The position numbers and the translations under genes were made by a program. From NCBI GenBank assembly GCA_902790465.1, contig CADASF010000004.1, positions 1 through 58,768 of the forward strand: DNA of 58,768 nt, in the 5' to 3' direction. Every line of letters starts with the position of its first letter. Within the stretch, counting starts at the first letter, position 1. The notes under the pieces were generated by a model, which was given only the letters and a program-made list of their open reading frames with translations, searched no databases and was not told where the DNA came from. The DNA is from an uncultured bacterium. Lineage in GTDB: Bacteria > Vulcanimicrobiota > CADAWZ01. This document shows, piece after piece, positions 1 through 58,768 of the stretch.

Positions 1-1
1 T

Positions 2-37
2 GACACAATTCAAGAGTACATCAAGAACCAAGGTTAA
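2..37 (+). CDS. C-terminal end of an upstream gene (partial)
   Basis: An open frame runs in from the left edge and ends at TAA 35-37, giving the last 11 residues DTIQEYIKNQG. The composition resembles an ordinary helical C-terminus and the TAA sits just before the structured motif at 41. Only a fragment is visible, so the family cannot be told. Its place directly before a ter cluster makes another Ter-associated protein possible, but this is inference. Confidence 0.45.
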   Translation, partial: DTIQEYIKNQG

Positions 38-40
38 AAG

Positions 41-100
41 GAGCCATTCATGTGCTCAGCTAAAGACTGACCACTTTTCTGGCTCGAAAAAGATAAAATT
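41..100 (+). ncRNA. Candidate structured RNA motif, copy 1
   Basis: Bases 41-45 GAGCC pair with 81-85 GGCTC as an outer stem. Inside, 56-59 TCAG pair with 67-70 CTGA around the loop CTAAAGA. The block CTAAAGAC-N-GACCACTTTT-NN-GGCTCGAAAAA-N-ATAAAA recurs at 9961-9998. Between copies the third pair of the inner stem changes from A-T to G-C on both sides, a compensatory change that argues for RNA structure. The motif begins four bases after a stop codon and ends about 100 nt before the first terD start. I do not recognise a known riboswitch: it does not match the yybP-ykoY (Mn2+), fluoride, GEMM or preQ1 consensus as I know them. Confidence 0.5.
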
Positions 101-189
101 ATTTGAATGTTTTTTTTAATCCCTCATTAGATATTTGCTCAGAGGAAAATTTAGGAGATAGAAAATAGGGGAGAAGGAGAAAGAAAGTA

Positions 190-777
190 ATGGCTGTAAA
201 TTTGAGAAAAGGTCAAAAAGTTAGTTTGACAAAGGGAAATCCTTCATTAAAGAAAATAATGGTAGGATTAGGTTGGCAAGCGAATGATTTTAGTGGAGCA
301 GATTTTGATCTTGATGCTTCAGCTTTTTTGTGTGGTGCAAGTGGAAAATGTCCAAGAGAAACAGATTTTGTTTTTTACGGAAATTTGGAGCATCCAAGTG
401 GGGCTGTAAAACATATGGGAGATGATTTGACTGGTTCTTCAGATGGTGAACAGAATGATGATGAACAGATAATGATCGATTTAACACAGCTTCCAAATAA
501 TATTCAAAAGATTGCATTTACAGTAACGATTTATGAAGCTGATGAGAGAATGCAGAATTTTGGTCAAGTAACAAATGCCTTTATAAGAATAGTTGATGAA
601 GTTTCTGGTAAGGAGCTTATCAGATATGATCTCGGTGAAGATTTCTCTATCGAGACAGCTATCGTTGTTGGTGAGTTGTATAAGATGAATAATGAGTGGA
701 GATTCAACGCTATTGGAAGTGGTTTCAATGGCGGTTTAAAAGCACTTTGCGATCATTATGGCATAGATGCTGAGTAA
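190..777 (+). CDS. terD: TerD family Ca2+-binding stress protein (paralogue 1)
   Basis: This 195-residue protein matches the usual 190-residue TerD family. It opens with the family's N-terminal strand ([12 protein letters not shown]), has the GLGW segment, the acidic DFDLDASAF motif and the second acidic loop after GDDLTG, which together bind calcium in known TerD proteins. The end carries the family sequence [11 protein letters not shown] and [10 protein letters not shown]. It acts in the cytoplasm or at the inner membrane face in Ter-type responses to tellurite, phage or envelope stress. It heads a run of four related genes and a Ca2+ ATPase. ATG 190 follows a GGAG-rich purine stretch. Family assignment is firm; the actual stress sensed is unknown. 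Confidence 0.95.
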
Positions 778-841
778 ATAAAAAAAACATTTTCTAAATT
801 TAAATTTAGGAAGAAAAAATATAAAGGAGATTTTAAAAAAA

Positions 842-1426
842 ATGGCAATTTCATTGAGAAAAGGCGAAAAAGTCGATTTGACAAAAAAGAATCCTGGACT
901 AAAGAAAGTAGTTGTAGGACTTGGTTGGGATGTAAATCAATTTGATACAGGTGGAGCATTCGACCTTGACGCAGCAGCATTTCTTCTCGATGCTTCAGGT
1001 AAAGTATCAAAGCAAGAAGATTTCGTATTCTATGGAAATTTAAAACATCCTTCAGGTTCTGTTGAGCACTTGGGAGATAATTTGACAGGTGGCGGCGACG
1101 GTGATGATGAGCAGATCAAAGTCGATTTGAGTAAAGTTCCTGCAGGTGTTGAAAAAATAGCATTTACAGTAACAATTTATGATGCAGAAAAGAGAATGCA
1201 GAATTTTGGTCAAGTATCAAATGCTTTCATCAGAATAGTTGATGAAGAGAAAAATGTAGAATTGACAAGATATGATCTTGGAGAAGATTTCTCTATTGAA
1301 ACAGCAGTTCTTTTTGGCGAACTCTACAGACACAGTGGCGAATGGAAATTCAATGCTATTGGAAGTGGTTATCAAGGCGGACTTGCTGCACTTTGCCATA
1401 GTTTCGGAATCCAAACAACCGACTAA
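842..1426 (+). CDS. terD: TerD family Ca2+-binding stress protein (paralogue 2)
   Basis: A 194-residue TerD paralogue, close in sequence to the product of 190-777 along its whole length, so the two probably arose by tandem duplication. It keeps both acidic calcium motifs, FDLDAAAF near residue 40 and [13 protein letters not shown] near residue 80, and the C-terminal [11 protein letters not shown]. The start ATG 842 has an AAAGGAG ribosome site about 10 bases upstream. The gap to the next gene is only 15 bases, so it is part of the same operon. This copy is nearest to the family consensus of the four and is the best candidate for the canonical TerD. Confidence 0.95.
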
Positions 1427-1441
1427 AAGGTCTTTTAAATC

Positions 1442-2050
1442 ATGGCTATAAGACTGCAAAAAGGCAGGAAAGTACAATTAAAAAAGGCATCGTCAACAGG
1501 TATTGGTCAGGTTGCGATAAATCTAAATTGGAATTCTACACCTTCAGGTTTTTGGCCTAATTTGTGGCATTATCTTCTTGGAGTAGGTGGAATTGATCTC
1601 GATTTAGGTTGTATGTATGAATTAAAAAATGGTGATAAGGGAACTGTTCAAGCACTTGGAAATAAATTTGGTTCACTTAAAATGCCACCATATATTTCAC
1701 TTGATGGAGATGATAGAACTGGAGAATCTGCAGAAGGCGAAAATCTCAGAATTGAGGGAAATCAAATTTCCAATATAAAGAGGGTTCTTGTATATACTTT
1801 TATATATGATGGAGTTGCCAACTGGAGAGATGCAGATGCTATCGTAACTATTACAAGTAAAAATTCAGAAGACCTCATTATTAAACCTGATTCTTTTGAT
1901 TCCCAATATACTATGTTTGCTATTGCACTTATAGAAAATGTAAATGATGAGGCATTTTCTATTGAGAAAATAGCCCAATATTATAGAAATCATATAGAAC
2001 TTGATCGTGCTTTTCATTGGGGTCTTAATTGGAGACCTGGAAGGAAATAA
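1442..2050 (+). CDS. TerA-like protein (divergent TerD-fold)
   Basis: The 202-residue product begins like TerD (RLQKGRKVQLKKA) but the rest follows the C-terminal domain of TerA. Visible are GGIDLDLGC near residue 50, the stretch ALGNKFGS, PPYISLDGDDRTG near residue 90, an FIYDG-NW segment, and an ending with DRAFHWGLNW-PGRK. The calcium loops of TerD are replaced by LDGDDRTG. A hydrophobic insertion (FWPNLWHYLLGVG) sits in the first loop, at the place where the next gene also carries one. TerA proteins usually have an extra N-terminal domain, absent here. The gene is tightly packed in the operon (15 and 13 base gaps). Confidence 0.85.
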   Translation: MAIRLQKGRKVQLKKASSTGIGQVAINLNWNSTPSGFWPNLWHYLLGVGGIDLDLGCMYELKNGDKGTVQALGNKFGSLKMPPYISLDGDDRTGESAEGENLRIEGNQISNIKRVLVYTFIYDGVANWRDADAIVTITSKNSEDLIIKPDSFDSQYTMFAIALIENVNDEAFSIEKIAQYYRNHIELDRAFHWGLNWRPGRK

Positions 2051-2063
2051 GGGGGATTTTTAA

Positions 2064-2669
2064 ATGTCTGTTAGTTTGAAAAAAGGTCAGAAAGTAAGTC
2101 TTTCTAAATCTGCACCTTCTGGACTTTCTAAAGTCATGGTTGGTCTTGGTTGGGATCCTGTTAAACCTAAAGGTGGCGGTTTGTTGTCATTGATTTTTGG
2201 TTCCAGCGAACCAAATTTTGATTGCGATGCTTCAGTTTTTCTTCTAAGTAATGGAAAATTGAGAGGAAATAAAGATATTGTATATTATGGCAATTTACGT
2301 CATTCAAGTGGAGCTGTTGAACATAAGGGAGATAATCTGACAGGTGGAGGAGAAGGTGATGATGAGGAGATATTTATTGATTTCAACAAACTTCCTCCAG
2401 CTTATGATAGGCTTATAGTTGTTGTAAATATATATCAGGCAAAATCAAGAAATCAACATTTTGGAATGATAAAAAATGCTTTTATTAGAATTGTTGATGT
2501 TAAGAAAATGCAGGAGATGTGTAGATTTGATCTCTCAGATGATTATTCTGGAATGACAGCTATGATTTTTGGTGAGTTGTATAAAGAAAATGGAGAATGG
2601 CAATTTTCCGCTGTAGGAGAAGGTACGATAGATAACAGTATAAATAGTTTATCAGACCGTTATAAATAA
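2064..2669 (+). CDS. terD: TerD family stress protein with loop insertion (paralogue 3)
   Basis: A 201-residue TerD-family protein with SLKKGQKVSLSK at the start, GLGWDP, the acidic motif NFDCDASVF and [14 protein letters not shown]. Compared with the first two paralogues it has about 14 extra residues (KGGGLLSLIFGSSEP) between GLGW and the first acidic motif. The C-terminal part is more divergent (DLSDDYSGMTA in place of [11 protein letters not shown]) and the final segment is shorter. ATG 2064 follows AAGGGGG at a spacing of 8. It is the fourth and last Ter gene before the calcium ATPase. Confidence 0.92.
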   Translation: MSVSLKKGQKVSLSKSAPSGLSKVMVGLGWDPVKPKGGGLLSLIFGSSEPNFDCDASVFLLSNGKLRGNKDIVYYGNLRHSSGAVEHKGDNLTGGGEGDDEEIFIDFNKLPPAYDRLIVVVNIYQAKSRNQHFGMIKNAFIRIVDVKKMQEMCRFDLSDDYSGMTAMIFGELYKENGEWQFSAVGEGTIDNSINSLSDRYK

Positions 2670-2749
2670 TCATATATTTTTTTGGGGTTTAGGAGAAGTC
2701 ATTTTTTGATTTCTCCTAAATTTGTTATTTTAAAGAGGTGAATTTTTTT

Positions 2750-5614
2750 ATGGCAGATAAAGATAAAAATGTCGATAAACTCGACGATAAGTCAGTTGAG
2801 AAAAAAAAGAAAAAGAAAGTAAAAGAATCTGAAGATAAGCCAGTTGAGAAAAAACTGAAAAAGAAAGATTCTTCTGAGAAAAAAAGTAACAGAGTAATTA
2901 CAACAGAGGGTTTAACTGACAAGCAGGTTGAAGAATCAAGAAAAGAACATGGTTCAAATGAAATTCCTGATTCTGAACCAACCACATTTTGGGAAGCATT
3001 CAAAGAAACTTTTGAAGACCCAATGATCAGAATTTTGCTTGCTATTGCTGTTATTATGATAGTGTTATATTTCCTTGGTTATTCTGAAATTTATGAGCCA
3101 CTTGGAACAATAATAGCTGTTTTAATAGTTGCATTTGTTTCAGCAAAAACAAGTGTTGCAAGTGATACTAAATATCGTGAATTAAAGGACAGCACCGAAA
3201 AAGATAAATGTAAAGTTCACAGAAACGGTGTCGTAAGTGTAATTGAAGTTGACGATGTTGTTGTCGGTGATAAAGTTCTCTTGCAATCTGGTGATAAGAT
3301 TCCTGCAGATGGTGTTTTGATAGACGGAAGTCTAAAAATAGACAACTCTGCATTAAATGGAGAGGCTGAAGAATGTCCAAAATGGGCAACAACCGATCCT
3401 GATTTTGAACCAAATTATGATTCTGGTGAAGTATTTGTTGATAAACATTCACTCTTCAGAGGAGCTGTTGTTTTTGACGGCGAGGGTATTTTAGATGTAA
3501 GAAAAGTCGGTTTAAAGACAATGGTTGGAAAGATGGCTGAGGAAATGCAGGAAGAAGAGCCAGATTCTCCACTTAAAGTCAAACTTGCAAAACTTGCCGA
3601 TCAGATTTCTACTTTTGGATATATATCTGCTGGAGTAATTGCTGTTTTGTATCTAATTTATTTTGGATTTAGAGGCGATTTCAATCTATTTTTTGCTAAA
3701 TGCCAAGAAGTTGGATTTGGTGTTTTGGGAATGGGAGCTATTTTAAAGCCTGTAATTCATAAGATTGTTGAAGCTGTATCTCTTGCAATTATAATTGTTG
3801 TCTGTGCTGTTCCAGAAGGTCTTCCTTTGATGATCTCTCTTGTGCTTATGCAGAACACAAGTAAAATGCTTGACCACAATGTTCTTGTAAGAAAAGCTGT
3901 TGGTATTGAAACAGCAGGTTCACTAAATATACTTTTCAGTGATAAAACAGGAACTATCACAAAAGGTGCTTTGGAAGTTGTCGATTTCTTCCTTGGTGAT
4001 GGAAAGTCTGTACCTATAATACAATTAAAGAATCTTGATAAAGTAAAAAATCTTGTTGATTTTGCAATAGGTAAAAATACACAGTCAATGTTTGATGGCA
4101 ATCACAAAGTCATCGGTGGTAATGCAACAGACCAATCACTTATGAAATTCATAGGTGAAGATGTATATAGAAAACTTGCAAATGACGAAGTAAATGTTGT
4201 AACTGTCCATCAAGGATTCAATTCAGCAAACAAATTTAGCCAAGCAAGAATTGATACACTTGGAAAGACTTTCTACAAAGGAGCTCCTGAAAGACTTCTT
4301 GCAAAAGCTAAAAAATATCTCGATGAAAATGGAAATGTACAAGAACTCGATAAAGCAAAAGTTGACAAAAAGATTGATGAATTGGCAACAAAAGCCATGA
4401 GAGTTTTGGCATTTGGTTATTCCGAAAGCAAACTTGAAGAAAATGTTATAAATGATGATGTTGTCATAATCGGCTTAGTTGGAATCAGAGATGATGTAAG
4501 ACCTGAAGCAAAAGAAGCTATAAGAGAAGTACAAGAAGCTGGTATTCAAGTAGTTATGATTACTGGTGATAGACTTGAAACAGCCGTTGCTATTGCTAAA
4601 GACGCAGGTCTTATAAAGAGCAATGACGATGTAGCACTTTCATCTGCAGAACTAAATAAGATGTCAGATGATGAAGTCAAGAGAATTGTTCCAAGAATCA
4701 GAGTTATTGCAAGAGCATTGCCAACAGATAAATCAAGAATGGTAAGAGTTTGCCAAGAGATGAATTTAGTTGTTGGTATGACTGGTGATGGTGTTAATGA
4801 TTCTCCTGCATTGAAGAGAGCAGATGTCGGTTTTGCTATGGGTAGTGGAACTGAAGCAGCAAAAGAAGCTGGCGAAATCGTCATTATTGATGACAATTTC
4901 AAATCAATAAAAGATGCTATTTGGTATGGTCGTACAATTTACCATAATATCTTAAAATTCTGTAAATTCCAACTTGTAATCAATGTTGCTGCTGTTGTAG
5001 TCAGTGCTATAGGTCCTTTCTTTGGTGTTGATGAACCTTTGAAAGTTACCCACTTGTTGTTTGTAAACCTCGTTATGGATGGTCTCGGTGCTATAATGCT
5101 TGGAAATGAACCTGCTCTTGAAAAATATATGAAAGAGAAACCAAGAAGAAGAGATGAAAATATTGTAAGTGTTGCAATGATGACTCAAATTATTCTTATG
5201 GGACTCTGGATGACAATAATCAGTTTCATTTTCTTGAAAGTCGGTTTCTTCAAAGATATTTGTGGTGGAACAGATGCACAGTTAAAAACAGCTTATTTCG
5301 TACTTTTCATTGTAGCTGCTTTGTTTAATGGCTTCAATGTCAGAGATGAAAAATTTGGCATTTTCAAAGGATTAAATGAAAATAAAGGCTTCTTAGTTGT
5401 TTTTGGAATAATAATTGCCGTTCAACTTACAATAGTAAATATTGGAGTTTTGGGTGGATTCTTTGCTGAAATAGGAAAAGTATTCAGCTGTGTTCCATTT
5501 GCACCTGCAGGATATATTGCTGTATTCTTATTTGCATTTACAATGATACCTGTTGATATGATGAGAAAATTCATGCATTGGACAATGAAAGTTATTGAAG
5601 AAAAGAAAGATTAA
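2750..5614 (+). CDS. Ca2+-transporting P-type ATPase (PMCA/SERCA-like)
   Basis: A 954-residue P-type ATPase, expected to export calcium across the cytoplasmic membrane. The phosphorylation motif SDKTGTITKG places the aspartate near residue 398; TGDRLETA and GDGVNDSPALKRADVGFAMG complete the catalytic domain. The M4 motif VCAVPEGLP and the M6 motif NLVMDG are the Ca2+-coordinating signatures of type II pumps. The actuator loop has NGEAEE where TGES is usual: Thr and Ser are replaced but the catalytic Glu stays. The first 45 residues are an unusual Lys/Glu-rich extension. ATG 2750 is preferred over the GTG at 2738, which is itself part of the AGAGGTG ribosome site. It lies 80 bases after the Ter genes, suggesting joint calcium handling. 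Confidence 0.93.
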   Translation: MADKDKNVDKLDDKSVEKKKKKKVKESEDKPVEKKLKKKDSSEKKSNRVITTEGLTDKQVEESRKEHGSNEIPDSEPTTFWEAFKETFEDPMIRILLAIAVIMIVLYFLGYSEIYEPLGTIIAVLIVAFVSAKTSVASDTKYRELKDSTEKDKCKVHRNGVVSVIEVDDVVVGDKVLLQSGDKIPADGVLIDGSLKIDNSALNGEAEECPKWATTDPDFEPNYDSGEVFVDKHSLFRGAVVFDGEGILDVRKVGLKTMVGKMAEEMQEEEPDSPLKVKLAKLADQISTFGYISAGVIAVLYLIYFGFRGDFNLFFAKCQEVGFGVLGMGAILKPVIHKIVEAVSLAIIIVVCAVPEGLPLMISLVLMQNTSKMLDHNVLVRKAVGIETAGSLNILFSDKTGTITKGALEVVDFFLGDGKSVPIIQLKNLDKVKNLVDFAIGKNTQSMFDGNHKVIGGNATDQSLMKFIGEDVYRKLANDEVNVVTVHQGFNSANKFSQARIDTLGKTFYKGAPERLLAKAKKYLDENGNVQELDKAKVDKKIDELATKAMRVLAFGYSESKLEENVINDDVVIIGLVGIRDDVRPEAKEAIREVQEAGIQVVMITGDRLETAVAIAKDAGLIKSNDDVALSSAELNKMSDDEVKRIVPRIRVIARALPTDKSRMVRVCQEMNLVVGMTGDGVNDSPALKRADVGFAMGSGTEAAKEAGEIVIIDDNFKSIKDAIWYGRTIYHNILKFCKFQLVINVAAVVVSAIGPFFGVDEPLKVTHLLFVNLVMDGLGAIMLGNEPALEKYMKEKPRRRDENIVSVAMMTQIILMGLWMTIISFIFLKVGFFKDICGGTDAQLKTAYFVLFIVAALFNGFNVRDEKFGIFKGLNENKGFLVVFGIIIAVQLTIVNIGVLGGFFAEIGKVFSCVPFAPAGYIAVFLFAFTMIPVDMMRKFMHWTMKVIEEKKD

Positions 5615-5633
5615 AATTTTTATTTAACAATAT

Positions 5634-5671
5634 AAAAAAGCACTCTTTTATTTAAGGGTGCTTTTTTTATT
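5634..5671 (+). terminator. Intrinsic terminator of the ter/Ca2+-ATPase operon
   Basis: The stem AAAAAGCACTCTT / AAGGGTGCTTTTT is followed by a T run, 20 bases after the ATPase stop. Confidence 0.85.
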
Positions 5672-5737
5672 GTGTTTTCTTATTGTTAAAGTTATTTTCT
5701 TTTAGAAGGAGGCTTTTATATTTTTGATGAATTTTTT

Positions 5738-5793
5738 ATATATTATTTCAAATTCTGACTTTATTTTTAGCCATTAATAATATTATATTTTTC
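5738..5793. repeat. Degenerate copy of the 55.5-kb palindromic repeat
   Basis: The stretch beginning TATTATTTCAAATT resembles the left end of the inverted-repeat element at 55504-55560 (roughly three quarters of about 55 bases identical by eye). No right end is visible, so it looks like a decayed fragment in the leader of the next operon. Confidence 0.4.
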
Positions 5794-5832
5794 AATCACG
5801 AGCAATTTCTATAGAAAGGGGAGTGTTCTTAT

Positions 5833-6300
5833 TTGATTGAAAATGCTTTACCTCCATCATTTGCGGAAATAGATATGACATATTATCTGCACTATGTAAG
5901 TAATAGTTCATCTACAGATGTATTGGAAAGTATTGATCCTGCTTCTGATTCTTCTTTTTCTCCAATAAGAAAAACTGTATTAGTTTTAAAATCTGATTCA
6001 CTTGGTTGTGATGATTCAGGATTTGGAAAAAAACTTTTGACAGAATTTTTGCATGAGATGTATTTGAGCAAAAAGAAACCTGGGACAGTTATACTTTTAA
6101 ATACGGCTGTTAAATTGATTGAAAGCTCAACAGGTATGTGTATTTTTTCATCACTTGAAAAGCAATCTGTCAAAATTTTGATATGTATGAGCTCTGCAGA
6201 GAAATATAAAGTTTTGGATAAACTCAATTTTGGAACAGCTGTTTTAATGGAAGAAATTTTTAGAGAGATAATGAATGCTACAAAGGTAATATCAATATAA
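5833..6300 (+). CDS. DsrE-fold protein, like the C-terminal domain of YedF
   Basis: The 155-residue product resembles the DsrE-like half of YedF (selenium-metabolism sulfurtransferase-like family): KTVLVLKSDSLGCDD near residue 47, a VILLNTAVKL segment that corresponds to the family's FLNSGVKL, and a C-terminal GTAVLMEEIF. The usual CGTC redox motif is replaced by ICMSSAEKY, so only one Cys remains there, and the N-terminal TusA domain of YedF is missing. The start is TTG 5833, chosen because AAAGGGGAG lies 9 bases upstream. It leads an apparent operon with 6328, 7068 and 8068 (gaps 27, 14 and 4). A sulfur-relay function is doubtful. Confidence 0.6.
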   Translation: MIENALPPSFAEIDMTYYLHYVSNSSSTDVLESIDPASDSSFSPIRKTVLVLKSDSLGCDDSGFGKKLLTEFLHEMYLSKKKPGTVILLNTAVKLIESSTGMCIFSSLEKQSVKILICMSSAEKYKVLDKLNFGTAVLMEEIFREIMNATKVISI

Positions 6301-6327
6301 TAATTATAATATAAACAGGTGATAAAT

Positions 6328-7053
6328 ATGATTTCTATTGTAGTGCCATGTTATAATGAGGCTGAGTCATTGCCACTTTTGGCTGATAAAATTTTTGAGG
6401 TTTTAAATAAAAACAATATAGAGGGAGAATTAGTAGTTGTTGATGACAATTCTCCAGATGGCACAGGTGATGTTGCTGAAAAATTAAAAGAAAAATACAA
6501 TGTAAAAGTTGTGCATAGGGAAGGAAAAGCTGGACTTTCAAGTGCTGTTGTAGCTGGATTTAAAGTTTCTTCTGGTGATATATTGGGAGTTATGGATGCA
6601 GATTTGAGTCATGATCCTGAAATAATTCCTCGTCTTGTTTCTCCTCTTGAAAAGAATAAAGCTCAAGTTGCTATTGGTAGTCGTCATGTAAAAGGTGGAG
6701 GCAGTGAAAATTGGCCTTTGATAAGGCGATTTATTTCCAAGACTGCAATAATTATGGGACGAATTGTTACTAATGTAAGAGATGTTACTTCTGGCTATTT
6801 CTTTTTTAGAAAAGAAGTAATAGATGGAATTGATATAAATCCCATAGGTTTTAAAATAGGTCTTGAAATTTTTGTAAAAGGTAATTATGAGCATTTCATA
6901 GAGATTCCGTTTATTTTCAAAGATAGGCGTTTTGGAAGTAGCAAACTCGGAAAAGGTGAAGTCATAAATTATATCAAACATTTGTTTGCATTGAGAAAAT
7001 TTCTTTCATCACATAAAGATAAAAAAAGACCGACTGCTGTTCAAGAAGATTGA
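6328..7053 (+). CDS. Family 2 glycosyltransferase, polyprenol-phosphate mannosyltransferase-like
   Basis: A 241-residue soluble GT-A enzyme of the dolichol-phosphate-mannose synthase type, which moves a sugar from a nucleotide donor to polyprenyl phosphate. Visible are VVPCYNEAESL at the start, VVDDNSPDGTG near residue 36, the metal-binding DADLSHDPE near residue 90, SGYFFFRKEV and the C-terminal FKDRRFGSSKL found in this subgroup. No C-terminal membrane helices are present, so it is the short form. ATG 6328 is chosen over the GTG at 6319, since ACAGGTGA serves as its ribosome site. The product likely feeds envelope glycan or lipid synthesis. Confidence 0.88.
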   Translation: MISIVVPCYNEAESLPLLADKIFEVLNKNNIEGELVVVDDNSPDGTGDVAEKLKEKYNVKVVHREGKAGLSSAVVAGFKVSSGDILGVMDADLSHDPEIIPRLVSPLEKNKAQVAIGSRHVKGGGSENWPLIRRFISKTAIIMGRIVTNVRDVTSGYFFFRKEVIDGIDINPIGFKIGLEIFVKGNYEHFIEIPFIFKDRRFGSSKLGKGEVINYIKHLFALRKFLSSHKDKKRPTAVQED

Positions 7054-7067
7054 AAGGGGAAAAAAAT

Positions 7068-8063
7068 ATGAAATATTTACAATTAAGTATTTTATCATTT
7101 TTTATAATTTTATTTTCTTTATCAACTCCTGCTTATTCGGCATATCCACCAAGTCAGGAAAAATCTGTTATAAATGCCGTAAAAAAAGCAAAGCCTTCTG
7201 TTGTCAAAATTAAAACAACATCAAAAGATGGTAGAACTGGTGGTGGAAGTGGTATTGTTTTGACTAAAGATGGTTTCATTTTGACAAATGAGCATGTTGT
7301 CAGAAATGCTTCAACAATTCAGGTTATTTTAGTAAATGGTAAAACTTTTAGTGCTGTCATAAGTGGTACTTCTGCTGCAAAAGATTTGGCTGTTATAAAA
7401 GTAAAAGCAAGTAATTTGCCTGTTCCAAAATTTGGCGATTCTTCAAAACTTGAACTGGGTCAGACGGCAATAGCAATAGGAAATCCACTTCAATTTCAAT
7501 GGACAGTAACTGTTGGATGTGTAAGTGCTTTGAATAGGGATATTCAGAGAAAAGATTTGACATATAGAAATATGATTCAGACAGATACTGCTATAAATAG
7601 TGGTTCTTCTGGCGGTGCTTTGATTAATTTAAATGGTGAAGTTATAGGTGTCAATACAGTTGTTTATAGAGCTAAAAATGCCCAAGGACTTAGTTTTGCA
7701 ATTCCGATAAATATAGCTCTTGATGCTTCAAAATATTTGAGAAAAGGTGAAATACAGAGTTCACCTAAGCCTTGGATTGGAATAGGTGTAAAAACTATAA
7801 CTAAAGAAATTGCTGAAAATTATGATCTTCCTGTCAGAAATGGTGTATATGTTGAGACAGTAATTGACTATGGTCCAGCCAAAAAAGCAGGAATTGAGCA
7901 GGGATGTTTAATAACTAATTTTAATGGTCAGCGTATTCTTTCCACAGATGATTTTGGGGCTATGTTAAATGGTTGTGTTCCAGGACAATCTATTGAACTA
8001 ACTGTTTGGAAACATGGTAAAAAAACAACGATGAATGTTGTAGTTGAACATAAATCACATTAA
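7068..8063 (+). CDS. HtrA/Deg-type serine protease with PDZ domain
   Basis: A 331-residue exported trypsin-like protease. An N-terminal signal peptide (hydrophobic residues 5-24) ends near AYSA. The catalytic triad is visible as TNEHVV (His76), AAKDLAVIKV (Asp106) and NSGSSGGAL (Ser181). One PDZ domain follows from about residue 235 (GIGVKTI... GPAKKAGIEQGC... SIELTVWKHG). One PDZ domain and the short length resemble DegS or small HtrA rather than DegP. It would degrade or sense misfolded envelope proteins. ATG 7068 follows GAAAGGGG; the in-frame TTG at 7050 would overlap the previous gene and lacks a site. Confidence 0.93.
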   Translation: MKYLQLSILSFFIILFSLSTPAYSAYPPSQEKSVINAVKKAKPSVVKIKTTSKDGRTGGGSGIVLTKDGFILTNEHVVRNASTIQVILVNGKTFSAVISGTSAAKDLAVIKVKASNLPVPKFGDSSKLELGQTAIAIGNPLQFQWTVTVGCVSALNRDIQRKDLTYRNMIQTDTAINSGSSGGALINLNGEVIGVNTVVYRAKNAQGLSFAIPINIALDASKYLRKGEIQSSPKPWIGIGVKTITKEIAENYDLPVRNGVYVETVIDYGPAKKAGIEQGCLITNFNGQRILSTDDFGAMLNGCVPGQSIELTVWKHGKKTTMNVVVEHKSH

Positions 8064-8067
8064 TATT

Positions 8068-9945
8068 ATGTATAGACAAAAAATAGAATTAATACTCAGA
8101 GAAGCTATAAAATTAGCTTTCCCAAATAAAGATACTGAAGTTTTTTTTCCAGTTCCTCTTGATGTATCTTCTGAAAAAGATATGGGGGATTATTCATCAT
8201 CTATTGCAATAAAAATTGCAAATATTTGGGAGACAGATCCAGTTCTTATAGCTTCTTCTATTATAAATGCGATAGATCATATACCTCCTTTTTGTAGAAG
8301 TATAAAAAATTCATCAAATGGCTTTATAAATATAACACTTAGTAAAGATGCTGTTTTTTATGCTATAATGTCTGTCATGAGGGAGAGGTTTGCTTATCTT
8401 CATTCAATAGGAAAACAAAAAAAGGTACTTGTTGTTTTAGGAAATACATCTTCTTTGATTTCAATGAATGTTGATGATGGCAGAAAAGTTATTTTTGGCA
8501 ATTTTTTGAAAAATATTTTTTCTTTTTCAGGATATAAAGCTTCTTGTGAAGTTGAACAATTTGATACAGGAGAAACACTTTGGCTTATTGCTTCTTCTGT
8601 TGAACAGAGATACAGAGAAATTTTAGGAGATGAGCCCGCAGGAAAAAAATTTAATTTTAGAGGTCAGGTAATAGTAGAAACAGCAAGAAAGATAATTGAG
8701 GAATATTTTGCTGAATGGTTATTTGCTGATAGACCAGGTAGAATATCTGTTTTAAAAGATATAATTCCTAAGATTATTTCTGAAAATATTTCTTCAAAAT
8801 CCAAAGATATTGGTGTTAATTTTCGAAAGATGATTCGTTCTTCTTCTTTTGAGGGAAAACGAGGTATATATGAGGAACTATACAAAAAATTTTTAGAAGC
8901 TGACTTATTATATGAAGAAGATGTCATACCTATAAATCATTGGATTTGTTCACATGATGAAGATATAAAGCCAACAAAGGCAACGACTGAAAAAACTGCG
9001 AGAAAACTTTCTTGGGAACAGTTTTTGAAATTATATGTGTTTTGGGATTCACCTAATAATACAGATAAAAAAAATAGAAATTTTAATTTTTTAAAAGAAG
9101 AAGATTCACTTGTATATCCCATAAAAAAGCAAGTTTGGCTTAAAAGTACATCTTTTGGAGATTTCAGCGATCGTCTCATATATTTGCCAGAGAATGAACC
9201 ATCTGAATATTTTGAAGAATTGGCATTTATTGTTTCTAAATTGCAAGATGGTATAGATTTGCTTCTGTTTTTGAAATCTCCTGAAGATGCTGTTGAATTT
9301 TATAATAAATATTCAATTGTGCTAAAGTTTTTAGGATTTGATGAGAAATTATTCGAAGTAGTTACTGTTGAGCGAACAGAAATAAAAAATTTTCAGAAGA
9401 CTGGAGATATTCAAAAGGGAGAATATGTTGATTTAAATGAGTTGAAAAATCTTATTAATTCAGATGAATATTATCTTCAAAATCTTAATAAAGCTCCTAA
9501 ATCTCTTTTGACTTTTGATTTAAAAAAAGTTGATATTTATAAAGAATCAGCAGAGCTTGCATTGTCAAGAATTAACTCTCTTTTTAAATCTTTTAAATCT
9601 CAAGGTTATAAAATTGATTCAGAAGATATTTTAAAAAATATTGATATAAATGAAATTAGATTATTAGAAGAAGATAGAGAATTTAATATAATTAAAAAGT
9701 TGGTTATATATCCTTCTATAGTATGTGATGCTTTAGACAGTAGAAATAGTGGACTTCTATTTAATTTTGCTGTCGATTTGATTGCTTCTTTTAATGATTA
9801 TTATGATGCTGTCAATATTTTGTCAGGAGAATCAAGAGTTATCTATGCCAGAATTGCGATGTTATCTGCTTTTAATATTGTTATGAGTAGGATTTTTTCA
9901 CTATTTTTAAAAATTGATTCTCATAAATTTCATAATTCTAAATGA
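8068..9945 (+). CDS. Degenerate arginyl-tRNA synthetase homologue (catalytic motifs lost)
   Basis: The 625-residue protein follows the ArgS layout. An Add1-like N-terminal domain carries KDMGDYSSSIAIKIA (near 38-52). A Rossmann core follows with VIFGNFLKNIFSFSGYKA (141-158), and the C-terminal anticodon-binding domain with DLIASFNDYYDAVNIL. The HIGH signature, normally HVGHxR before this core helix, is NVDDGR (134-139), so both histidines are gone. The KMSKR region reads KTGDIQKGEYVDLNEL. NDxGxQ is FDTGET. Without these motifs it should not form Arg-adenylate; a true argS must lie elsewhere. ATG 8068 follows the htrA stop by 4 bases. Possible roles: tRNA or amino-acid sensing, or protein binding. 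Confidence 0.75.
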   Translation: MYRQKIELILREAIKLAFPNKDTEVFFPVPLDVSSEKDMGDYSSSIAIKIANIWETDPVLIASSIINAIDHIPPFCRSIKNSSNGFINITLSKDAVFYAIMSVMRERFAYLHSIGKQKKVLVVLGNTSSLISMNVDDGRKVIFGNFLKNIFSFSGYKASCEVEQFDTGETLWLIASSVEQRYREILGDEPAGKKFNFRGQVIVETARKIIEEYFAEWLFADRPGRISVLKDIIPKIISENISSKSKDIGVNFRKMIRSSSFEGKRGIYEELYKKFLEADLLYEEDVIPINHWICSHDEDIKPTKATTEKTARKLSWEQFLKLYVFWDSPNNTDKKNRNFNFLKEEDSLVYPIKKQVWLKSTSFGDFSDRLIYLPENEPSEYFEELAFIVSKLQDGIDLLLFLKSPEDAVEFYNKYSIVLKFLGFDEKLFEVVTVERTEIKNFQKTGDIQKGEYVDLNELKNLINSDEYYLQNLNKAPKSLLTFDLKKVDIYKESAELALSRINSLFKSFKSQGYKIDSEDILKNIDINEIRLLEEDREFNIIKKLVIYPSIVCDALDSRNSGLLFNFAVDLIASFNDYYDAVNILSGESRVIYARIAMLSAFNIVMSRIFSLFLKIDSHKFHNSK

Positions 9946-9996
9946 AGCTATGTTCGGCTGCTAAAGACCGACCACTTTTGGGGCTCGAAAAATATA
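9946..9996 (+). ncRNA. Candidate structured RNA motif, copy 2
   Basis: Second copy of the motif at 41-100. TCGG 9954-9957 pairs with CCGA 9968-9971 around CTGCTAAAGA, and AGCT 9946-9949 can pair with GGCT 9982-9985 (one G-T pair) as the outer stem. GACCACTTTT and GGCTCGAAAAA are kept. It starts directly after the stop of the ArgS-like gene and lies 97 bases before the start of the small gene at 10084, almost the same spacing as copy 1. Confidence 0.5.
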
Positions 9997-10083
9997 AAAA
10001 CATTTAAAGAAGGAATTAATTTCTTAAAAGTCTAATGATAATTTTGAAATATCTATTCTTTTTGTTAAGGAAAGGGTTTACTT

Positions 10084-10332
10084 ATGGGAATAAAGACTTT
10101 TAAAGAGCGAGTACCTGTTATTCTTTTAACTGCCTCCTACAGGATAGAAGGAGATATGCATGTTGTTCCAGGTGGAAGAATGCTTGATGAAATAAACAAG
10201 GAAAGAGATTTTATACCTGTAACAAATGCGACTGTTTATGAATTAAATGGCGATACTCCTCTTGATTCATTAGATTTTATAACTATTAATAAAAATCAGA
10301 TAGTAATGGTTGCTCCGTCTGTAACTATTTAG
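10084..10332 (+). CDS. Small conserved-looking protein of unknown function
   Basis: An 82-residue soluble protein with a strong start: ATG 10084 after AAAGGG. It has no signal peptide or membrane segment and no Cys pairs. The sequence (KERVPVILLTASYRIEGDM, then RDFIPVTNATVYEL and a C-terminal INKNQIVMVAPS) reads as a compact all-beta fold of alternating strands. It resembles a family of small uncharacterised proteins I have seen without a firm function (possibly DUF6812), but I cannot confirm this. It is 13 bases ahead of the hydrolase at 10346 and downstream of RNA motif copy 2. Confidence 0.75.
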   Translation: MGIKTFKERVPVILLTASYRIEGDMHVVPGGRMLDEINKERDFIPVTNATVYELNGDTPLDSLDFITINKNQIVMVAPSVTI

Positions 10333-10345
10333 AAAGGAATTTGAT

Positions 10346-11026
10346 ATGCCTAATATAAGATACTTGGGACATAGTTCATTTTATATTTCTTCTTCAAAGG
10401 GAACTGCCATTGTAACAGACCCATTTGGTAAGACGATGCCTTATACTTTTCCTATGATTTCGGCAGATATAATTTTACAGAGCCATGAGCATGCAGATCA
10501 CAACGCTTATTGGAGAGTCGGTGGAAATCCACAGGTTTTAAAAAGAACAAGTGATTATATTGCTGAATTTGAGGCAAATGTACAGAGAACAGGTGAAAAT
10601 TTTGTTTTTAAGGCTTTTCCGTCATATCATGATAAATTTATTGGAAAAAAGAAAGGTCCTAATACCATTTTTATGTGGTATATGGATGGTTTAAAATTTT
10701 GTTTTCTCGGTGATTTGGGTCATATTTTATCTGAAAAAGAAGTTGAATGGCTTGGTGAAATTGATGTTCTCTTTTGTCCTGTTGGTGGTGGTACTGTTTT
10801 GACTTCTTCTGATGCTGTTCTTGTTATCAACCAGCTGAAAGCAAAGATTATATTTCCTATGCACTATAAAACAAAACTTACTGAATATATATCTTGGCTT
10901 GAAGAACCTCTTGAGAATTTTACAAATAAGATGGGAAATGTTGAAACTCTCTATGCTTTGGCAACACAAGTTGATTGTAATCATCTTCCAAAATCTCCAG
11001 TTGTCAAGATTCTTGAAATGGGTTAA
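10346..11026 (+). CDS. Metallo-beta-lactamase-fold hydrolase (UlaG-like)
   Basis: A 226-residue metal-dependent hydrolase. The opening NIRYLGHSSFYI and the metal-binding HEHADHN near residue 50 are typical of the UlaG/YtnP-like branch (Lactamase_B_3). Further ligands are suggested by SYHDKF, the LGDLGH segment near residue 130 and PMHYKT near residue 172. Substrates of this branch are diverse (lactones, phosphodiesters, RNA), so the reaction cannot be given. The gene follows 10084 by 13 bases with an AAAGGAATTTG site and is followed by a strong terminator, so the two form a small operon. Confidence 0.88.
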   Translation: MPNIRYLGHSSFYISSSKGTAIVTDPFGKTMPYTFPMISADIILQSHEHADHNAYWRVGGNPQVLKRTSDYIAEFEANVQRTGENFVFKAFPSYHDKFIGKKKGPNTIFMWYMDGLKFCFLGDLGHILSEKEVEWLGEIDVLFCPVGGGTVLTSSDAVLVINQLKAKIIFPMHYKTKLTEYISWLEEPLENFTNKMGNVETLYALATQVDCNHLPKSPVVKILEMG

Positions 11027-11039
11027 TTTCTTCAACATA

Positions 11040-11076
11040 AAAAAATAGCTTGTAAATATTTACAAGCTATTTTTTT
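11040..11076. terminator. Bidirectional intrinsic terminator
   Basis: The near-perfect palindrome AAAAATAGCTTGTAAA / TTTACAAGCTATTTTT separates the converging genes at 11026 (plus) and 11079 (minus), with T runs on both strands. Confidence 0.9.
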
Positions 11077-11078
11077 TA

Positions 11079-13190
11079 CTAATAATCTGTAGACCTTTGT
11101 TGAGTGAATCCACCAGATTCAGATGTACTACTTGATGAACTACTACTTGACGAGCTCCCTGAAGAATAACTCGATGAAGTACCACTTGATCTACTCGGTG
11201 GCGTGTAACTTGATGAACCTGAAGAATAACTCGAAGAACTTGAAGAACTTCTTTTTGGTGGTGTATAACTTGACGAACCTGAAGAATAATTCGACGAACT
11301 CGATGAGCTTCTCGGTGGTGGTGTATAGTTGTAAGAACCAGACGAATAGTTAGAGCTTCTACTCGATGAACTTTTTGTACTATTTGATGAGCTCGATTTG
11401 GTTGATGAACTGCTTGATGTTGTCTGTTTCTTTGGTATATTTTTTAATTTTATTTTTAAAATTTCATAAGGTTGTTTTGGATTTGTTTTTGGAATTTTAT
11501 ATATAACACTTACTTCTGAACCAACTTTTAATCCTTCTGGCAATCCTTCTTTTCCAGGTTTTATTTTTACATATCCACCTGTCTCTGATTTTAATATAAG
11601 GTGTTTAGAATTTCCAATTTTTTCAACTGCTGAAATTTTACCTTTTGCACTCTGTTCTGTATATGCAATAACTGGTTTTACTTCTTTTTTCTCTTTTTCT
11701 TTTATCTGTTCAGCCGTCTTTTGAGCATTTATTTTTTCTTGCTCTTGTTTTTGGATTTTCTCAGGAGTTGTCATCCAATAACTTTTTGTTGCATATAATC
11801 CATAACCTATGAGTCCTATTATTATAACGATTAAAAAGATAACAAATGCACAACCCCAATTAAAAGGTTTTACTTCTTTTACTTCCTTTGGCTTTTCTTC
11901 TTCTTTTTTGGTTGGTTGAGTAATTTCTATATTTTTCTCTTTTAGATATTTGTCTAGATCTGATTTATTTAGTTTTCTTGTTGCTTCATGTGATGCTTCT
12001 TCAGAGCTTTTTCTGAGTGAGCCGTCAGATTTTATTCCTTCTGCAATGCCACTTGAACCAAGCAGTTTTTCTGTTTGTAGAGGCATATTTTCAGGACTAA
12101 ATCTATTTGTTATTTCTGATTTTCTTTGAGAAGATATTGAGTCTTCTTTATTTTCTATTTCACTTTCACTTGTTTTCCTTTTGTTATAAACTTGTCTTGG
12201 AAGATAGATTGTTTTATCTTCTTCAGTTTCTTCATCTTCTTCTGAATTTGTTGAAGATTCCTCCTCATCGTCATCATTATTATATCTATCTTCTTCACCT
12301 GTCATTTCAGGAAATTCAGTATTTGGTTTTAAAAGAGGATAATGTCCATTAAGACCATTTTTATTTAGATAGTCGATTATTTCCTCTACATTTTGGAAAC
12401 GATCAGCAGGCTTTAATTGAACCATTTTTTCAATCATGGCCTGTATTGTATTTCCTGCTGTTGGATTTATATTTTTTACATGTTCAAGTTTTCCACCACT
12501 CAATATTCTGTCAACAGAATCAGGCAAAATTTGACCTGTAAGGAGGTAGTATATAGTTACACCAAAGGCATAAATATCAGAACGTTTATCTGTTCCTGCT
12601 GCTCCGTACTGCTCAGGAGGAGCAAAACCACTTGAACCAGAGCCTTTTATTTTTGCCATTGTTCGGCTTGCATTTCCCTGTTCAAAAACTTTTGCTATTC
12701 CAAAGTCTATTATTTTTATTTTGCCGTCTTTATTGAGCATTATATTTGACGGTTTTAAATCTCTTAAAATAACAGGTTCAGGAAGGTTATGTAGATATTT
12801 TAAAATATCTGTAATTTGCCATACTATCCCTAATACTTGATCTTGTGTTAAAAGAGAGGGGGAATTTACTACAAAATCTTCAAGTGTATCACCTGCAACA
12901 TATTCCATTGCAAGATAGTGCTTTCCCTCTAATTCAAATGTTTCAAGAACATACGGAACACCTGGGTGATCAAGTTTACTTAGAGTTACAGCTTCATTCA
13001 TAAATTGAGCTGTTATTTTATCTTTTGATTCTGGATCTAAATACTGGTCTTGCATTTCCTTTAGAGCACATTCTTTGTTGTGATATATAGAAAATGCTTT
13101 ATAGACAAATGCCATTCCCCCTTTGCCTATTTTTTGGAGAATTTTATATTTTCCGCAAAGAGTCATGCCAGGTTGTAAAGAACTCTGCAT
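11079..13190 (-). CDS. PknB-type Ser/Thr protein kinase with Ser-rich extracytoplasmic tail
   Basis: A 703-residue Hanks-type kinase. The glycine loop is GKGGMAFVYKA, the ATP lysine sits in CALKE (Lys44), the catalytic loop is LRDLKPSNIML (Asp144; Leu replaces the His of HRD), then DFG at Asp162 and APPEQYG. An acidic linker (about 300-440) leads to one membrane helix near 450-470. Beyond it comes a small basic domain and a last 110 residues of about four Ser/Tyr/Gly units of the type YSSGSSSYTPP, coded by imperfect DNA repeats at about 11140-11400. The tail is probably outside the cell membrane. ATG 13190 follows AAGGAG at 8 bases. It is cotranscribed with 13203-13718. Confidence 0.93.
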   Translation of the reverse strand: MQSSLQPGMTLCGKYKILQKIGKGGMAFVYKAFSIYHNKECALKEMQDQYLDPESKDKITAQFMNEAVTLSKLDHPGVPYVLETFELEGKHYLAMEYVAGDTLEDFVVNSPSLLTQDQVLGIVWQITDILKYLHNLPEPVILRDLKPSNIMLNKDGKIKIIDFGIAKVFEQGNASRTMAKIKGSGSSGFAPPEQYGAAGTDKRSDIYAFGVTIYYLLTGQILPDSVDRILSGGKLEHVKNINPTAGNTIQAMIEKMVQLKPADRFQNVEEIIDYLNKNGLNGHYPLLKPNTEFPEMTGEEDRYNNDDDEEESSTNSEEDEETEEDKTIYLPRQVYNKRKTSESEIENKEDSISSQRKSEITNRFSPENMPLQTEKLLGSSGIAEGIKSDGSLRKSSEEASHEATRKLNKSDLDKYLKEKNIEITQPTKKEEEKPKEVKEVKPFNWGCAFVIFLIVIIIGLIGYGLYATKSYWMTTPEKIQKQEQEKINAQKTAEQIKEKEKKEVKPVIAYTEQSAKGKISAVEKIGNSKHLILKSETGGYVKIKPGKEGLPEGLKVGSEVSVIYKIPKTNPKQPYEILKIKLKNIPKKQTTSSSSSTKSSSSNSTKSSSSRSSNYSSGSYNYTPPPRSSSSSSNYSSGSSSYTPPKRSSSSSSSYSSGSSSYTPPSRSSGTSSSYSSGSSSSSSSSSSTSESGGFTQQRSTDY

Positions 13191-13202
13191 CACAATCACT
13201 CC

Positions 13203-13718
13203 TTAAATTGTTTCACTATCTGTCTTTTCGTTTTGTTTTTCAAATGTCTTATTGACATGTTTAGAATTGTCTGAATTACAGCAAATACATTTTTTTGTTG
13301 AGGCATCAATAGCTTCTCCGCAATCTTGACAAGTCCATCTTTTTTCCATCAATGAATACCATTTGTCAGCTCCTAAATTTTTGTATTCATCAAGTTGTTT
13401 TAGAAGTGTTCCAGAATATAGATCGGACATATCTTTTATTCTTTTACATGTTTTTAATTCTTCACAAGATGAACAATTTTCATGTCCTTTGCTTGAAGCA
13501 CATTTTCTTAGATTACATCTGAATGCCCAAGAATGTCTGTCTTTTATAGAATCTTTACATCCTGGACATTGTATGTCATTTATACTTATTGTTTTTCCCA
13601 TTTGAGAAGATAGGGAAGATGACAATTTCTTTTGATATTCTATTCCTTTTTTTTGGGCTGTCATGATAGGGCAAGAACCACAATAATTTCCACAAGCCCC
13701 AATATATGATTTATTCAA
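13203..13718 (-). CDS. DUF3795 Cys-rich protein
   Basis: A Cys-rich protein matching the DUF3795 pattern: YIGACGNYCGSCP at the N-terminus, QCPGCKD near residue 65, NLRKCASSKG and CSSCEELKTCKR. A C-terminal zinc ribbon (CQDCGEAI...CICC) is added. Family members may bind metal or Fe-S, but no activity is established. I place the start at TTG 13718, since AGAGGAG lies 8 bases upstream and the product then begins right at the domain; a TTG at 13772 would add 18 residues. The gene ends 12 bases before the kinase start, so it is the first gene of that operon. Confidence 0.8.
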   Translation of the reverse strand: MNKSYIGACGNYCGSCPIMTAQKKGIEYQKKLSSSLSSQMGKTISINDIQCPGCKDSIKDRHSWAFRCNLRKCASSKGHENCSSCEELKTCKRIKDMSDLYSGTLLKQLDEYKNLGADKWYSLMEKRWTCQDCGEAIDASTKKCICCNSDNSKHVNKTFEKQNEKTDSETI

Positions 13719-13904
13719 AATTTTTTCTCCTCTAATAATCCTTTTTTTTAGAAATTCTTTTGATTTTGCCAATAATCCTCTAAAGGAAGAAAGTTATAAT
13801 ATATAGAAGAATAATATTTCAAATTTAATAAAAAAGAAGTATTTATATTTTTTATAGGATATTAGGCACATTTTGTTATTTTGTGCCATTTGGAGGTCGT
13901 TTTT

Positions 13905-15443
13905 ATGAATTTACTTGCAACTGTAAGCCCTCTTGAAGATGTAAAAGCTGAAATGCTTTTGGTTACTGTTTTTCAGGGCGAAAAGGAATTGACAGGTCGT
14001 CTTGCATGGCTTGATAGAATTTTAGGTGGACAGATTGGCAGACTTCTTTCCACTGGTGAAGTAAGAGGACAATATAAAGAATTTTCAACTCTTCATGTTA
14101 CAGGAATAGGTGCAAAGAGAGTTCTTTTAATAGGTCTTGGCAAAAAAGAAGATTTGAATTTAGACAAAATTCGCAGTGTTGTCGCTATAGCTGCAAGAAA
14201 TTGTCGCAGAATACATGCAAAATCTCTTGCTGTTGATAGTTTCACTACTTATGGGATCGATCCAAGAGAAAGTGCAAAGGCAATAGCTGAAGGTGTTGTT
14301 CTCGGTCTTTATAAATTCACAAAATATATGAGTGAAAAGACTGCAGAAAAATATAAAGATAAAATTGAAGAATTGACAATAGCAGATAGTTCTTCTGATA
14401 ATATCGAAGAATTGAGAGCAGGATTTTCTGAAGGTTACACTGTAGCATGTAACACAAATTTTGTAAGAGATCTTGTGAATGAACCTGCAAGTTATATGAC
14501 ACCTGAAATGTTTGTTGAGACAGCTTGTCAGAAAATGAAAGATTTAAATGTTACAATAAATATTTTGGATGAAAATGATATACTAAAAGAGGGAATGGGA
14601 GCATTTTATGCTGTTGGTAGATCGGCAAATTGTGCACCTCCTCGTATGCTTGAAATTGCTTATGAAGGCAATCCTAATGGTCCTTGGGTTGGACTTGTTG
14701 GAAAAGGAATAACATTTGATTCAGGTGGTTATGACTTAAAACCCCCGAGTTCTATGGAGAGAATGCACTGTGATATGGGCGGAGCAGGTGCAGTTCTTGG
14801 AGCAATAAAAAGTGTTGCAGAACTAGGTCTTAAAGTAAATTGCCGTGCTGTTATGCCACTTGCAGAAAATATGGTTGCAGGAAATTCATATAAACCTGGT
14901 GATATTGTAAAATCACTTGAGGGAAAAACTATTGAAATTATAAGTACAGATGCAGAAGGAAGACTTCTTCTCGCTGACGCACTTACTTGGATTCGCAAAA
15001 AAGGTGTAGAATATCTAATTGATATTGCTACTTTGACAGGTGCTGTTGTAATTGCTCTTGGAAACCAACTTTCTGGCATTATGGGTACAGATTCTGTTTT
15101 GGTGAATGCAATAAAAGAATCTGGAGAAAAATGTGGTGAGAGAGTTTGGGAATTGCCTTTATATAAAGAATTTGCAATGCAAATAAAGAGTGATGTTGCT
15201 GATTTACAAAATAGCGGCGGAAGAGGAGCAGGAACAATTACAGCAGGAATGTTCTTGAAAGAGTTTGTTGGTGAAGCAAAATGGGCTCATATTGATATCG
15301 CTGGAACATCTACAACGAATGCTTCAATTCATCAGTATATTAAAAATCCTTATGTTCCCAAAGAGGGAGCTACTGCTGTTGGAGTTAGACTTCTTTATCA
15401 GTTCCTTGCAGATTATGCAAAGTCTAATTCTAAACTTTCATAA
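13905..15443 (+). CDS. pepA: Leucyl aminopeptidase (M17, PepA)
   Basis: A 512-residue M17 aminopeptidase that removes N-terminal residues from peptides in the cytoplasm as a hexamer. The two-metal centre is seen in GKGITFDSGGYDLKP near residue 275 and STDAEGRLLLADAL near residue 350. The N-terminal 160 residues are the usual macrodomain-like part. ATG 13905 has TTTGGAGGTCG just upstream; an earlier in-frame start at 13881 lacks a site. The next gene begins 17 bases later, pairing a cytoplasmic peptidase with an exported amidohydrolase. Confidence 0.95.
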   Translation: MNLLATVSPLEDVKAEMLLVTVFQGEKELTGRLAWLDRILGGQIGRLLSTGEVRGQYKEFSTLHVTGIGAKRVLLIGLGKKEDLNLDKIRSVVAIAARNCRRIHAKSLAVDSFTTYGIDPRESAKAIAEGVVLGLYKFTKYMSEKTAEKYKDKIEELTIADSSSDNIEELRAGFSEGYTVACNTNFVRDLVNEPASYMTPEMFVETACQKMKDLNVTINILDENDILKEGMGAFYAVGRSANCAPPRMLEIAYEGNPNGPWVGLVGKGITFDSGGYDLKPPSSMERMHCDMGGAGAVLGAIKSVAELGLKVNCRAVMPLAENMVAGNSYKPGDIVKSLEGKTIEIISTDAEGRLLLADALTWIRKKGVEYLIDIATLTGAVVIALGNQLSGIMGTDSVLVNAIKESGEKCGERVWELPLYKEFAMQIKSDVADLQNSGGRGAGTITAGMFLKEFVGEAKWAHIDIAGTSTTNASIHQYIKNPYVPKEGATAVGVRLLYQFLADYAKSNSKLS

Positions 15444-15460
15444 AAAAGAGAGGAGAAAAT

Positions 15461-17791
15461 ATGCGAAAGTATTTTTCTGCATTTATTGCTTTGGTTGCTA
15501 TTTCATGTATGCCTGCATTTGCTGAAGATGTAAAAATATCGAGGGATGATTTTGGAGTTCCTCATATTTATTCAGAATCTGATGAAGGGGTTTTTTATGG
15601 TCAAGGATATGCCCAAGCATGTGATAGATTGTTTCAACTTGAAATGGTTAGACTTTCTTCATCAGGTAAAATGAGTGAGAAACTTGGGGCAGGTTATATT
15701 GATTATGATAAGATGTATCTTCGTTATTTTCCTATTGATGAAGAACTAAATGCCCTTATAAAATCATTTCCTGATTCACAGAGATCAAAATTTAAAGCAT
15801 TTGCCGATGGAATAAATGCAAGAATTGAAGAAGTTGTTGCTGAAAATAAAGTTCCTCAGGAATTTGCAAAATATGGGCTTGAACCAGTAAAATGGACTGA
15901 AGCAGATGTCTTTAAAGTCTGTTTTTCTCGCTATAGATATATATATGACGGAGCTGAAGAACTTACAAATTTGAGATTTCTTCAAAAACTCGTCGATAAT
16001 TATGGTAGAATTGATGGAAAATTGATTTTTGATAGTATTTTACAATTAAATGATGAAGCTGCTTCAGTAATTGTTTCAGGCATAAATCCTTCCATGGCTG
16101 AAAAAGTTTTGGCAGATAACAAAAAAGATGTAAAGTCTTCAAAAATGCTTGCCGAAAAATTTGGTGTCCCTTATGGTGTTGGAAGTTATGCTGTCGTTCT
16201 TTCTGCTTCAAAAAGCGTAACAGGGAATTCAATGCTTTTGGCTGGTCCTCAATATGGATTAAGTGATCCGTCTCTATTTTATGAATGTTCTCTTCATTCA
16301 AAAGATATACAGTGTTATGGTATCCAAACAGTTGGTCTTCCTGGTTTTTCTATAGCACAAAATAAATATGGTGCTTGGACTGTTACTGGTGGAAGTGATA
16401 ACCAGATTGATTATTATTTGGAAATGTTAAATTCAGCAAATAATATACAGTATAGAAATAATAATGAGTGGAAAGATATGGCTATAAAGTCATATAAGAT
16501 AAATGTGAAAAATGCAGAACCTGTCGATTTTGATGTCGTAACAACAACTAATGGAATTGTTGTTACAACAGAACTTTCTGATCCTAAAAATCCAATGGCT
16601 TTTGTAAAAAATGTTGCTGTAACACCTGCAGAGATTGCTGCTTCTTGGATGAATACTTATGATGCAATGAAAAGCTATTCGACAGATACTTTTGTAAAAG
16701 CATTTAGAACATATCCTATATCTTCTAATGTTTTTTACATCAATCAAAAAAATCCACCTGTTTTTATGCACACTGGAAAATATCCAATTCGTCCTGATGG
16801 TGTTGATACAAGACTTCCTATAAACGGAGCAGAATTTGGACTTTGGAAGGGCTTTTTGAGCTATGACAAAATTCCTGTCTATCGCAATACTTCAAGAGGA
16901 TTTTATGCTGATTGGAATTCAAAACCTTCATTGACATGGGACAATGGAGAAAAAACTTATATATGGGGTTCTCAAAATAGGATTGATCATGTCAGAAATA
17001 CTGTTGATATTCAAAAGAAGTTTACTTTTGGAGAACTCGATGCAATAGATTATAAAATTTCATATATGGATATATATGCAAATGAGATAAAGCCTATATT
17101 GATTGAAAAATTGTCAAAATCACAGGACTCAAATGTAATAAAAGCTGTTGAATATTTAAAAGATTGGGACGGCTATAAAATTGCAAATTCAAATGGATAT
17201 TATGATAAGCCAGCTATTCCTATTTTCCATAGGTGGATGAATGAATTTGCAAAATTGTTGTGTCCTGAAATTGATGGAAAATATATGGAATATGCTGTAA
17301 ATGAATATGGTGCTCCATTTGTTTTCAATGTATTAAGACAGACAAAACTTCCTTATGATTTTCTAAAAGGCAGAACTATAGAAGATGTAAGTGAAGAAGC
17401 TATGAAAAATACTATATCTTATCTTTCCAATTCCAATGGTTATGACATGTCTCAGTGGAAGGAAAAGGCAGAAGCCAGTACCTATGTTTCTTCTATGCCA
17501 CAGTCTTCTGAGGATATGTCTTTGCCATCAGGTGAAAAAGTTTATTGTGGAAATAGAGCAAGTACAATAATAATGTGGGAAGTAAATCGTTTTTGGGTCA
17601 AAGGTATAAGTGTATTGACACCAGGAGAAGGTAGTTATGTTGGAGATACTTCAAAACCTTCTCATAAAGACGATCAAAAAGAACTATATAATGTAAGAAG
17701 GTATAAGACTGTTTTATTTTACGATGAGGATATAAGACATAAAGAAGAAAGCTCTAAGACATTGAAATATGCAACGCCTAAAAAATATTAG
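15461..17791 (+). CDS. Penicillin acylase family (S45) N-terminal nucleophile hydrolase
   Basis: A 776-residue exported Ntn-hydrolase precursor. The signal peptide (residues 1-21) ends at AFA-ED. The family opening is visible as ISRDDFGVPHIYSES and YGQGYAQACDRLFQLE. The autocatalytic nucleophile is expected at Ser242 in VGSYAVVLSASKS, followed by GNSMLLAGPQ. WTVTGGSDNQIDYYLE matches the oxyanion region and TPGEGSYVGDTSKPSHKDDQ the late conserved block. The GSYA context deviates from the common GSNAW, so activity is likely but not sure. Such enzymes cleave amides such as acyl-homoserine lactones, lactams or acyl-peptides; the substrate cannot be inferred. Confidence 0.88.
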   Translation: MRKYFSAFIALVAISCMPAFAEDVKISRDDFGVPHIYSESDEGVFYGQGYAQACDRLFQLEMVRLSSSGKMSEKLGAGYIDYDKMYLRYFPIDEELNALIKSFPDSQRSKFKAFADGINARIEEVVAENKVPQEFAKYGLEPVKWTEADVFKVCFSRYRYIYDGAEELTNLRFLQKLVDNYGRIDGKLIFDSILQLNDEAASVIVSGINPSMAEKVLADNKKDVKSSKMLAEKFGVPYGVGSYAVVLSASKSVTGNSMLLAGPQYGLSDPSLFYECSLHSKDIQCYGIQTVGLPGFSIAQNKYGAWTVTGGSDNQIDYYLEMLNSANNIQYRNNNEWKDMAIKSYKINVKNAEPVDFDVVTTTNGIVVTTELSDPKNPMAFVKNVAVTPAEIAASWMNTYDAMKSYSTDTFVKAFRTYPISSNVFYINQKNPPVFMHTGKYPIRPDGVDTRLPINGAEFGLWKGFLSYDKIPVYRNTSRGFYADWNSKPSLTWDNGEKTYIWGSQNRIDHVRNTVDIQKKFTFGELDAIDYKISYMDIYANEIKPILIEKLSKSQDSNVIKAVEYLKDWDGYKIANSNGYYDKPAIPIFHRWMNEFAKLLCPEIDGKYMEYAVNEYGAPFVFNVLRQTKLPYDFLKGRTIEDVSEEAMKNTISYLSNSNGYDMSQWKEKAEASTYVSSMPQSSEDMSLPSGEKVYCGNRASTIIMWEVNRFWVKGISVLTPGEGSYVGDTSKPSHKDDQKELYNVRRYKTVLFYDEDIRHKEESSKTLKYATPKKY

Positions 17792-17820
17792 TTTGTCTTC
17801 GTAGCTTTGTTATGAAACTA

Positions 17821-17865
17821 AAAAAATAGCTTGTTTGAAAATTTTTTCAAACAAGCTATTTTTTT
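17821..17865 (+). terminator. Intrinsic terminator after the S45 hydrolase
   Basis: The stem AAAAAATAGCTTGTTTGAAA / TTTCAAACAAGCTATTTTTT is followed by T residues, 30 bases after the stop. Confidence 0.9.
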
Positions 17866-17950
17866 GCAGGATTTTTTATATTTTTATAAAATTTTTATAA
17901 AAGTTGATAATAACTGACTAAACTTTTTTATAAAAAATATTTTATAATTT

Positions 17951-17977
17951 TTGAATCCTTTTTAATAAAACCCACAT
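17951..17977 (+). promoter_or_regulatory. Possible sigma-32-like heat-shock promoter of clpB
   Basis: TTGAA at 17951-17955 and CCCACAT at 17971-17977, 15 bases apart, resemble the CTTGAA / CCCCAT heat-shock pattern. No CIRCE inverted repeat is present. AT-rich DNA makes chance matches to the first element easy, though CCCACAT stands out here. Confidence 0.3.
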
Positions 17978-18015
17978 CTATATAAATGAAAATAGAAAAA
18001 AGGAAGTGAAAAAGA

Positions 18016-20601
18016 ATGAGACAAGATAAATGGACTATAAAAGCACAGGAAGCATTACAACAGGCTATGGACTATGCTTCTGAAAGAAATAATCAACAGA
18101 TAGAGCCTGAACATCTTCTTCTTGCTCTTCTAACACAGGAAGAAGGCGTTGTTGGTGAGATAGTTAATCAAATAGGAGTTAATCAATCATCACTTATATC
18201 AAAAGTTAAAAAACTTGTTGATAATTTGCCAAAAGTAAGTGGTAGTAATACAAATTCATATCTTTCAAATTCTTGTGCTTCTGTGATAGATAAGGCAGAA
18301 AAAGAAGCAAATAGAATGAAAGATGAATTTACATCTACAGAACATTTCTTTATTGCTCTATCATCAGATAGAAATACAAAATGTGGAGAAATTCTTTCTT
18401 CTTTTGGAATTACTCATGAAAAAATATATACAGTTCTAACAGATATAAGAGGAAATCAGCGTATAACTGATCAAAATCCTGAAGATAAGTATCAAGCAAT
18501 CAAAAGATATGCAAAAAATTTGACAGACCTTGCAAAAAGAGGAAAATTAGATCCTGTAATTGGAAGAGATGACGAGATAAGAAGAGTTATACAGGTTTTG
18601 TCGAGAAGAACAAAAAATAATCCTGTTTTGATAGGTGAGCCAGGTGTTGGAAAAACTGCTATTGCTGAAGGACTTGCTGAAAGAATAGTAAGTGGCGATG
18701 TTCCTACATCTCTAAAAAATAGAGAGATTGCAGCACTCGATTTAGGAGCTATGCTTGCAGGTGCAAAATATAGAGGTGAATTTGAGGACAGGCTCAAAGC
18801 ATTGTTAAAAGAAGTTGAGGGATCAGAAGGAAGAATAATTCTTTTCATTGATGAACTTCACACACTTGTTGGAGCTGGTGCTTCAGAGGGAAGTGTTGAT
18901 GCAGCAAATATGTTAAAACCTGCTCTTGCAAGAGGTGAAATACGTTGTATAGGTGCAACAACACTAAAAGAATACAGAAAATATATTGAAAAAGACGCAG
19001 CACTTGAAAGAAGATTTCAGCCTGTGATGGTTCCTGAGCCAAATGTTGAAGACACAATAGCAATTTTAAGAGGATTGAAAGAAAAATACGAAGTTCACCA
19101 TGGAATTAGAATCCTTGACAATGCTCTTGTTTCTGCTGCTACTCTTTCAAATAGATACATAACCGACAGATTTTTACCTGATAAAGCAATCGACTTGATA
19201 GATGAAGCAGCTTCAAGACTTAGAATCGAGATTGACAGCATGCCAACAGAAATTGATGAGGCACAGAGAAAATATAGACAGCTCGAAATTGAAAGACAAA
19301 TTCTTTCAAAAGAAACAGATGAGGCTTCTAAAGACAGACTTAACAAGATGAATCAAGAAATGGAATCCATAAAAGCTGAATTGGATAAGATGAAATCCCA
19401 ATGGGCTCTTGAAAAAGAAATCATTAAAAGAATTGGTGATTTAAAAGAGAGAATGGATGAACTAAAAACCGAAGAGGCAAAAGAAGAGAGAAATGGATCG
19501 CTTCAGAGAGTTGCTGAGATAAGATATGGACTTATTCCAGAATTGAAAAAACAGATTGATTCTCAAAAATCAAGATTATCTGAAATTCAGAAAGAACATA
19601 AATTTTTGAAAGAAGAAGTCGATGAGGAAGATGTTGCTGAAGTTGTTTCAAAATGGACAGGTATTCCTCTTTCAAAGATGATGGAAGGTGAGACTCAAAA
19701 GCTCGTAAAAATGGACAGTGAGCTTAAAAAATTTGTTGTAGGTCAAGACAATGCAGTTGAAGCAATTTCAAATGCAGTTAGAAGGGCAAGATCAGGTATT
19801 GCTGATTCAGATAGACCACTTGGAAGTTTCTTGTTCCTTGGTCCAACAGGTGTTGGTAAAACAGAGCTTGCAAAACGCCTTGCAGAATTTTTGTTTGATA
19901 CTGAAAAGGCAATGATAAGAATAGATATGAGTGAATATATGGAAAAATACTCTGTATCTCGTCTCATTGGAGCTCCTCCAGGATATGTTGGATATGATGA
20001 AGGCGGTCAACTCACGGAAGCAGTTAGAAGAAGACCATATAGCGTAATTCTTTTTGATGAAATCGAAAAAGCACATGGCGATGTATTTAATGCACTTCTC
20101 CAAGTTCTTGATGACGGAAGACTTACAGATGGACAAGGTCGTACAGTTGATTTCAAAAATACGATTATAATAATGACATCAAATATAGGTTCATCATATA
20201 TTCAAGATTTGACAGCAGACCAAGCAGATGAAATGAAGAAAAGAATTAATGAAGAGTTGAAACTTCACTTCAAACCAGAATTTTTAAACAGACTTGATGA
20301 AACAGTAATATTTAACAAGCTCTCAAAAGAAAATATAACATCTATTGTTGACATACAGTTGAGAAGACTTGAAAAGAGACTTGCTGAAAAGAAGATCGAC
20401 TTGACATTGACAGATTCTGCAAAATCCTTCCTCGCAGATATGGGCTATGATCCTGTATATGGAGCAAGACCATTGAAGAGAGCTATAAGAAAATATCTTG
20501 AAGACCCACTTGCACTTGCTGTTTTGAGTGGAAAGGTAAAAGCAGGGGAGAAGGTAACAGCAGACTTTGATAAATATTCAAATACAATAACTTTTAAGTA
20601 A
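18016..20601 (+). CDS. clpB: ClpB disaggregase chaperone
   Basis: The 861-residue product has the full ClpB layout: an N-terminal Clp repeat domain (1-150), first AAA+ domain with GEPGVGKTA and [19 protein letters not shown], the coiled-coil middle domain (about 400-530) that separates ClpB from ClpA/ClpC, and a second AAA+ domain with [10 protein letters not shown] and [21 protein letters not shown]. It works with DnaK to pull apart protein aggregates. ATG 18016 follows AAAGGAAGTG. It stands alone between two terminators. Confidence 0.98.
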
Positions 20602-20617
20602 TTGATAAAAAGGGTAT

Positions 20618-20667
20618 AAAAAATAGGGGCTGTGAAAAAAGTATTTTTTTCACAGCCCCTATTTTTT
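20618..20667. terminator. Bidirectional intrinsic terminator
   Basis: A 23-bp perfect stem built on TAGGGGCTGTG / CACAGCCCCTA with A/T flanks separates clpB (plus) and the AAA-ATPase gene (minus). A related sequence is at 32368. Confidence 0.92.
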
Positions 20668-20671
20668 GTGT

Positions 20672-22321
20672 TTACACTACAATCTGCCTTTTTTTATCAT
20701 CTGCGACAAAAACGGCAGTGATGATTTTTTTTTCTCTTTCATTCATTAAGGAGCTTGTATCTATATAGGCAGAGATATATTTCTTTATCTGTTCTTCTCC
20801 CTCTTTTTTCTTTGCTTTTACATCTTTTGAAGTTGGAGCTAACTTGAATTCAATGATAATTGTTTTGTCATCAAATGGAATAACAATATCAGGACGACCA
20901 GTATTTGTGTGAACTTCAGGATAAATTTGTACTTTTACAACACTGAGTAACATAATAAATAGCGAGCGATACCATTTTTCTTTTTTTGAATATATAATTT
21001 TTTTAAATGCTTTTTTTTGTTCTTCATTTAATGATTCTATTGTTTTTTTATTTATATTGTCATTTGCGAAGTCTTCATATGGAATTCTTGCCAATATTCT
21101 ATTAAATATTAGCATTACATTCATCATATCGCCATTTTTTAAATAGGTTAATATGTCATTTGCTAATTGTACATAGTCATTAATATTGTAAATATTGTAT
21201 AAATATAAATTGGGAAGTGAATCTCTAACTTCTTCATTTGGGTAGTCAAGAGTTATTTCATTTTTATCTTCATCCCATTTTTCAATAGTTAGATACCCCG
21301 ATTGAAATAGAAAACTTTCAGGAGAAGCATGTTCAATTTCATTTGTATTTGTAAAATTAGATGATACTTTTAAATGTCTATATTCATCTGAATCTTTGAT
21401 TTTGTGATCTTTTAAATATTTGGCAAGAAATGAGGGAGTGCTGGAATTATACCAATAATTATAAAAATTACCTTCATCAAAGAAATTTAAAACAGAAAAT
21501 GGGTTATATACTCTTGTTATACCATCAAAAGAAAAACCATCATAATATTCTTTTATTTTCTCTAACAATTTTTGTTTATTTATTGATTTTTTTTGAGCAG
21601 TTATTTCAATCCATTCAGAAAAATTATCTTCAAGTTCTTTTTGTGTATATCCAAGAACATCTCCATATTTTTCACTCATAGAAATATCATTTAAATTATT
21701 TAATCCTGAAAAAATTCCAACTTTTGTAAATTTAGAAATTCCAGTTATAAAGACAAATCGTAAATATTTAGTATAAGTTTTTAAAGTAATATAAAAATTG
21801 CGTAAAAATTTTCTTACTTTATCTGCCATTTTTATATTGTCAATATATTCAGTAATAGGAAAATCATATTCATCAATGAGGACAACAACTGAGCCAAATT
21901 TTTCATAAAATGTATAAATGAGTTTTTTAAACATAGCTTTTGCATTTCGTTCTTTATCTATATTTATTTTATACTCATTTGCTATATGTTGAAGATCACT
22001 TATGAGAGATTCGTCTATTTCTTTAATATTTTCATAAGAATCTAAACCACTCATGTCCAATGTTATAACTGGATTAGGATGATTTGCTTGTTCTTTTACC
22101 CATTCTTCAGCATAAAGCCCCTTGAATAATTCGGCTTTACCTTGAAACATTGCTTCGAGTGTAGAAATAGTTAATGATTTTCCAAATCTTCGAGGACGAG
22201 AAAGAAAATAACTATTATCTGTTTTAGCAAGCTGAAGTAATTTTTCTGTTTTATCAATATAGAGATAATTTTTTTTTCTTATAATTTCAAAACTTTGCAT
22301 TCCTGTCGGAAGTAATTGCAT
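20672..22321 (-). CDS. AAA-ATPase-like / PD-(D/E)XK nuclease-superfamily protein
   Basis: A 549-residue protein of the family often annotated AAA-ATPase-like with a C-terminal PDDEXK domain (PF09820 plus PF08011). The start LLPTGMQSFEIIRKKNYLYIDKT is the family opening. SRPRRFGKSLT is a modified Walker A and VVLIDEYDFPI a Walker B. GISKFTKVGIFSGLNNLNDIS follows. The C-terminus holds GRPDIVIPFDD and IIIEFKLA, the nuclease-fold core. Members occur in many copies in gut and rumen bacteria; their function is unproven and an anti-mobile-element or toxin-like role has been guessed. ATG 22321 has AGGAG about 14 bases upstream. Confidence 0.9.
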   Translation of the reverse strand: MQLLPTGMQSFEIIRKKNYLYIDKTEKLLQLAKTDNSYFLSRPRRFGKSLTISTLEAMFQGKAELFKGLYAEEWVKEQANHPNPVITLDMSGLDSYENIKEIDESLISDLQHIANEYKINIDKERNAKAMFKKLIYTFYEKFGSVVVLIDEYDFPITEYIDNIKMADKVRKFLRNFYITLKTYTKYLRFVFITGISKFTKVGIFSGLNNLNDISMSEKYGDVLGYTQKELEDNFSEWIEITAQKKSINKQKLLEKIKEYYDGFSFDGITRVYNPFSVLNFFDEGNFYNYWYNSSTPSFLAKYLKDHKIKDSDEYRHLKVSSNFTNTNEIEHASPESFLFQSGYLTIEKWDEDKNEITLDYPNEEVRDSLPNLYLYNIYNINDYVQLANDILTYLKNGDMMNVMLIFNRILARIPYEDFANDNINKKTIESLNEEQKKAFKKIIYSKKEKWYRSLFIMLLSVVKVQIYPEVHTNTGRPDIVIPFDDKTIIIEFKLAPTSKDVKAKKKEGEEQIKKYISAYIDTSSLMNEREKKIITAVFVADDKKRQIVV

Positions 22322-22395
22322 ATATATATATTTTCTCCTATTTTATATTATTAAATCAATCATATTTTACCATTTTTTGTTATAAATGGCAATAT

Positions 22396-22441
22396 AAAAA
22401 AATTCCTTGTTATGAATCAAATTCACAACAAGGAATTTTTT
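22396..22441. terminator. Intrinsic terminator
   Basis: AAAAAATTCCTTGTT / AACAAGGAATTTTTT stem lying 43 bases past the end of the minus-strand lipoprotein gene. T runs on both sides allow either direction. Confidence 0.85.
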
Positions 22442-22483
22442 GTAGTTAGTTAGAGGTTAGTTAGTTGCGATAATTTAATTAGT

Positions 22484-25400
22484 TTAATAGTTAGGCTGGC
22501 CACCATTTCTGCAATTTGCTTCATAATTAGAGCGAGATACGCCACTATGTAGTAAATTGTATGAGTCGTAAGGTCCATTAGTAATCAAATTGTCCTCGGT
22601 ATCGTAAAGTGCCTCTTCAAAGTAGAAGTGTACCTCTGCTCTAAAAAGTGCAAGAGAGTTACCTAAATTATTAGTAGCAGATGATGGAATATATACAGAT
22701 TTTAAAGCTGAATAGTAATTTCTTATGTTAGTAGTTTGATTGTAATTTATTTGATTAAGATTAAAGTTAAAGCTACTACCTGTTTCAAATTCAGTACGAT
22801 TTACTGGATTTATGTATATGCCAGCAAAAGCATAACCTATTTCTTGAAGACCATCTGGTAATTCGAGCCAAACAAGATTTTTAGTAGAAGCAAAACAGTA
22901 ATCTCCGATAGTTTTTACGCTATTTGGAATTTGGATATCTGCACCACTTCCGACAGGTCCTACTGATGTACACTTATTACCAAAAAATGCGTAAGAGTCT
23001 ATTTCTGTAACTGTATTTGGAATGACCAATTGTGTTTTATTGTTTGGACAATAGTAAAGTGTTTTCATATCTTTACTATAAACAACTCCATCTACGCTTG
23101 TATAATATGGATTATCTGAATCTATCTCTATATTGTTTAGTGATAGATTACTTGTAGCAAATAATTCACCAAAATGTTGTTCATTAATCCAAGAAGTTGA
23201 TATATGATCACTTCTATAAGAAGCATTATATGTAGGTGCATAAGTTGCAGGAAATACTATTGTATTTATTTTGCTTCCCATATCTCCGCATAATGCAAAC
23301 CAATTGTTACCGAGGTGTACTAGATCTTTTGGAAGTACAAACTTTGTTATGTTATTTTTGTCTGCAGAACTCCATTTTGTGTCAATCATATGGAATAGTG
23401 TTAAAAAATAATCGATGCCATTTTCATAGTCATCAATAGTCCAAGGTGCGTCATAACTATCATTACTATCGGAAGAATTTGCATAAACCGATTCCCAAAC
23501 ATAAAAATATCCATAAGCATTACGAGTGTCGTTAGAATAATAATGGGCATCATTTACACCATTTATATAATCAATCCAACCATTATAATAATAAGTGTCA
23601 TCTAATCCTTTTATCAAATTATTATTACTACCATAGAACCCAGGAGCTAATGTAGGAACAGGGACAGGGACACCATTTCCTGTTGTCAATTCTGTTCCAG
23701 TTGGTGAAGAAACAGGTATTGGTGAAGTAGGATACCATGGAGAGCCACCACAAGTTGTCCAAGTTGGATTAGTAATTGTTACAAGTGTATGACCTCCAGT
23801 TGTTGATCCTGGTGTTGGCTCAACAATAACAACTGATCCTCCTGGATTTGATGTTAGTGTAGGAACTATATATGCAATATTTGGAGGAAGTTGTGCTCCT
23901 CCAATTTCTATTATTGTGCTTGGTGGATTGTTTGTTGTTCCAGTATTGATAAGCCCTTCTTGTATGCCAGTAGCAGTTGTTCCAGTAAGTTGTGTTAGAG
24001 GAACAGTTGTTAGACCACCATTTGCAGTAATTGCATTATATACATTAACTTTTGCTCTTATTGTACCACCATTATATGGTGCCGATATAGTTGCAGTTCC
24101 AACTCCAATACCAGTAATAGTTTGATTACTCAAATTTATAATATTATTATTACTTGTTATTGTGTAGTTCTCAATTTCAAATTGTGCTGTAGAACCAAGT
24201 AGCATGTTATAGATAACTTCTTTTATAGAACTTGCAGTTATTCCTGTTTTAGTTATTTTTTTGTTTTGTACAGTTTCTGTAGAAATATATTTTACAGTTC
24301 CATCACTTTCAATATGTACAAGTGCTACAGAAGTTCCATTTGCAAGGTCTATATCTATATTGAGATTGCTTAAATCATTTATGTTGTCAACTACTACAAC
24401 TTTTTGAACAGAATCTTTACTTGGTATATTACCAGTATCGTACAAAAGAGTTTTAATTATGTCTGCATCGTCAGCTGGCAATATTTTACTATTGACATTG
24501 ATTCCACCTCCATTTGAAGATGTAGCTGTTGTTGGCAAAGTATCATAAACATTTACTTTTATGATAATCTCTTGACCATCTGCTGTTGTTTTAATTATAG
24601 CAGTGCCTACTTTATCTCCTTTAATACTGCTATTATTAAGAGTGATGATTCCGTTATTTTCAACTATTTCGTAATCATCTATTTCAATATCTTTGGTATT
24701 ACCAAGCAGGATGTTTAACAATACTTCTTTTATTTCATTGCTGTTAATTTCGTTTTTGATTATCTTTTTGTCTTGTACAGTTTCGGTTGAGAGGTATTTA
24801 AGAGTTCCGTCTTCCATTCTGTGTACAATAGCAACAGTTGTTCCATCTTCAAGATCAATATCTATATCGAGATTGCTTAAATCATCTATATTGTCAATTA
24901 CAATAACTTTTTGAACATCATCTTTATTTTGAATCGTACTTGTATCTTGTAATATGATTTTAATTTTATTAGCTTCATCTTCAGATAATATTTTTGTTTT
25001 TACTGTGATAGGTTCGTCATTTGCATTTGTTGCAGTTGTTGTAAGTTCGTCATAAACTTTTACAGGTATAGTGATGTCATCTCCATTACAACTTGTAGTA
25101 ATTGTAACTTCTCCAACAGCAATTCCCTTCATATTTCCAAATTCGTCAAGTGTAATAATGTCTTGTTGGTTTTGGTTATCAATATTGAGTTCGCATTGGT
25201 CAGTTACATTTTCTCCTCTGAGTAGGATATCCAATTTATCTTCATTTCCGAGCAGAATATTAAATGCTTCGGTATATACTGCTGGTTGGTGTGGAACAAC
25301 TACTGTAATTTCTGCATCTTGAGCTCCTTCAACTTGTACAGTAATGACAGTTTCTCCTTCTTTTAAAGCAGTAATATTTCCATTTTCATCAATTGTAGCA

Positions 25401-26161
25401 ACTGAAGGATCACTTACAGTATATTTAGCTTCGTTTGTTTTTTCATCATCTCTCAATTTTATATTAACGCTGTCAGTTTCTCCGAGTTCAATTAGAAAAA
25501 TGTTTTGTGAAAGTGTTAATTCAGGTTTTTTTACGGTAACTGTTAATACTGCATCATTGGCACCTTCCATATGTACTATTATATTAACAGTTCCTTCTCC
25601 AACAAATGTTATTTTTCCATTTTCATCAACAGTAGCAACTGAAGGATCACTTGAAGTATATTCAGCTGCAGATGTTACATTACTTCCATTTAACATAACT
25701 AAAATTTGTTCAATGTCGAGGGTATCTTCTCCAATTACATAATCAATCTGATTTTTTGCTAATTCAAGATTAGGTAATGTAGGATCGTTTACTGTAACAG
25801 TAAATGTAACGCTATCGGTTCCTTCATAAGATACTTGAACGATACTTGTTCCAGGTGTTATAGCATTGATAAGTCCTTTTTCAACAGTAGCAATAGTATT
25901 TTTTTTAAACTCTTCTTTTATGGGATTGAAAGTTACTTCATTTGTTTTGTCTTCATTATTGACATAAGCAATTACATTGTCAGTAGTTCCTACATCAAGA
26001 ATGAATTTGTATTTTGAAAGTGTAAGTTTTTTGGTTTCGTTTAAATTGGGATAACCAAAGAAATCACAACTTTCACTTCCACCCGAGCCACATGCCGATG
26101 TTGTTATTGCCAATAAAAATAGCAATAAGCCCAGCATGGTGCATTTTCGCAAGTTTTTCAT
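22484..26161 (-). CDS. Giant lipoprotein with Ig-like (Big_2) and BspA-type leucine-rich repeats
   Basis: A 1225-residue surface lipoprotein. The signal peptide has a lipobox ending at Cys24 (TTSACG). From about 45 to 290 there are three bacterial Ig-like Big_2 repeats with the typical SVATVDENGKITFVGEGT pattern, with a weaker fourth to about 370. Residues about 380-720 hold two copies of a ~165-residue module containing a VQKV-VVDNI-DLSNL segment and STETVQ-KKI. A Thr/Pro/Gly-rich linker follows. The C-terminal third carries BspA-like LRR_5 units such as LVIPNTVTEIDSYAFFGN and IPNSVKTIGDYCFA. Adhesion or glycan binding is likely. ATG 26161 follows GGGAGG at 8 bases. Confidence 0.9.
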   Translation of the reverse strand: MKNLRKCTMLGLLLFLLAITTSACGSGGSESCDFFGYPNLNETKKLTLSKYKFILDVGTTDNVIAYVNNEDKTNEVTFNPIKEEFKKNTIATVEKGLINAITPGTSIVQVSYEGTDSVTFTVTVNDPTLPNLELAKNQIDYVIGEDTLDIEQILVMLNGSNVTSAAEYTSSDPSVATVDENGKITFVGEGTVNIIVHMEGANDAVLTVTVKKPELTLSQNIFLIELGETDSVNIKLRDDEKTNEAKYTVSDPSVATIDENGNITALKEGETVITVQVEGAQDAEITVVVPHQPAVYTEAFNILLGNEDKLDILLRGENVTDQCELNIDNQNQQDIITLDEFGNMKGIAVGEVTITTSCNGDDITIPVKVYDELTTTATNANDEPITVKTKILSEDEANKIKIILQDTSTIQNKDDVQKVIVIDNIDDLSNLDIDIDLEDGTTVAIVHRMEDGTLKYLSTETVQDKKIIKNEINSNEIKEVLLNILLGNTKDIEIDDYEIVENNGIITLNNSSIKGDKVGTAIIKTTADGQEIIIKVNVYDTLPTTATSSNGGGINVNSKILPADDADIIKTLLYDTGNIPSKDSVQKVVVVDNINDLSNLNIDIDLANGTSVALVHIESDGTVKYISTETVQNKKITKTGITASSIKEVIYNMLLGSTAQFEIENYTITSNNNIINLSNQTITGIGVGTATISAPYNGGTIRAKVNVYNAITANGGLTTVPLTQLTGTTATGIQEGLINTGTTNNPPSTIIEIGGAQLPPNIAYIVPTLTSNPGGSVVIVEPTPGSTTGGHTLVTITNPTWTTCGGSPWYPTSPIPVSSPTGTELTTGNGVPVPVPTLAPGFYGSNNNLIKGLDDTYYYNGWIDYINGVNDAHYYSNDTRNAYGYFYVWESVYANSSDSNDSYDAPWTIDDYENGIDYFLTLFHMIDTKWSSADKNNITKFVLPKDLVHLGNNWFALCGDMGSKINTIVFPATYAPTYNASYRSDHISTSWINEQHFGELFATSNLSLNNIEIDSDNPYYTSVDGVVYSKDMKTLYYCPNNKTQLVIPNTVTEIDSYAFFGNKCTSVGPVGSGADIQIPNSVKTIGDYCFASTKNLVWLELPDGLQEIGYAFAGIYINPVNRTEFETGSSFNFNLNQINYNQTTNIRNYYSALKSVYIPSSATNNLGNSLALFRAEVHFYFEEALYDTEDNLITNGPYDSYNLLHSGVSRSNYEANCRNGGQPNY

Positions 26162-26245
26162 TTTTATACCTCCCAGTTTTTTTTCTCCTTCATTTTTGAA
26201 GGAGCATATTTGGCAGAAAATTAGAATTCACCTAAAAATTTACTG

Positions 26246-26282
26246 TTAACAAAAATGTAAATATATATTAACATTTTGTTAA
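26246..26282. promoter_or_regulatory. Paired TTAACAAA-ATGTTAA palindromes upstream of the lipoprotein gene
   Basis: Two near-palindromic 15-mers, TTAACAAAAATGTAA (26246-26260) and TTAACATTTTGTTAA (26268-26282), stand 7 bases apart about 85-120 bases before the lipoprotein start. They could be operator half-sites, but the AT-rich context weakens this. Confidence 0.3.
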
Positions 26283-26290
26283 TATAAGTA

Positions 26291-26327
26291 AAAATAAAAA
26301 AGGGCGAATCTCGTAGAGATTCGCCCT
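26291..26327 (-). terminator. Intrinsic terminator of the nucleotidyltransferase operon
   Basis: A perfect 12-bp stem AGGGCGAATCTC / GAGATTCGCCCT with a 3-base loop and a T-rich run on the minus strand, 165 bases past the stop at 26492. Confidence 0.85.
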
Positions 26328-26491
26328 CTATAAGATATTTAATATAAATTATAATCTATTTTTATATTTTTTGCAAGTTTTTTTTTTACAAAAAAAATAT
26401 TTGTTAGGATAATATTTATTTTCTTTATAACTTGCAATAAAAACAGCTATGATTACTTGAAATTATTATTATATCTTTTTTTTTGCTAAGT

Positions 26492-27322
26492 TCATTTTTC
26501 CATTTCTTTTTCTGCTCTTTTTAAGTCCTCTAATTTATCGACATTAAAAGCCATTTCTGGGAATTTGCTTTCCATTGCAAAAACTTTTGCTCCTAAAAGT
26601 TCCTCGCCTTTTTTTATTAATTCATCTATTGTCAATACCTGAAACAACATTTTTATTATGTTTATAAAACCAAATAGGGAAACAAGTTTTAATGGCTCTT
26701 TTCTTCCTTCTGTTATTTTTTTAAAAAGTTCCTCACATTTTGAGAATTTGCTTTTTGAAACCATCATAAAGCTACCACCACAAAATGTTCCTTCTTTTAG
26801 TTTTACATAAGTGTGTCTCAAATTTGGAAATCTTTCTTCAGAGATTTCTTTTCTAACAAAACTATAGGAAAAATCTGCATTTGATTCTATTGATTTTTTA
26901 GCAAAATCTTCAAATGATTGTGGTGTTGCAAGTGGTATATCACATGGAATAACAAATATTTTTTCATTTTGGCATAGCTGAAGTCCATTTTTTAGTGATT
27001 CAATTACCGATTTGCCACCAACACATGTATTATTGACCATTCCTTTTATATCTTGTGGAATTTTATCTGAAACTGACCCATTTCGTGCCATTAAACTTAT
27101 GAATCTTTTTATATATTCTGGAATATTTTCTGAAGGGGCTACAAAAATAATTTGTCCTGTATTTCCCATATTTTCAGAGGCTGTTTTTACCATTTCGAGA
27201 ACATATTCAGCCATCATTTTTCCATTTATTTTTATATAGGCTTTTCCTTCTGGCTTTTCTTTGAGATTTTCTTCAAATTCTTTTTCAAGTTTCCCGCCAC
27301 CAAGTACGATAATATCAAACAT
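26492..27322 (-). CDS. MobA-like NTP transferase domain protein
   Basis: A 276-residue protein with a nucleotidyltransferase (MobA/GlmU-like Rossmann) fold. Visible are IIVLGGGKLEKEFEE at the start, where the usual G-G-x-S/G-x-R-M-G loop is altered, KINGKMMAEYVLE, and VIPCDIPLATP near residue 120 with the metal-binding Asp. The altered N-terminal loop suggests a substrate different from MobA. ATG 27322 overlaps the end of the CCA-like gene by 8 bases, with AAGGA at 8 bases, so the two are translationally coupled. Its substrate cannot be told. Confidence 0.75.
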   Translation of the reverse strand: MFDIIVLGGGKLEKEFEENLKEKPEGKAYIKINGKMMAEYVLEMVKTASENMGNTGQIIFVAPSENIPEYIKRFISLMARNGSVSDKIPQDIKGMVNNTCVGGKSVIESLKNGLQLCQNEKIFVIPCDIPLATPQSFEDFAKKSIESNADFSYSFVRKEISEERFPNLRHTYVKLKEGTFCGGSFMMVSKSKFSKCEELFKKITEGRKEPLKLVSLFGFINIIKMLFQVLTIDELIKKGEELLGAKVFAMESKFPEMAFNVDKLEDLKRAEKEMEK

Positions 27323-28763
27323 TTTTTAATCCTTCTCTCAACAATATATCTTTATCATTTATTTTGTTATCAAGTTGAGTTTGTCTCAACATTCTAAGAA
27401 TAATTTTAGTTTTAGCACCAAAATTATATCCTGCTTCTATCAATTCTCTTCCAGTAATTAATGTTGGATTTTCTTCAAGTTTTTTCAATATAGCTTTAAT
27501 ATCATATTTTGTTTTACCAATTTGTCTTTGTATATCACAAATTTTGATTATTTCATCTTTTTCTGGACAATCTCTAAGTAATTCTTCAATAACAGCATCT
27601 GAATATTCTATTTTTTCTAAATTTATAAAAACAGTCATTACATAAATAGCATAATAAATATATTTTTGATTTGGCAAAGACAATCTTTTTATTATTTCTG
27701 TTGTTTTTTCTTGAATGTAAAATTCAGGTTCATTTGTTTTTTTAGCTTTTTTGCCATTTTCTTTGTTATATTTTTCTATATTGTTGATTCTTTGTTTTAT
27801 CTCATATTCAGCAATTTCGGAAAGTAAAAGAGAACATATTATTAAATTATTGTCTCTGTATTTATAAGCCTTTTGTAATTTTATTTTTGTATTTTCTATT
27901 AAATTTTCATTTTGATAAAATTCAGGAACCATTATTTTGAAAAATGAACTTTTTTCAAAATCAATCATTGAATTAACTGGATTAGATTCAAACGATTTTA
28001 TTATTTCTGTCGAGATTCTTTCACTTGAAACTGTTGTTATCAATTCAGGCATTAATTTTTTTATTGAATCCCAAGTGTTTTTTTCTATTTTAAATCCGAG
28101 TTGATTTTTTTGTCTGATAGCTCTCAACATTCTCAATGGGTCTTCGATAAATCTATCTTCAGGCTTTCCAACTGCTTTTATTTCTCTGTTTATTAAAGCA
28201 GTTATGCCATTTTGGTAATCAACAATTTTGCCTTTAACTTTGTTGAATTTATCTTTTTTGATTCTGAAAAATATGGCATTAAAAGTGAAATCTCTTCTTT
28301 GTGAGTCTTCATAGGCATATACATTATTTGTATTTATGTCAAAATCTCTATGACCTTTACCTGTGCTGATTTCTGTCCTTGCAAGGGCAATATCGAGAAC
28401 TTCTTCTGTCCATCTTACTGAAACTCTATAGACAGGAAATGATTTTCCTGCCGATATGTAATCTTTGATTTTATAGATTTTAGCTCTTTTCATTGAACTA
28501 AATATTTTGTCAAGTTTTTCAAAATCACAATTAACGACCATCATGTCTATGTCATGAGCGTCTTTTTTTCCCTGTATTATTCCTCTTACTATTCCACCTA
28601 CTAAATATAGGCTTGATTTTTTGTCAAGTCTCGAAATCAATCCAGATAAAAATAAAGATAGAGAAGGTCTTTCAAGAAGCCAATTTTTGAATCTTTTTTC
28701 TCCGTCTCTTCTTAATGCTTGTATTTTTTCGTTGTTTTTTTGTTTTTTTATTATGTGTATCAT
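27315..28763 (-). CDS. tRNA nucleotidyltransferase / poly(A) polymerase family
   Basis: A 482-residue class II nucleotidyltransferase. The catalytic pattern is LYLVGGIVRGII plus AHDIDMMVV near residues 55-78, followed by RRDFTFNAIFF and the flexible-loop signature EDPLRMLRAIRQ near residue 215. The C-terminal half is helical and has no clear HD phosphohydrolase motif. It could be the CCA-adding enzyme (the tRNA-Trp gene here does not encode CCA) or a poly(A) polymerase; the sequence alone does not decide. ATG 28763 has no strong ribosome site. Confidence 0.85.
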   Translation of the reverse strand: MIHIIKKQKNNEKIQALRRDGEKRFKNWLLERPSLSLFLSGLISRLDKKSSLYLVGGIVRGIIQGKKDAHDIDMMVVNCDFEKLDKIFSSMKRAKIYKIKDYISAGKSFPVYRVSVRWTEEVLDIALARTEISTGKGHRDFDINTNNVYAYEDSQRRDFTFNAIFFRIKKDKFNKVKGKIVDYQNGITALINREIKAVGKPEDRFIEDPLRMLRAIRQKNQLGFKIEKNTWDSIKKLMPELITTVSSERISTEIIKSFESNPVNSMIDFEKSSFFKIMVPEFYQNENLIENTKIKLQKAYKYRDNNLIICSLLLSEIAEYEIKQRINNIEKYNKENGKKAKKTNEPEFYIQEKTTEIIKRLSLPNQKYIYYAIYVMTVFINLEKIEYSDAVIEELLRDCPEKDEIIKICDIQRQIGKTKYDIKAILKKLEENPTLITGRELIEAGYNFGAKTKIILRMLRQTQLDNKINDKDILLREGLKNV

Positions 28764-28882
28764 GTCTTTTTGTTTTGTTGTTTATAAAAGTAATTCTCAA
28801 AATATTATTATATAAGAATAAATGGAAAAAAGCAAGAAATTTTTTTACGAGGATATGTTGCAGGTCTTAACAATTTAATGCC

Positions 28883-28912
28883 TTGTGCTAGTTGGTCTAT
28901 CAACTAACACAA
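28883..28912. repeat. Long hairpin inside the 28.9-kb element
   Basis: TTGTGCTAGTTG / CAACTAACACAA forms a 12-bp stem with one mismatch and a 6-base loop. It overlaps the left inverted repeat of the 28899-29098 element. Confidence 0.6.
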
Positions 28913-29098
28913 CGAGTTGCTTTAATAAAAAATTAACAAATTTTGATTTTTTTTAACAATATTTAAGCATAAATTGTAATAATAAAAAAATACAATAGAA
29001 ATAGCTCGATAAATAACTCAAAAAAAAATATTGATTCTTTGCCTTTATTCATATATAATTAAAGCAGGAAAATAATTTAACTCGTTGTGATAGTTGAT
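28899..29098. mobile_element. 200-bp non-coding element with 20-bp terminal inverted repeats
   Basis: ATCAACTAACACAACGAGTT (28899-28918) is the reverse complement of AACTCGTTGTGATAGTTGAT (29079-29098) with one mismatch. A third copy of the end sequence lies at 55290-55309. No reading frame lies inside. It looks like a MITE and fills most of the gene-free stretch 28764-29167; the rest of that gap shows only the promoter at 29031-29059. Confidence 0.5.
29031..29059 (+). promoter_or_regulatory. Sigma-70-type promoter of the macrodomain operon
   Basis: TTGATT (29031-29036), a 17-base spacer and TATAAT (29054-29059), lying inside the right part of the inverted-repeat element and about 110 bases before the first start codon. 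Confidence 0.55.
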
Positions 29099-29167
29099 TT
29101 TTTAAAAAAATAAGCTAAAGAAGAAGCTATGAAAGAATCAGAAGCTAAAAAATTTGGAGGAAAAATT

Positions 29168-29428
29168 ATGCAAAATAATTATTTAAAAATACCAACAGGA
29201 AGCAAACAAGAAAAAGCTGTTTTTTATTATGATTTTACTTGTCCAGCTTGCTATAATAAAATTTTACTCGGAACAGATGGTGGCAGATATGGGAATATAG
29301 GCGATTTTTCTTGTATTCATTGTGGAGAAACATATCATGCAACAGATGACGATGCACCTTCACCTAATAACCTATATGTGTGGAGCGATAAATATGGAAA
29401 AACTACATTGAAGGAAATAAAAAAATGA
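29168..29428 (+). CDS. Small zinc-ribbon protein
   Basis: An 86-residue protein with two Cys pairs, CPAC near residue 25 and CIHC near residue 50, spaced as in a zinc ribbon. The rest is hydrophilic with an acidic stretch (ATDDDAPSP). I do not recognise a named family. ATG 29168 is chosen because GGAGG lies 7 bases upstream; the earlier in-frame ATG at 29129 lacks a site. Its stop overlaps the start of the macrodomain gene (ATGA), so the two are translationally coupled and probably work together. Confidence 0.75.
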   Translation: MQNNYLKIPTGSKQEKAVFYYDFTCPACYNKILLGTDGGRYGNIGDFSCIHCGETYHATDDDAPSPNNLYVWSDKYGKTTLKEIKK

Positions 29429-30216
29429 CACAGACTGAAAGACTTGATTATATACTCAAATATTTGATAGATGAGCTGGAATATCCAAATAACAAAATGC
29501 AAATTCCTTCTTCTTATAAGGAAAAGCGTTTTTTGATGAAATCACTTTTAAATATTCGTCCCCCAAAAGAAATTTCAGATGAATTTATTAAAGTTCAAGA
29601 TGATTTTTTAAAGAACGAAGCCGAAGAAAAGGGAATAATTGATGTTTATTCACTTCCAGCCAAAGATAAGCTCTCTGTCTGGCAGGGAGATATAACAAGA
29701 TTAAAAGTTGGTGCTATTGTAAATGCTGCAAATAGTGAAATGCTCGGTTGTTTTCAAGCAGGGCATATGTGTATTGATAATGTAATTCATACGGCTTCTG
29801 GAGTTCAACTGAGAGAAGAGTGTTTTGCTTTAATGCAAGAAAAGAGAAGAAAATTTAATGATCCTAATTATGTTGAGCCGACAGGAAAGGCTATGATAAC
29901 AAAAGGGTATAATTTGCCTGCTGAATATGTAATCCATACTGTCGGTCCTATTGTCTATGGCAATTTGACAGAATCATTAAAAGATGATCTTGCAAATTGT
30001 TATAAAAGTGTTCTATCATGTTGTATTGAAAATAAAATAAAGACAGTTGCTTTCTGTTGTATTTCTACAGGTGTTTTTTGTTTTCCAAATGAGGAAGCAG
30101 GGAAAATAGCAGTCAAAACAGTTAAAGAGTTTTTGAAAAAAGATTCTTTTATTGAGAGAGTTGTTTTCAATGTCTTTAAAGATATTGATTTGGAAATTTA
30201 TAATAATTTATTGTAG
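29425..30216 (+). CDS. Zinc-dependent macrodomain protein-ADP-ribosyl hydrolase
   Basis: A 263-residue protein of the zinc-macrodomain class, known from pathogenic Gram-positives to remove ADP-ribose from proteins modified by a SirTM sirtuin. The class signature is clear: QGDITRLKVGAIVNAAN near residue 90, then the zinc motif GCFQAGHMCIDNVIH with the Cys-His-Cys ligands, and later ISTGVFCFPNEEA. The first 80 residues are a helical N-terminal part typical for this subgroup. The usual partners (SirTM, GcvH-L, lipoate-protein ligase) are not adjacent; the sirtuin at 46396 is of the ordinary deacetylase type. The coupled neighbour is a zinc-ribbon protein. Confidence 0.9.
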   Translation: MTQTERLDYILKYLIDELEYPNNKMQIPSSYKEKRFLMKSLLNIRPPKEISDEFIKVQDDFLKNEAEEKGIIDVYSLPAKDKLSVWQGDITRLKVGAIVNAANSEMLGCFQAGHMCIDNVIHTASGVQLREECFALMQEKRRKFNDPNYVEPTGKAMITKGYNLPAEYVIHTVGPIVYGNLTESLKDDLANCYKSVLSCCIENKIKTVAFCCISTGVFCFPNEEAGKIAVKTVKEFLKKDSFIERVVFNVFKDIDLEIYNNLL

Positions 30217-30237
30217 ATATTAGTGGGGTTTAATATA

Positions 30238-31287
30238 TTGGCAGAACTTGAAAGACTTAGAACTGAAATAGATGAAATTAGTATTAAAATTTTAAATCTT
30301 TTAAATAAAAGGGCCGAAGTTGTAAAAAAAATAGGTCTTGAAAAGGAAAAATTGGGAATAGAAATTTCTAATCCACTGAGAGAAGAAACTTTAAACTCAA
30401 TTTTATGTAAAAATAATAAGGGACCTTTTTCCAATGAAGCTATAAAAAGAATTTTTAAAACTATTTATGATGAATCAAAAGATATTCAGATAAATAAAGA
30501 TAATAACATATCTAATTTAAAAATTGATTTGGGAAATGGAATTTTTATTGGAAAAGATTGTCTTCCAATCATGATTGCTGGACCTTGTTCAGTTGAATCT
30601 GAAGAACAACTTGACAAGACAGCATCTTTTGTACATGAGACAGGCGTTAAAATTTTGAGAGGCGGAGCATATAAACCGAGAACTTCTCCATATTCTTTTC
30701 AAGGACTTGGTGAAAAGGGGTTAATATTGCTAAATAAATATGCAAAGAAATATGGTATGTTGTCTGTTTCTGAAGCAACTACAATAGAAAATTTGAAATT
30801 TGTTGAAAAATATTGTGATATAATACAAATTGGGGCAAGAAATATGTATTCTTATCCTCTTTTGGAAGCTGTGGGACAACTTAGAAAGCCTGTTATTTTA
30901 AAGAGGCATTTTTCGGCAACTATTAAAGAATTATTGCTTTCAGCCGAATATATACGAAAAGGTGGAAATAAAAATATAATTCTATGTGAAAGAGGAATAA
31001 GAACATTTGAAACAAGTACAAGAAATACACTCGATATTTCATCTATTCCTATTTTAAAAAAAGAATCATATTATCCAGTTATTGTTGATTTAAGTCATTC
31101 AGCAGGACGAAAAGATATTTTGAATTCTCTTTTATTAGCTGTTCTTGGAGTTGGGGTAGATGGGATAATGGTTGAAACTCATATCAATCCTGATGAAGCT
31201 CTTTCCGACGGAAATCAACAGATGAATAGAGATGAATTTTTTGATTTTATGAAAATTTTTCAAAAATTTTTAGATTTAGGTATTTAA
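30238..31287 (+). CDS. DAHP synthase fused to chorismate mutase (AroQ domain)
   Basis: A 349-residue bifunctional shikimate-pathway enzyme. The first 85 residues are an AroQ-type chorismate mutase helix bundle (LERLRTEIDEISIKILNLLN). The rest is a type I-beta DAHP synthase with IAGPCSVES, KILRGGAYKPRTSPYSFQG, IQIGARNMYSY, VILKRHFSA and VDLSHSAGRK. It condenses PEP and erythrose 4-phosphate; in such fusions the mutase domain commonly serves as the prephenate or chorismate feedback sensor. TTG 30238 is preferred, with GGGG about 9 bases upstream; GTG 30223 is the alternative. It follows the macrodomain gene by about 20 bases. Confidence 0.93.
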   Translation: MAELERLRTEIDEISIKILNLLNKRAEVVKKIGLEKEKLGIEISNPLREETLNSILCKNNKGPFSNEAIKRIFKTIYDESKDIQINKDNNISNLKIDLGNGIFIGKDCLPIMIAGPCSVESEEQLDKTASFVHETGVKILRGGAYKPRTSPYSFQGLGEKGLILLNKYAKKYGMLSVSEATTIENLKFVEKYCDIIQIGARNMYSYPLLEAVGQLRKPVILKRHFSATIKELLLSAEYIRKGGNKNIILCERGIRTFETSTRNTLDISSIPILKKESYYPVIVDLSHSAGRKDILNSLLLAVLGVGVDGIMVETHINPDEALSDGNQQMNRDEFFDFMKIFQKFLDLGI

Positions 31288-31311
31288 CATTTTTATTTTT
31301 TTTGCTATAAT
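31284..31311 (+). promoter_or_regulatory. Sigma-70-type promoter of fba
   Basis: TTAACA (31284-31289), a 16-base spacer and a perfect TATAAT (31306-31311), about 40 bases before the aldolase start. The -35 overlaps the stop of the preceding gene. Confidence 0.65.
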
Positions 31312-31353
31312 ATACGGAGTTTTTATTTTATTTATTTTAAAAGAGGTTTTAAA

Positions 31354-32349
31354 ATGGTAAATTATAAAGATTTAGGCTTAGTAAATAGCCGTAACATGTT
31401 CAAAAAAGCTATTGATGGTGGCTTTGCAATTCCAGGTTACAATTTTAACAATATGGAACAGATTCAAGCTATAATCAGAGCTTGTGCTGAAACAGATTCT
31501 CCTGTTATTCTCCAAGTTTCAAAAGGTGCAAGAGAATATGCAAATCAGACATTGCTTCGTCATATGGCATGTGGAGCAGTTGAGATGGCAAGAAAAGATT
31601 TAGGTTCAAATATTCCAATCGTTCTCCATCTAGATCATGGTGATTCTTTTGAAATTTGTAAATCATGTATTGAAACAGGTTTTTCATCTGTCATGATTGA
31701 TGGAAGTGCTCATTCATTCGAAGACAATATTGCTCTCACAAAGAAAGTCGTTGAATTTGCACATGACCATGATGTTACAGTTGAAGGTGAACTCGGAGTA
31801 TTGGCAGGAATTGAAGATGAAGTTTCACATGAAAAATCTCATTATACAAAACCTGAAGAAGTAGAAGAGTTCGTTTCAAGAACAGGTGTTGACAGTCTTG
31901 CAATTTCAATTGGTACTTCACATGGTGCATATAAATTCAAAGTAAAACCAGGTGATCCACAGCCAAAACTTCGCCTTGACATTCTCGAGGAAGTCAAAAA
32001 GAGAATCCCTGGATTCCCAATCGTATTACATGGTGCTTCATCAGTTCTTCCTGAATATGTAGATATAATCAACCAATTTGGTGGAAAGATGGACAATGCT
32101 GTTGGAGTTCCAGAAGATGAAATCCGCAAAGCAGCAGCAAGTGCAGTTTGTAAAGTCAATATTGACAGTGATGGCAGACTTGTCATGACAGCTATAATCA
32201 GAAAAGTATTTGCAGAAAAACCTGCAGAGTTTGACCCAAGAAAATATTTAGGTCCAGCAAGAGCAGAATTGATTAAGATGATTTCTCGTAAGAACAAAGA
32301 AGTTCTCGGATCAGCTGGTCATGGTGCAGAAATTTTTGCAATGGAATAA
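31354..32349 (+). CDS. fba: Class II fructose-bisphosphate aldolase
   Basis: A 331-residue zinc aldolase of glycolysis and gluconeogenesis. AIPGYNFNNMEQ, VLHLDHGDSFE with the zinc histidine and catalytic Asp, EGELGVLAGIEDE, AISIGTSHGAYK and VLHGASSVL give the full class II active site. ATG 31354 follows AAAGAGG. The gene has its own promoter and a terminator behind it, so it is monocistronic. Codon use is noticeably cleaner than in its neighbours (more TTC, CTC and CGC codons), as expected for a highly expressed gene. Confidence 0.96.
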   Translation: MVNYKDLGLVNSRNMFKKAIDGGFAIPGYNFNNMEQIQAIIRACAETDSPVILQVSKGAREYANQTLLRHMACGAVEMARKDLGSNIPIVLHLDHGDSFEICKSCIETGFSSVMIDGSAHSFEDNIALTKKVVEFAHDHDVTVEGELGVLAGIEDEVSHEKSHYTKPEEVEEFVSRTGVDSLAISIGTSHGAYKFKVKPGDPQPKLRLDILEEVKKRIPGFPIVLHGASSVLPEYVDIINQFGGKMDNAVGVPEDEIRKAAASAVCKVNIDSDGRLVMTAIIRKVFAEKPAEFDPRKYLGPARAELIKMISRKNKEVLGSAGHGAEIFAME

Positions 32350-32367
32350 TTTATATATTTAATTAAC

Positions 32368-32417
32368 AAATAAGGGGTTGTAAAAAAATTACTTTTTTCA
32401 CAGCCCCTTATTTTTTT
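32368..32417. terminator. Bidirectional intrinsic terminator
   Basis: AAATAAGGGGTTGTAAAAAAA / TTTTTTCACAGCCCCTTATTT between fba (plus) and the DA1-like gene (minus). The arm sequence is closely related to the terminator at 20618-20667. Confidence 0.88.
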
Positions 32418-33088
32418 CACTTACTTAAATTATTGATTGCTTTTTGTAAATTTAAAGCCTCTTCTTTATTTTCAATCAAAAACCTTACAAGAGGCTTTTT
32501 TCGTGCTTTTTTTTCTATTTTTAAAATTTCTTTAAATCCACTGCCATGTTTTAATGATTTTATTTTCAATATATGTTCTATATCTTTTTTTGAATGTAAA
32601 TCTTTTAGAATTTTGTATTCAATCCATCTAGCCATGGCCTCTCTACAAGGTTGATCATCTGTAAATATTTTCTGTTCATATAAGAAGGCATGCATCAACT
32701 CATGGGCTATTATTGCCTTAAATCTTTTGATAGGAAGTCCTGACATTATATAAATCATGTGGTATTTTTCATTTATCATCTTTTGAGAATGATATTTTCC
32801 CAAATTTTCTTCCTTCCAAGTAAAATTTAGAAAATCTTTTTCTCTCGATTTTACAAGTTCAAGAACAACAGGATTTATAACAACTATTGAATATCTATCG
32901 CTTATATATTCATTTGTGATACTTAATAATTTTTTCCCAATATTCAAATTATTTATAAATGGATATTTATCTTCATCAAATCCATCTGTTGTTATTGAAA
33001 ATTCTTTTCTACCTGATATTATGTAATCGCAGGCACGGACAAATGTAGTAAATATATTTTTGATTATTTTTATAAAAAATTTTATCAT
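32417..33088 (-). CDS. DA1-like zinc metallopeptidase
   Basis: A 223-residue protein with a single HExxH site in AIIAHELMHAFL near residue 130. The surrounding pattern, an IYIMSGLP-RF lead-in, the HELMHAFL helix, then an acidic residue in REAMARWIEYKIL about 20 residues on and a later HGSGFKEI segment, follows the peptidase domain of plant DA1 proteins (PF12315), ubiquitin-activated proteases; bacteria also hold such domains with unknown targets. No LIM domain or ubiquitin-binding motif is present. The N-terminus is hydrophobic (IKFFIKIIKNIFTTFV), perhaps membrane-associated. Alone in its transcript. Confidence 0.7.
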   Translation of the reverse strand: MIKFFIKIIKNIFTTFVRACDYIISGRKEFSITTDGFDEDKYPFINNLNIGKKLLSITNEYISDRYSIVVINPVVLELVKSREKDFLNFTWKEENLGKYHSQKMINEKYHMIYIMSGLPIKRFKAIIAHELMHAFLYEQKIFTDDQPCREAMARWIEYKILKDLHSKKDIEHILKIKSLKHGSGFKEILKIEKKARKKPLVRFLIENKEEALNLQKAINNLSK

Positions 33089-33101
33089 TTAAAATAAAAA
33101 A

Positions 33102-33143
33102 AACCTGTCAGAGATTATTTTATGTAAAATAATCTCTTCAGGT
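33102..33143 (-). terminator. Intrinsic terminator of the small membrane protein gene
   Basis: The stem AACCTG-AGAGATTATTTTA / TAAAATAATCTCT-CAGGTT is followed on the minus strand by a run of T residues. Confidence 0.8.
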
Positions 33144-33167
33144 TGTGTCGTCATATTCTGCTTTTTC

Positions 33168-33380
33168 TTATTTGTCTTCGTCTTTTTCTTTCTTTTCGTC
33201 TTTATCTTTTTTGACTTTCTTTTTGATTGGTACTTCGCCTGCTCCTTCAGATTTTAGCTTGTACTCCATAATATCAGCGATTCTACCGATATCGTCTAAT
33301 CTATCTTGTATTCCGATAAGAGTCATAACGATAAATGCCAATGCAACAGCTACAACACAATAAAATATTATTTGATACAT
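33168..33380 (-). CDS. Small single-pass membrane protein
   Basis: A 70-residue protein with one N-terminal membrane helix (about residues 4-23), a short amphipathic stretch and a Lys/Asp/Glu-rich tail of about 25 residues. ATG 33380 follows AGAGAGGA; an ORF start at 33425 has no site. The layout resembles small membrane anchors or scaffolds, but no family is recognised. It lies between the DA1-like gene and the pilT genes and has its own terminator. Confidence 0.65.
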   Translation of the reverse strand: MYQIIFYCVVAVALAFIVMTLIGIQDRLDDIGRIADIMEYKLKSEGAGEVPIKKKVKKDKDEKKEKDEDK

Positions 33381-33545
33381 TTTATCCTCTCTTATAATAA
33401 AAAACTTCAATATATTATTCTTCAAGTAATTATTTTCTTCCTTCAGTTTCTTTAAACTGAAGGTAAATTTATTTAAATGTTGAAAAAAAATATTTGATTA
33501 ATGTATTTTCTTTGCTTATTTTTGGCAAAAGAAAGGAATTTGAAA

Positions 33546-34622
33546 TTGAAAAAAATAGACGGGTTTTTAAGGCAATTAATAGATTTAGAAGGCTCTGATT
33601 TGCATGTTGCAGCTGGAAGTCGTCCAATGATACGAAAAAATGGCATACTTGAGCCTACAGATTTTCCGTATTTGACAAATGGAAATATATATGAATTGAT
33701 GCAGGAAGTATTGACACCTGCTGAAATTCAAAAGTTTACTTCAAATGCTGATTTAGATTTTGTATATCAATCTCGAGAATTAGATCAAAGATTCCGTTCA
33801 AATGCTTTTTACCAGAAAAATGGAATTTCTATGGTTTTTAGATGGATTAAGAGAGATATTCCAACACTTGAAGAATTGGGATTTTCTGAAGCTGTAAAAA
33901 AATTGACGAGATTTCACCAAGGAATCGTTTTGGTGACGGGACCTAGTGGATGTGGAAAAACAACGACTATGGCAAGTTTAATTGACATAATAAACAAAGA
34001 GCGTTCACTTCATATAATAACAGTAGAAGAACCCGTGGAATATATTCATAGAAATAAAAATTCTCTTATTATTCAGAGAGAAGTTGGCAAAGATGTTGAC
34101 ACTTTCCAGACAGCATTAAAAGGTGCATTGAGAGAAGACCCTGATGTAATAGTTATTGGAGAATTGAGAGATTTAGATACAATATCTTTGGCTATAACAG
34201 CTGCAGAAACAGGTCACCTTGTTTTTTCAACAATAAATACAAATAGTGCTATACAGACTATTGATAGAATTATTGATTCATATCCTTCTGAGCAACAATC
34301 ACAAGTAAGAGTTATGTTTTCAGAGTCATTAAAAGCTATAATATCTCAACAGTTGATCCAAAATACAGATGGAACAAAAATGGTTTGTGCTTATGAATTG
34401 TTGATAGGTAATAGTTCTGTTTCTAACTTGATAAGAGATTCAAAACAGTATCAGATTATAAATAACATGCATACTGGCAAGAAACAGGGCATGCAGTTGA
34501 TGGATTCTTCACTTCTCGATTTAGTTATGGCTGGATCGATTACCTTAGAAGTAGCTCTTGAGAGATCACAAAATCCAAGTGGACTTGAAGATAAATACAA
34601 AGCATTAAAACAACAATCTTAA
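33546..34622 (+). CDS. PilT/PilU-like twitching motility ATPase (variant His box)
   Basis: A 358-residue secretion-type hexameric ATPase expected to power pilus retraction. The N-terminal domain has GSDLHVAAGSRPMIRKNG. Walker A is GPSGCGKTTT, the Asp box is VEEPVEYIH, and Walker B is DPDVIVIGELRD. The His box reads TGHLVFSTINTNSA, with Asn in place of the second His of the usual TLHTNSA. TTG 33546 has AAAGGAA 7 bases upstream; ORF starts further up have none. It is followed at 17 bases by a second PilT paralogue with an intact His box, resembling PilT/PilU pairs. Confidence 0.9.
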   Translation: MKKIDGFLRQLIDLEGSDLHVAAGSRPMIRKNGILEPTDFPYLTNGNIYELMQEVLTPAEIQKFTSNADLDFVYQSRELDQRFRSNAFYQKNGISMVFRWIKRDIPTLEELGFSEAVKKLTRFHQGIVLVTGPSGCGKTTTMASLIDIINKERSLHIITVEEPVEYIHRNKNSLIIQREVGKDVDTFQTALKGALREDPDVIVIGELRDLDTISLAITAAETGHLVFSTINTNSAIQTIDRIIDSYPSEQQSQVRVMFSESLKAIISQQLIQNTDGTKMVCAYELLIGNSSVSNLIRDSKQYQIINNMHTGKKQGMQLMDSSLLDLVMAGSITLEVALERSQNPSGLEDKYKALKQQS

Positions 34623-34639
34623 AATTTAAGGAGTCTATT

Positions 34640-35938
34640 ATGTTTAAAAATTTATTTGGCATGGGAGGAGGCTCTCGTCAACAGCAACCAATGCCGACAG
34701 AACCAAAAGAGCCAAAATATGCTCCTATAAATAATGCTTCACAACTTGTTGTAAGAGACAATGCCTATGATTTTCAAAAAATGTCTTCAGCTAATTCAAG
34801 TAAGAAAGATAAAGATGAAGAGCCTATTTTGGTAAAGCCTTCTGAAAGAAAATCTATAGAAGTTGAATTAGATAACTTTACAATAAATGAGCTTTTGACA
34901 AAAATGGTTCAATTAAAAGCATCAGATTGCCATTTTGAAACAGGTTCTCAGCCAATATATAGAATCAATGGAGATATGGTGTTTACAAATCTTCCTGTAA
35001 TAACACAAGATGTAGCGGAAAAAATACTATATCCAATGATAAACGAAAGTCAAAAACAGATATTTTTAAAAACAGGAAGCATTGATTTTTGTTATGAAAT
35101 ACCAAAATTAGCAAGATTTAGGGCTAATTTTTTGAGACATAGAAGAGGCATGGGAGCTGTTTTTCGTATAATTCCAAGTAAAATTCCAACAGTTGAAGAG
35201 TTGCAACTTCCTGAAGTTATAAAAAATATAGCTAAATTTGATAAGGGAATTATATTGGTTACAGGACCAACTGGAAGTGGTAAAACAACAACTATGGCTG
35301 CTATTATAAATTATATAAATAGTAATCGTAAGGCACATATCATAACGATTGAAGACCCTATTGAATTTACGCATACTCCAGTAAATTGCCTTATTTCACA
35401 TAGAGAGATAAGACAACATGCCAAATCTTTTAATACAGCATTAAAAGCTGCATTGAGAGAAGACCCTGATGTAATTCTTGTCGGTGAGTTGAGAGATCTT
35501 GAAACAATTTCTTTGGCATTGACAGCAGCTCAGATGGGTGTTCTTGTCATGGGAACACTTCACACTAATAGTGCAACAAAAACTATTGATAGAATGATAG
35601 ATGTATTCCCACCTAAACAACAGGAACAGGCTAGAATACAGCTTTCACAGACTTTGAGGGCTATAATTGCTCAACAACTTCTAAAGAGAGCAGATGGAAA
35701 GGGTAGAATTGCTGCTTTGGAAATTTTGATAAGTAGTTTGAGCTTGGCAAATATAATTAGAGAAGGAAAAACTCCTCAGATTCCAAGTTATATAACTATG
35801 GGAAAAAATCAAGGTATGCAATTTATGGACAATGTTCTCATTGACTATGTAAAAAGAAATATAATAACAAAAGAAGAAGCCTTGCTCAGAATGAATGATC
35901 CAAAACTTTTTGAGCGTGCAGGTATAAAGATTAACTGA
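34640..35938 (+). CDS. pilT: PilT-type pilus retraction ATPase
   Basis: A 432-residue PilT paralogue with all motifs intact: ASDCHFETGSQPIYRING, Walker A GPTGSGKTTT, Asp box IEDPIEFTH, Walker B DPDVILVGELRD and the canonical His box GTLHTNSA. An N-terminal extension of about 80 residues, rich in Gln, Pro, Lys and Asp, precedes the PilT core and is not found in standard PilT. ATG 34640 follows AAGGAG. Tandem with 33546, it would drive retraction of type IV pili; no pilin or PilB gene lies within the window. Confidence 0.92.
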   Translation: MFKNLFGMGGGSRQQQPMPTEPKEPKYAPINNASQLVVRDNAYDFQKMSSANSSKKDKDEEPILVKPSERKSIEVELDNFTINELLTKMVQLKASDCHFETGSQPIYRINGDMVFTNLPVITQDVAEKILYPMINESQKQIFLKTGSIDFCYEIPKLARFRANFLRHRRGMGAVFRIIPSKIPTVEELQLPEVIKNIAKFDKGIILVTGPTGSGKTTTMAAIINYINSNRKAHIITIEDPIEFTHTPVNCLISHREIRQHAKSFNTALKAALREDPDVILVGELRDLETISLALTAAQMGVLVMGTLHTNSATKTIDRMIDVFPPKQQEQARIQLSQTLRAIIAQQLLKRADGKGRIAALEILISSLSLANIIREGKTPQIPSYITMGKNQGMQFMDNVLIDYVKRNIITKEEALLRMNDPKLFERAGIKIN

Positions 35939-35949
35939 GTTGATTAAAT

Positions 35950-36990
35950 ATGTTAAAGATTGGCGATAGAATTTTTGAAAGCAGAATTGTTGGAGCTCCG
36001 CTTGCAGGAGTAACAGATATTGCTTTTAGGAGGGTTATACGAGGATTATATAATGGGCTTGTCTGTGCCGAAATGATAAGCAGTCAAAGTCTTGTAAGAT
36101 GTAAATCAAAACTTCCCTATGCTAAACAGATAATATCAGAATGTGAACCAGCAAGTTTTCAGCTTTTGGGAAGAAAATGTGATTTAATGGCAGAATCTGC
36201 TAAGATTCTTCAAGGTCTTGGAGCAAAACAGCTTGATATTAATATGGGATGTTCTGTTCGAAAGGTTTTGAGACAAGGTGAAGGGGCTTCTCTTTTAGCT
36301 GAACCTGATTTGGCAATAGAAATAATGAAATCTGTTGTAAATGCTGTGAATATTCCTGTTACTGTAAAAATAAGAAAGGGAATTGAAAAATCTTCTGACG
36401 GTGCTGTTAAAATAGCATTGTCTGCCGAAGACTGTGGAATAAAAGCTATTGCCATTCATGGAAGAACTGCTGAACAGATGTATTCTGGTGAATCTGACTG
36501 GGATTTTATTTCAAGCATAAAAAAGCGTGTTTCTATACCAGTTATTGGAAATGGTGATATAAAAACTCCTGAGGAAGCTGTAACTAAATTAAATATGAGT
36601 GGCTGTGATGGGGTCATGATAGGAAGAGGAATTTTAGGTAATCCATGGATTTTGCGAGATAGTGATTTTTTAGATAGAAAAATTCCATTTTCTCCTGTAT
36701 CTTCTGAAGAGAAATTGAAAACAGCTTTTAGACATTTTGATTTTGAAATAGAGGCAGATGGTGAAGATTCAGGTTTTAAAAAGATAAGAAAGCATTTGAG
36801 TTGGTATATAAAGGGCATGCCAATGGCTTCAGTTATGAGAGATATTATTTTTCGTACTCGTAAAGTTAAAGAACTTAAAGAGAAATTTGCTAAATATTTT
36901 GATTTTGTCAAAGAGTTTGAAATTGAATATGCAAAAGAGAAGTTGAGTTTGTTTAATGTTGAACAATTATTTCAAAAATATTTAAGTTAA
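35950..36990 (+). CDS. dusB: tRNA-dihydrouridine synthase (DusB-like)
   Basis: A 346-residue flavin enzyme reducing uridines in tRNA D-loops. The start VGAPLAGVTDIAFRRV, the FQLLG segment, the catalytic Cys in DINMGCSVRKVLRQGEGASLL near residue 100, KIRKGIE, AIHGRTAEQMYSG and GCDGVMIGRGILGNPW follow the DusB/Dus family. The Cys context is NMGCSVRK where NPGCPAKK is commoner. The gene follows pilT by 11 bases and precedes a tRNA gene, an amusing but possibly chance neighbourhood. Confidence 0.92.
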   Translation: MLKIGDRIFESRIVGAPLAGVTDIAFRRVIRGLYNGLVCAEMISSQSLVRCKSKLPYAKQIISECEPASFQLLGRKCDLMAESAKILQGLGAKQLDINMGCSVRKVLRQGEGASLLAEPDLAIEIMKSVVNAVNIPVTVKIRKGIEKSSDGAVKIALSAEDCGIKAIAIHGRTAEQMYSGESDWDFISSIKKRVSIPVIGNGDIKTPEEAVTKLNMSGCDGVMIGRGILGNPWILRDSDFLDRKIPFSPVSSEEKLKTAFRHFDFEIEADGEDSGFKKIRKHLSWYIKGMPMASVMRDIIFRTRKVKELKEKFAKYFDFVKEFEIEYAKEKLSLFNVEQLFQKYLS

Positions 36991-37014
36991 GTGCGTGCTA
37001 ATTGATTTCCGTAA

Positions 37015-37157
37015 TTCTACGATAGAGCCGTTCGACTCAATTTTTAAGTAAATTATTATTTACAGGCTTAGATTGCCACGGTCGCACAGCTCCCTCGCAA
37101 TGACAAAGTGGCACTATACAGGCATATATTGGATAGTTTATAGCAACTTTTTATTTA
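37015..37157. repeat. REP-like intergenic repeat, copy A
   Basis: Bases 37059-37157 match 55647-55740 nearly base for base, apart from a 6-base length difference in the central palindrome. The core GATTGCCACGG...CTCGCAATGACA (37071-37105) is also present inverted at 55379-55415. Bases 37015-37053 match 55464-55502. The core recalls the widespread bacterial TCATTGCGAG / GGCAATCT intergenic palindromes. It fills the gap between dusB and the tRNA-Trp promoter. Confidence 0.75.
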
Positions 37158-37207
37158 CTTATTTTTAGCAAAAGTGAAAAAAAAGTTATATACTTAAAAT
37201 TTTTATC

Positions 37208-37236
37208 TTGACATATTTTAAAAAAAGTGCTATATT
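37208..37236 (+). promoter_or_regulatory. Sigma-70-type promoter of tRNA-Trp
   Basis: Consensus TTGACA (37208-37213), a 17-base spacer and TATATT (37231-37236), 15 bases before the mature tRNA 5' end. Confidence 0.75.
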
Positions 37237-37251
37237 ATTTAAAGCAATTAT

Positions 37252-37323
37252 GGGGTAGTAGTTCAGCGGTAGAACGTCGGTCTCCAAAACCGAATGCCAT
37301 GGGTTCAAATCCTGTCTGCCCCG
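37252..37323 (+). tRNA. tRNA-Trp (anticodon CCA)
   Basis: A 72-base cloverleaf: acceptor GGGGTAG / CTGCCCC with discriminator G, D arm GTTC / GAAC, anticodon arm TCGGT / ACCGA with loop CTCCAAA giving anticodon CCA, and T arm ATGGG / CCTGT around TTCAAAT. The 3' CCA is not encoded, so a CCA-adding enzyme is needed (compare 27315). Confidence 0.95.
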
Positions 37324-37331
37324 TATAAGAT

Positions 37332-37364
37332 AGCGATCGTATTTAAAATGCGATCGCTTTTTTA
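37332..37364 (+). terminator. Intrinsic terminator of tRNA-Trp
   Basis: AGCGATCG / CGATCGCT stem with an 11-base loop, then a T run, 8 bases after the tRNA. Confidence 0.85.
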
Positions 37365-37368
37365 TTAT

Positions 37369-37412
37369 AAAAAAATAACCGCAAAATTTTTCATTTTGCG
37401 GTTATTTTTTTA
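37369..37412. terminator. Intrinsic terminator of the ABC ATPase gene
   Basis: AAATAACCGCAAAA / ATTTTGCGGTTATTT stem, 6 bases past the minus-strand stop codon. T runs on both strands make it usable in either direction. Confidence 0.88.
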
Positions 37413-37417
37413 GATTC

Positions 37418-39043
37418 TTAATTTTTTCTTCTACGTCTTGATTTCATTCTTTTATCTTTGGGAGCGACATGCTCAATTTCAGCTTTCTTCTTTGTCTCTT
37501 CTTCGGCTTTTTTCTTAGCCTCTTCTTCAGCTTTTTTCTTAGCCTCTTCTTCAGCTTTTTTCTTAGCCTCTTCTTCGGCTTTTTTCTTAGCTTCTTCTTC
37601 AGCTTGATTTACTCTCTGACGCTCTTTTTCTTCAACTTTGTGTTCTTCATGATGAGTTCTCTGACGACCCTCTTTGTCTTCTTCTTCGTCCTCTTCTTCT
37701 TCGTCGTCCTCTTCTTCTTCGTCCTCTTCTTCTTCTTCGTCCTCTTCTTCTTCCTCGTCCTCTTCTTCTTCTTCGTCCTCTTCTTCTTCTTCGTCCTCTT
37801 CTTCTTCGTCCTCTTCTTCCTCGTCTTCTTCTTCGTCCTCTTCTTCTTCGTCATAAGATACAGTTCCAGAAGTTTCAGGGGTTGGAGGATATATTAAATT
37901 CATTTCTGTTTCAACATCAAAAATGTGCATTTTATCCATGTCGAGGCATACATCAATTTCATCACCAAGTCTTACTGCAGAATGAGAATCAACTCTTGCA
38001 ACAAATATACTTTCTCCAACTTTGATATGAAGCATTATTTCTGAACCCATAGGTTCTGCTACTTCAACAGTACCATGTAATTTATATTTTTTGATTCTTT
38101 CTGAAGCAAATCTTATATCTTGTATATGTTCAGGTCTTATTCCAAATATCAATTTTTTACCTTGATATTTTTTCATCTGCTCTCTTTTTTCTTCAGGGAT
38201 ACTTATTTTTATCTTTTCAGTTTCTATAAATTCTCCATTTTTGCCCATTACAGCGTTTGAAAAATTCATTGAAGGACTTCCAATAAAACTTGCAACAAAT
38301 TTATTGGCAGGGAAATCATATAAATGTAGTGGAGTATCAACTTGTTGGACAATACCATCTTTAAGAATGACAATTCTGTCTCCTAAAGTCATGGCTTCTG
38401 TTTGATCGTGGGTTACATATACTGTAGTTACTCCAAGTTTTTTATGTAACTTCTGTAATTCTGCCCTCATTTGAACTCTTAATTTTGCATCAAGATTACT
38501 CAATGGTTCATCCATTAAGAAGACTTTTGGTTTTCTAACGATAGCTCTACCCATGGCAACACGTTGACGTTGACCACCTGATAATTCACCAGGTTTTCTG
38601 AGAAGTAAATCTTCTAATCCAAGAGTTTTAGCAGCTTCATTTACTCTTTTATCTATGTCTTCTGTTGAAAATTTTCTCAATCTTAATCCAAATGCCATAT
38701 TTTCATATACATTCATATGAGGATATAGGGCATAACTTTGGAAAACCATTGCTATATCTCTATCTTTAGCAGAGACATCATTTACAACTTTTCCATCTAT
38801 ATATATTTTTCCATCTGTTATGTCTTCAAGACCGGCAATCATTCTCAAAGCCGTTGACTTTCCACAGCCTGAAGGACCGACCAATACAAGAAATTCACCA
38901 TCTTTTATATCAAAAGACAATCCTTTTATTACTTTTACTTCTCTCTTTTCTGAACTTGGTTTCCAAAATTCCCACCAAGATTTTTTCAAAGGTTGTGAAC
39001 CGATATAAGTCTTCTTTACTTTAACTAATTTGACACTTGCCAT
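37418..39043 (-). CDS. MalK/UgpC-type ABC transporter ATPase with a long charged C-terminal tail
   Basis: The first ~375 residues are a standard sugar-importer ATPase: [17 protein letters not shown], the signature [17 protein letters not shown], Walker [25 protein letters not shown], and a C-terminal OB-fold regulatory domain (FGIRPEHI). A short insertion with WWEFWKPS follows the first strand. The protein then continues for about 150 residues not seen in this family: about 65 almost pure Glu/Asp, a charged linker, five copies of the octapeptide AEEEAKKK, and a basic end (KSRRRRKN). The octapeptides should form a stable single alpha-helix. No permease or binding-protein gene is adjacent. Confidence 0.92.
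37487..37606. repeat. 24-bp tandem repeat coding for AEEEAKKK
   Basis: About five units of a 24-base sequence (on the plus strand GCCTCTTCTTCAGCTTTTTT plus CTTA) within the tail of the ABC ATPase gene. Units differ at one or two bases only, so copy number could change by slippage or recombination. Confidence 0.8.
37674..37856. repeat. Low-complexity GAA/GAC tract coding for Glu/Asp
   Basis: A near-pure run of TTC, TCC, TCT and GTC triplets (plus strand) coding for about 60 acidic residues on the minus strand. It is compatible with slippage in units of 3. Confidence 0.85.
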
Positions 39044-39119
39044 TTTGAATAACCTGCCAATTATTTATTATGATTTTATATTATTCTATTTTGTATTTTT
39101 ACAAAAATACCTTTAGAAA

Positions 39120-40922
39120 TTAATAAACAAAAAATAAATGATATAAGTCTTCCCATTTTCTATAAGTTGGAATCATGAAATTCTCAATTATTTCATTTTT
39201 TGTTTTTTCTGGCATCAATTTTGTAAAACGATCGGCTATTTCATCTACATTCAACTTTCCAAATGAGAACAGATATAATTGTTTTTCAAGTTCATCTGTT
39301 ATATATTCATGTTCGTCTTGGGTTATATCCAATATAAAGCCCTTGCAATCATCTGTATATTTAGGACTCATCATTACTCTTGTTGGATATGAATTTTTAA
39401 AATCTGATGGTTTTAAATCATCTAATCTACAGCCATTTTTTACTTGTTTCATTTTGAAATATGGCTCAATCATCAACATCTTCATTATTAGCCTGTTATA
39501 ATATACAGACCTTCCACCATATAGATGGCGTTCTAAATGGAACAAGACATCTTCATAAGGCATATTTCTGAGTATTCTATCGTATTCATTATTTATTTCA
39601 TTATTGGCCTCTAATCTCATTTTTAGAATATCTTCTTCTGTCAAGCCTTTTGGAATACAAGAGACCATATCACAAGTAACACCTGTAACCCATTCTGTAT
39701 CAATTATATCAAGTCCATAATCTTCTACATGTTCTCTTATTGCTGTTTTTGGATATGGACATAAATGAGGAAGGAATATTTCGACAAATCCAGGAGCCTT
39801 ATTTATCAATTTTTTCATGAAGTCAAGAGACTTTCTAAATTTTTCATAAGTGTCGAAAGGAGCTGATAAAATCAAATTTCCACAAATTATTATAGGCTTC
39901 TTTGTGTATATAAGTTCTACCGCATCTTCTATTTCTTTTGTTGTAATTCTTTTGTTGTAGGCTTTTAATGTTTCATCTAATCCACTTTCTATGCCTATCT
40001 GGATCCTTATCAGGCCTGCTTCTTTTAAACAATCAATCAGTTCGGGATGTTTATTTATTATATCAACTCTTCCCTCACAATAAAGTTTAAAATCCAGTTT
40101 TTTCTTTCTTTTTTCTTCTATTAGACCTTCGCAAACTTCTTTTACTCTATTGACATTTGCGATAAATGTATCATCGCCTATTTTTACAAAAGTTTCCCCA
40201 TGCTCAGCAATTCTGATTATATCAGAAACAACTCTTTTGGAGCTGAAATAGCGATATCCTTCTGGCATAACTTTTGTACAGAAAGCACAGTTAAATGGGC
40301 AACCTCTTCCAGAAAGATACATGTTATTTGCTTTATTTCCAGATAATGAATAATCAAGTTGAGGAAGATCATCTAAATTTTCTATGATTTTTGCAGGAGC
40401 TGTCAGACATATTTTGTCATGATCTCTATAATATATACCAGGAACTTTTTTGACATCTCCTTCTCCCCTTATTATAGCTCTGCAAAAGTCTCTTATTGAA
40501 TATTCACCTTCTCCAATGGAACAGTAATCAAAAACCTTATATTCGAGTATTTTTTCTTTTTCAATTGTAGCAAGTGGACCTCCTATTATAAAAGTAGTGT
40601 TTGGAAGCCATTTTCTCATTTTTTCAGCCAATTTTACCGTAATATGTATATTGTCTGAATCTACAGAAAAACCAATTACTTTTGGAGCTTGAGAGGCAAA
40701 GAAAGTTCTTCTGAGATCGGCTTTTATTCCAAAAATATCATTAGATGTGAGACATCTTATTTTAAAACCATCTTGTTTTAATACCGTGCCTATAGATAAA
40801 ATTCCAATAGGAGTAATATTTGATACAAAAGATTCAAAAGTTACAGATAAATATATCAACATTACATCTTGTTTTTGTATTGGATTTCTAATCAAATTTT
40901 CTAAAAACATTTTTAAAGCCAT
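39120..40922 (-). CDS. B12-binding-domain radical SAM protein
   Basis: A 600-residue radical SAM enzyme with an N-terminal cobalamin-binding-like domain (about 1-155: ITPIGILSIGTVLKQDGF, then IIGGPLATIEKEKIL and CSIGEGEYSIRDF) and the radical SAM core from about 200. The 4Fe-4S motif is SGRGCPFNCAFC (CX3CX2C), followed by IKIGDDTFIANV-like and RIQIGIESG segments (FVKIGDDTF, IRIQIGIESGLDE). The B12 domain lacks an obvious DxHxxG, so cobalamin binding may be weak or absent. A C-terminal region of about 150 residues is of unknown type. Families of this layout methylate or rearrange lipids, peptides or cofactors. ATG 40922 follows AGGAG. Confidence 0.88.
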   Translation of the reverse strand: MALKMFLENLIRNPIQKQDVMLIYLSVTFESFVSNITPIGILSIGTVLKQDGFKIRCLTSNDIFGIKADLRRTFFASQAPKVIGFSVDSDNIHITVKLAEKMRKWLPNTTFIIGGPLATIEKEKILEYKVFDYCSIGEGEYSIRDFCRAIIRGEGDVKKVPGIYYRDHDKICLTAPAKIIENLDDLPQLDYSLSGNKANNMYLSGRGCPFNCAFCTKVMPEGYRYFSSKRVVSDIIRIAEHGETFVKIGDDTFIANVNRVKEVCEGLIEEKRKKKLDFKLYCEGRVDIINKHPELIDCLKEAGLIRIQIGIESGLDETLKAYNKRITTKEIEDAVELIYTKKPIIICGNLILSAPFDTYEKFRKSLDFMKKLINKAPGFVEIFLPHLCPYPKTAIREHVEDYGLDIIDTEWVTGVTCDMVSCIPKGLTEEDILKMRLEANNEINNEYDRILRNMPYEDVLFHLERHLYGGRSVYYNRLIMKMLMIEPYFKMKQVKNGCRLDDLKPSDFKNSYPTRVMMSPKYTDDCKGFILDITQDEHEYITDELEKQLYLFSFGKLNVDEIADRFTKLMPEKTKNEIIENFMIPTYRKWEDLYHLFFVY

Positions 40923-40954
40923 TTTGGTTCTCCTAAATTATATCAAAAATATAC

Positions 40955-40979
40955 AAAAAAACCCCTAAAAAGGGGTTAA
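40955..40979 (-). terminator. Intrinsic terminator of the NlpC/P60 gene
   Basis: On the minus strand, AACCCC-TTTTTA-GGGGTT is followed by a T run, 10 bases after the stop. Confidence 0.8.
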
Positions 40980-40989
40980 TTATTTTGTC

Positions 40990-41619
40990 TTACCAGTATC
41001 TACAAGCACCTACATAAGCATTTTTAAAATACTCACAATCAAGACTATCTATAGTAACGCCTCTACTGCTTGAAGCATGTATGAACTTATTATCACCAAC
41101 ATATATGCCAACATGGCTAACACCTGGTGCATAAGTTGTAAAGAATACTAAATCTCCAGGGGTAAGCTCAGATTTTGATATTTTTTTGCCACCATAATAT
41201 TGTTCGTCTGCAAGTCTTTTAAGATTGAAACCATGACGACCATATATATTCATGATAAAACCTGAACAATCAAATCCAGAAGTTGTAGTACCTCCCCAAA
41301 CATAAGGAACTCCAATAAATCTCTTGGCTGTATTTACGATCATTCCACCTCTACTACTAAGAGAAGCCCTTTTTCTCCAATCTCCTAAATTTCTTCTTTC
41401 AGATACAGAACCCATCATAGTCGTAGAATAAAATGAATCTTCATTTCCGTCTATTATTATAATACTTGTCGTTTCTGATTTAGCTTCTTTTATTTCTTCT
41501 GCCTTTAATAAATCAGTTCCCAAAAGAAATAAAGAAATAAACAGAAATAAAAATATAGATAATTGTTTAAATTTGAAAAATTTCAAGAGGCCCCCTTTAT
41601 TTGAAAATTTCACATGCAT
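40990..41619 (-). CDS. NlpC/P60 family cell-wall peptidase
   Basis: A 209-residue exported cysteine peptidase that cleaves peptidoglycan stem peptides. The signal sequence (hydrophobic FLFLFISLFLLG) ends near LLKAEE. The catalytic domain starts near 95: VPYVWGGTTTSGFDCSGF with the nucleophile Cys, SHVGIYVGDNKFIHAS with the His, and the third polar residue in the ASSRGVTI region. No SH3 or LysM domain is present. ATG 41619 has a GAGAG site; a TTG at 41586 behind AAAGGGGG is an alternative that leaves a cleaner signal peptide. A terminator-like hairpin lies in its leader (41683-41731). Confidence 0.9.
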   Translation of the reverse strand: MHVKFSNKGGLLKFFKFKQLSIFLFLFISLFLLGTDLLKAEEIKEAKSETTSIIIIDGNEDSFYSTTMMGSVSERRNLGDWRKRASLSSRGGMIVNTAKRFIGVPYVWGGTTTSGFDCSGFIMNIYGRHGFNLKRLADEQYYGGKKISKSELTPGDLVFFTTYAPGVSHVGIYVGDNKFIHASSSRGVTIDSLDCEYFKNAYVGACRYW

Positions 41620-41682
41620 TTAGGGAACTCTCACTGCTTTAAAAATTAAACTGCTATAGAGAAAATAGTTCGACAGTGCATG

Positions 41683-41731
41683 AAAAAAGCCCACGAAATC
41701 TCAATTATGCAGTAATGGCAGTTTTCGTGGG
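41683..41731 (-). terminator. Terminator-like hairpin in the leader of the NlpC/P60 gene
   Basis: On the minus strand CCCACGAAA (41731-41723) pairs with TTTCGTGGG (41698-41690), then C and six T residues. No gene lies upstream on this strand, so it can only end a leader transcript or a small RNA. The rest of the 41620-41902 gap shows only the hairpin at 41860. Confidence 0.65.
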
Positions 41732-41859
41732 TACTTGCAAAATTGATATTTTATTATTTCGTTAAAATGTCATTATTATCCTTTTTGATATTCTTATAAA
41801 ATATGTGTGAAGGATATTTTCTTCTTCTGTCAAAAAAATTAAGATTCAATTAAATAAAT

Positions 41860-41892
41860 CAAGGAACACCTTAGGATTGTACCTTGTTTTTT
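41860..41892 (+). terminator. Terminator-like hairpin overlapping the leader of the glycosyltransferase gene
   Basis: CAAGG-A-ACA / TGT-A-CCTTG followed by six T residues, ending 10 bases before the ATG and abutting its GAGGA ribosome site. No plus-strand gene lies upstream, so attenuation is the plausible role. Confidence 0.55.
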
Positions 41893-41902
41893 GAGGATTT
41901 CA

Positions 41903-43282
41903 ATGGAAACGGATAATTTAAAAGAAAAAGAACAGTCCTCTTGTAAAGAAACGGATAATTATAAATCTGGTTGGAATTTTGGATTTGCCATTATGACACT
42001 TATTGTGTTGGCAATTTTAATATATACCCTTTCAATAAGAGATATGACACCATATCAGCTTTCTATATTGTTGATTTCATTATATACTATGGGAACGATG
42101 GGAATATGTCTTCCGTTTTCTTTTAAAACAGGAGAACAGACAGACGAACAACCATTTGTATCAATATTAGTACCTGCTAAAAATGAGGAATTAGTTATTG
42201 AAAATACGGTGCGTTCGCTTTTTAAGATTGATTATAAAAAAGAAGATGGGACTCCAAATTATGAAGTTATAATTATAGATGACAATTCTACTGATTCAAC
42301 ACTTGAAATTTTAAATACACTCAAAGAAGAATATCCTACTTTACGACCACTTCACAGAGAAAGTGGACGAAAGGGAAAATCAGCTGTTTTAAATTTTGCC
42401 GTTCCAAAAGCAAATGGTGAATTTATAGCTGTTTTTGATGCTGATACAATTGTTGAAACTGATTTTTTGAAAAAAACAATGAAGTTTTTTTCATCTGAAA
42501 AAGTTGCTGGAGTTCAAGGTAGGGTAAAAATTTTTAATAAACAAGAAAATTTGCTTGCGAGATTACAGGATTTTGAATTTACTGTTTATGCACACATGTT
42601 GCAATTATCTAAAGCAATTTTTGGTGGAATAATGCAACTTTCTGGAAATGGGCAGATTGTTCGTAAGACAGCACTTTTAGAAGTTGGTGGTTGGAATGAA
42701 ATGTCTGCAACAGATGACCAAGATTTGACTATTAAATTTTTGTTAAATGGAACTATTGTCAGATATGTTCCAGATGCTGTTATATGGCAAGAAGCAATAA
42801 CAAAAATGTATCCACTTATAAGGCAAAGGGTTAGATGGGCTGAAGGAATGTTCAGATGTATATATGAATATTTTTTTCCTGTTATATTACATAAAAAATT
42901 AACTCTTATTCAAAAAATAGATGGTCTTTCAGGTCTTATGAGAATTGTTGCAACTCTTATTGTTTTGATTGGATATGTTCAACTTTCTACATTGATTATA
43001 TTCCCAGACCTTCAATATTATACTTGTCACTATATCGCAGTATTGAGTAATATTTTTTTGTTATTTGTTTTTGCAGGGGTCATGATCGGAGGGTTGTTAA
43101 AGTTTTATGATAAATTTGAATTTATTAATTTGATTAGATTTATTATATATTGGTTTTACAACACAATTTGGCTTATAGCAACTCCTATTGGTTATTTTAA
43201 TTCAATTAGAAATAAAAATGACATACAATGGGATAAAACAGAACATAAAGTTAAAAATATAAAAATGGAAAATATAAGTTAA
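41903..43282 (+). CDS. Processive family 2 glycosyltransferase (PgaC/cellulose-synthase-like)
   Basis: A 459-residue membrane glycosyltransferase. Two N-terminal helices (about 25-45 and 55-75) precede the GT-A domain with SILVPAKNEE, IIDDNSTDST, FDADT, ATDDQDLT and the processivity motif QRVRW. Three to four C-terminal helices follow, then NSIRNKNDIQW. This D,D,D,QxxRW layout is shared by poly-N-acetylglucosamine, hyaluronan and cellulose synthases, so it probably makes and exports a beta-glycan. No deacetylase or PilZ domain lies next to it. ATG 41903 follows GAGGA at 5 bases; the TTG at 41891 overlaps that site. Confidence 0.88.
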   Translation: METDNLKEKEQSSCKETDNYKSGWNFGFAIMTLIVLAILIYTLSIRDMTPYQLSILLISLYTMGTMGICLPFSFKTGEQTDEQPFVSILVPAKNEELVIENTVRSLFKIDYKKEDGTPNYEVIIIDDNSTDSTLEILNTLKEEYPTLRPLHRESGRKGKSAVLNFAVPKANGEFIAVFDADTIVETDFLKKTMKFFSSEKVAGVQGRVKIFNKQENLLARLQDFEFTVYAHMLQLSKAIFGGIMQLSGNGQIVRKTALLEVGGWNEMSATDDQDLTIKFLLNGTIVRYVPDAVIWQEAITKMYPLIRQRVRWAEGMFRCIYEYFFPVILHKKLTLIQKIDGLSGLMRIVATLIVLIGYVQLSTLIIFPDLQYYTCHYIAVLSNIFLLFVFAGVMIGGLLKFYDKFEFINLIRFIIYWFYNTIWLIATPIGYFNSIRNKNDIQWDKTEHKVKNIKMENIS

Positions 43283-43403
43283 TTTATAAATATTTAACAA
43301 AATTAACAAAAAATTTACAAAAAAAACTTTACTAAAATACTAAAATAGTGATATTATTAATAATAAAGATTAGTGAAAGGAATTGTCAAAGGAGGCTTCT
43401 GTT

Positions 43404-44177
43404 ATGAATATAGGTCTTAATAGTAATAATATTTCCATGATGTCTTCTATGGTAGGAATACCACATAAAGCAGCTGATGGAGCTAAACAAATTTCAAAAG
43501 AAAGCGGAAGCAGTTCAAGTAGAGTTGGAGAATCTTCAGAAGGTGCTGGTGAAGGTGGTAGTGCTGAAGTTGAAGAAGAGTCTTCTGCTTCTTCTGGTGT
43601 AAGAAATAAACAAGCTTCAAATAAAGCACAGAGAGCACAGCAACAATCTACAGCAAGAGTATCAAGAAAGAGAGTTTCTGATGAAACAGTTCTCGATACT
43701 AAAAATAAAGCAGGTGAAACAGCCGAATCAAAAGAAGCAGGAAAGACTGTTGCTCCAAAACAAGCACAAAAAACTGCTGGTACAACCACACTTGATAATG
43801 CAAAGCAAATTCAATATAACTTCTCAAAAACAATGGACGAAACTAATGCAGGAACTGAAACAAAACAGCGTCCAGAAGTTCAGAGAAAGAAATTTGCTCA
43901 GAATTTGAGAAAATGGGTAGATGTTGAATACAAACAATATGTAAAAGACAGTAATCCACTTTATTCACGCAGAAATCTTAGAGAGATCTTAAATGCTCTT
44001 GGTAACTTTGAAGCAAAGACAAATAAGTCAAGTAAGAAAGATGATGCAAAGAACAATAGTCAAGTAAGTTTCAGCTCATTCAACAAATATAATGTAACTC
44101 AGGCAACAAAAACATTACATATATTTGATGAAATCCAAGTTCCAGATAACTACGAAGCATTTGAACTCGTTGCATAA
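43404..44177 (+). CDS. Polar low-complexity protein of unknown function
   Basis: A 257-residue protein with an excellent ribosome site (AAAGGAGG) before ATG 43404 and a terminator behind it, so it is surely expressed. Residues 25-150 are Ser/Glu/Gly then Gln/Lys/Ala-rich and predicted disordered. The C-terminal 100 residues are more ordered: a charged helix around VQRKKFAQNLRKWVDVEYKQY, SRRNLREILNALGNFE and a final IFDEIQVPDN. No signal peptide or known domain. The mixture of disordered linker and short C-terminal domain recalls flagellar hook-length or secretion-substrate proteins, but this is only a guess. Confidence 0.75.
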   Translation: MNIGLNSNNISMMSSMVGIPHKAADGAKQISKESGSSSSRVGESSEGAGEGGSAEVEEESSASSGVRNKQASNKAQRAQQQSTARVSRKRVSDETVLDTKNKAGETAESKEAGKTVAPKQAQKTAGTTTLDNAKQIQYNFSKTMDETNAGTETKQRPEVQRKKFAQNLRKWVDVEYKQYVKDSNPLYSRRNLREILNALGNFEAKTNKSSKKDDAKNNSQVSFSSFNKYNVTQATKTLHIFDEIQVPDNYEAFELVA

Positions 44178-44196
44178 TTTAATTTAAATTTTAAAG

Positions 44197-44233
44197 CAGA
44201 CTTTGCAATTATTTTGCAAGGTCTGTTTTTTTT
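44197..44233 (+). terminator. Intrinsic terminator
   Basis: CAGACTTTGCAA / TTGCAAGGTCTG stem followed by eight T residues. Confidence 0.9.
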
Positions 44234-44320
44234 ATGAAAAACACAGTTAAAATTAAAAGGAATATTTTTTTGAGTTGAAAAAAAATACTTATTATAACAT
44301 TAATTTTTTTGAGGTATTTT

Positions 44321-44980
44321 ATGAAAAAATTTTTATCTATTTTTGCGACTATGTTTGTTGGAATGGGTTTGATCTTTTCACTTTATGGTTGTGAGCCTTC
44401 TGCAGAAAAGCAATGTGGTATGCCTCCTCCAAATATGCAAAAAAATGAAAATTCCAAACAGACTAAGAGTTTTTTGGATTTAGCAAAAGAGCGTTATTCT
44501 GTGAGGTCTTATTCAAATAAGCCTATTGAAGAGGAAAAATTGATTAAGATTTTGGAATCTGCAAGAGTTGCTCCTACAGCTATGAATAAACAACCGCAAT
44601 TTATTTATGTTTTGAAGAGTGAAGAGGCATTGAAAAAAGCTCAACAAGTTACAAAGTCAACATTTGGAGCTCCTATAATTTTGTTAGTTTGCTATGATGA
44701 TGACAGAGTGGGTAAACCTGATTTTGAACCAGGTTATAATTTTGGAGAAATGGATGCAAGTATTGCATGTTGCCACATGATGTTTGAAGCATGGGAACTT
44801 GGAATAGGTTCTGTTTGGGTGAGGGGTTTTAATTCAGATAATGTTGCTAAAGTTTTTAATCTTCCTAAAAATATGAAGCCTGTTTGTATGTTGCCTATTG
44901 GCTATCCTGCCGATGATTCAAAACCAAGTAAACTGCATACAACAAAAAGAGAATTGAAAGATACATATAAAGAGTTATAG
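44321..44980 (+). CDS. Nitroreductase-family protein with a lipoprotein signal
   Basis: A 219-residue flavin-dependent nitroreductase-fold protein. The core reads RYSVRSYSNKPIEEEKLIKIL, then ARVAPTAMNKQP for FMN phosphate binding, a GEMDASIACCHMMFEAWELGIGSVWV stretch shared by the family (cited here in part), and CMLPIGYPADD. Unusually, it begins with a hydrophobic signal and lipobox FSLYGC (Cys24), followed by a short linker, so it should be anchored outside the cytoplasmic membrane. Family members are normally cytoplasmic because they use NAD(P)H. ATG 44321 follows GAGG. Confidence 0.87.
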   Translation: MKKFLSIFATMFVGMGLIFSLYGCEPSAEKQCGMPPPNMQKNENSKQTKSFLDLAKERYSVRSYSNKPIEEEKLIKILESARVAPTAMNKQPQFIYVLKSEEALKKAQQVTKSTFGAPIILLVCYDDDRVGKPDFEPGYNFGEMDASIACCHMMFEAWELGIGSVWVRGFNSDNVAKVFNLPKNMKPVCMLPIGYPADDSKPSKLHTTKRELKDTYKEL

Positions 44981-44984
44981 TCAA

Positions 44985-45013
44985 CTACTCACTTCCTTTA
45001 GAAAGTGGGTTTT
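44985..45013 (+). terminator. Weak intrinsic terminator after the nitroreductase
   Basis: CTCACTT / AAGTGGG stem followed by only four T residues. Confidence 0.5.
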
Positions 45014-45050
45014 AGAGTCTAATATTTTTATGAAAATTGAGGAGGTGTTT

Positions 45051-45836
45051 ATGAAAAAGTTTTTTTATTTATTGCTATCTGTTTTTTTGTTTTTTTCTCC
45101 AGTATTTGCTGATCCAATACATGATGCAGTTGGAAAGGGGAATGTTAAAAAAGCTGTAGAACTTTTGGATAAATATGATAGTTTAAAAAATGAACGAAAT
45201 GAGTATGGTTGGACTCCTCTTCATATAGCTGCAAATAATAAAAATCTTACGATGATAAGAATGTTACTGGAGTATGAGGCCGATGTAAATGCAACTGCCA
45301 ATAATGGACAAACTCCTCTTCACAAAGCCTGTTATGTTGGATTTGATAAAGGAGCATTGTATTTGATAAAAGCAGGTTCTGATGTAAATGCCAAAACTCC
45401 TAATGGAGTAACTCCATTAATGGCTGCAGCCTATTCAGGGAGTAAGCAAATTATATATAAGTTGGTTTCAAGTGGTGCCGAGGTAAATACCACAAATTCA
45501 AGTGGGCAAACAGCCCTTTTTGTAGCTTCAGAAAATAATAAACCAAAAGCTGTTTCTGCACTTATTGATGTTCATGCTAATCTCGATACACAAGATGCTT
45601 TGGGAAGAACTCCATTATATATAGCGATATACAAAAAAAATATAGATGTTGCTAAATTACTTGTACAAGCAGGAGCAGACCAGAATATAAAAAATAAAAA
45701 TGGCAAATCTCCAAAAATGTTGGCTAAATCTATGGGATTGACAGAAGTTTTTAATGTTGATAAGACAAAGAAAACAAACAATAATAAAAAAGTAACTAAA
45801 AAGAAAAATACAAAGAAAAATAAGAAGAAAAGATAG
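45051..45836 (+). CDS. Exported ankyrin-repeat protein
   Basis: A 261-residue protein with a signal peptide (residues 1-18, ending VFA-DP) and about six ankyrin repeats between 20 and 235, each with the G-TPLH-A / LL--GADVN pattern (for example YGWTPLHIAANNKN and NGQTPLHKACYVG). The last 30 residues are almost all Lys, Asn and Thr. It is probably periplasmic or surface-exposed and mediates protein binding. ATG 45051 follows GAGGAGG; the ATG at 45030 has none. It is followed at 12 bases by gmhB, so it may share its transcript. Confidence 0.9.
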   Translation: MKKFFYLLLSVFLFFSPVFADPIHDAVGKGNVKKAVELLDKYDSLKNERNEYGWTPLHIAANNKNLTMIRMLLEYEADVNATANNGQTPLHKACYVGFDKGALYLIKAGSDVNAKTPNGVTPLMAAAYSGSKQIIYKLVSSGAEVNTTNSSGQTALFVASENNKPKAVSALIDVHANLDTQDALGRTPLYIAIYKKNIDVAKLLVQAGADQNIKNKNGKSPKMLAKSMGLTEVFNVDKTKKTNNNKKVTKKKNTKKNKKKR

Positions 45837-45848
45837 GTTAGATAAAAA

Positions 45849-46379
45849 TTGAAAAGATCATGTGTTTTTTTTGACAGAGACGGAACTTTAATGGAAGATA
45901 GAAATTATCTTTCAGACCCAGATGGAGTAGTTTTGTTTAATGATACAATACCTTCACTGAAAAAAATAGCTGAAGCAGGTTTTTTAATGATTATAGTATC
46001 TAATCAATCTGGGATAGGTAGGGGATATTTTACAGAAGTAGAACTTTCTAAAGTGAATAAAAGACTTGAAGATTTACTTGCAGAAGGTGGAGTAAAACTT
46101 GATGCTTTTTATTGCTGTCCACATATTGATGAGGATTGTTGTGATTGTAGAAAACCAAAATCAGGGCTTATTTTAAAAGCATGTGAAGATTTTGATATTG
46201 ATTTAAAGTCTTCTTATGTTGTCGGTGATAAGATTAGAGATATAATGACTGGGTTAAATCTTGGAACAAAAGCTATACTTGTTACAACAGGATATGGAAC
46301 TCATGAAGTTGAAAAATTGCCTGAAGGAGTTCCTTTTGTAAATAGTCTTGCTGAAGTTGCTAACATGATTTGTAAATAG
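45849..46379 (+). CDS. gmhB: D-glycero-manno-heptose-1,7-bisphosphate 7-phosphatase (GmhB-like HAD)
   Basis: A 176-residue HAD phosphatase. FFDRDGTLMED carries the nucleophile Asp, VSNQSGIGRGYF is motif II, CPHIDEDCCDCRKPKSG is the zinc-binding loop of the GmhB/HisB-N group, and GDKIRDIM is motif IV. It would produce heptose 1-phosphate for lipopolysaccharide core or surface-layer glycans. The start is TTG 45849. No other heptose gene is in the window, and a histidinol-phosphatase role cannot be fully ruled out. Confidence 0.85.
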   Translation: MKRSCVFFDRDGTLMEDRNYLSDPDGVVLFNDTIPSLKKIAEAGFLMIIVSNQSGIGRGYFTEVELSKVNKRLEDLLAEGGVKLDAFYCCPHIDEDCCDCRKPKSGLILKACEDFDIDLKSSYVVGDKIRDIMTGLNLGTKAILVTTGYGTHEVEKLPEGVPFVNSLAEVANMICK

Positions 46380-46395
46380 ATAATGGAGGTGCTTT

Positions 46396-47139
46396 GTGAA
46401 TAAGAATGTTGAAAAACTTATAAACATTATAAAAGAATCAAAATCTATGGTTATTTTTACAGGGGCAGGTGTTTCAACAGAAAGTGGTGTTCCAGATTTT
46501 AGATCAAAAGGTGGAGTTTTTGAGCAGATCGAGAAACAATATCATCTTTCTCCTGAAGAAATGTTGAGTATTGATTTCTTTATGGAAGATACAAAACTTT
46601 TTTATGAAATATATAGAACTATATTTTTAAATAGTCAGCCACAGCCAAATGACTGCCACAGAGCATTTGCTGAACTTGAAAAAAGAGGCATTGTCCGTTC
46701 TGTAGTTACACAAAATATCGACAATTTACATCAATTAGGTGGTTCTAAGCGTGTTCTTGAAATGCATGGAAATATGTTTAGAAATATCTGTTCAAAATGT
46801 GGAAAGAATTTTTCAATAGATTATGTAAAAGACCCCAAAAATCCAATTCCAAAATGTGATGAATGTGGTGCTATAATAAGACCAGATGTTGTTTTATATG
46901 GTGAGCCTCTAAATGCAGAAGTAATGACAGAAGCAGCGAGAGATATTTCAAATGCAGATTCAATGTTGGTTACAGGTACAAGTTTGAGAGTTTATCCTGC
47001 AGCTGGGTTTGTTGATTATTTTGAGGGTAAAAATCTTGTCATTGTAAACAGAGAATCAACACCTTATGATTTTAAGGCAAGATTTGTGATGAGAGATAAT
47101 ATTGGTGAACTTATGAAAGAAGTCATGGAACATTTATAG
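46396..47139 (+). CDS. cobB: SIR2 family NAD-dependent protein deacylase
   Basis: A 247-residue sirtuin. FTGAGVSTESGVPDFRS binds NAD, TQNIDNLHQLGG contains the conserved Asn/Asp pair, EMHGN carries the catalytic His, and four Cys (CSKCG and CDECG) hold the structural zinc. This is the ordinary deacylase pattern with the catalytic His, not the ADP-ribosylating SirTM form, so it need not be the partner of the zinc macrodomain at 29425. GTG 46396 follows TGGAGG. It ends the gmhB transcript before a terminator. Confidence 0.95.
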   Translation: MNKNVEKLINIIKESKSMVIFTGAGVSTESGVPDFRSKGGVFEQIEKQYHLSPEEMLSIDFFMEDTKLFYEIYRTIFLNSQPQPNDCHRAFAELEKRGIVRSVVTQNIDNLHQLGGSKRVLEMHGNMFRNICSKCGKNFSIDYVKDPKNPIPKCDECGAIIRPDVVLYGEPLNAEVMTEAARDISNADSMLVTGTSLRVYPAAGFVDYFEGKNLVIVNRESTPYDFKARFVMRDNIGELMKEVMEHL

Positions 47140-47165
47140 AGTTTGTTGATATAGAATTAATATGA

Positions 47166-47195
47166 AAGAGGCTGTTTTTTCACAGTCTCTTTTTA
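47166..47195 (+). terminator. Intrinsic terminator after the sirtuin gene
   Basis: AGAGGCTGT / ACAGTCTCT stem around TTTTTTC, then a T run. Confidence 0.75.
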
Positions 47196-47256
47196 TGTTT
47201 GTGAAGAAATCTTAATATTTATATTTTTGACAATGACAGAATCTGTCCAAAAAATG

Positions 47257-47265
47257 TGGTATAAT
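47257..47265 (+). promoter_or_regulatory. Extended -10 promoter of the W-x9-S-L cassette
   Basis: TGGTATAAT, an extended -10 element, 45 bases before the first start codon. A TTGACA at 47227 is too far away (27 bases) to serve as its -35. Confidence 0.55.
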
Positions 47266-47309
47266 ATAATAAATAAGAAGAACTTCCCTAAACATTGGAG
47301 GTCAAAAAA

Positions 47310-47762
47310 ATGGCATTTACATTTTCATCTCAAGAATTGTGGCAAATTGGTATTTGGGTAGGAGTAGTATTTCTTATTATTATCTCAATAATGGCATGTT
47401 TATCTGGTGGATTAGAAGGCTTGTGGTACAATTTTTGTAGTTGGTGTGAAGATATAGATTTTGCTTTTAGGAGCTTTGATTTAGTAGCTTGTTATTATGA
47501 ATTTATGATTAACTTAAAAATATTTTCCCTGAATTTATATTGCAGTTTAATCCAATGTTTTATATTATTTATAAAAAATCCCTTAATACTTGTATTTTTT
47601 ATTGTAACAATAATATTTAGTTGGATTTGTCCAATTAAAGGATCTACAATAATTTATAAGTTATTACCTGTATTGTATTTCATAATTTTGTTGGTTTATA
47701 CTTTTATTTCAATGAAAAAATGGGATGAAGATTATGATAAGAAAAATAAAGATATGAAATAG
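47310..47762 (+). CDS. Unknown membrane protein, first gene of a two-gene cassette
   Basis: A 150-residue integral membrane protein with three to four helices (about 13-34, 70-107 probably as two, and 115-136), several Cys in the first half (ACLSGG, FCSWCED) and a charged C-terminus. I recognise no family. ATG 47310 follows GGAGG at 9 bases. It has its own promoter and lies 11 bases before the repeat protein at 47774. A terminator stands on each side, so the two genes form an isolated unit. Confidence 0.75.
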   Translation: MAFTFSSQELWQIGIWVGVVFLIIISIMACLSGGLEGLWYNFCSWCEDIDFAFRSFDLVACYYEFMINLKIFSLNLYCSLIQCFILFIKNPLILVFFIVTIIFSWICPIKGSTIIYKLLPVLYFIILLVYTFISMKKWDEDYDKKNKDMK

Positions 47763-47773
47763 AGGGAAGAAAA

Positions 47774-48562
47774 ATGTTAACTTATTATTTAATATTATTT
47801 ATTCTTTTAATAATTGTTTTTATTTTGTTTAACAATTTTCCAAAGAAAAATAAAGAGAAAGTACTACCTTGTGGTAAAAAATTAAATGAATTAACAGATG
47901 AAGAGTATATTGAATATTTTTTACCATATATTATTCAACGATGGGAAGAACGAGAAAAACCAAGAGGAATGTCTTTGGAAGAATATATTGATAAATATGT
48001 TAGAACTGAAAACAAAGGTATATGTACACCACTTAGACTTTCTATAGAAGAATTGAAACATAATTCAATTACCGATGAGGAATTTTTCGATACATACCTC
48101 TTGGACATAATTAAAGATTGGGAAGCCAATGAAAAAACTAATGGCATCTCTTTAAATAAGTATTTATGGGATAATTACAAAAAAGTTCAAGAAGACGAAA
48201 AATGTGCCAAAATTTTTGTTGATAAAGTTGTTGATATTAGTGATCTTCTAATTATATCTGATTGGAAAAAATGTCTACAAAATGAGGATATATCATTAGA
48301 AGAATTCATTGATAGAGAATATAGAGGTACAAAAGAAGAAAAAGAAAAAATTATTGAGGTAAAAGAAAAAAAGATTAAAGAATATTTGTCATCTCTTGAT
48401 TTTAATGATATTGTTAAGGATTGGAAGAGAGAGCGAAGAGTTGAAGATATATCATTAAAAGATTTTATAAAAAGAGACTATGATTTGCCTCCAAATGTGG
48501 AAAATGAGGATAAAATATTAGAAGAATTTGTGAATAGAGAACTTAAGAAATCTGGAACTTAA
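47774..48562 (+). CDS. Membrane-anchored protein with four W-x9-S-L repeats (novel)
   Basis: A 262-residue protein with one N-terminal membrane helix (3-21) and a highly charged remainder. It contains four copies of a ~37-residue repeat at about 40-76, 99-136, 150-184 and 202-237. Each has a hydrophobic segment, an invariant Trp (57, 116, 164, 217), exactly nine residues, then Ser-Leu (67, 126, 174, 227), an acidic or polar pair and an aromatic/Ile helix (EYIDKY, KYLWDNY, EFIDREY, DFIKRDY). The spacing is identical in all four, so this is a genuine repeat, probably a small helical hairpin. I know no family with this pattern. It forms an operon with the membrane protein 11 bases upstream. Confidence 0.78.
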   Translation: MLTYYLILFILLIIVFILFNNFPKKNKEKVLPCGKKLNELTDEEYIEYFLPYIIQRWEEREKPRGMSLEEYIDKYVRTENKGICTPLRLSIEELKHNSITDEEFFDTYLLDIIKDWEANEKTNGISLNKYLWDNYKKVQEDEKCAKIFVDKVVDISDLLIISDWKKCLQNEDISLEEFIDREYRGTKEEKEKIIEVKEKKIKEYLSSLDFNDIVKDWKRERRVEDISLKDFIKRDYDLPPNVENEDKILEEFVNRELKKSGT

Positions 48563-48579
48563 AAATAACAAGTGAATCA

Positions 48580-48607
48580 AAACCCTTTCAAAAGTTTGAG
48601 AGGGTTT
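48580..48607 (+). terminator. Intrinsic terminator of the W-x9-S-L cassette
   Basis: AAACCCT--CAAA / TTTG--AGGGTTT stem followed by T-rich sequence, 18 bases after the stop. Confidence 0.75.
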
Positions 48608-48716
48608 ATTTTATTTATATAGATGTAAAAAGGAAAAATAAATATTTATATAGAAATTCAACAGTTAACTTATTAAACTAAGTTTATTTTTTTGTGTAAA
48701 AAATAGAGGCTGATAT

Positions 48717-49958
48717 ATGAGCAGTTTAAGTTTAACAGAAACAAGATATAAAGAACACATATCACCTTCAATGACAAGACTTCTAAAATTCAGTGGATTC
48801 TATGCTGAAGAAGTTTCTGCCAATGGAGTATATATATATGATGAAAAGGGAAATGAATACCTCGATTGTTCAGGCGGTTATGGTGTTTTTATTTTAGGAC
48901 ACAGACATCCTGAAGTTGTAAGTGCAGTAAAAGACCAAATAGACAAAATGCCTATGCTTTCACATGTATTTTTTAATCCTGTCCAAGCAGAGCTTGCAGA
49001 AAAACTTGCAAATAAATGTGGTGGAGACCTTCAGTATTGTTTCTTCTGCAATAGTGGAACAGAAGCAGTAGAAGGTGCCATAAAAATTGCAAGACTTGCA
49101 ACAGGCAAAACAACTATTATTTCTACAAAGAATGCCTTCCATGGAAAGACAATGGGTTCACTTTCTGTATCAGGAAGAGAAATGTATAAAAAAGGCTGTG
49201 ATCCACTTCTCCCTGGTACTGTTCAAATTCCATACAATGATGCAGAAGCTCTTGAAAAAACAATAGACGAACACACTGCAGCTTTTATATGTGAACCAAT
49301 TCAAGGCGAAGGCGGAATAAATGTTCCTGATGAAGACTTCTTTATAAAAGTAAAAAAGATTTGTGCTGATAAGGGAATACTTTTTGTAGCAGATGAAATC
49401 CAAAGCGGAATGGGAAGAACAGGAAAATTCCTAGCATTAGACCACTGTGGAATAAAACCAGATATGGTACTTCTTGCAAAGGGTCTTGGCGGTGGTATTG
49501 CTCCAATAGGTGCAATAGTTGCAACAAAACAAGTTTGGCAACCATTCTTTAAAAATCCAACCATCCACACATCAACATTTGGCGGAAATCAACTTGCATG
49601 TAGAGCTGGATTGGCAACATTAGAAGTTTTGGAAAAAGAAAATCTTATTGAAAATGCAAATGAGTTGGGAAAATATTTTATAAGTGGACTTAAAGAAATA
49701 AAATCACGCCATGAAAAAGTAATTGCCGATGTAAGAGGTATAGGTCTCATGATCGGTGTTGAGACAGTTGAAGAAAAATATGGCGGATATATCATATATG
49801 AAATGGCTAAATCAAAAATTACTGCTGTTTATACATTAAATAACCAAAAAGTTATAAGATTTGAGCCTGCCTTGATCATAAAGAAAGAACAAATAGATAG
49901 AGTTTTAAAATCATTTGAAGAAGCCGTAACAAAAGCAGAAAAGGCACTTTCAAAGTAA
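48717..49958 (+). CDS. Class III PLP-dependent aminotransferase
   Basis: A 413-residue fold-type I aminotransferase of the ornithine/4-aminobutyrate/putrescine group. CNSGTEAVEGAIKIAR binds PLP phosphate, KNAFHGKTMGSLS and EPIQGEGGINVP are group signatures, ADEIQSGMGRTG carries the PLP-binding Asp, and LLAKGLGGG has the Schiff-base Lys. The length matches the family. The amino acceptor cannot be read from sequence; enzymes of this class also act on aliphatic aldehydes and amines. It is followed at 24 bases by an SRPBCC gene and, after a repeat-filled gap, by an acyl-ACP-reductase-like gene. AGAGG lies 7 bases before ATG 48717. Confidence 0.93.
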   Translation: MSSLSLTETRYKEHISPSMTRLLKFSGFYAEEVSANGVYIYDEKGNEYLDCSGGYGVFILGHRHPEVVSAVKDQIDKMPMLSHVFFNPVQAELAEKLANKCGGDLQYCFFCNSGTEAVEGAIKIARLATGKTTIISTKNAFHGKTMGSLSVSGREMYKKGCDPLLPGTVQIPYNDAEALEKTIDEHTAAFICEPIQGEGGINVPDEDFFIKVKKICADKGILFVADEIQSGMGRTGKFLALDHCGIKPDMVLLAKGLGGGIAPIGAIVATKQVWQPFFKNPTIHTSTFGGNQLACRAGLATLEVLEKENLIENANELGKYFISGLKEIKSRHEKVIADVRGIGLMIGVETVEEKYGGYIIYEMAKSKITAVYTLNNQKVIRFEPALIIKKEQIDRVLKSFEEAVTKAEKALSK

Positions 49959-49982
49959 AAAAGAGTTAGGAGAAATTAATAA

Positions 49983-50429
49983 ATGCCTTATGTAGAAACA
50001 TCTATTTTCATAGATTCAGAACCGAGAAAAGCATATGAACTTGCAAGTGATATGGAAAGCTATCCAAAATATATGGAAGATGTGGAAAGCGTAACTGTTA
50101 CTGAAAGAGGCGATCATACAACTCTTACAGATTGGGTTTCTAATATCGAAGGAACTCCTATTTATTGGACTGAAAGAGATAATTTTGATGATGATAATCT
50201 TGTTATAACATATCAGTTGACCGAAGGTGATCTCGATAAATTCGAGGGTACTTGGAAATTTGAAAAAAATGGCTCAGGAACTCTTGTTACATTGGGAGTA
50301 GATTTTGATTTTGGCATTCCACATCTTGAGGAATTGATTGGTCCTACACTTATAATTAAAGTAAGGGAAAATTCTGATATGATGCTTGCAGGGTTAAAAT
50401 CACTCTGTGAAAAAGATAAAAAGATATAG
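49983..50429 (+). CDS. SRPBCC (START-like) ligand-binding protein
   Basis: A 148-residue protein of the polyketide cyclase / START superfamily: VETSIFIDSEPRKAYELASDMESYPKY (family opening, given in part), the EGTPIYWTERDNFD strand pair and a C-terminal long helix (MMLAGLKSLCEK). Such proteins bind hydrophobic ligands in a cavity or act as cyclases; related small proteins are linked to coenzyme Q and fatty-acid-derived compounds. It shares a transcript with the aminotransferase. The ligand is unknown, but the nearby acyl reductase homologue makes an acyl or aldehyde ligand a fair guess. Confidence 0.82.
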   Translation: MPYVETSIFIDSEPRKAYELASDMESYPKYMEDVESVTVTERGDHTTLTDWVSNIEGTPIYWTERDNFDDDNLVITYQLTEGDLDKFEGTWKFEKNGSGTLVTLGVDFDFGIPHLEELIGPTLIIKVRENSDMMLAGLKSLCEKDKKI

Positions 50430-50436
50430 TGCTTAC

Positions 50437-50852
50437 GCCACTTTTTGGGATATAAGATGTTCACTATATATAACACAAAAATGTTTTGCTAAAACATCAA
50501 CTTTATTATAATAGCCTTTAATATTTAGTTTTAAGTTTTGCGGTGCAATACACTCACCAATTTTTTTTCTCCTTTCTATTTTAAGAAAGGGGCTTAATTG
50601 GGAAACATTTTTCTCTTGTTATTTATCTAATTTTATTTAAAATAGAGAATATTTTAAGTAAGAGCTTTCTTTTTAGAAACTACTACGAGAAAAAGTGATG
50701 CAGTTCCAGTATTTTTTCTCCTTGGAGCAAATAAGCTCCTAAATTTTTAATTTAGGAGAAAAAATTAAGGCAAGGAGCTAATTTGCCCGCATTGCACCTC
50801 AAAACTTTACTTAATTGGCAAAACATTTTTAATACATATAATAAAAAGTGGC
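50437..50852. mobile_element. 416-bp non-coding palindromic element (MITE-like)
   Basis: Three blocks on the left recur inverted and in mirrored order on the right: GCCACTTTTT (50437 / 50843), AAAAATGTTTTGC (50477 / 50818) and AAGTTTTGCGGTGCAAT (50533 / 50791, one mismatch). The centre has nested hairpins, notably CTCCTAAAT / ATTTAGGAG at 50736-50758. A further right-end copy is at 51053-51077. No reading frame inside. It occupies most of the gene-free region 50430-51188; a decayed terminator-like hairpin lies at 50928-50960. Confidence 0.6.
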
Positions 50853-51052
50853 TAATTGGTAGTTTACCAACATCCCCTAAGAAAAATAATAATATTTTAG
50901 TTTTGTGTATAATTAGCCAATTCAGGGGGGCTGTGAAAAAATAGTTTGTTTTCAGCTCTCGCAACTTTTTGGATGCAGAGAGAAATTAACTGCAAAATAA
51001 ATTAATAACAAAAATTGATTTCTGTGGCACGCAAGGATCGTAAATGTGTGAC

Positions 51053-51077
51053 TTGTACCGCAAAACTTTACTTAATT
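51053..51077. repeat. Extra right-end copy of the 50.4-kb element
   Basis: TTGTACCGCAAAACTTTACT plus TAATT matches 50792-50816 at 23 of 25 bases in the same orientation. It lies about 110 bases before the acyl-ACP-reductase-like gene. Confidence 0.55.
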
Positions 51078-51188
51078 CTATTGGATAGTTTACTAACAAA
51101 CATAACAAAATGTTTGCCAAAATCAATAGACATAGAGAGAGAAGAGATATAAAAGAGAGATAAAAAGATATAGTAATGAGGACATGAC

Positions 51189-52271
51189 ATGAGAAAATTT
51201 GGATTTTTTGTCCATCCTCTCGATATGAGAGATGTTGTTAGAATTGCTCCTCAAGCTGAGGGTAAGAGAAGACCACTTGTTGAAAAAATTTTGGAATGGA
51301 CACCTTCACATGAAGTTTCACATATAACAGGATTGAAATGCGCAGATGGAGAGGAAGCAGAAGGTTGGTTTATAGGTATTCCACTTTTGCCTAATCAGAT
51401 AATAGATTTGCCAAAAGATTTTGTTCTTTCAAGACTAAAAGAAGGAGCAGAAATTGCAATAAAAAATGGAGCTCAAATATTAGGACTTGGTGGCTATACA
51501 TCTGTTATTGGAAAAGGTGGAATTGAAATTGCTAACATGGTTCCTGAGATTCCAATGACAAGTGGAAATAGTTGCACTGCTGCCGCTGCTATGGATGCTG
51601 CAGGAAGAGCTGCGGAGAGAATCGGAATCGACATAAAATCAGCAAAACTAGCAGTAGTTGGTGGAAGTGGTTCGATAGGTTCTGTATGTGCTAAAGTATT
51701 GGCAGCAAATGAAGATTTTGCAGAAATAGTTTTGATCGCAAGAAATCAACACAGACTTGAAAAAATTGCAGATGAGATTCACACTGAGACAGGTAAACAT
51801 GTTTTGACTTGTAATTCTGTTGAAGAAGGATTGAAAGATGCAGATATAGTTATTTCTGCAACAAGTTCTTCTGGTGATATAATAAAACCAGAATACATAA
51901 AATCAGGTGCTTTAATATGTGATGTTTCACTTCCACATGATGTTTGCAGAGAAGTTTCGACATTGAGACCAGATGTATTGGTAATAGAAGGTGGATTAAT
52001 GCAAGTTCCTGAGGGAGTTGATTTGGATTACAACTTTGGTTTTGCTCCAGGTATTGCTCTTGCATGTATGACAGAAACTATGGCATTGTGCATGGAAGGT
52101 AGATTTGAAAATTACAGTATTGGAAGAGGACTTCAGATTGAGAAAGTTAAGGAAATATACCAGATAGCCAAAAGACAGGGATTCACTCTCGCAGGTTTCA
52201 GAAGTTTTGAGAGACTTGTAACAGATGAAATGATCGACAATGTAATTAAAGCTATTAAAGGGAGAAAATAA
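51189..52271 (+). CDS. Homologue of cyanobacterial long-chain acyl-ACP reductase
   Basis: A 360-residue Rossmann protein usually auto-named shikimate/quinate dehydrogenase, but its layout is that of acyl-[ACP] reductase (AAR): GLGGYTSVIGKGG near 100, TSGNSCTAA near 124, the dinucleotide loop VVGGSGSIGS (157-166), and LACMTETMAL with Cys293. In cyanobacterial AAR the matching segment (ACFAEAM) holds the catalytic Cys near 294 that forms the acyl-enzyme. The following GRGLQIEKVKEI also matches. It may reduce acyl thioesters to aldehydes with NADPH. No aldehyde-deformylating oxygenase is near, as fits an anaerobe. The next gene starts immediately after its stop. Confidence 0.82.
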   Translation: MRKFGFFVHPLDMRDVVRIAPQAEGKRRPLVEKILEWTPSHEVSHITGLKCADGEEAEGWFIGIPLLPNQIIDLPKDFVLSRLKEGAEIAIKNGAQILGLGGYTSVIGKGGIEIANMVPEIPMTSGNSCTAAAAMDAAGRAAERIGIDIKSAKLAVVGGSGSIGSVCAKVLAANEDFAEIVLIARNQHRLEKIADEIHTETGKHVLTCNSVEEGLKDADIVISATSSSGDIIKPEYIKSGALICDVSLPHDVCREVSTLRPDVLVIEGGLMQVPEGVDLDYNFGFAPGIALACMTETMALCMEGRFENYSIGRGLQIEKVKEIYQIAKRQGFTLAGFRSFERLVTDEMIDNVIKAIKGRK

Positions 52272-53177
52272 GTGAAACACATAGTAAGTGTAAGTCTCGG
52301 AAGTTCAAGAAGAGACCATAAAGCAGAAGTTGAACTTTTGGGCGAAAAATTTTTAATCGAGAGAATAGGTCTTGATGGAGATACAAGAAAAGCTAAAGAT
52401 TTACTTAAAAAACTTGACGGTACTGTCGATGTTATAGGTCTTGGCGGTCTCGATGTATATCTCTATTCAAAACATGGAAAATACGCATTAAGAGAAGGAT
52501 TAAATCTCTTAAATGTATTGAAAAAAACTCCAGCTGTTGATGGAAGTGGATTAAAAAATTCACTTGAAGCAGAAGTCATAAAAACAATAGCAAAAGATGA
52601 AAGATTTCCACTTGATAAAAAACATGTTCTAATGGTTTCAGCTATGGACAGATTTGGAATGGCTGAAGCATTTGTATCTGCTGGTTCAGAAATGATATTT
52701 GGCGATTTGATTTTTTCAATGTCAACAGATAAGCCAATTTATACATTGGAAGAATTAGCTAAATATGCAGATAAATATTTACCTGAAATTTCAAAATTGC
52801 CCCTTGCTTTTATTTATCCACTTGGAAAACATCAAAATGAGCCTTCAAAAAATAAATTTCCAAAATATTATGAGTGGGCCGATTACATAGCTGGAGATTT
52901 CCACTATATAAGAAAATATTTGCCACCAGAGATTAAGGGAAAAGTTATAATAACAAATACTGTTACACAGGCAAATATAAATGATCTAAAAGACAGGGGA
53001 GTTTCATATTTGATAACGACAACTCCAAATTTTGGAGGCAGATCTTTTGGTACAAATGTTCTTGAAGCTGTATTTTTATCTATTCTTCAGAAACCATGGG
53101 AAGAAGTAAAGCCTGAAGATTATCTAAATCTAATAAAACAACTCGGATTAAAGCCGAGAATTGAGAAATTAAATTAA
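52272..53177 (+). CDS. Quinate 5-dehydrogenase-like protein paired with the acyl reductase homologue
   Basis: A 301-residue cytoplasmic protein of a family annotated quinate 5-dehydrogenase, mostly in anaerobic Firmicutes, without good functional proof. Visible are VSVSLGSSRRDHKAEVELLG, IERIGLDGD, VIGLGGLDVYLY, VDGSGLKN, VSAMDRFGMAEAFVSAGSE, AGDFHYIRKY and TNTVTQANI. I see no canonical dinucleotide GxGxxG loop of shikimate dehydrogenases, so the name is doubtful. GTG 52272 begins right after the TAA of the reductase homologue, with GGGAG upstream: strong translational coupling, pointing to a shared complex or consecutive steps. It is followed by greA at 21 bases. Confidence 0.8.
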   Translation: MKHIVSVSLGSSRRDHKAEVELLGEKFLIERIGLDGDTRKAKDLLKKLDGTVDVIGLGGLDVYLYSKHGKYALREGLNLLNVLKKTPAVDGSGLKNSLEAEVIKTIAKDERFPLDKKHVLMVSAMDRFGMAEAFVSAGSEMIFGDLIFSMSTDKPIYTLEELAKYADKYLPEISKLPLAFIYPLGKHQNEPSKNKFPKYYEWADYIAGDFHYIRKYLPPEIKGKVIITNTVTQANINDLKDRGVSYLITTTPNFGGRSFGTNVLEAVFLSILQKPWEEVKPEDYLNLIKQLGLKPRIEKLN

Positions 53178-53198
53178 TTTTTAAGGAAGTGAATAAAA

Positions 53199-53708
53199 AT
53201 GGCAACATCACAGGGAAAGGAAATAATTCTAACAAGAGAAGCATTTGAAAATTGCCAAAAAAAGCTTGATTATTTTAAAACTCACCACAGAAAAGCTGTT
53301 GCAGAGAGAATAAAACTTGCTAAGGAATTCGGTGATCTTTCTGAAAATGCTGAATATGAAGATGCAAAAAATGAACAGGCTTTTATTGAAGGAGAGATTT
53401 TAAATCTTGAAAATACAATAAGATATGCCAAGGTAATTGATGAAAAAGAAGTAATAAGAGACATTGTAAATTTAGGTCTTACTGCATGTATAAGAGATAT
53501 TGAAACAGATGAGACATTTGAAATGACAATAGTTGGCTCTCTTGAATCTGATCCTTCAAATGGGTATATCTCAAATGAATCACCTATAGGAAAGGCCATT
53601 TTGGGTAGAGCTTTAGGAGAAGAAGTTGAAGTTGAAGTTCCAAATGGAAAAGTAATATACAAAATAGAGAAAATTTATCAAAAACAAAAACAATTTGACA
53701 TGGCATAA
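53199..53708 (+). CDS. greA: Transcript cleavage factor GreA
   Basis: A 169-residue GreA. The N-terminal coiled coil (residues 8-80) includes LAKEFGDLSENAEYEDAKNE (tip acidic residues D and E that enter the RNA polymerase channel), and the C-terminal FKBP-like domain contains SNESPIGKAILG. It rescues backtracked RNA polymerase. It is 14 bases before lysS, a pairing seen in many bacteria. ATG 53199 follows AAGGAAGTG. Confidence 0.96.
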   Translation: MATSQGKEIILTREAFENCQKKLDYFKTHHRKAVAERIKLAKEFGDLSENAEYEDAKNEQAFIEGEILNLENTIRYAKVIDEKEVIRDIVNLGLTACIRDIETDETFEMTIVGSLESDPSNGYISNESPIGKAILGRALGEEVEVEVPNGKVIYKIEKIYQKQKQFDMA

Positions 53709-53722
53709 TTTTGGAGGAAGTT

Positions 53723-55219
53723 ATGGAAAAGGAATTACTTCCTGAGTCTCTTCAAGGTGAACAAGAACTTGAGAGAGTTAAAAATATGGAAGCTGTAAAA
53801 GAAACGGGGGCAGACCCTTATGGTCAACAATACAACAGAACAGACACAGCTTCTTCAGTAAGAGGAAAATTTGCTGATATAGAAGAAGGCGTAGAAAGTG
53901 AAGAATCAGTTTCAGTAGCAGGGAGAATAACTGCAATTCGTTCACATGGCAAGACATCGTTCATGACCTTTGCAGATGTAACTGGAACTCTTCAAGTATA
54001 TCTTAGAAAAGATGTTTTGGGCGAAGAAAAATTTGCTCAAATGAAACTAATCGACTTGGGAGATATAATTGGTTTTACAGGAAAGATTTTTAAAACAAAA
54101 ACTGGTGAATTGACAGTTTTTGCAAAAGGATTTGAATTCTTGTCAAAATCACTTCACCCAATGCCAGAAAAATGGCATGGTTTAAAAGATGTTGAAGTAA
54201 AATATCGTCGTCGTTATCTCGATTTGATAACAGATGAAAAATCAAGAAATACATTTATTTTGAGAAGTAAGATAATTGCTTCAATGAGAAATCTTCTAAA
54301 CTCAAAGGGATTTTTTGAAATGGAAACCCCTTGTATGTCATCATTGGCAGGAGGAGCTGCTGCAAGACCATTTATAACACACCACAACGCATTAGATATA
54401 GATATGTATCTCAGAATTGCAACAGAGTTACATTTAAAAAGATGTCTTGTCGGTGGTCTTGAAAAAGTATATGAAATAGGTCGTCTTTTCAGAAATGAAG
54501 GACTTGACACAAGACACAATCCAGAATTCACAACTATAGAATTGTATGAAGCATATTCTGACTATAAGGGAATGATGGATTTAGCTGAGGAGATCTTCAG
54601 GGATGCAGCAAATGTAGTTGGTGCAGGCGATACAATTATGTATCAGGGGCAGGAGATCTCAATCAAAGCTCCATTTGCACGCTTGACAATGGACGAAGCA
54701 CTTCAAAAATGGGGAAATATCTCAATAGCTGATTTAAGAAACGAAGAAAAAGCTCTTGAAATTGCAAAGCAATACAAAATTGCTTACAAAAAGGGCGATC
54801 CAATAGGTCATTTGATTGACAAAGTATTTGAAGCAGTTGCAGAACCTCATTTGGTCAATCCAACATTTATAACAGATTATCCAATAGAGATTTCTCCACT
54901 TGCAAAAAAGCAAAAAGAAGACCCAACACTTACATATAGATTTGAATTGTTTATCTGTAATATGGAATTTGCTAATGCTTTTTCTGAATTAAACGATCCT
55001 ATTGATCAAAGAGAAAGATTTATGGCACAGGCAAAACTCAAAGCCTGTGGCGATGAAGAAGCACATGTACTTGATGAAGACTTCTTATTAGCTCTTGAAT
55101 ATGGAATGCCACCTGCAGGAGGTATGGGAATCGGAATTGACAGAATGATAATGTTATTCACAGATTCAGCTTCAATAAGAGATGTCATTCTCTTCCCGAC
55201 CATGAAAGTTATAGATTAG
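53723..55219 (+). CDS. lysS: Lysyl-tRNA synthetase, class II
   Basis: A 498-residue LysS. An N-terminal OB-fold anticodon-binding domain (about 55-160: VAGRITAIRSHGKTSFM) precedes the class II core with FMETPCM-like motif 1 (FFEMETPCMS), motif 2 FRNEGLDTRHNPEFT and motif 3 GMGIGIDRMIML. It charges tRNA-Lys. ATG 53723 follows TTGGAGGAAG; the in-frame TTG at 53711 is part of that site. It closes the greA operon and is followed by a strong terminator. Confidence 0.97.
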   Translation: MEKELLPESLQGEQELERVKNMEAVKETGADPYGQQYNRTDTASSVRGKFADIEEGVESEESVSVAGRITAIRSHGKTSFMTFADVTGTLQVYLRKDVLGEEKFAQMKLIDLGDIIGFTGKIFKTKTGELTVFAKGFEFLSKSLHPMPEKWHGLKDVEVKYRRRYLDLITDEKSRNTFILRSKIIASMRNLLNSKGFFEMETPCMSSLAGGAAARPFITHHNALDIDMYLRIATELHLKRCLVGGLEKVYEIGRLFRNEGLDTRHNPEFTTIELYEAYSDYKGMMDLAEEIFRDAANVVGAGDTIMYQGQEISIKAPFARLTMDEALQKWGNISIADLRNEEKALEIAKQYKIAYKKGDPIGHLIDKVFEAVAEPHLVNPTFITDYPIEISPLAKKQKEDPTLTYRFELFICNMEFANAFSELNDPIDQRERFMAQAKLKACGDEEAHVLDEDFLLALEYGMPPAGGMGIGIDRMIMLFTDSASIRDVILFPTMKVID

Positions 55220-55237
55220 ATTTTTGGGTAATTCACA

Positions 55238-55277
55238 AATCCTCTTTATCTAAAAAATTGATAAAGGGGATTTTTTA
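55238..55277 (+). terminator. Intrinsic terminator of lysS
   Basis: AATCCTCTTTATC / GATAAAGGGGATT stem followed by TTTTT, 19 bases after the stop. Confidence 0.9.
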
Positions 55278-55289
55278 TTTCTAAAAATT

Positions 55290-55309
55290 AACTTGTTGTG
55301 ATAGTTGAT
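55290..55309. repeat. Solo end of the 28.9-kb inverted-repeat element
   Basis: AACTTGTTGTGATAGTTGAT matches 29079-29098 at 19 of 20 bases. Confidence 0.6.
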
Positions 55310-55359
55310 TAATATTTTAGTTATCAAAAAAAAATCAAATAGCACTTATTTTCCAAACA

Positions 55360-55477
55360 GGCTCTATTTAGGGGACGATGTCATTGCGAGGGAGCTATGC
55401 GACCGTGGCAATCTCAACCACTTAATTTTAATTTAGCAATTTATTAAAAAGATAATAATCTCATTCTAAATAGAGCC
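55360..55477. repeat. 118-bp element with 12-bp terminal inverted repeats and a REP-like core (copy C)
   Basis: GGCTCTATTTAG (55360-55371) and CTAAATAGAGCC (55466-55477) are perfect inverted repeats. Between them, 55379-55415 (TGTCATTGCGAGGGAGC... GGCAATCTC) is the inverted form of the core of copy A at 37071-37105. Confidence 0.65.
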
Positions 55478-55503
55478 GATCGATTTAATTTTTAAGTGAA
55501 TAA

Positions 55504-55640
55504 TAATATTATTTCAAATTTTGGTTTTATTTACTGCCCTTAATAAAATTATAGTGCTAAATTATAGTTTTCTGCGTTAAAAATTAATTTGCAAAATCCA
55601 AAAGTCAATAAATGACTTTTGGTAATTTGAAATAATATTA
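55504..55640. mobile_element. 137-bp MITE-like element with 17-bp perfect inverted repeats
   Basis: TAATATTATTTCAAATT at 55504-55520 and its exact reverse complement at 55624-55640. A perfect 10-bp hairpin CCAAAAGTCA / TGACTTTTGG sits at 55598-55622. It separates two blocks (55464-55502 and 55647-55740) that are adjacent in copy A at 37015-37157, so it appears to have inserted into such a repeat. Together these elements fill the gene-free gap 55220-55735. Confidence 0.65.
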
Positions 55641-55646
55641 TAAAAT

Positions 55647-55740
55647 TTACAGGCTTAGATTGCCACGGCTACGCCTCGCAATGACAAAGTGGCAGTATAC
55701 AGGCATATATTGGATAGTTTATAGCAACTTTTTATTTACT
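55647..55740. repeat. REP-like intergenic repeat, copy B, running into the restriction gene
   Basis: Matches 37059-37157 almost exactly apart from the shortened central palindrome. Its last bases cover the stop codon (55736-55738) of the MmeI-like gene, where similarity to copy A ends. Confidence 0.75.
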
Positions 55741-58549
55741 CCCTCGTCAGCGTTTGGTACAGCTTCATTAATTCTGCGACGCAGTCGGATTCGGTCATTT
55801 TTATTGAAAATCCATATGCTTCCATTACTGCTTTGTCGTTTTGTTGATGTGCTTTGCGGAGTTCTGGTGGCATAGTCAATTCATCATACAGATCGGCTAA
55901 TGAGCTGTTGGGATACAATGCCCTTGCATTCAAGATCTCTTGGGCGGTTTTTTCTATTTTCTCTTTAATTTTTTCAAAATTAAGGAGCGAATTTTTCCTT
56001 AGGGAAGATTCAGCTCCTACATTCGTAGGAGAAAAAACAAAGGGCCAAGGAAAGTTGTTATATACAATCCCCCCTGAATATCTATAATCACTTTTTATTC
56101 TTCCACCTACTATTCTCATCCAAGCATTATGAACATTAGATGTCAAAATTCCAAATGTGTAAAGTGAAGCATTTGATATAGTAAAGTTCGCATCACTTGC
56201 TATAACATCTTTTGATACATAACCTATTGGAATATATCGCCTATTTTCTGAGCTATGCCGTGGAATAAGTAAATAATCTGTTTCAGGTTGTCTTATCTCT
56301 CCAAAAAGTGTCGGAGTATCTGCTAAAATAACAGTCTGTGGTCTTGTGCTTTGTCTTCTAAATTCTGCAACAGCTCTTACCCTTTGCATTATAATTTTTG
56401 ATTTCTTTATTTTTTCAGGTGAAACATCTTTTAGCCAAAGACACCAACGCTTTTTATTTTGCAAAAAATCTGCACTTCCCAAATATTGTCTTATCATTTC
56501 GGCATTTGCAGGATTTTCAGCAAGCAGTTCATCGACATTTTCCTTTTCTAAAATCAAATTTCCGTCATCTATTGCCATACTTCCAAATTTTATTTCTTGG
56601 ACATCACAAATTGGGGTCTTTCTATTTTCCAATAATATAGAAGGAGCTTCTACTAAATATGGATTAATATTTTCTGCAACTATTGATTGAACTTCATTTG
56701 GATATATTTTTTTAGTTATTGTAGATTTTTTTCCAAATCCAATTATTACACAGTAAACACTTGCTTTTTCTTTTGATTCACTATTCCATTTAAAACTGCG
56801 ATATGCAAAATTAATTTTTATGTCATTTTCAAGCAAAAATCTTCCAAAAATTGGGACTTGTTCGCCTTGTGTTATTGAATTTGTGGATACAAAAGAACAT
56901 TGAATATTTGTATTATCTATAAAATCAGAGGCTTTTTTATACCATCCCGTTACATAGTCAAGATTGTTAATCCCTTTAAATTTTTTTCCAAACAAATCTG
57001 TAAGTTCTGCCTTCTGCTCTTTTGTCTGCTCTTTTTTGCCCACAAATGGAGGATTGCCCATTATGTAATTTAAATTTTTGGGATCGATGACATCTTCCCA
57101 AGCGATTTTTAGGGCATTTCCCTCAACAATATTTGCGTAAGACTTTAAAGGCAAAAAGTTTAAATGTGCGTGGATAATACTTTCCGTCTTTTTCATCATT
57201 TGACTTTCGGCAATCCAAAGAGCGGTTTTGGCAACAGTTACGGCAAAGTCGTTAATCTCGATTCCGTAAAATTGGCTGATTGATACCTCAATGGGCATTA
57301 TGTCCTCAGTTCCAATCATCACTTGACCTTTGAACAAAATCGCAAGTGCCTCATTTTCGAGGGTTCGCAGGGACATATAAGTCTCTGTCAAAAAATTTCC
57401 AGAACCGCAGGCAGGATCTAAAAATTTTAGGCTCGCCAACTTGTGCTGAAAATCTTTTAGCTTGTTCTTTTTTGTACGCTCAATAGAAATATTTTTTATC
57501 TCATCAAGTTCTTTTTTGAGGTCATCGAGGAAAAGCGGATCGATAACCTTGTGAATATTTTCAATGCTTGTGTAGTGCATTCCACCACTTCGCCTTGTCT
57601 CTGGGTTCAATGTGCTTTCAAAAACAGCCCCAAAAATTGTTGGCGAAATCTCAGACCAATCAAAATCATCACTTGCTTTTGCCAAAAGCAAACTTTTTAT
57701 CTTATCCGTAAATTGCGGAATCTCTATGTTTTCATCACTGAAAAGCCCACCATTTACATAAGGAAAGGCTTTTAAATCTTTATCAAGATAAGGGTCTCTG
57801 TTTTCAGGCTCTGTATCTAAAATTTTAAATAAATCAATTAGCCCTCTTCTAATATCTCTTACTTCAAAGCGTGCTAAATAATCGTGAAACATGCTGTGAT
57901 AACCAAAAATGCCTGCGTCTTCGGCATAGAGGCAAAAAACAAGGCGGACACAGAGCATATTTAACGATTTTAGGCTGTGTTCATTCGTCGGATCGATGTA
58001 CTGCTTCAAAAATTCGTCATAAAGTAAGCCGACAATTTCACCTGCTTTTATAGAAAGTTCCATTTCACGCTTCAGGTGAACATTTTCAGTCTCAACTAAA
58101 AACGAAAGGCGATAGTAATCCTTTTCGAGGTTTTCAAGAAGTATCTCTTCAGGCTCACCTTTTGGATTTTCCATATCATAGACGAGAAATTTTTCAAAAT
58201 TACAGGTAACAACAAATCGAGGGTGTTTGGAAACTGGCAATTCGGTAATGTACCTTTTAGCCTGCTGAAAAGGATTTAATAGCGTTCCGTCCGACTGGCG
58301 AATCGCTTCTTTTAAATTTTTTCCAAGACCTTTTTGTTCAATTAAAACCTTCGTTTCAGGAATGTAGGCATCAATAAAACTTGTATGACCAAGAAAAACT
58401 CTATTTTCAAAACTTATCCACTTTTCAGGTTCTTTAACATCAAAAATATCACGAAGTAAAGAAAGCCAAAATATTTGACTTTCTCCCTTTTCATAACCTC
58501 TGCCTTTCCACTCCTCGGCAAATTTTCTCGCTCTTTCCTTTATGTCCAT
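55736..58549 (-). CDS. MmeI-like type IIL restriction-modification enzyme
   Basis: A 937-residue single-chain restriction enzyme, methyltransferase and specificity protein. The N-terminal PD-(D/E)XK nuclease is seen as FIDAYIPETKVLIEQKG (Asp60, Glu71, Lys73). A helical linker leads to the gamma-class N6-adenine methyltransferase with motif I FLDPACGSGNFL (377-387) and motif IV NPPF (499-502). The C-terminal ~300 residues fit the target-recognition region. Length matches the MmeI group (about 900-950). It would methylate one strand of its site and cut at a distance. All motifs are intact. It lies between repeats, consistent with transfer as a unit. ATG 58549 follows GAGGGAC. Confidence 0.92.
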   Translation of the reverse strand: MDIKERARKFAEEWKGRGYEKGESQIFWLSLLRDIFDVKEPEKWISFENRVFLGHTSFIDAYIPETKVLIEQKGLGKNLKEAIRQSDGTLLNPFQQAKRYITELPVSKHPRFVVTCNFEKFLVYDMENPKGEPEEILLENLEKDYYRLSFLVETENVHLKREMELSIKAGEIVGLLYDEFLKQYIDPTNEHSLKSLNMLCVRLVFCLYAEDAGIFGYHSMFHDYLARFEVRDIRRGLIDLFKILDTEPENRDPYLDKDLKAFPYVNGGLFSDENIEIPQFTDKIKSLLLAKASDDFDWSEISPTIFGAVFESTLNPETRRSGGMHYTSIENIHKVIDPLFLDDLKKELDEIKNISIERTKKNKLKDFQHKLASLKFLDPACGSGNFLTETYMSLRTLENEALAILFKGQVMIGTEDIMPIEVSISQFYGIEINDFAVTVAKTALWIAESQMMKKTESIIHAHLNFLPLKSYANIVEGNALKIAWEDVIDPKNLNYIMGNPPFVGKKEQTKEQKAELTDLFGKKFKGINNLDYVTGWYKKASDFIDNTNIQCSFVSTNSITQGEQVPIFGRFLLENDIKINFAYRSFKWNSESKEKASVYCVIIGFGKKSTITKKIYPNEVQSIVAENINPYLVEAPSILLENRKTPICDVQEIKFGSMAIDDGNLILEKENVDELLAENPANAEMIRQYLGSADFLQNKKRWCLWLKDVSPEKIKKSKIIMQRVRAVAEFRRQSTRPQTVILADTPTLFGEIRQPETDYLLIPRHSSENRRYIPIGYVSKDVIASDANFTISNASLYTFGILTSNVHNAWMRIVGGRIKSDYRYSGGIVYNNFPWPFVFSPTNVGAESSLRKNSLLNFEKIKEKIEKTAQEILNARALYPNSSLADLYDELTMPPELRKAHQQNDKAVMEAYGFSIKMTESDCVAELMKLYQTLTRE

Positions 58550-58768
58550 AGTCCGTCCCTCGTCGTCAGTTGTCGTCCGTTGTTTGTTGTGTGTGTTTTT
58601 GGTTAATTTCTATATCTTCTCTTTAAATTCTTTCTTTATAAACTCTTTTTATAAAATAAACAAGTAAACAAACTTTTTGGGTATAAGTTAATGAACGATA
58701 TGTTTTTTTTCCATAGTAGTTTCTTGCAATTAGAACTATATATGCGGAAAAAAAAGAACTAGTGAATA

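What the first reader, a model, noticed from the sequence alone, without database searches (positions are those of the whole stretch)
48717..53177. Acyl-ACP-reductase-like gene in an aminotransferase/SRPBCC/dehydrogenase-like cluster
The protein at 51189 keeps the AAR hallmarks, including the ACMTETM segment with Cys293 that corresponds to the catalytic Cys of cyanobacterial AAR, and the NADPH loop. It is coupled with zero gap to a quinate-dehydrogenase-like protein of unproven function. Upstream lie a class III aminotransferase and an SRPBCC hydrophobic-ligand binder. With no oxygen-dependent deformylase, an aldehyde product could be aminated to a fatty amine, oxidised, or used in ether-type lipids. 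This would be an undescribed acyl-aldehyde pathway in an anaerobe.
Basis: partly seen in the sequence, partly recalled or inferred. Interest (0 to 1): 0.72.

Follow-up and report, generated by a model that had tools for sequence, protein, structure and literature searches.

The report
Phylum-wide operon probably making fatty amines
Four neighbouring genes, kept together across almost a whole phylum of little-studied bacteria, look like a kit that turns fatty acids into fatty amines, probably for unusual membrane lipids whose biosynthetic enzymes had not been identified in the literature I could read.

Summary
The 51189 protein is an acyl-thioester reductase of the AAR fold. Its catalytic Cys293 is invariant in 51 orthologues. 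It lies directly before the 52272 protein and downstream of a class III aminotransferase (AT) and an SRPBCC protein.

The sharper reading is that reductase plus AT is a split form of the PigE/TamH/KecF fusion enzymes (acyl-ACP to aldehyde to amine). AT-SRPBCC-AAR-"QDH" is a core operon of the phylum, inferred to be Eremiobacterota/Vulcanimicrobiota: AAR is in 83 of 85 good genomes, and 51 of 57 loci keep all four genes in order. The alkane-forming partner ADO is absent from 146 of 147 genomes, most members lack PS decarboxylase, and the one cultivated member shows only unidentified polar lipids.

Best explanation: the operon makes long-chain alkylamines for membrane lipids, most plausibly N-glyceroyl-alkylamine phosphoglycolipids as in Deinococcus-Thermus and Moorella. 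The chemistry rests on strong homology; the lipid destination is inference.

The 52272 protein is not shown to be a quinate dehydrogenase; it looks like a divergent AAR-fold paralogue without the dinucleotide motif.

New variant of a known kind. It would make an open lipid-biosynthesis question testable.

The parts
48580..48607 (+). intrinsic terminator-like hairpin that closes the upstream transcription unit
   Evidence: 12-pair stem followed by a T-run; region has 9 such sites against 2.8 expected
48717..49958 (+). class III (PLP) aminotransferase, PatA/PigE-like; presumed PLP lysine Lys255 (motif AKGLGGG)
   Evidence: PF00202, 1e-115; putrescine AT 433 bits; PigE 390 bits; trees
49983..50429 (+). 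SRPBCC/START-like hydrophobic-ligand protein
   Evidence: PF03364, 7e-18; nearest solved: Thermus TTHA0849, 2d4r, 8e-23
50430..51188 (.). 759-bp AT-rich, inverted-repeat-rich intergenic stretch peculiar to this genus (567 bp in G001, 15-25 bp in sister genera)
51189..52271 (+). acyl-ACP/acyl-thioester reductase of the AAR/PigE-N family
51660..51680 (+). GxxGxxG dinucleotide-binding motif of AAR (residues 158-164)
52065..52067 (+). codon of catalytic Cys293 (SeAAR Cys294 equivalent)
52272..53177 (+). 'QDH': 301-aa partner, AAR-like two-domain fold, no GxGxxG; housekeeping-level conservation
   Evidence: (no family)
53199..55219 (+). greA and lysS, conserved downstream neighbours across the phylum

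Best explanation
The operon makes long-chain alkylamines. (1) The AAR-type reductase takes an acyl chain from acyl-ACP onto Cys293 and reduces it with NAD(P)H to a fatty aldehyde (strong homology, not assayed). (2) The class III aminotransferase converts the aldehyde to a primary alkylamine with an amino-acid donor such as glutamate (inferred from PigE/TamH/KecF and operon conservation). (3) The SRPBCC protein holds or hands over the hydrophobic aldehyde or amine, and the 52272 protein, a divergent AAR-fold partner, acts with AAR or in a later step (inference). (4) The alkylamine goes into membrane lipids in place of PE, most plausibly N-glyceroyl-alkylamine phosphoglycolipids as in Deinococcus, Thermus and Moorella (inference). 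Step-wise confidence: step 1 about 0.8, step 2 about 0.65, membrane-lipid destination about 0.5, that exact lipid about 0.35.
For: AAR matches the PigE N-terminus best by sequence and the AAR/TAD fold with a clear drop to the next family. Cys293 is invariant. All annotated plasmid relatives are fused to class III ATs, in both domain orders. TamH converts C12-ACP to C12 amine in vitro (PMC9594044); PigE reduces a thioester and transaminates (PMC8341465); KecF is predicted to do the same (PMC6498172). The order AT-SRPBCC-AAR-QDH is kept in 51 of 57 loci; AAR is in 83/85 and QDH in 81/85 good genomes, at GreA-like conservation. SRPBCC relatives elsewhere sit beside class III ATs, and in S. clavuligerus and Leptospira near SDR-type thioester reductases. 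ADO absent in 146/147; PS decarboxylase in only 8/41 good genomes. V. alpinus has only unidentified polar and glycolipids (PMC9758169). SRPBCC's nearest solved relative is from Thermus, and the AAR model rings in both Deinococcota control genomes. Thermus and Meiothermus carry N-glyceroyl alkylamine lipids (PMC3035268), and the enzymes for the third chain were unidentified in 2022 (PMC9636437).
Against: No activity or lipid data exist for these proteins. The AT is closer to E. coli putrescine AT (347 bits) than to the PigE AT domain (281 bits), and its tree position relative to the fused ATs changes with sampling. V. alpinus lipids were reported only as unidentified, not as alkylamines. Some families with the operon (f12, f13) do have PS decarboxylase. 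The Deinococcota link rests on one SRPBCC structure and a control ring without scores, and M. jannaschii also rings. Thermus, Deinococcus and Moorella genomes could not be scanned for the operon.
Confidence: 0.5

Rival explanations
1. The operon makes an alkylamine, but for a small secreted or signalling metabolite, as in the prodigiosin, tambjamine or koreenceine pathways, not for bulk membrane lipid.
For: All characterised reductase-AT relatives are in natural-product pathways, and several plasmid relatives are too.
Against: Single-copy and near-universal in a phylum with housekeeping-level conservation, beside greA-lysS; no dedicated ACP, adenylation, PKS or transporter genes were seen to recur in the neighbourhood.
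Confidence: 0.15
2. The aldehyde is used for ether lipids/plasmalogens, fatty alcohols or wax, and the aminotransferase acts on something else such as polyamines.
For: AT is close to putrescine AT; some phylum members have a PlsA-type DUF2229 protein.
Against: The PlsA marker is in only 9/58 genomes while AAR is in all 58; AT and AAR share an operon throughout; relatives are fused AT-AAR enzymes.
Confidence: 0.15
3. The set works on a non-fatty acyl thioester in amino-acid or related central metabolism (its neighbour is lysS), with AT in an ArgD/LysJ-like role.
For: Constant neighbours greA and lysS; the window genome has no second class III AT at 1e-30, so this AT may also serve as ArgD there.
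Against: The other relatives searched have further class III AT paralogues, several of them grouping with E. coli ArgD; the AAR fold and Cys match acyl-ACP reductases; an SRPBCC lipid-type binder is fixed in the operon.
Confidence: 0.12
4. The 51189 and 52272 proteins are ordinary shikimate/quinate dehydrogenases.
For: Weak Pfam Shikimate_DH match (9e-15) to the Rossmann part of 51189.
Against: Full-length best matches are PigE and AAR with catalytic Cys; 52272 has no family match and no GxGxxG.
Confidence: 0.02

Closest known systems
PigE (prodigiosin), TamH (tambjamine), KecF (koreenceine): fused thioester reductase-transaminases
   Same: Same two catalytic units: AAR-type reductase with conserved Cys and a class III AT; acyl-ACP to aldehyde to amine
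   Different: Here two separate genes with SRPBCC between them and a second AAR-like partner; phylum-wide core rather than a sporadic natural-product gene; NCBIfam PigE cut-off (850) not met
Cyanobacterial acyl-ACP reductase (AAR, TIGR04058) of the AAR-ADO alkane pathway
   Same: Fold (TM about 0.75), Cys, GxxGxxG, ARN loop
   Different: 110 bits against the 449.7 equivalog cut-off; no ADO partner; AT partner instead
N-glyceroyl-alkylamine phosphoglycolipids of Deinococcus, Thermus, Meiothermus and Moorella
   Same: Need a long-chain alkylamine; SRPBCC relative solved from Thermus; PE absent or unreported
   Different: Link to this operon is inferred; no lipid data for this phylum beyond 'unidentified' spots
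AT-SRPBCC clusters on Streptomyces, Nostoc and Leptospira plasmids
   Same: Class III AT next to an SRPBCC relative, with SDR thioester reductases in two of them
   Different: A different reductase family replaces AAR; acyl-CoA dehydrogenase and other tailoring genes present

Membership tests
AAR-fold acyl-thioester reductases | catalytic Cys in the (A/G)C(M/F/L)xE segment | tested here: met
   invariant in 51 orthologues; aligns with SeAAR C294 and PigE
AAR-fold acyl-thioester reductases | AAR fold and GxxGxxG Rossmann motif | tested here: met
   TM 0.72-0.79 to 6jzq/6jzy; motif
AAR-fold acyl-thioester reductases | NAD(P)H-dependent reduction of acyl-ACP to aldehyde | not testable with these tools
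   needs an enzyme assay
Cyanobacterial AAR equivalog (TIGR04058) | score over the curated cut-off of 449.7 bits | tested here: not met
   109.7 bits
Cyanobacterial AAR equivalog (TIGR04058) | ADO partner in the genome | tested here: not met
   1 of 147 genomes, not this one
PigE/TamH/KecF bifunctional enzymes | reductase and class III AT fused in one chain | tested here: not met
   separate ORFs; score below the PigE cut-off
PigE/TamH/KecF bifunctional enzymes | both catalytic units present and genetically linked | tested here: met
   same operon-like cluster in 51 of 57 loci
N-glyceroyl-alkylamine lipid biosynthesis | alkylamine-containing phosphoglycolipid in the cell | not testable with these tools
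   V. alpinus lipids reported only as unidentified
N-glyceroyl-alkylamine lipid biosynthesis | operon present in Deinococcus/Thermus/Moorella producers | tested here: inconclusive
   AAR model rings in both Deinococcota controls without scores, also in M. jannaschii; SRPBCC relative in Thermus; genomes could not be scanned
Quinate/shikimate dehydrogenase (52272 protein) | match to a shikimate/quinate DH family model and GxGxxG | tested here: not met
   no Pfam or NCBIfam hit; motif absent from the conserved columns
AAR-fold paralogue (52272 protein) | same fold and element order as AAR | tested here: inconclusive
   AAR and TAD give the highest TM among listed hits, 0.49-0.52; element order agrees; profile score 22.0 against a maximum of 19.1 in 30 shuffles

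The most novel reading that the evidence does not exclude
This operon, with its Deinococcus-Thermus and Bacillota counterparts, is the missing biosynthetic module for N-glyceroyl-alkylamine membrane phosphoglycolipids, with the 52272 protein a new AAR-derived enzyme acting after amine formation; PE-free phyla then share an alkylamine-based membrane chemistry.
Probability: 0.33. Interest if true: 0.86.

Novelty: new variant of a known kind. Interest (0 to 1): 0.7.

Why it matters
Alkylamine phosphoglycolipids have been known from Deinococcus since 1985 and are the major phospholipids of Thermus and Meiothermus. A 2022 paper states that the enzymes forming the third hydrophobic chain of Thermus lipids had not been identified (PMC9636437). 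A reductase-plus-transaminase operon that is a core trait of a whole phylum gives concrete candidate genes, predicts the nature of the unidentified polar lipids of Vulcanimicrobium, and would extend fatty-amine chemistry from rare natural products to basic membrane biology. It also places a highly conserved protein family with no Pfam or NCBIfam match (52272) into a pathway.

Tried and rejected
Quinate/shikimate dehydrogenase reading of 52272: no family hit, no solved homologue. AAR-ADO alkane route: ADO absent in 146 of 147. PlsA plasmalogen link: marker in 9 of 58 genomes only. An AT tree to tie the cluster AT specifically to PigE: the first tree grouped them, a second sampling did not, so it is not claimed. 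Relatives of QDH on plasmids: none; AAR or QDH in viral contigs: none. Bale et al. 2025 on Bacillota alkylamine lipids is known only from its citation. Rfam: nothing in 48400-53400.
Full report
OBSERVATION. The AAR gene ends at 52271 and the next ORF begins with GTG at 52272. Upstream of the AT a terminator-like hairpin (48580-48607) closes the previous unit, so the operon plausibly starts at the AT. Downstream lie greA (53199) and lysS (53711) on the same strand.

THE REDUCTASE. NCBIfam gives PigE (NF053554, 207 bits over residues 3-353) ahead of cyanobacterial AAR (TIGR04058, 110 bits, far below its equivalog cut-off of 450). In the PDB the best matches are 4ppm (PigE, 1.4e-36) and 6jzq (AAR, 8e-22). 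Cys293 aligns with SeAAR Cys294, described as the acyl-accepting residue in PMC9594044, and is invariant in 51 orthologues spread over the phylum. The AlphaFold model (pLDDT 91.8) matches AAR (TM 0.72-0.79, E to 5e-23) and the carmabin-pathway TAD domain, after which E-values jump to 3e-8.

THE PARTNERS. A tblastn of AAR against plasmids found 16 records; all 13 that have an annotated gene under the match carry it in a class III aminotransferase gene. Annotated regions show AAR-AT order in prodigiosin-type clusters (Methylocystis, Pseudoalteromonas, Thioclava) and AT-AAR order in Haematobacter, Rhodovulum and Leisingera. Three such fusions are described: PigE (thioester reduction and transamination, PMC8341465), TamH (C12-ACP to C12 aldehyde to C12 amine in vitro, NADH-specific, PMC9594044) and KecF (predicted, PMC6498172). 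So AAR plus AT here is the same pair as two genes. The AT itself is nearest to E. coli putrescine AT (347 bits) and weaker to PigE (281 bits); trees place it near PatA and apart from BioA, but its relation to the fused ATs depends on sampling.

THE SRPBCC PROTEIN is nearest, among solved structures, to Thermus TTHA0849 (2d4r, 8e-23). Plasmid relatives in Streptomyces, Leptospira and Nostoc lie beside or near class III ATs, and in S. clavuligerus and Leptospira near proteins matching the SDR thioester-reductase model TIGR01746. The AT plus SRPBCC plus thioester-reductase set therefore recurs with an unrelated reductase.

THE 52272 PROTEIN has no Pfam or NCBIfam match, no solved homologue and no relative on plasmids. 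It is extraordinarily conserved: 52% or more identity across the phylum and over 60 invariant positions. Its model (pLDDT 92.5) has its highest TM-scores among the listed hits to AAR and TAD (0.49-0.52). The order of strands and helices, the GLGG loop and the segment before the long helix correspond to AAR. A profile comparison of the N-terminal halves aligns the same segments but weakly (score 22.0 against a maximum of 19.1 in 30 shuffles). The Rossmann glycine motif is replaced by a DRFG-type segment. I read it as a likely divergent AAR paralogue, probably not a canonical dehydrogenase; this is suggestive, not shown.

DISTRIBUTION. AAR is found in 58 of 58 relatives and in 138 of 149 phylum genomes, 83 of 85 good ones. 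The 52272 family is in 135 of 149 and 81 of 85; ten genomes lack both. Of 57 loci with sequence, 51 keep AT-SRPBCC-AAR-QDH complete and in order; the other six lack one gene, four of them at a contig end. Median gaps are 7, 2 and -4 bp, and greA-lysS usually follow. SRPBCC and QDH are conserved as strongly as GreA and LysS.

WHICH PHYLUM. G011 is one 3.508-Mb contig with two adjacent reaction-centre genes and about 70% G+C locally. Vulcanimicrobium alpinus is a phototroph with a 3.50-Mb genome at 68.4% G+C (PMC9758169). I therefore infer Eremiobacterota (NCBI Vulcanimicrobiota). The window's own genus includes rumen MAG RUG13696. The operon is thus not specific to anaerobes.

WHERE THE AMINE GOES. 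ADO is absent in 146 of 147 genomes, so the alkane route is out. A PlsA-type marker is in 9 of 58. PS decarboxylase is in 16 of 58 and 8 of 41 good genomes, and in neither the window's genome nor G011, so most members probably lack PE by this route. V. [quoted passage not shown] Thermus and Meiothermus have N-glyceroyl alkylamine phosphoglycolipid as major phospholipid, related to that of Deinococcus; the T. thermophilus alkyl chain is iso-branched, as are V. alpinus fatty acids. PS and PE have not been reported in T. thermophilus, and the enzymes for its third chain were not identified. Moorella thermoacetica also has N-glyceroyl alkylamines. In the control genomes TIGR04058 rings in both Deinococcota, in Synechococcus and in M. 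jannaschii, without scores. From memory, not tested, Moorella-type Clostridia carry paired genes annotated shikimate and quinate dehydrogenase; that is a lead only. Taken together, alkylamine for membrane lipids is the best-supported destination, but no step of it is demonstrated.

SHOWN AND INFERRED. Shown by computation: AAR fold and Cys; operon and phylum-wide conservation; fusion of homologous reductase and AT elsewhere; absence of ADO; scarcity of PS decarboxylase. Inferred: acyl-ACP substrate, amination of the aldehyde, SRPBCC as carrier, role of 52272, alkylamine lipid as product, and the identity of the phylum.

Noticed in passing
L122:4621-7326 (Haematobacter pOT1-1) and L123:4660-7248 (Rhodovulum pRGUI04): AT-AAR fusion genes lie beside VPLPA-CTERM proteins, and in Rhodovulum near the exosortase gene xrtD; an alkylamine could be the amine nucleophile used in sorting or lipidation. 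Untested idea.
   Followed up: no
L125, L126, L127, L128 (Streptomyces, S. clavuligerus, Leptospira, Nostoc plasmids): Class III AT plus SRPBCC with an acyl-CoA dehydrogenase, and in two cases SDR thioester reductases: uncharacterised alkylamine-type clusters.
   Followed up: partly
window 50430-51188: 759-bp AT-rich stretch with inverted repeats between SRPBCC and AAR, present only in this genus and different in the sister species; may be a decayed small mobile element.
   Followed up: partly
G000 whole genome: No second class III aminotransferase at 1e-30, so the usual ArgD seems missing in the window's organism; the operon's AT might also serve in arginine synthesis, or the strain is auxotrophic.
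   Followed up: no
L023-L079: greA-lysS downstream, and in many families dusB-like and coaX-like genes upstream: a long conserved housekeeping neighbourhood around the operon.
   Followed up: partly
G138:C230:30633-31253: The single phylum genome of 147 with an ADO-family match; it also has the AAR operon genes, so it might make alkanes.
   Followed up: no
window 47295-48562: Two ORFs upstream of the operon without any Pfam or NCBIfam match (155 and 262 aa); the second shows repeated 'ISLEE(F/Y)I'-like segments.
   Followed up: no
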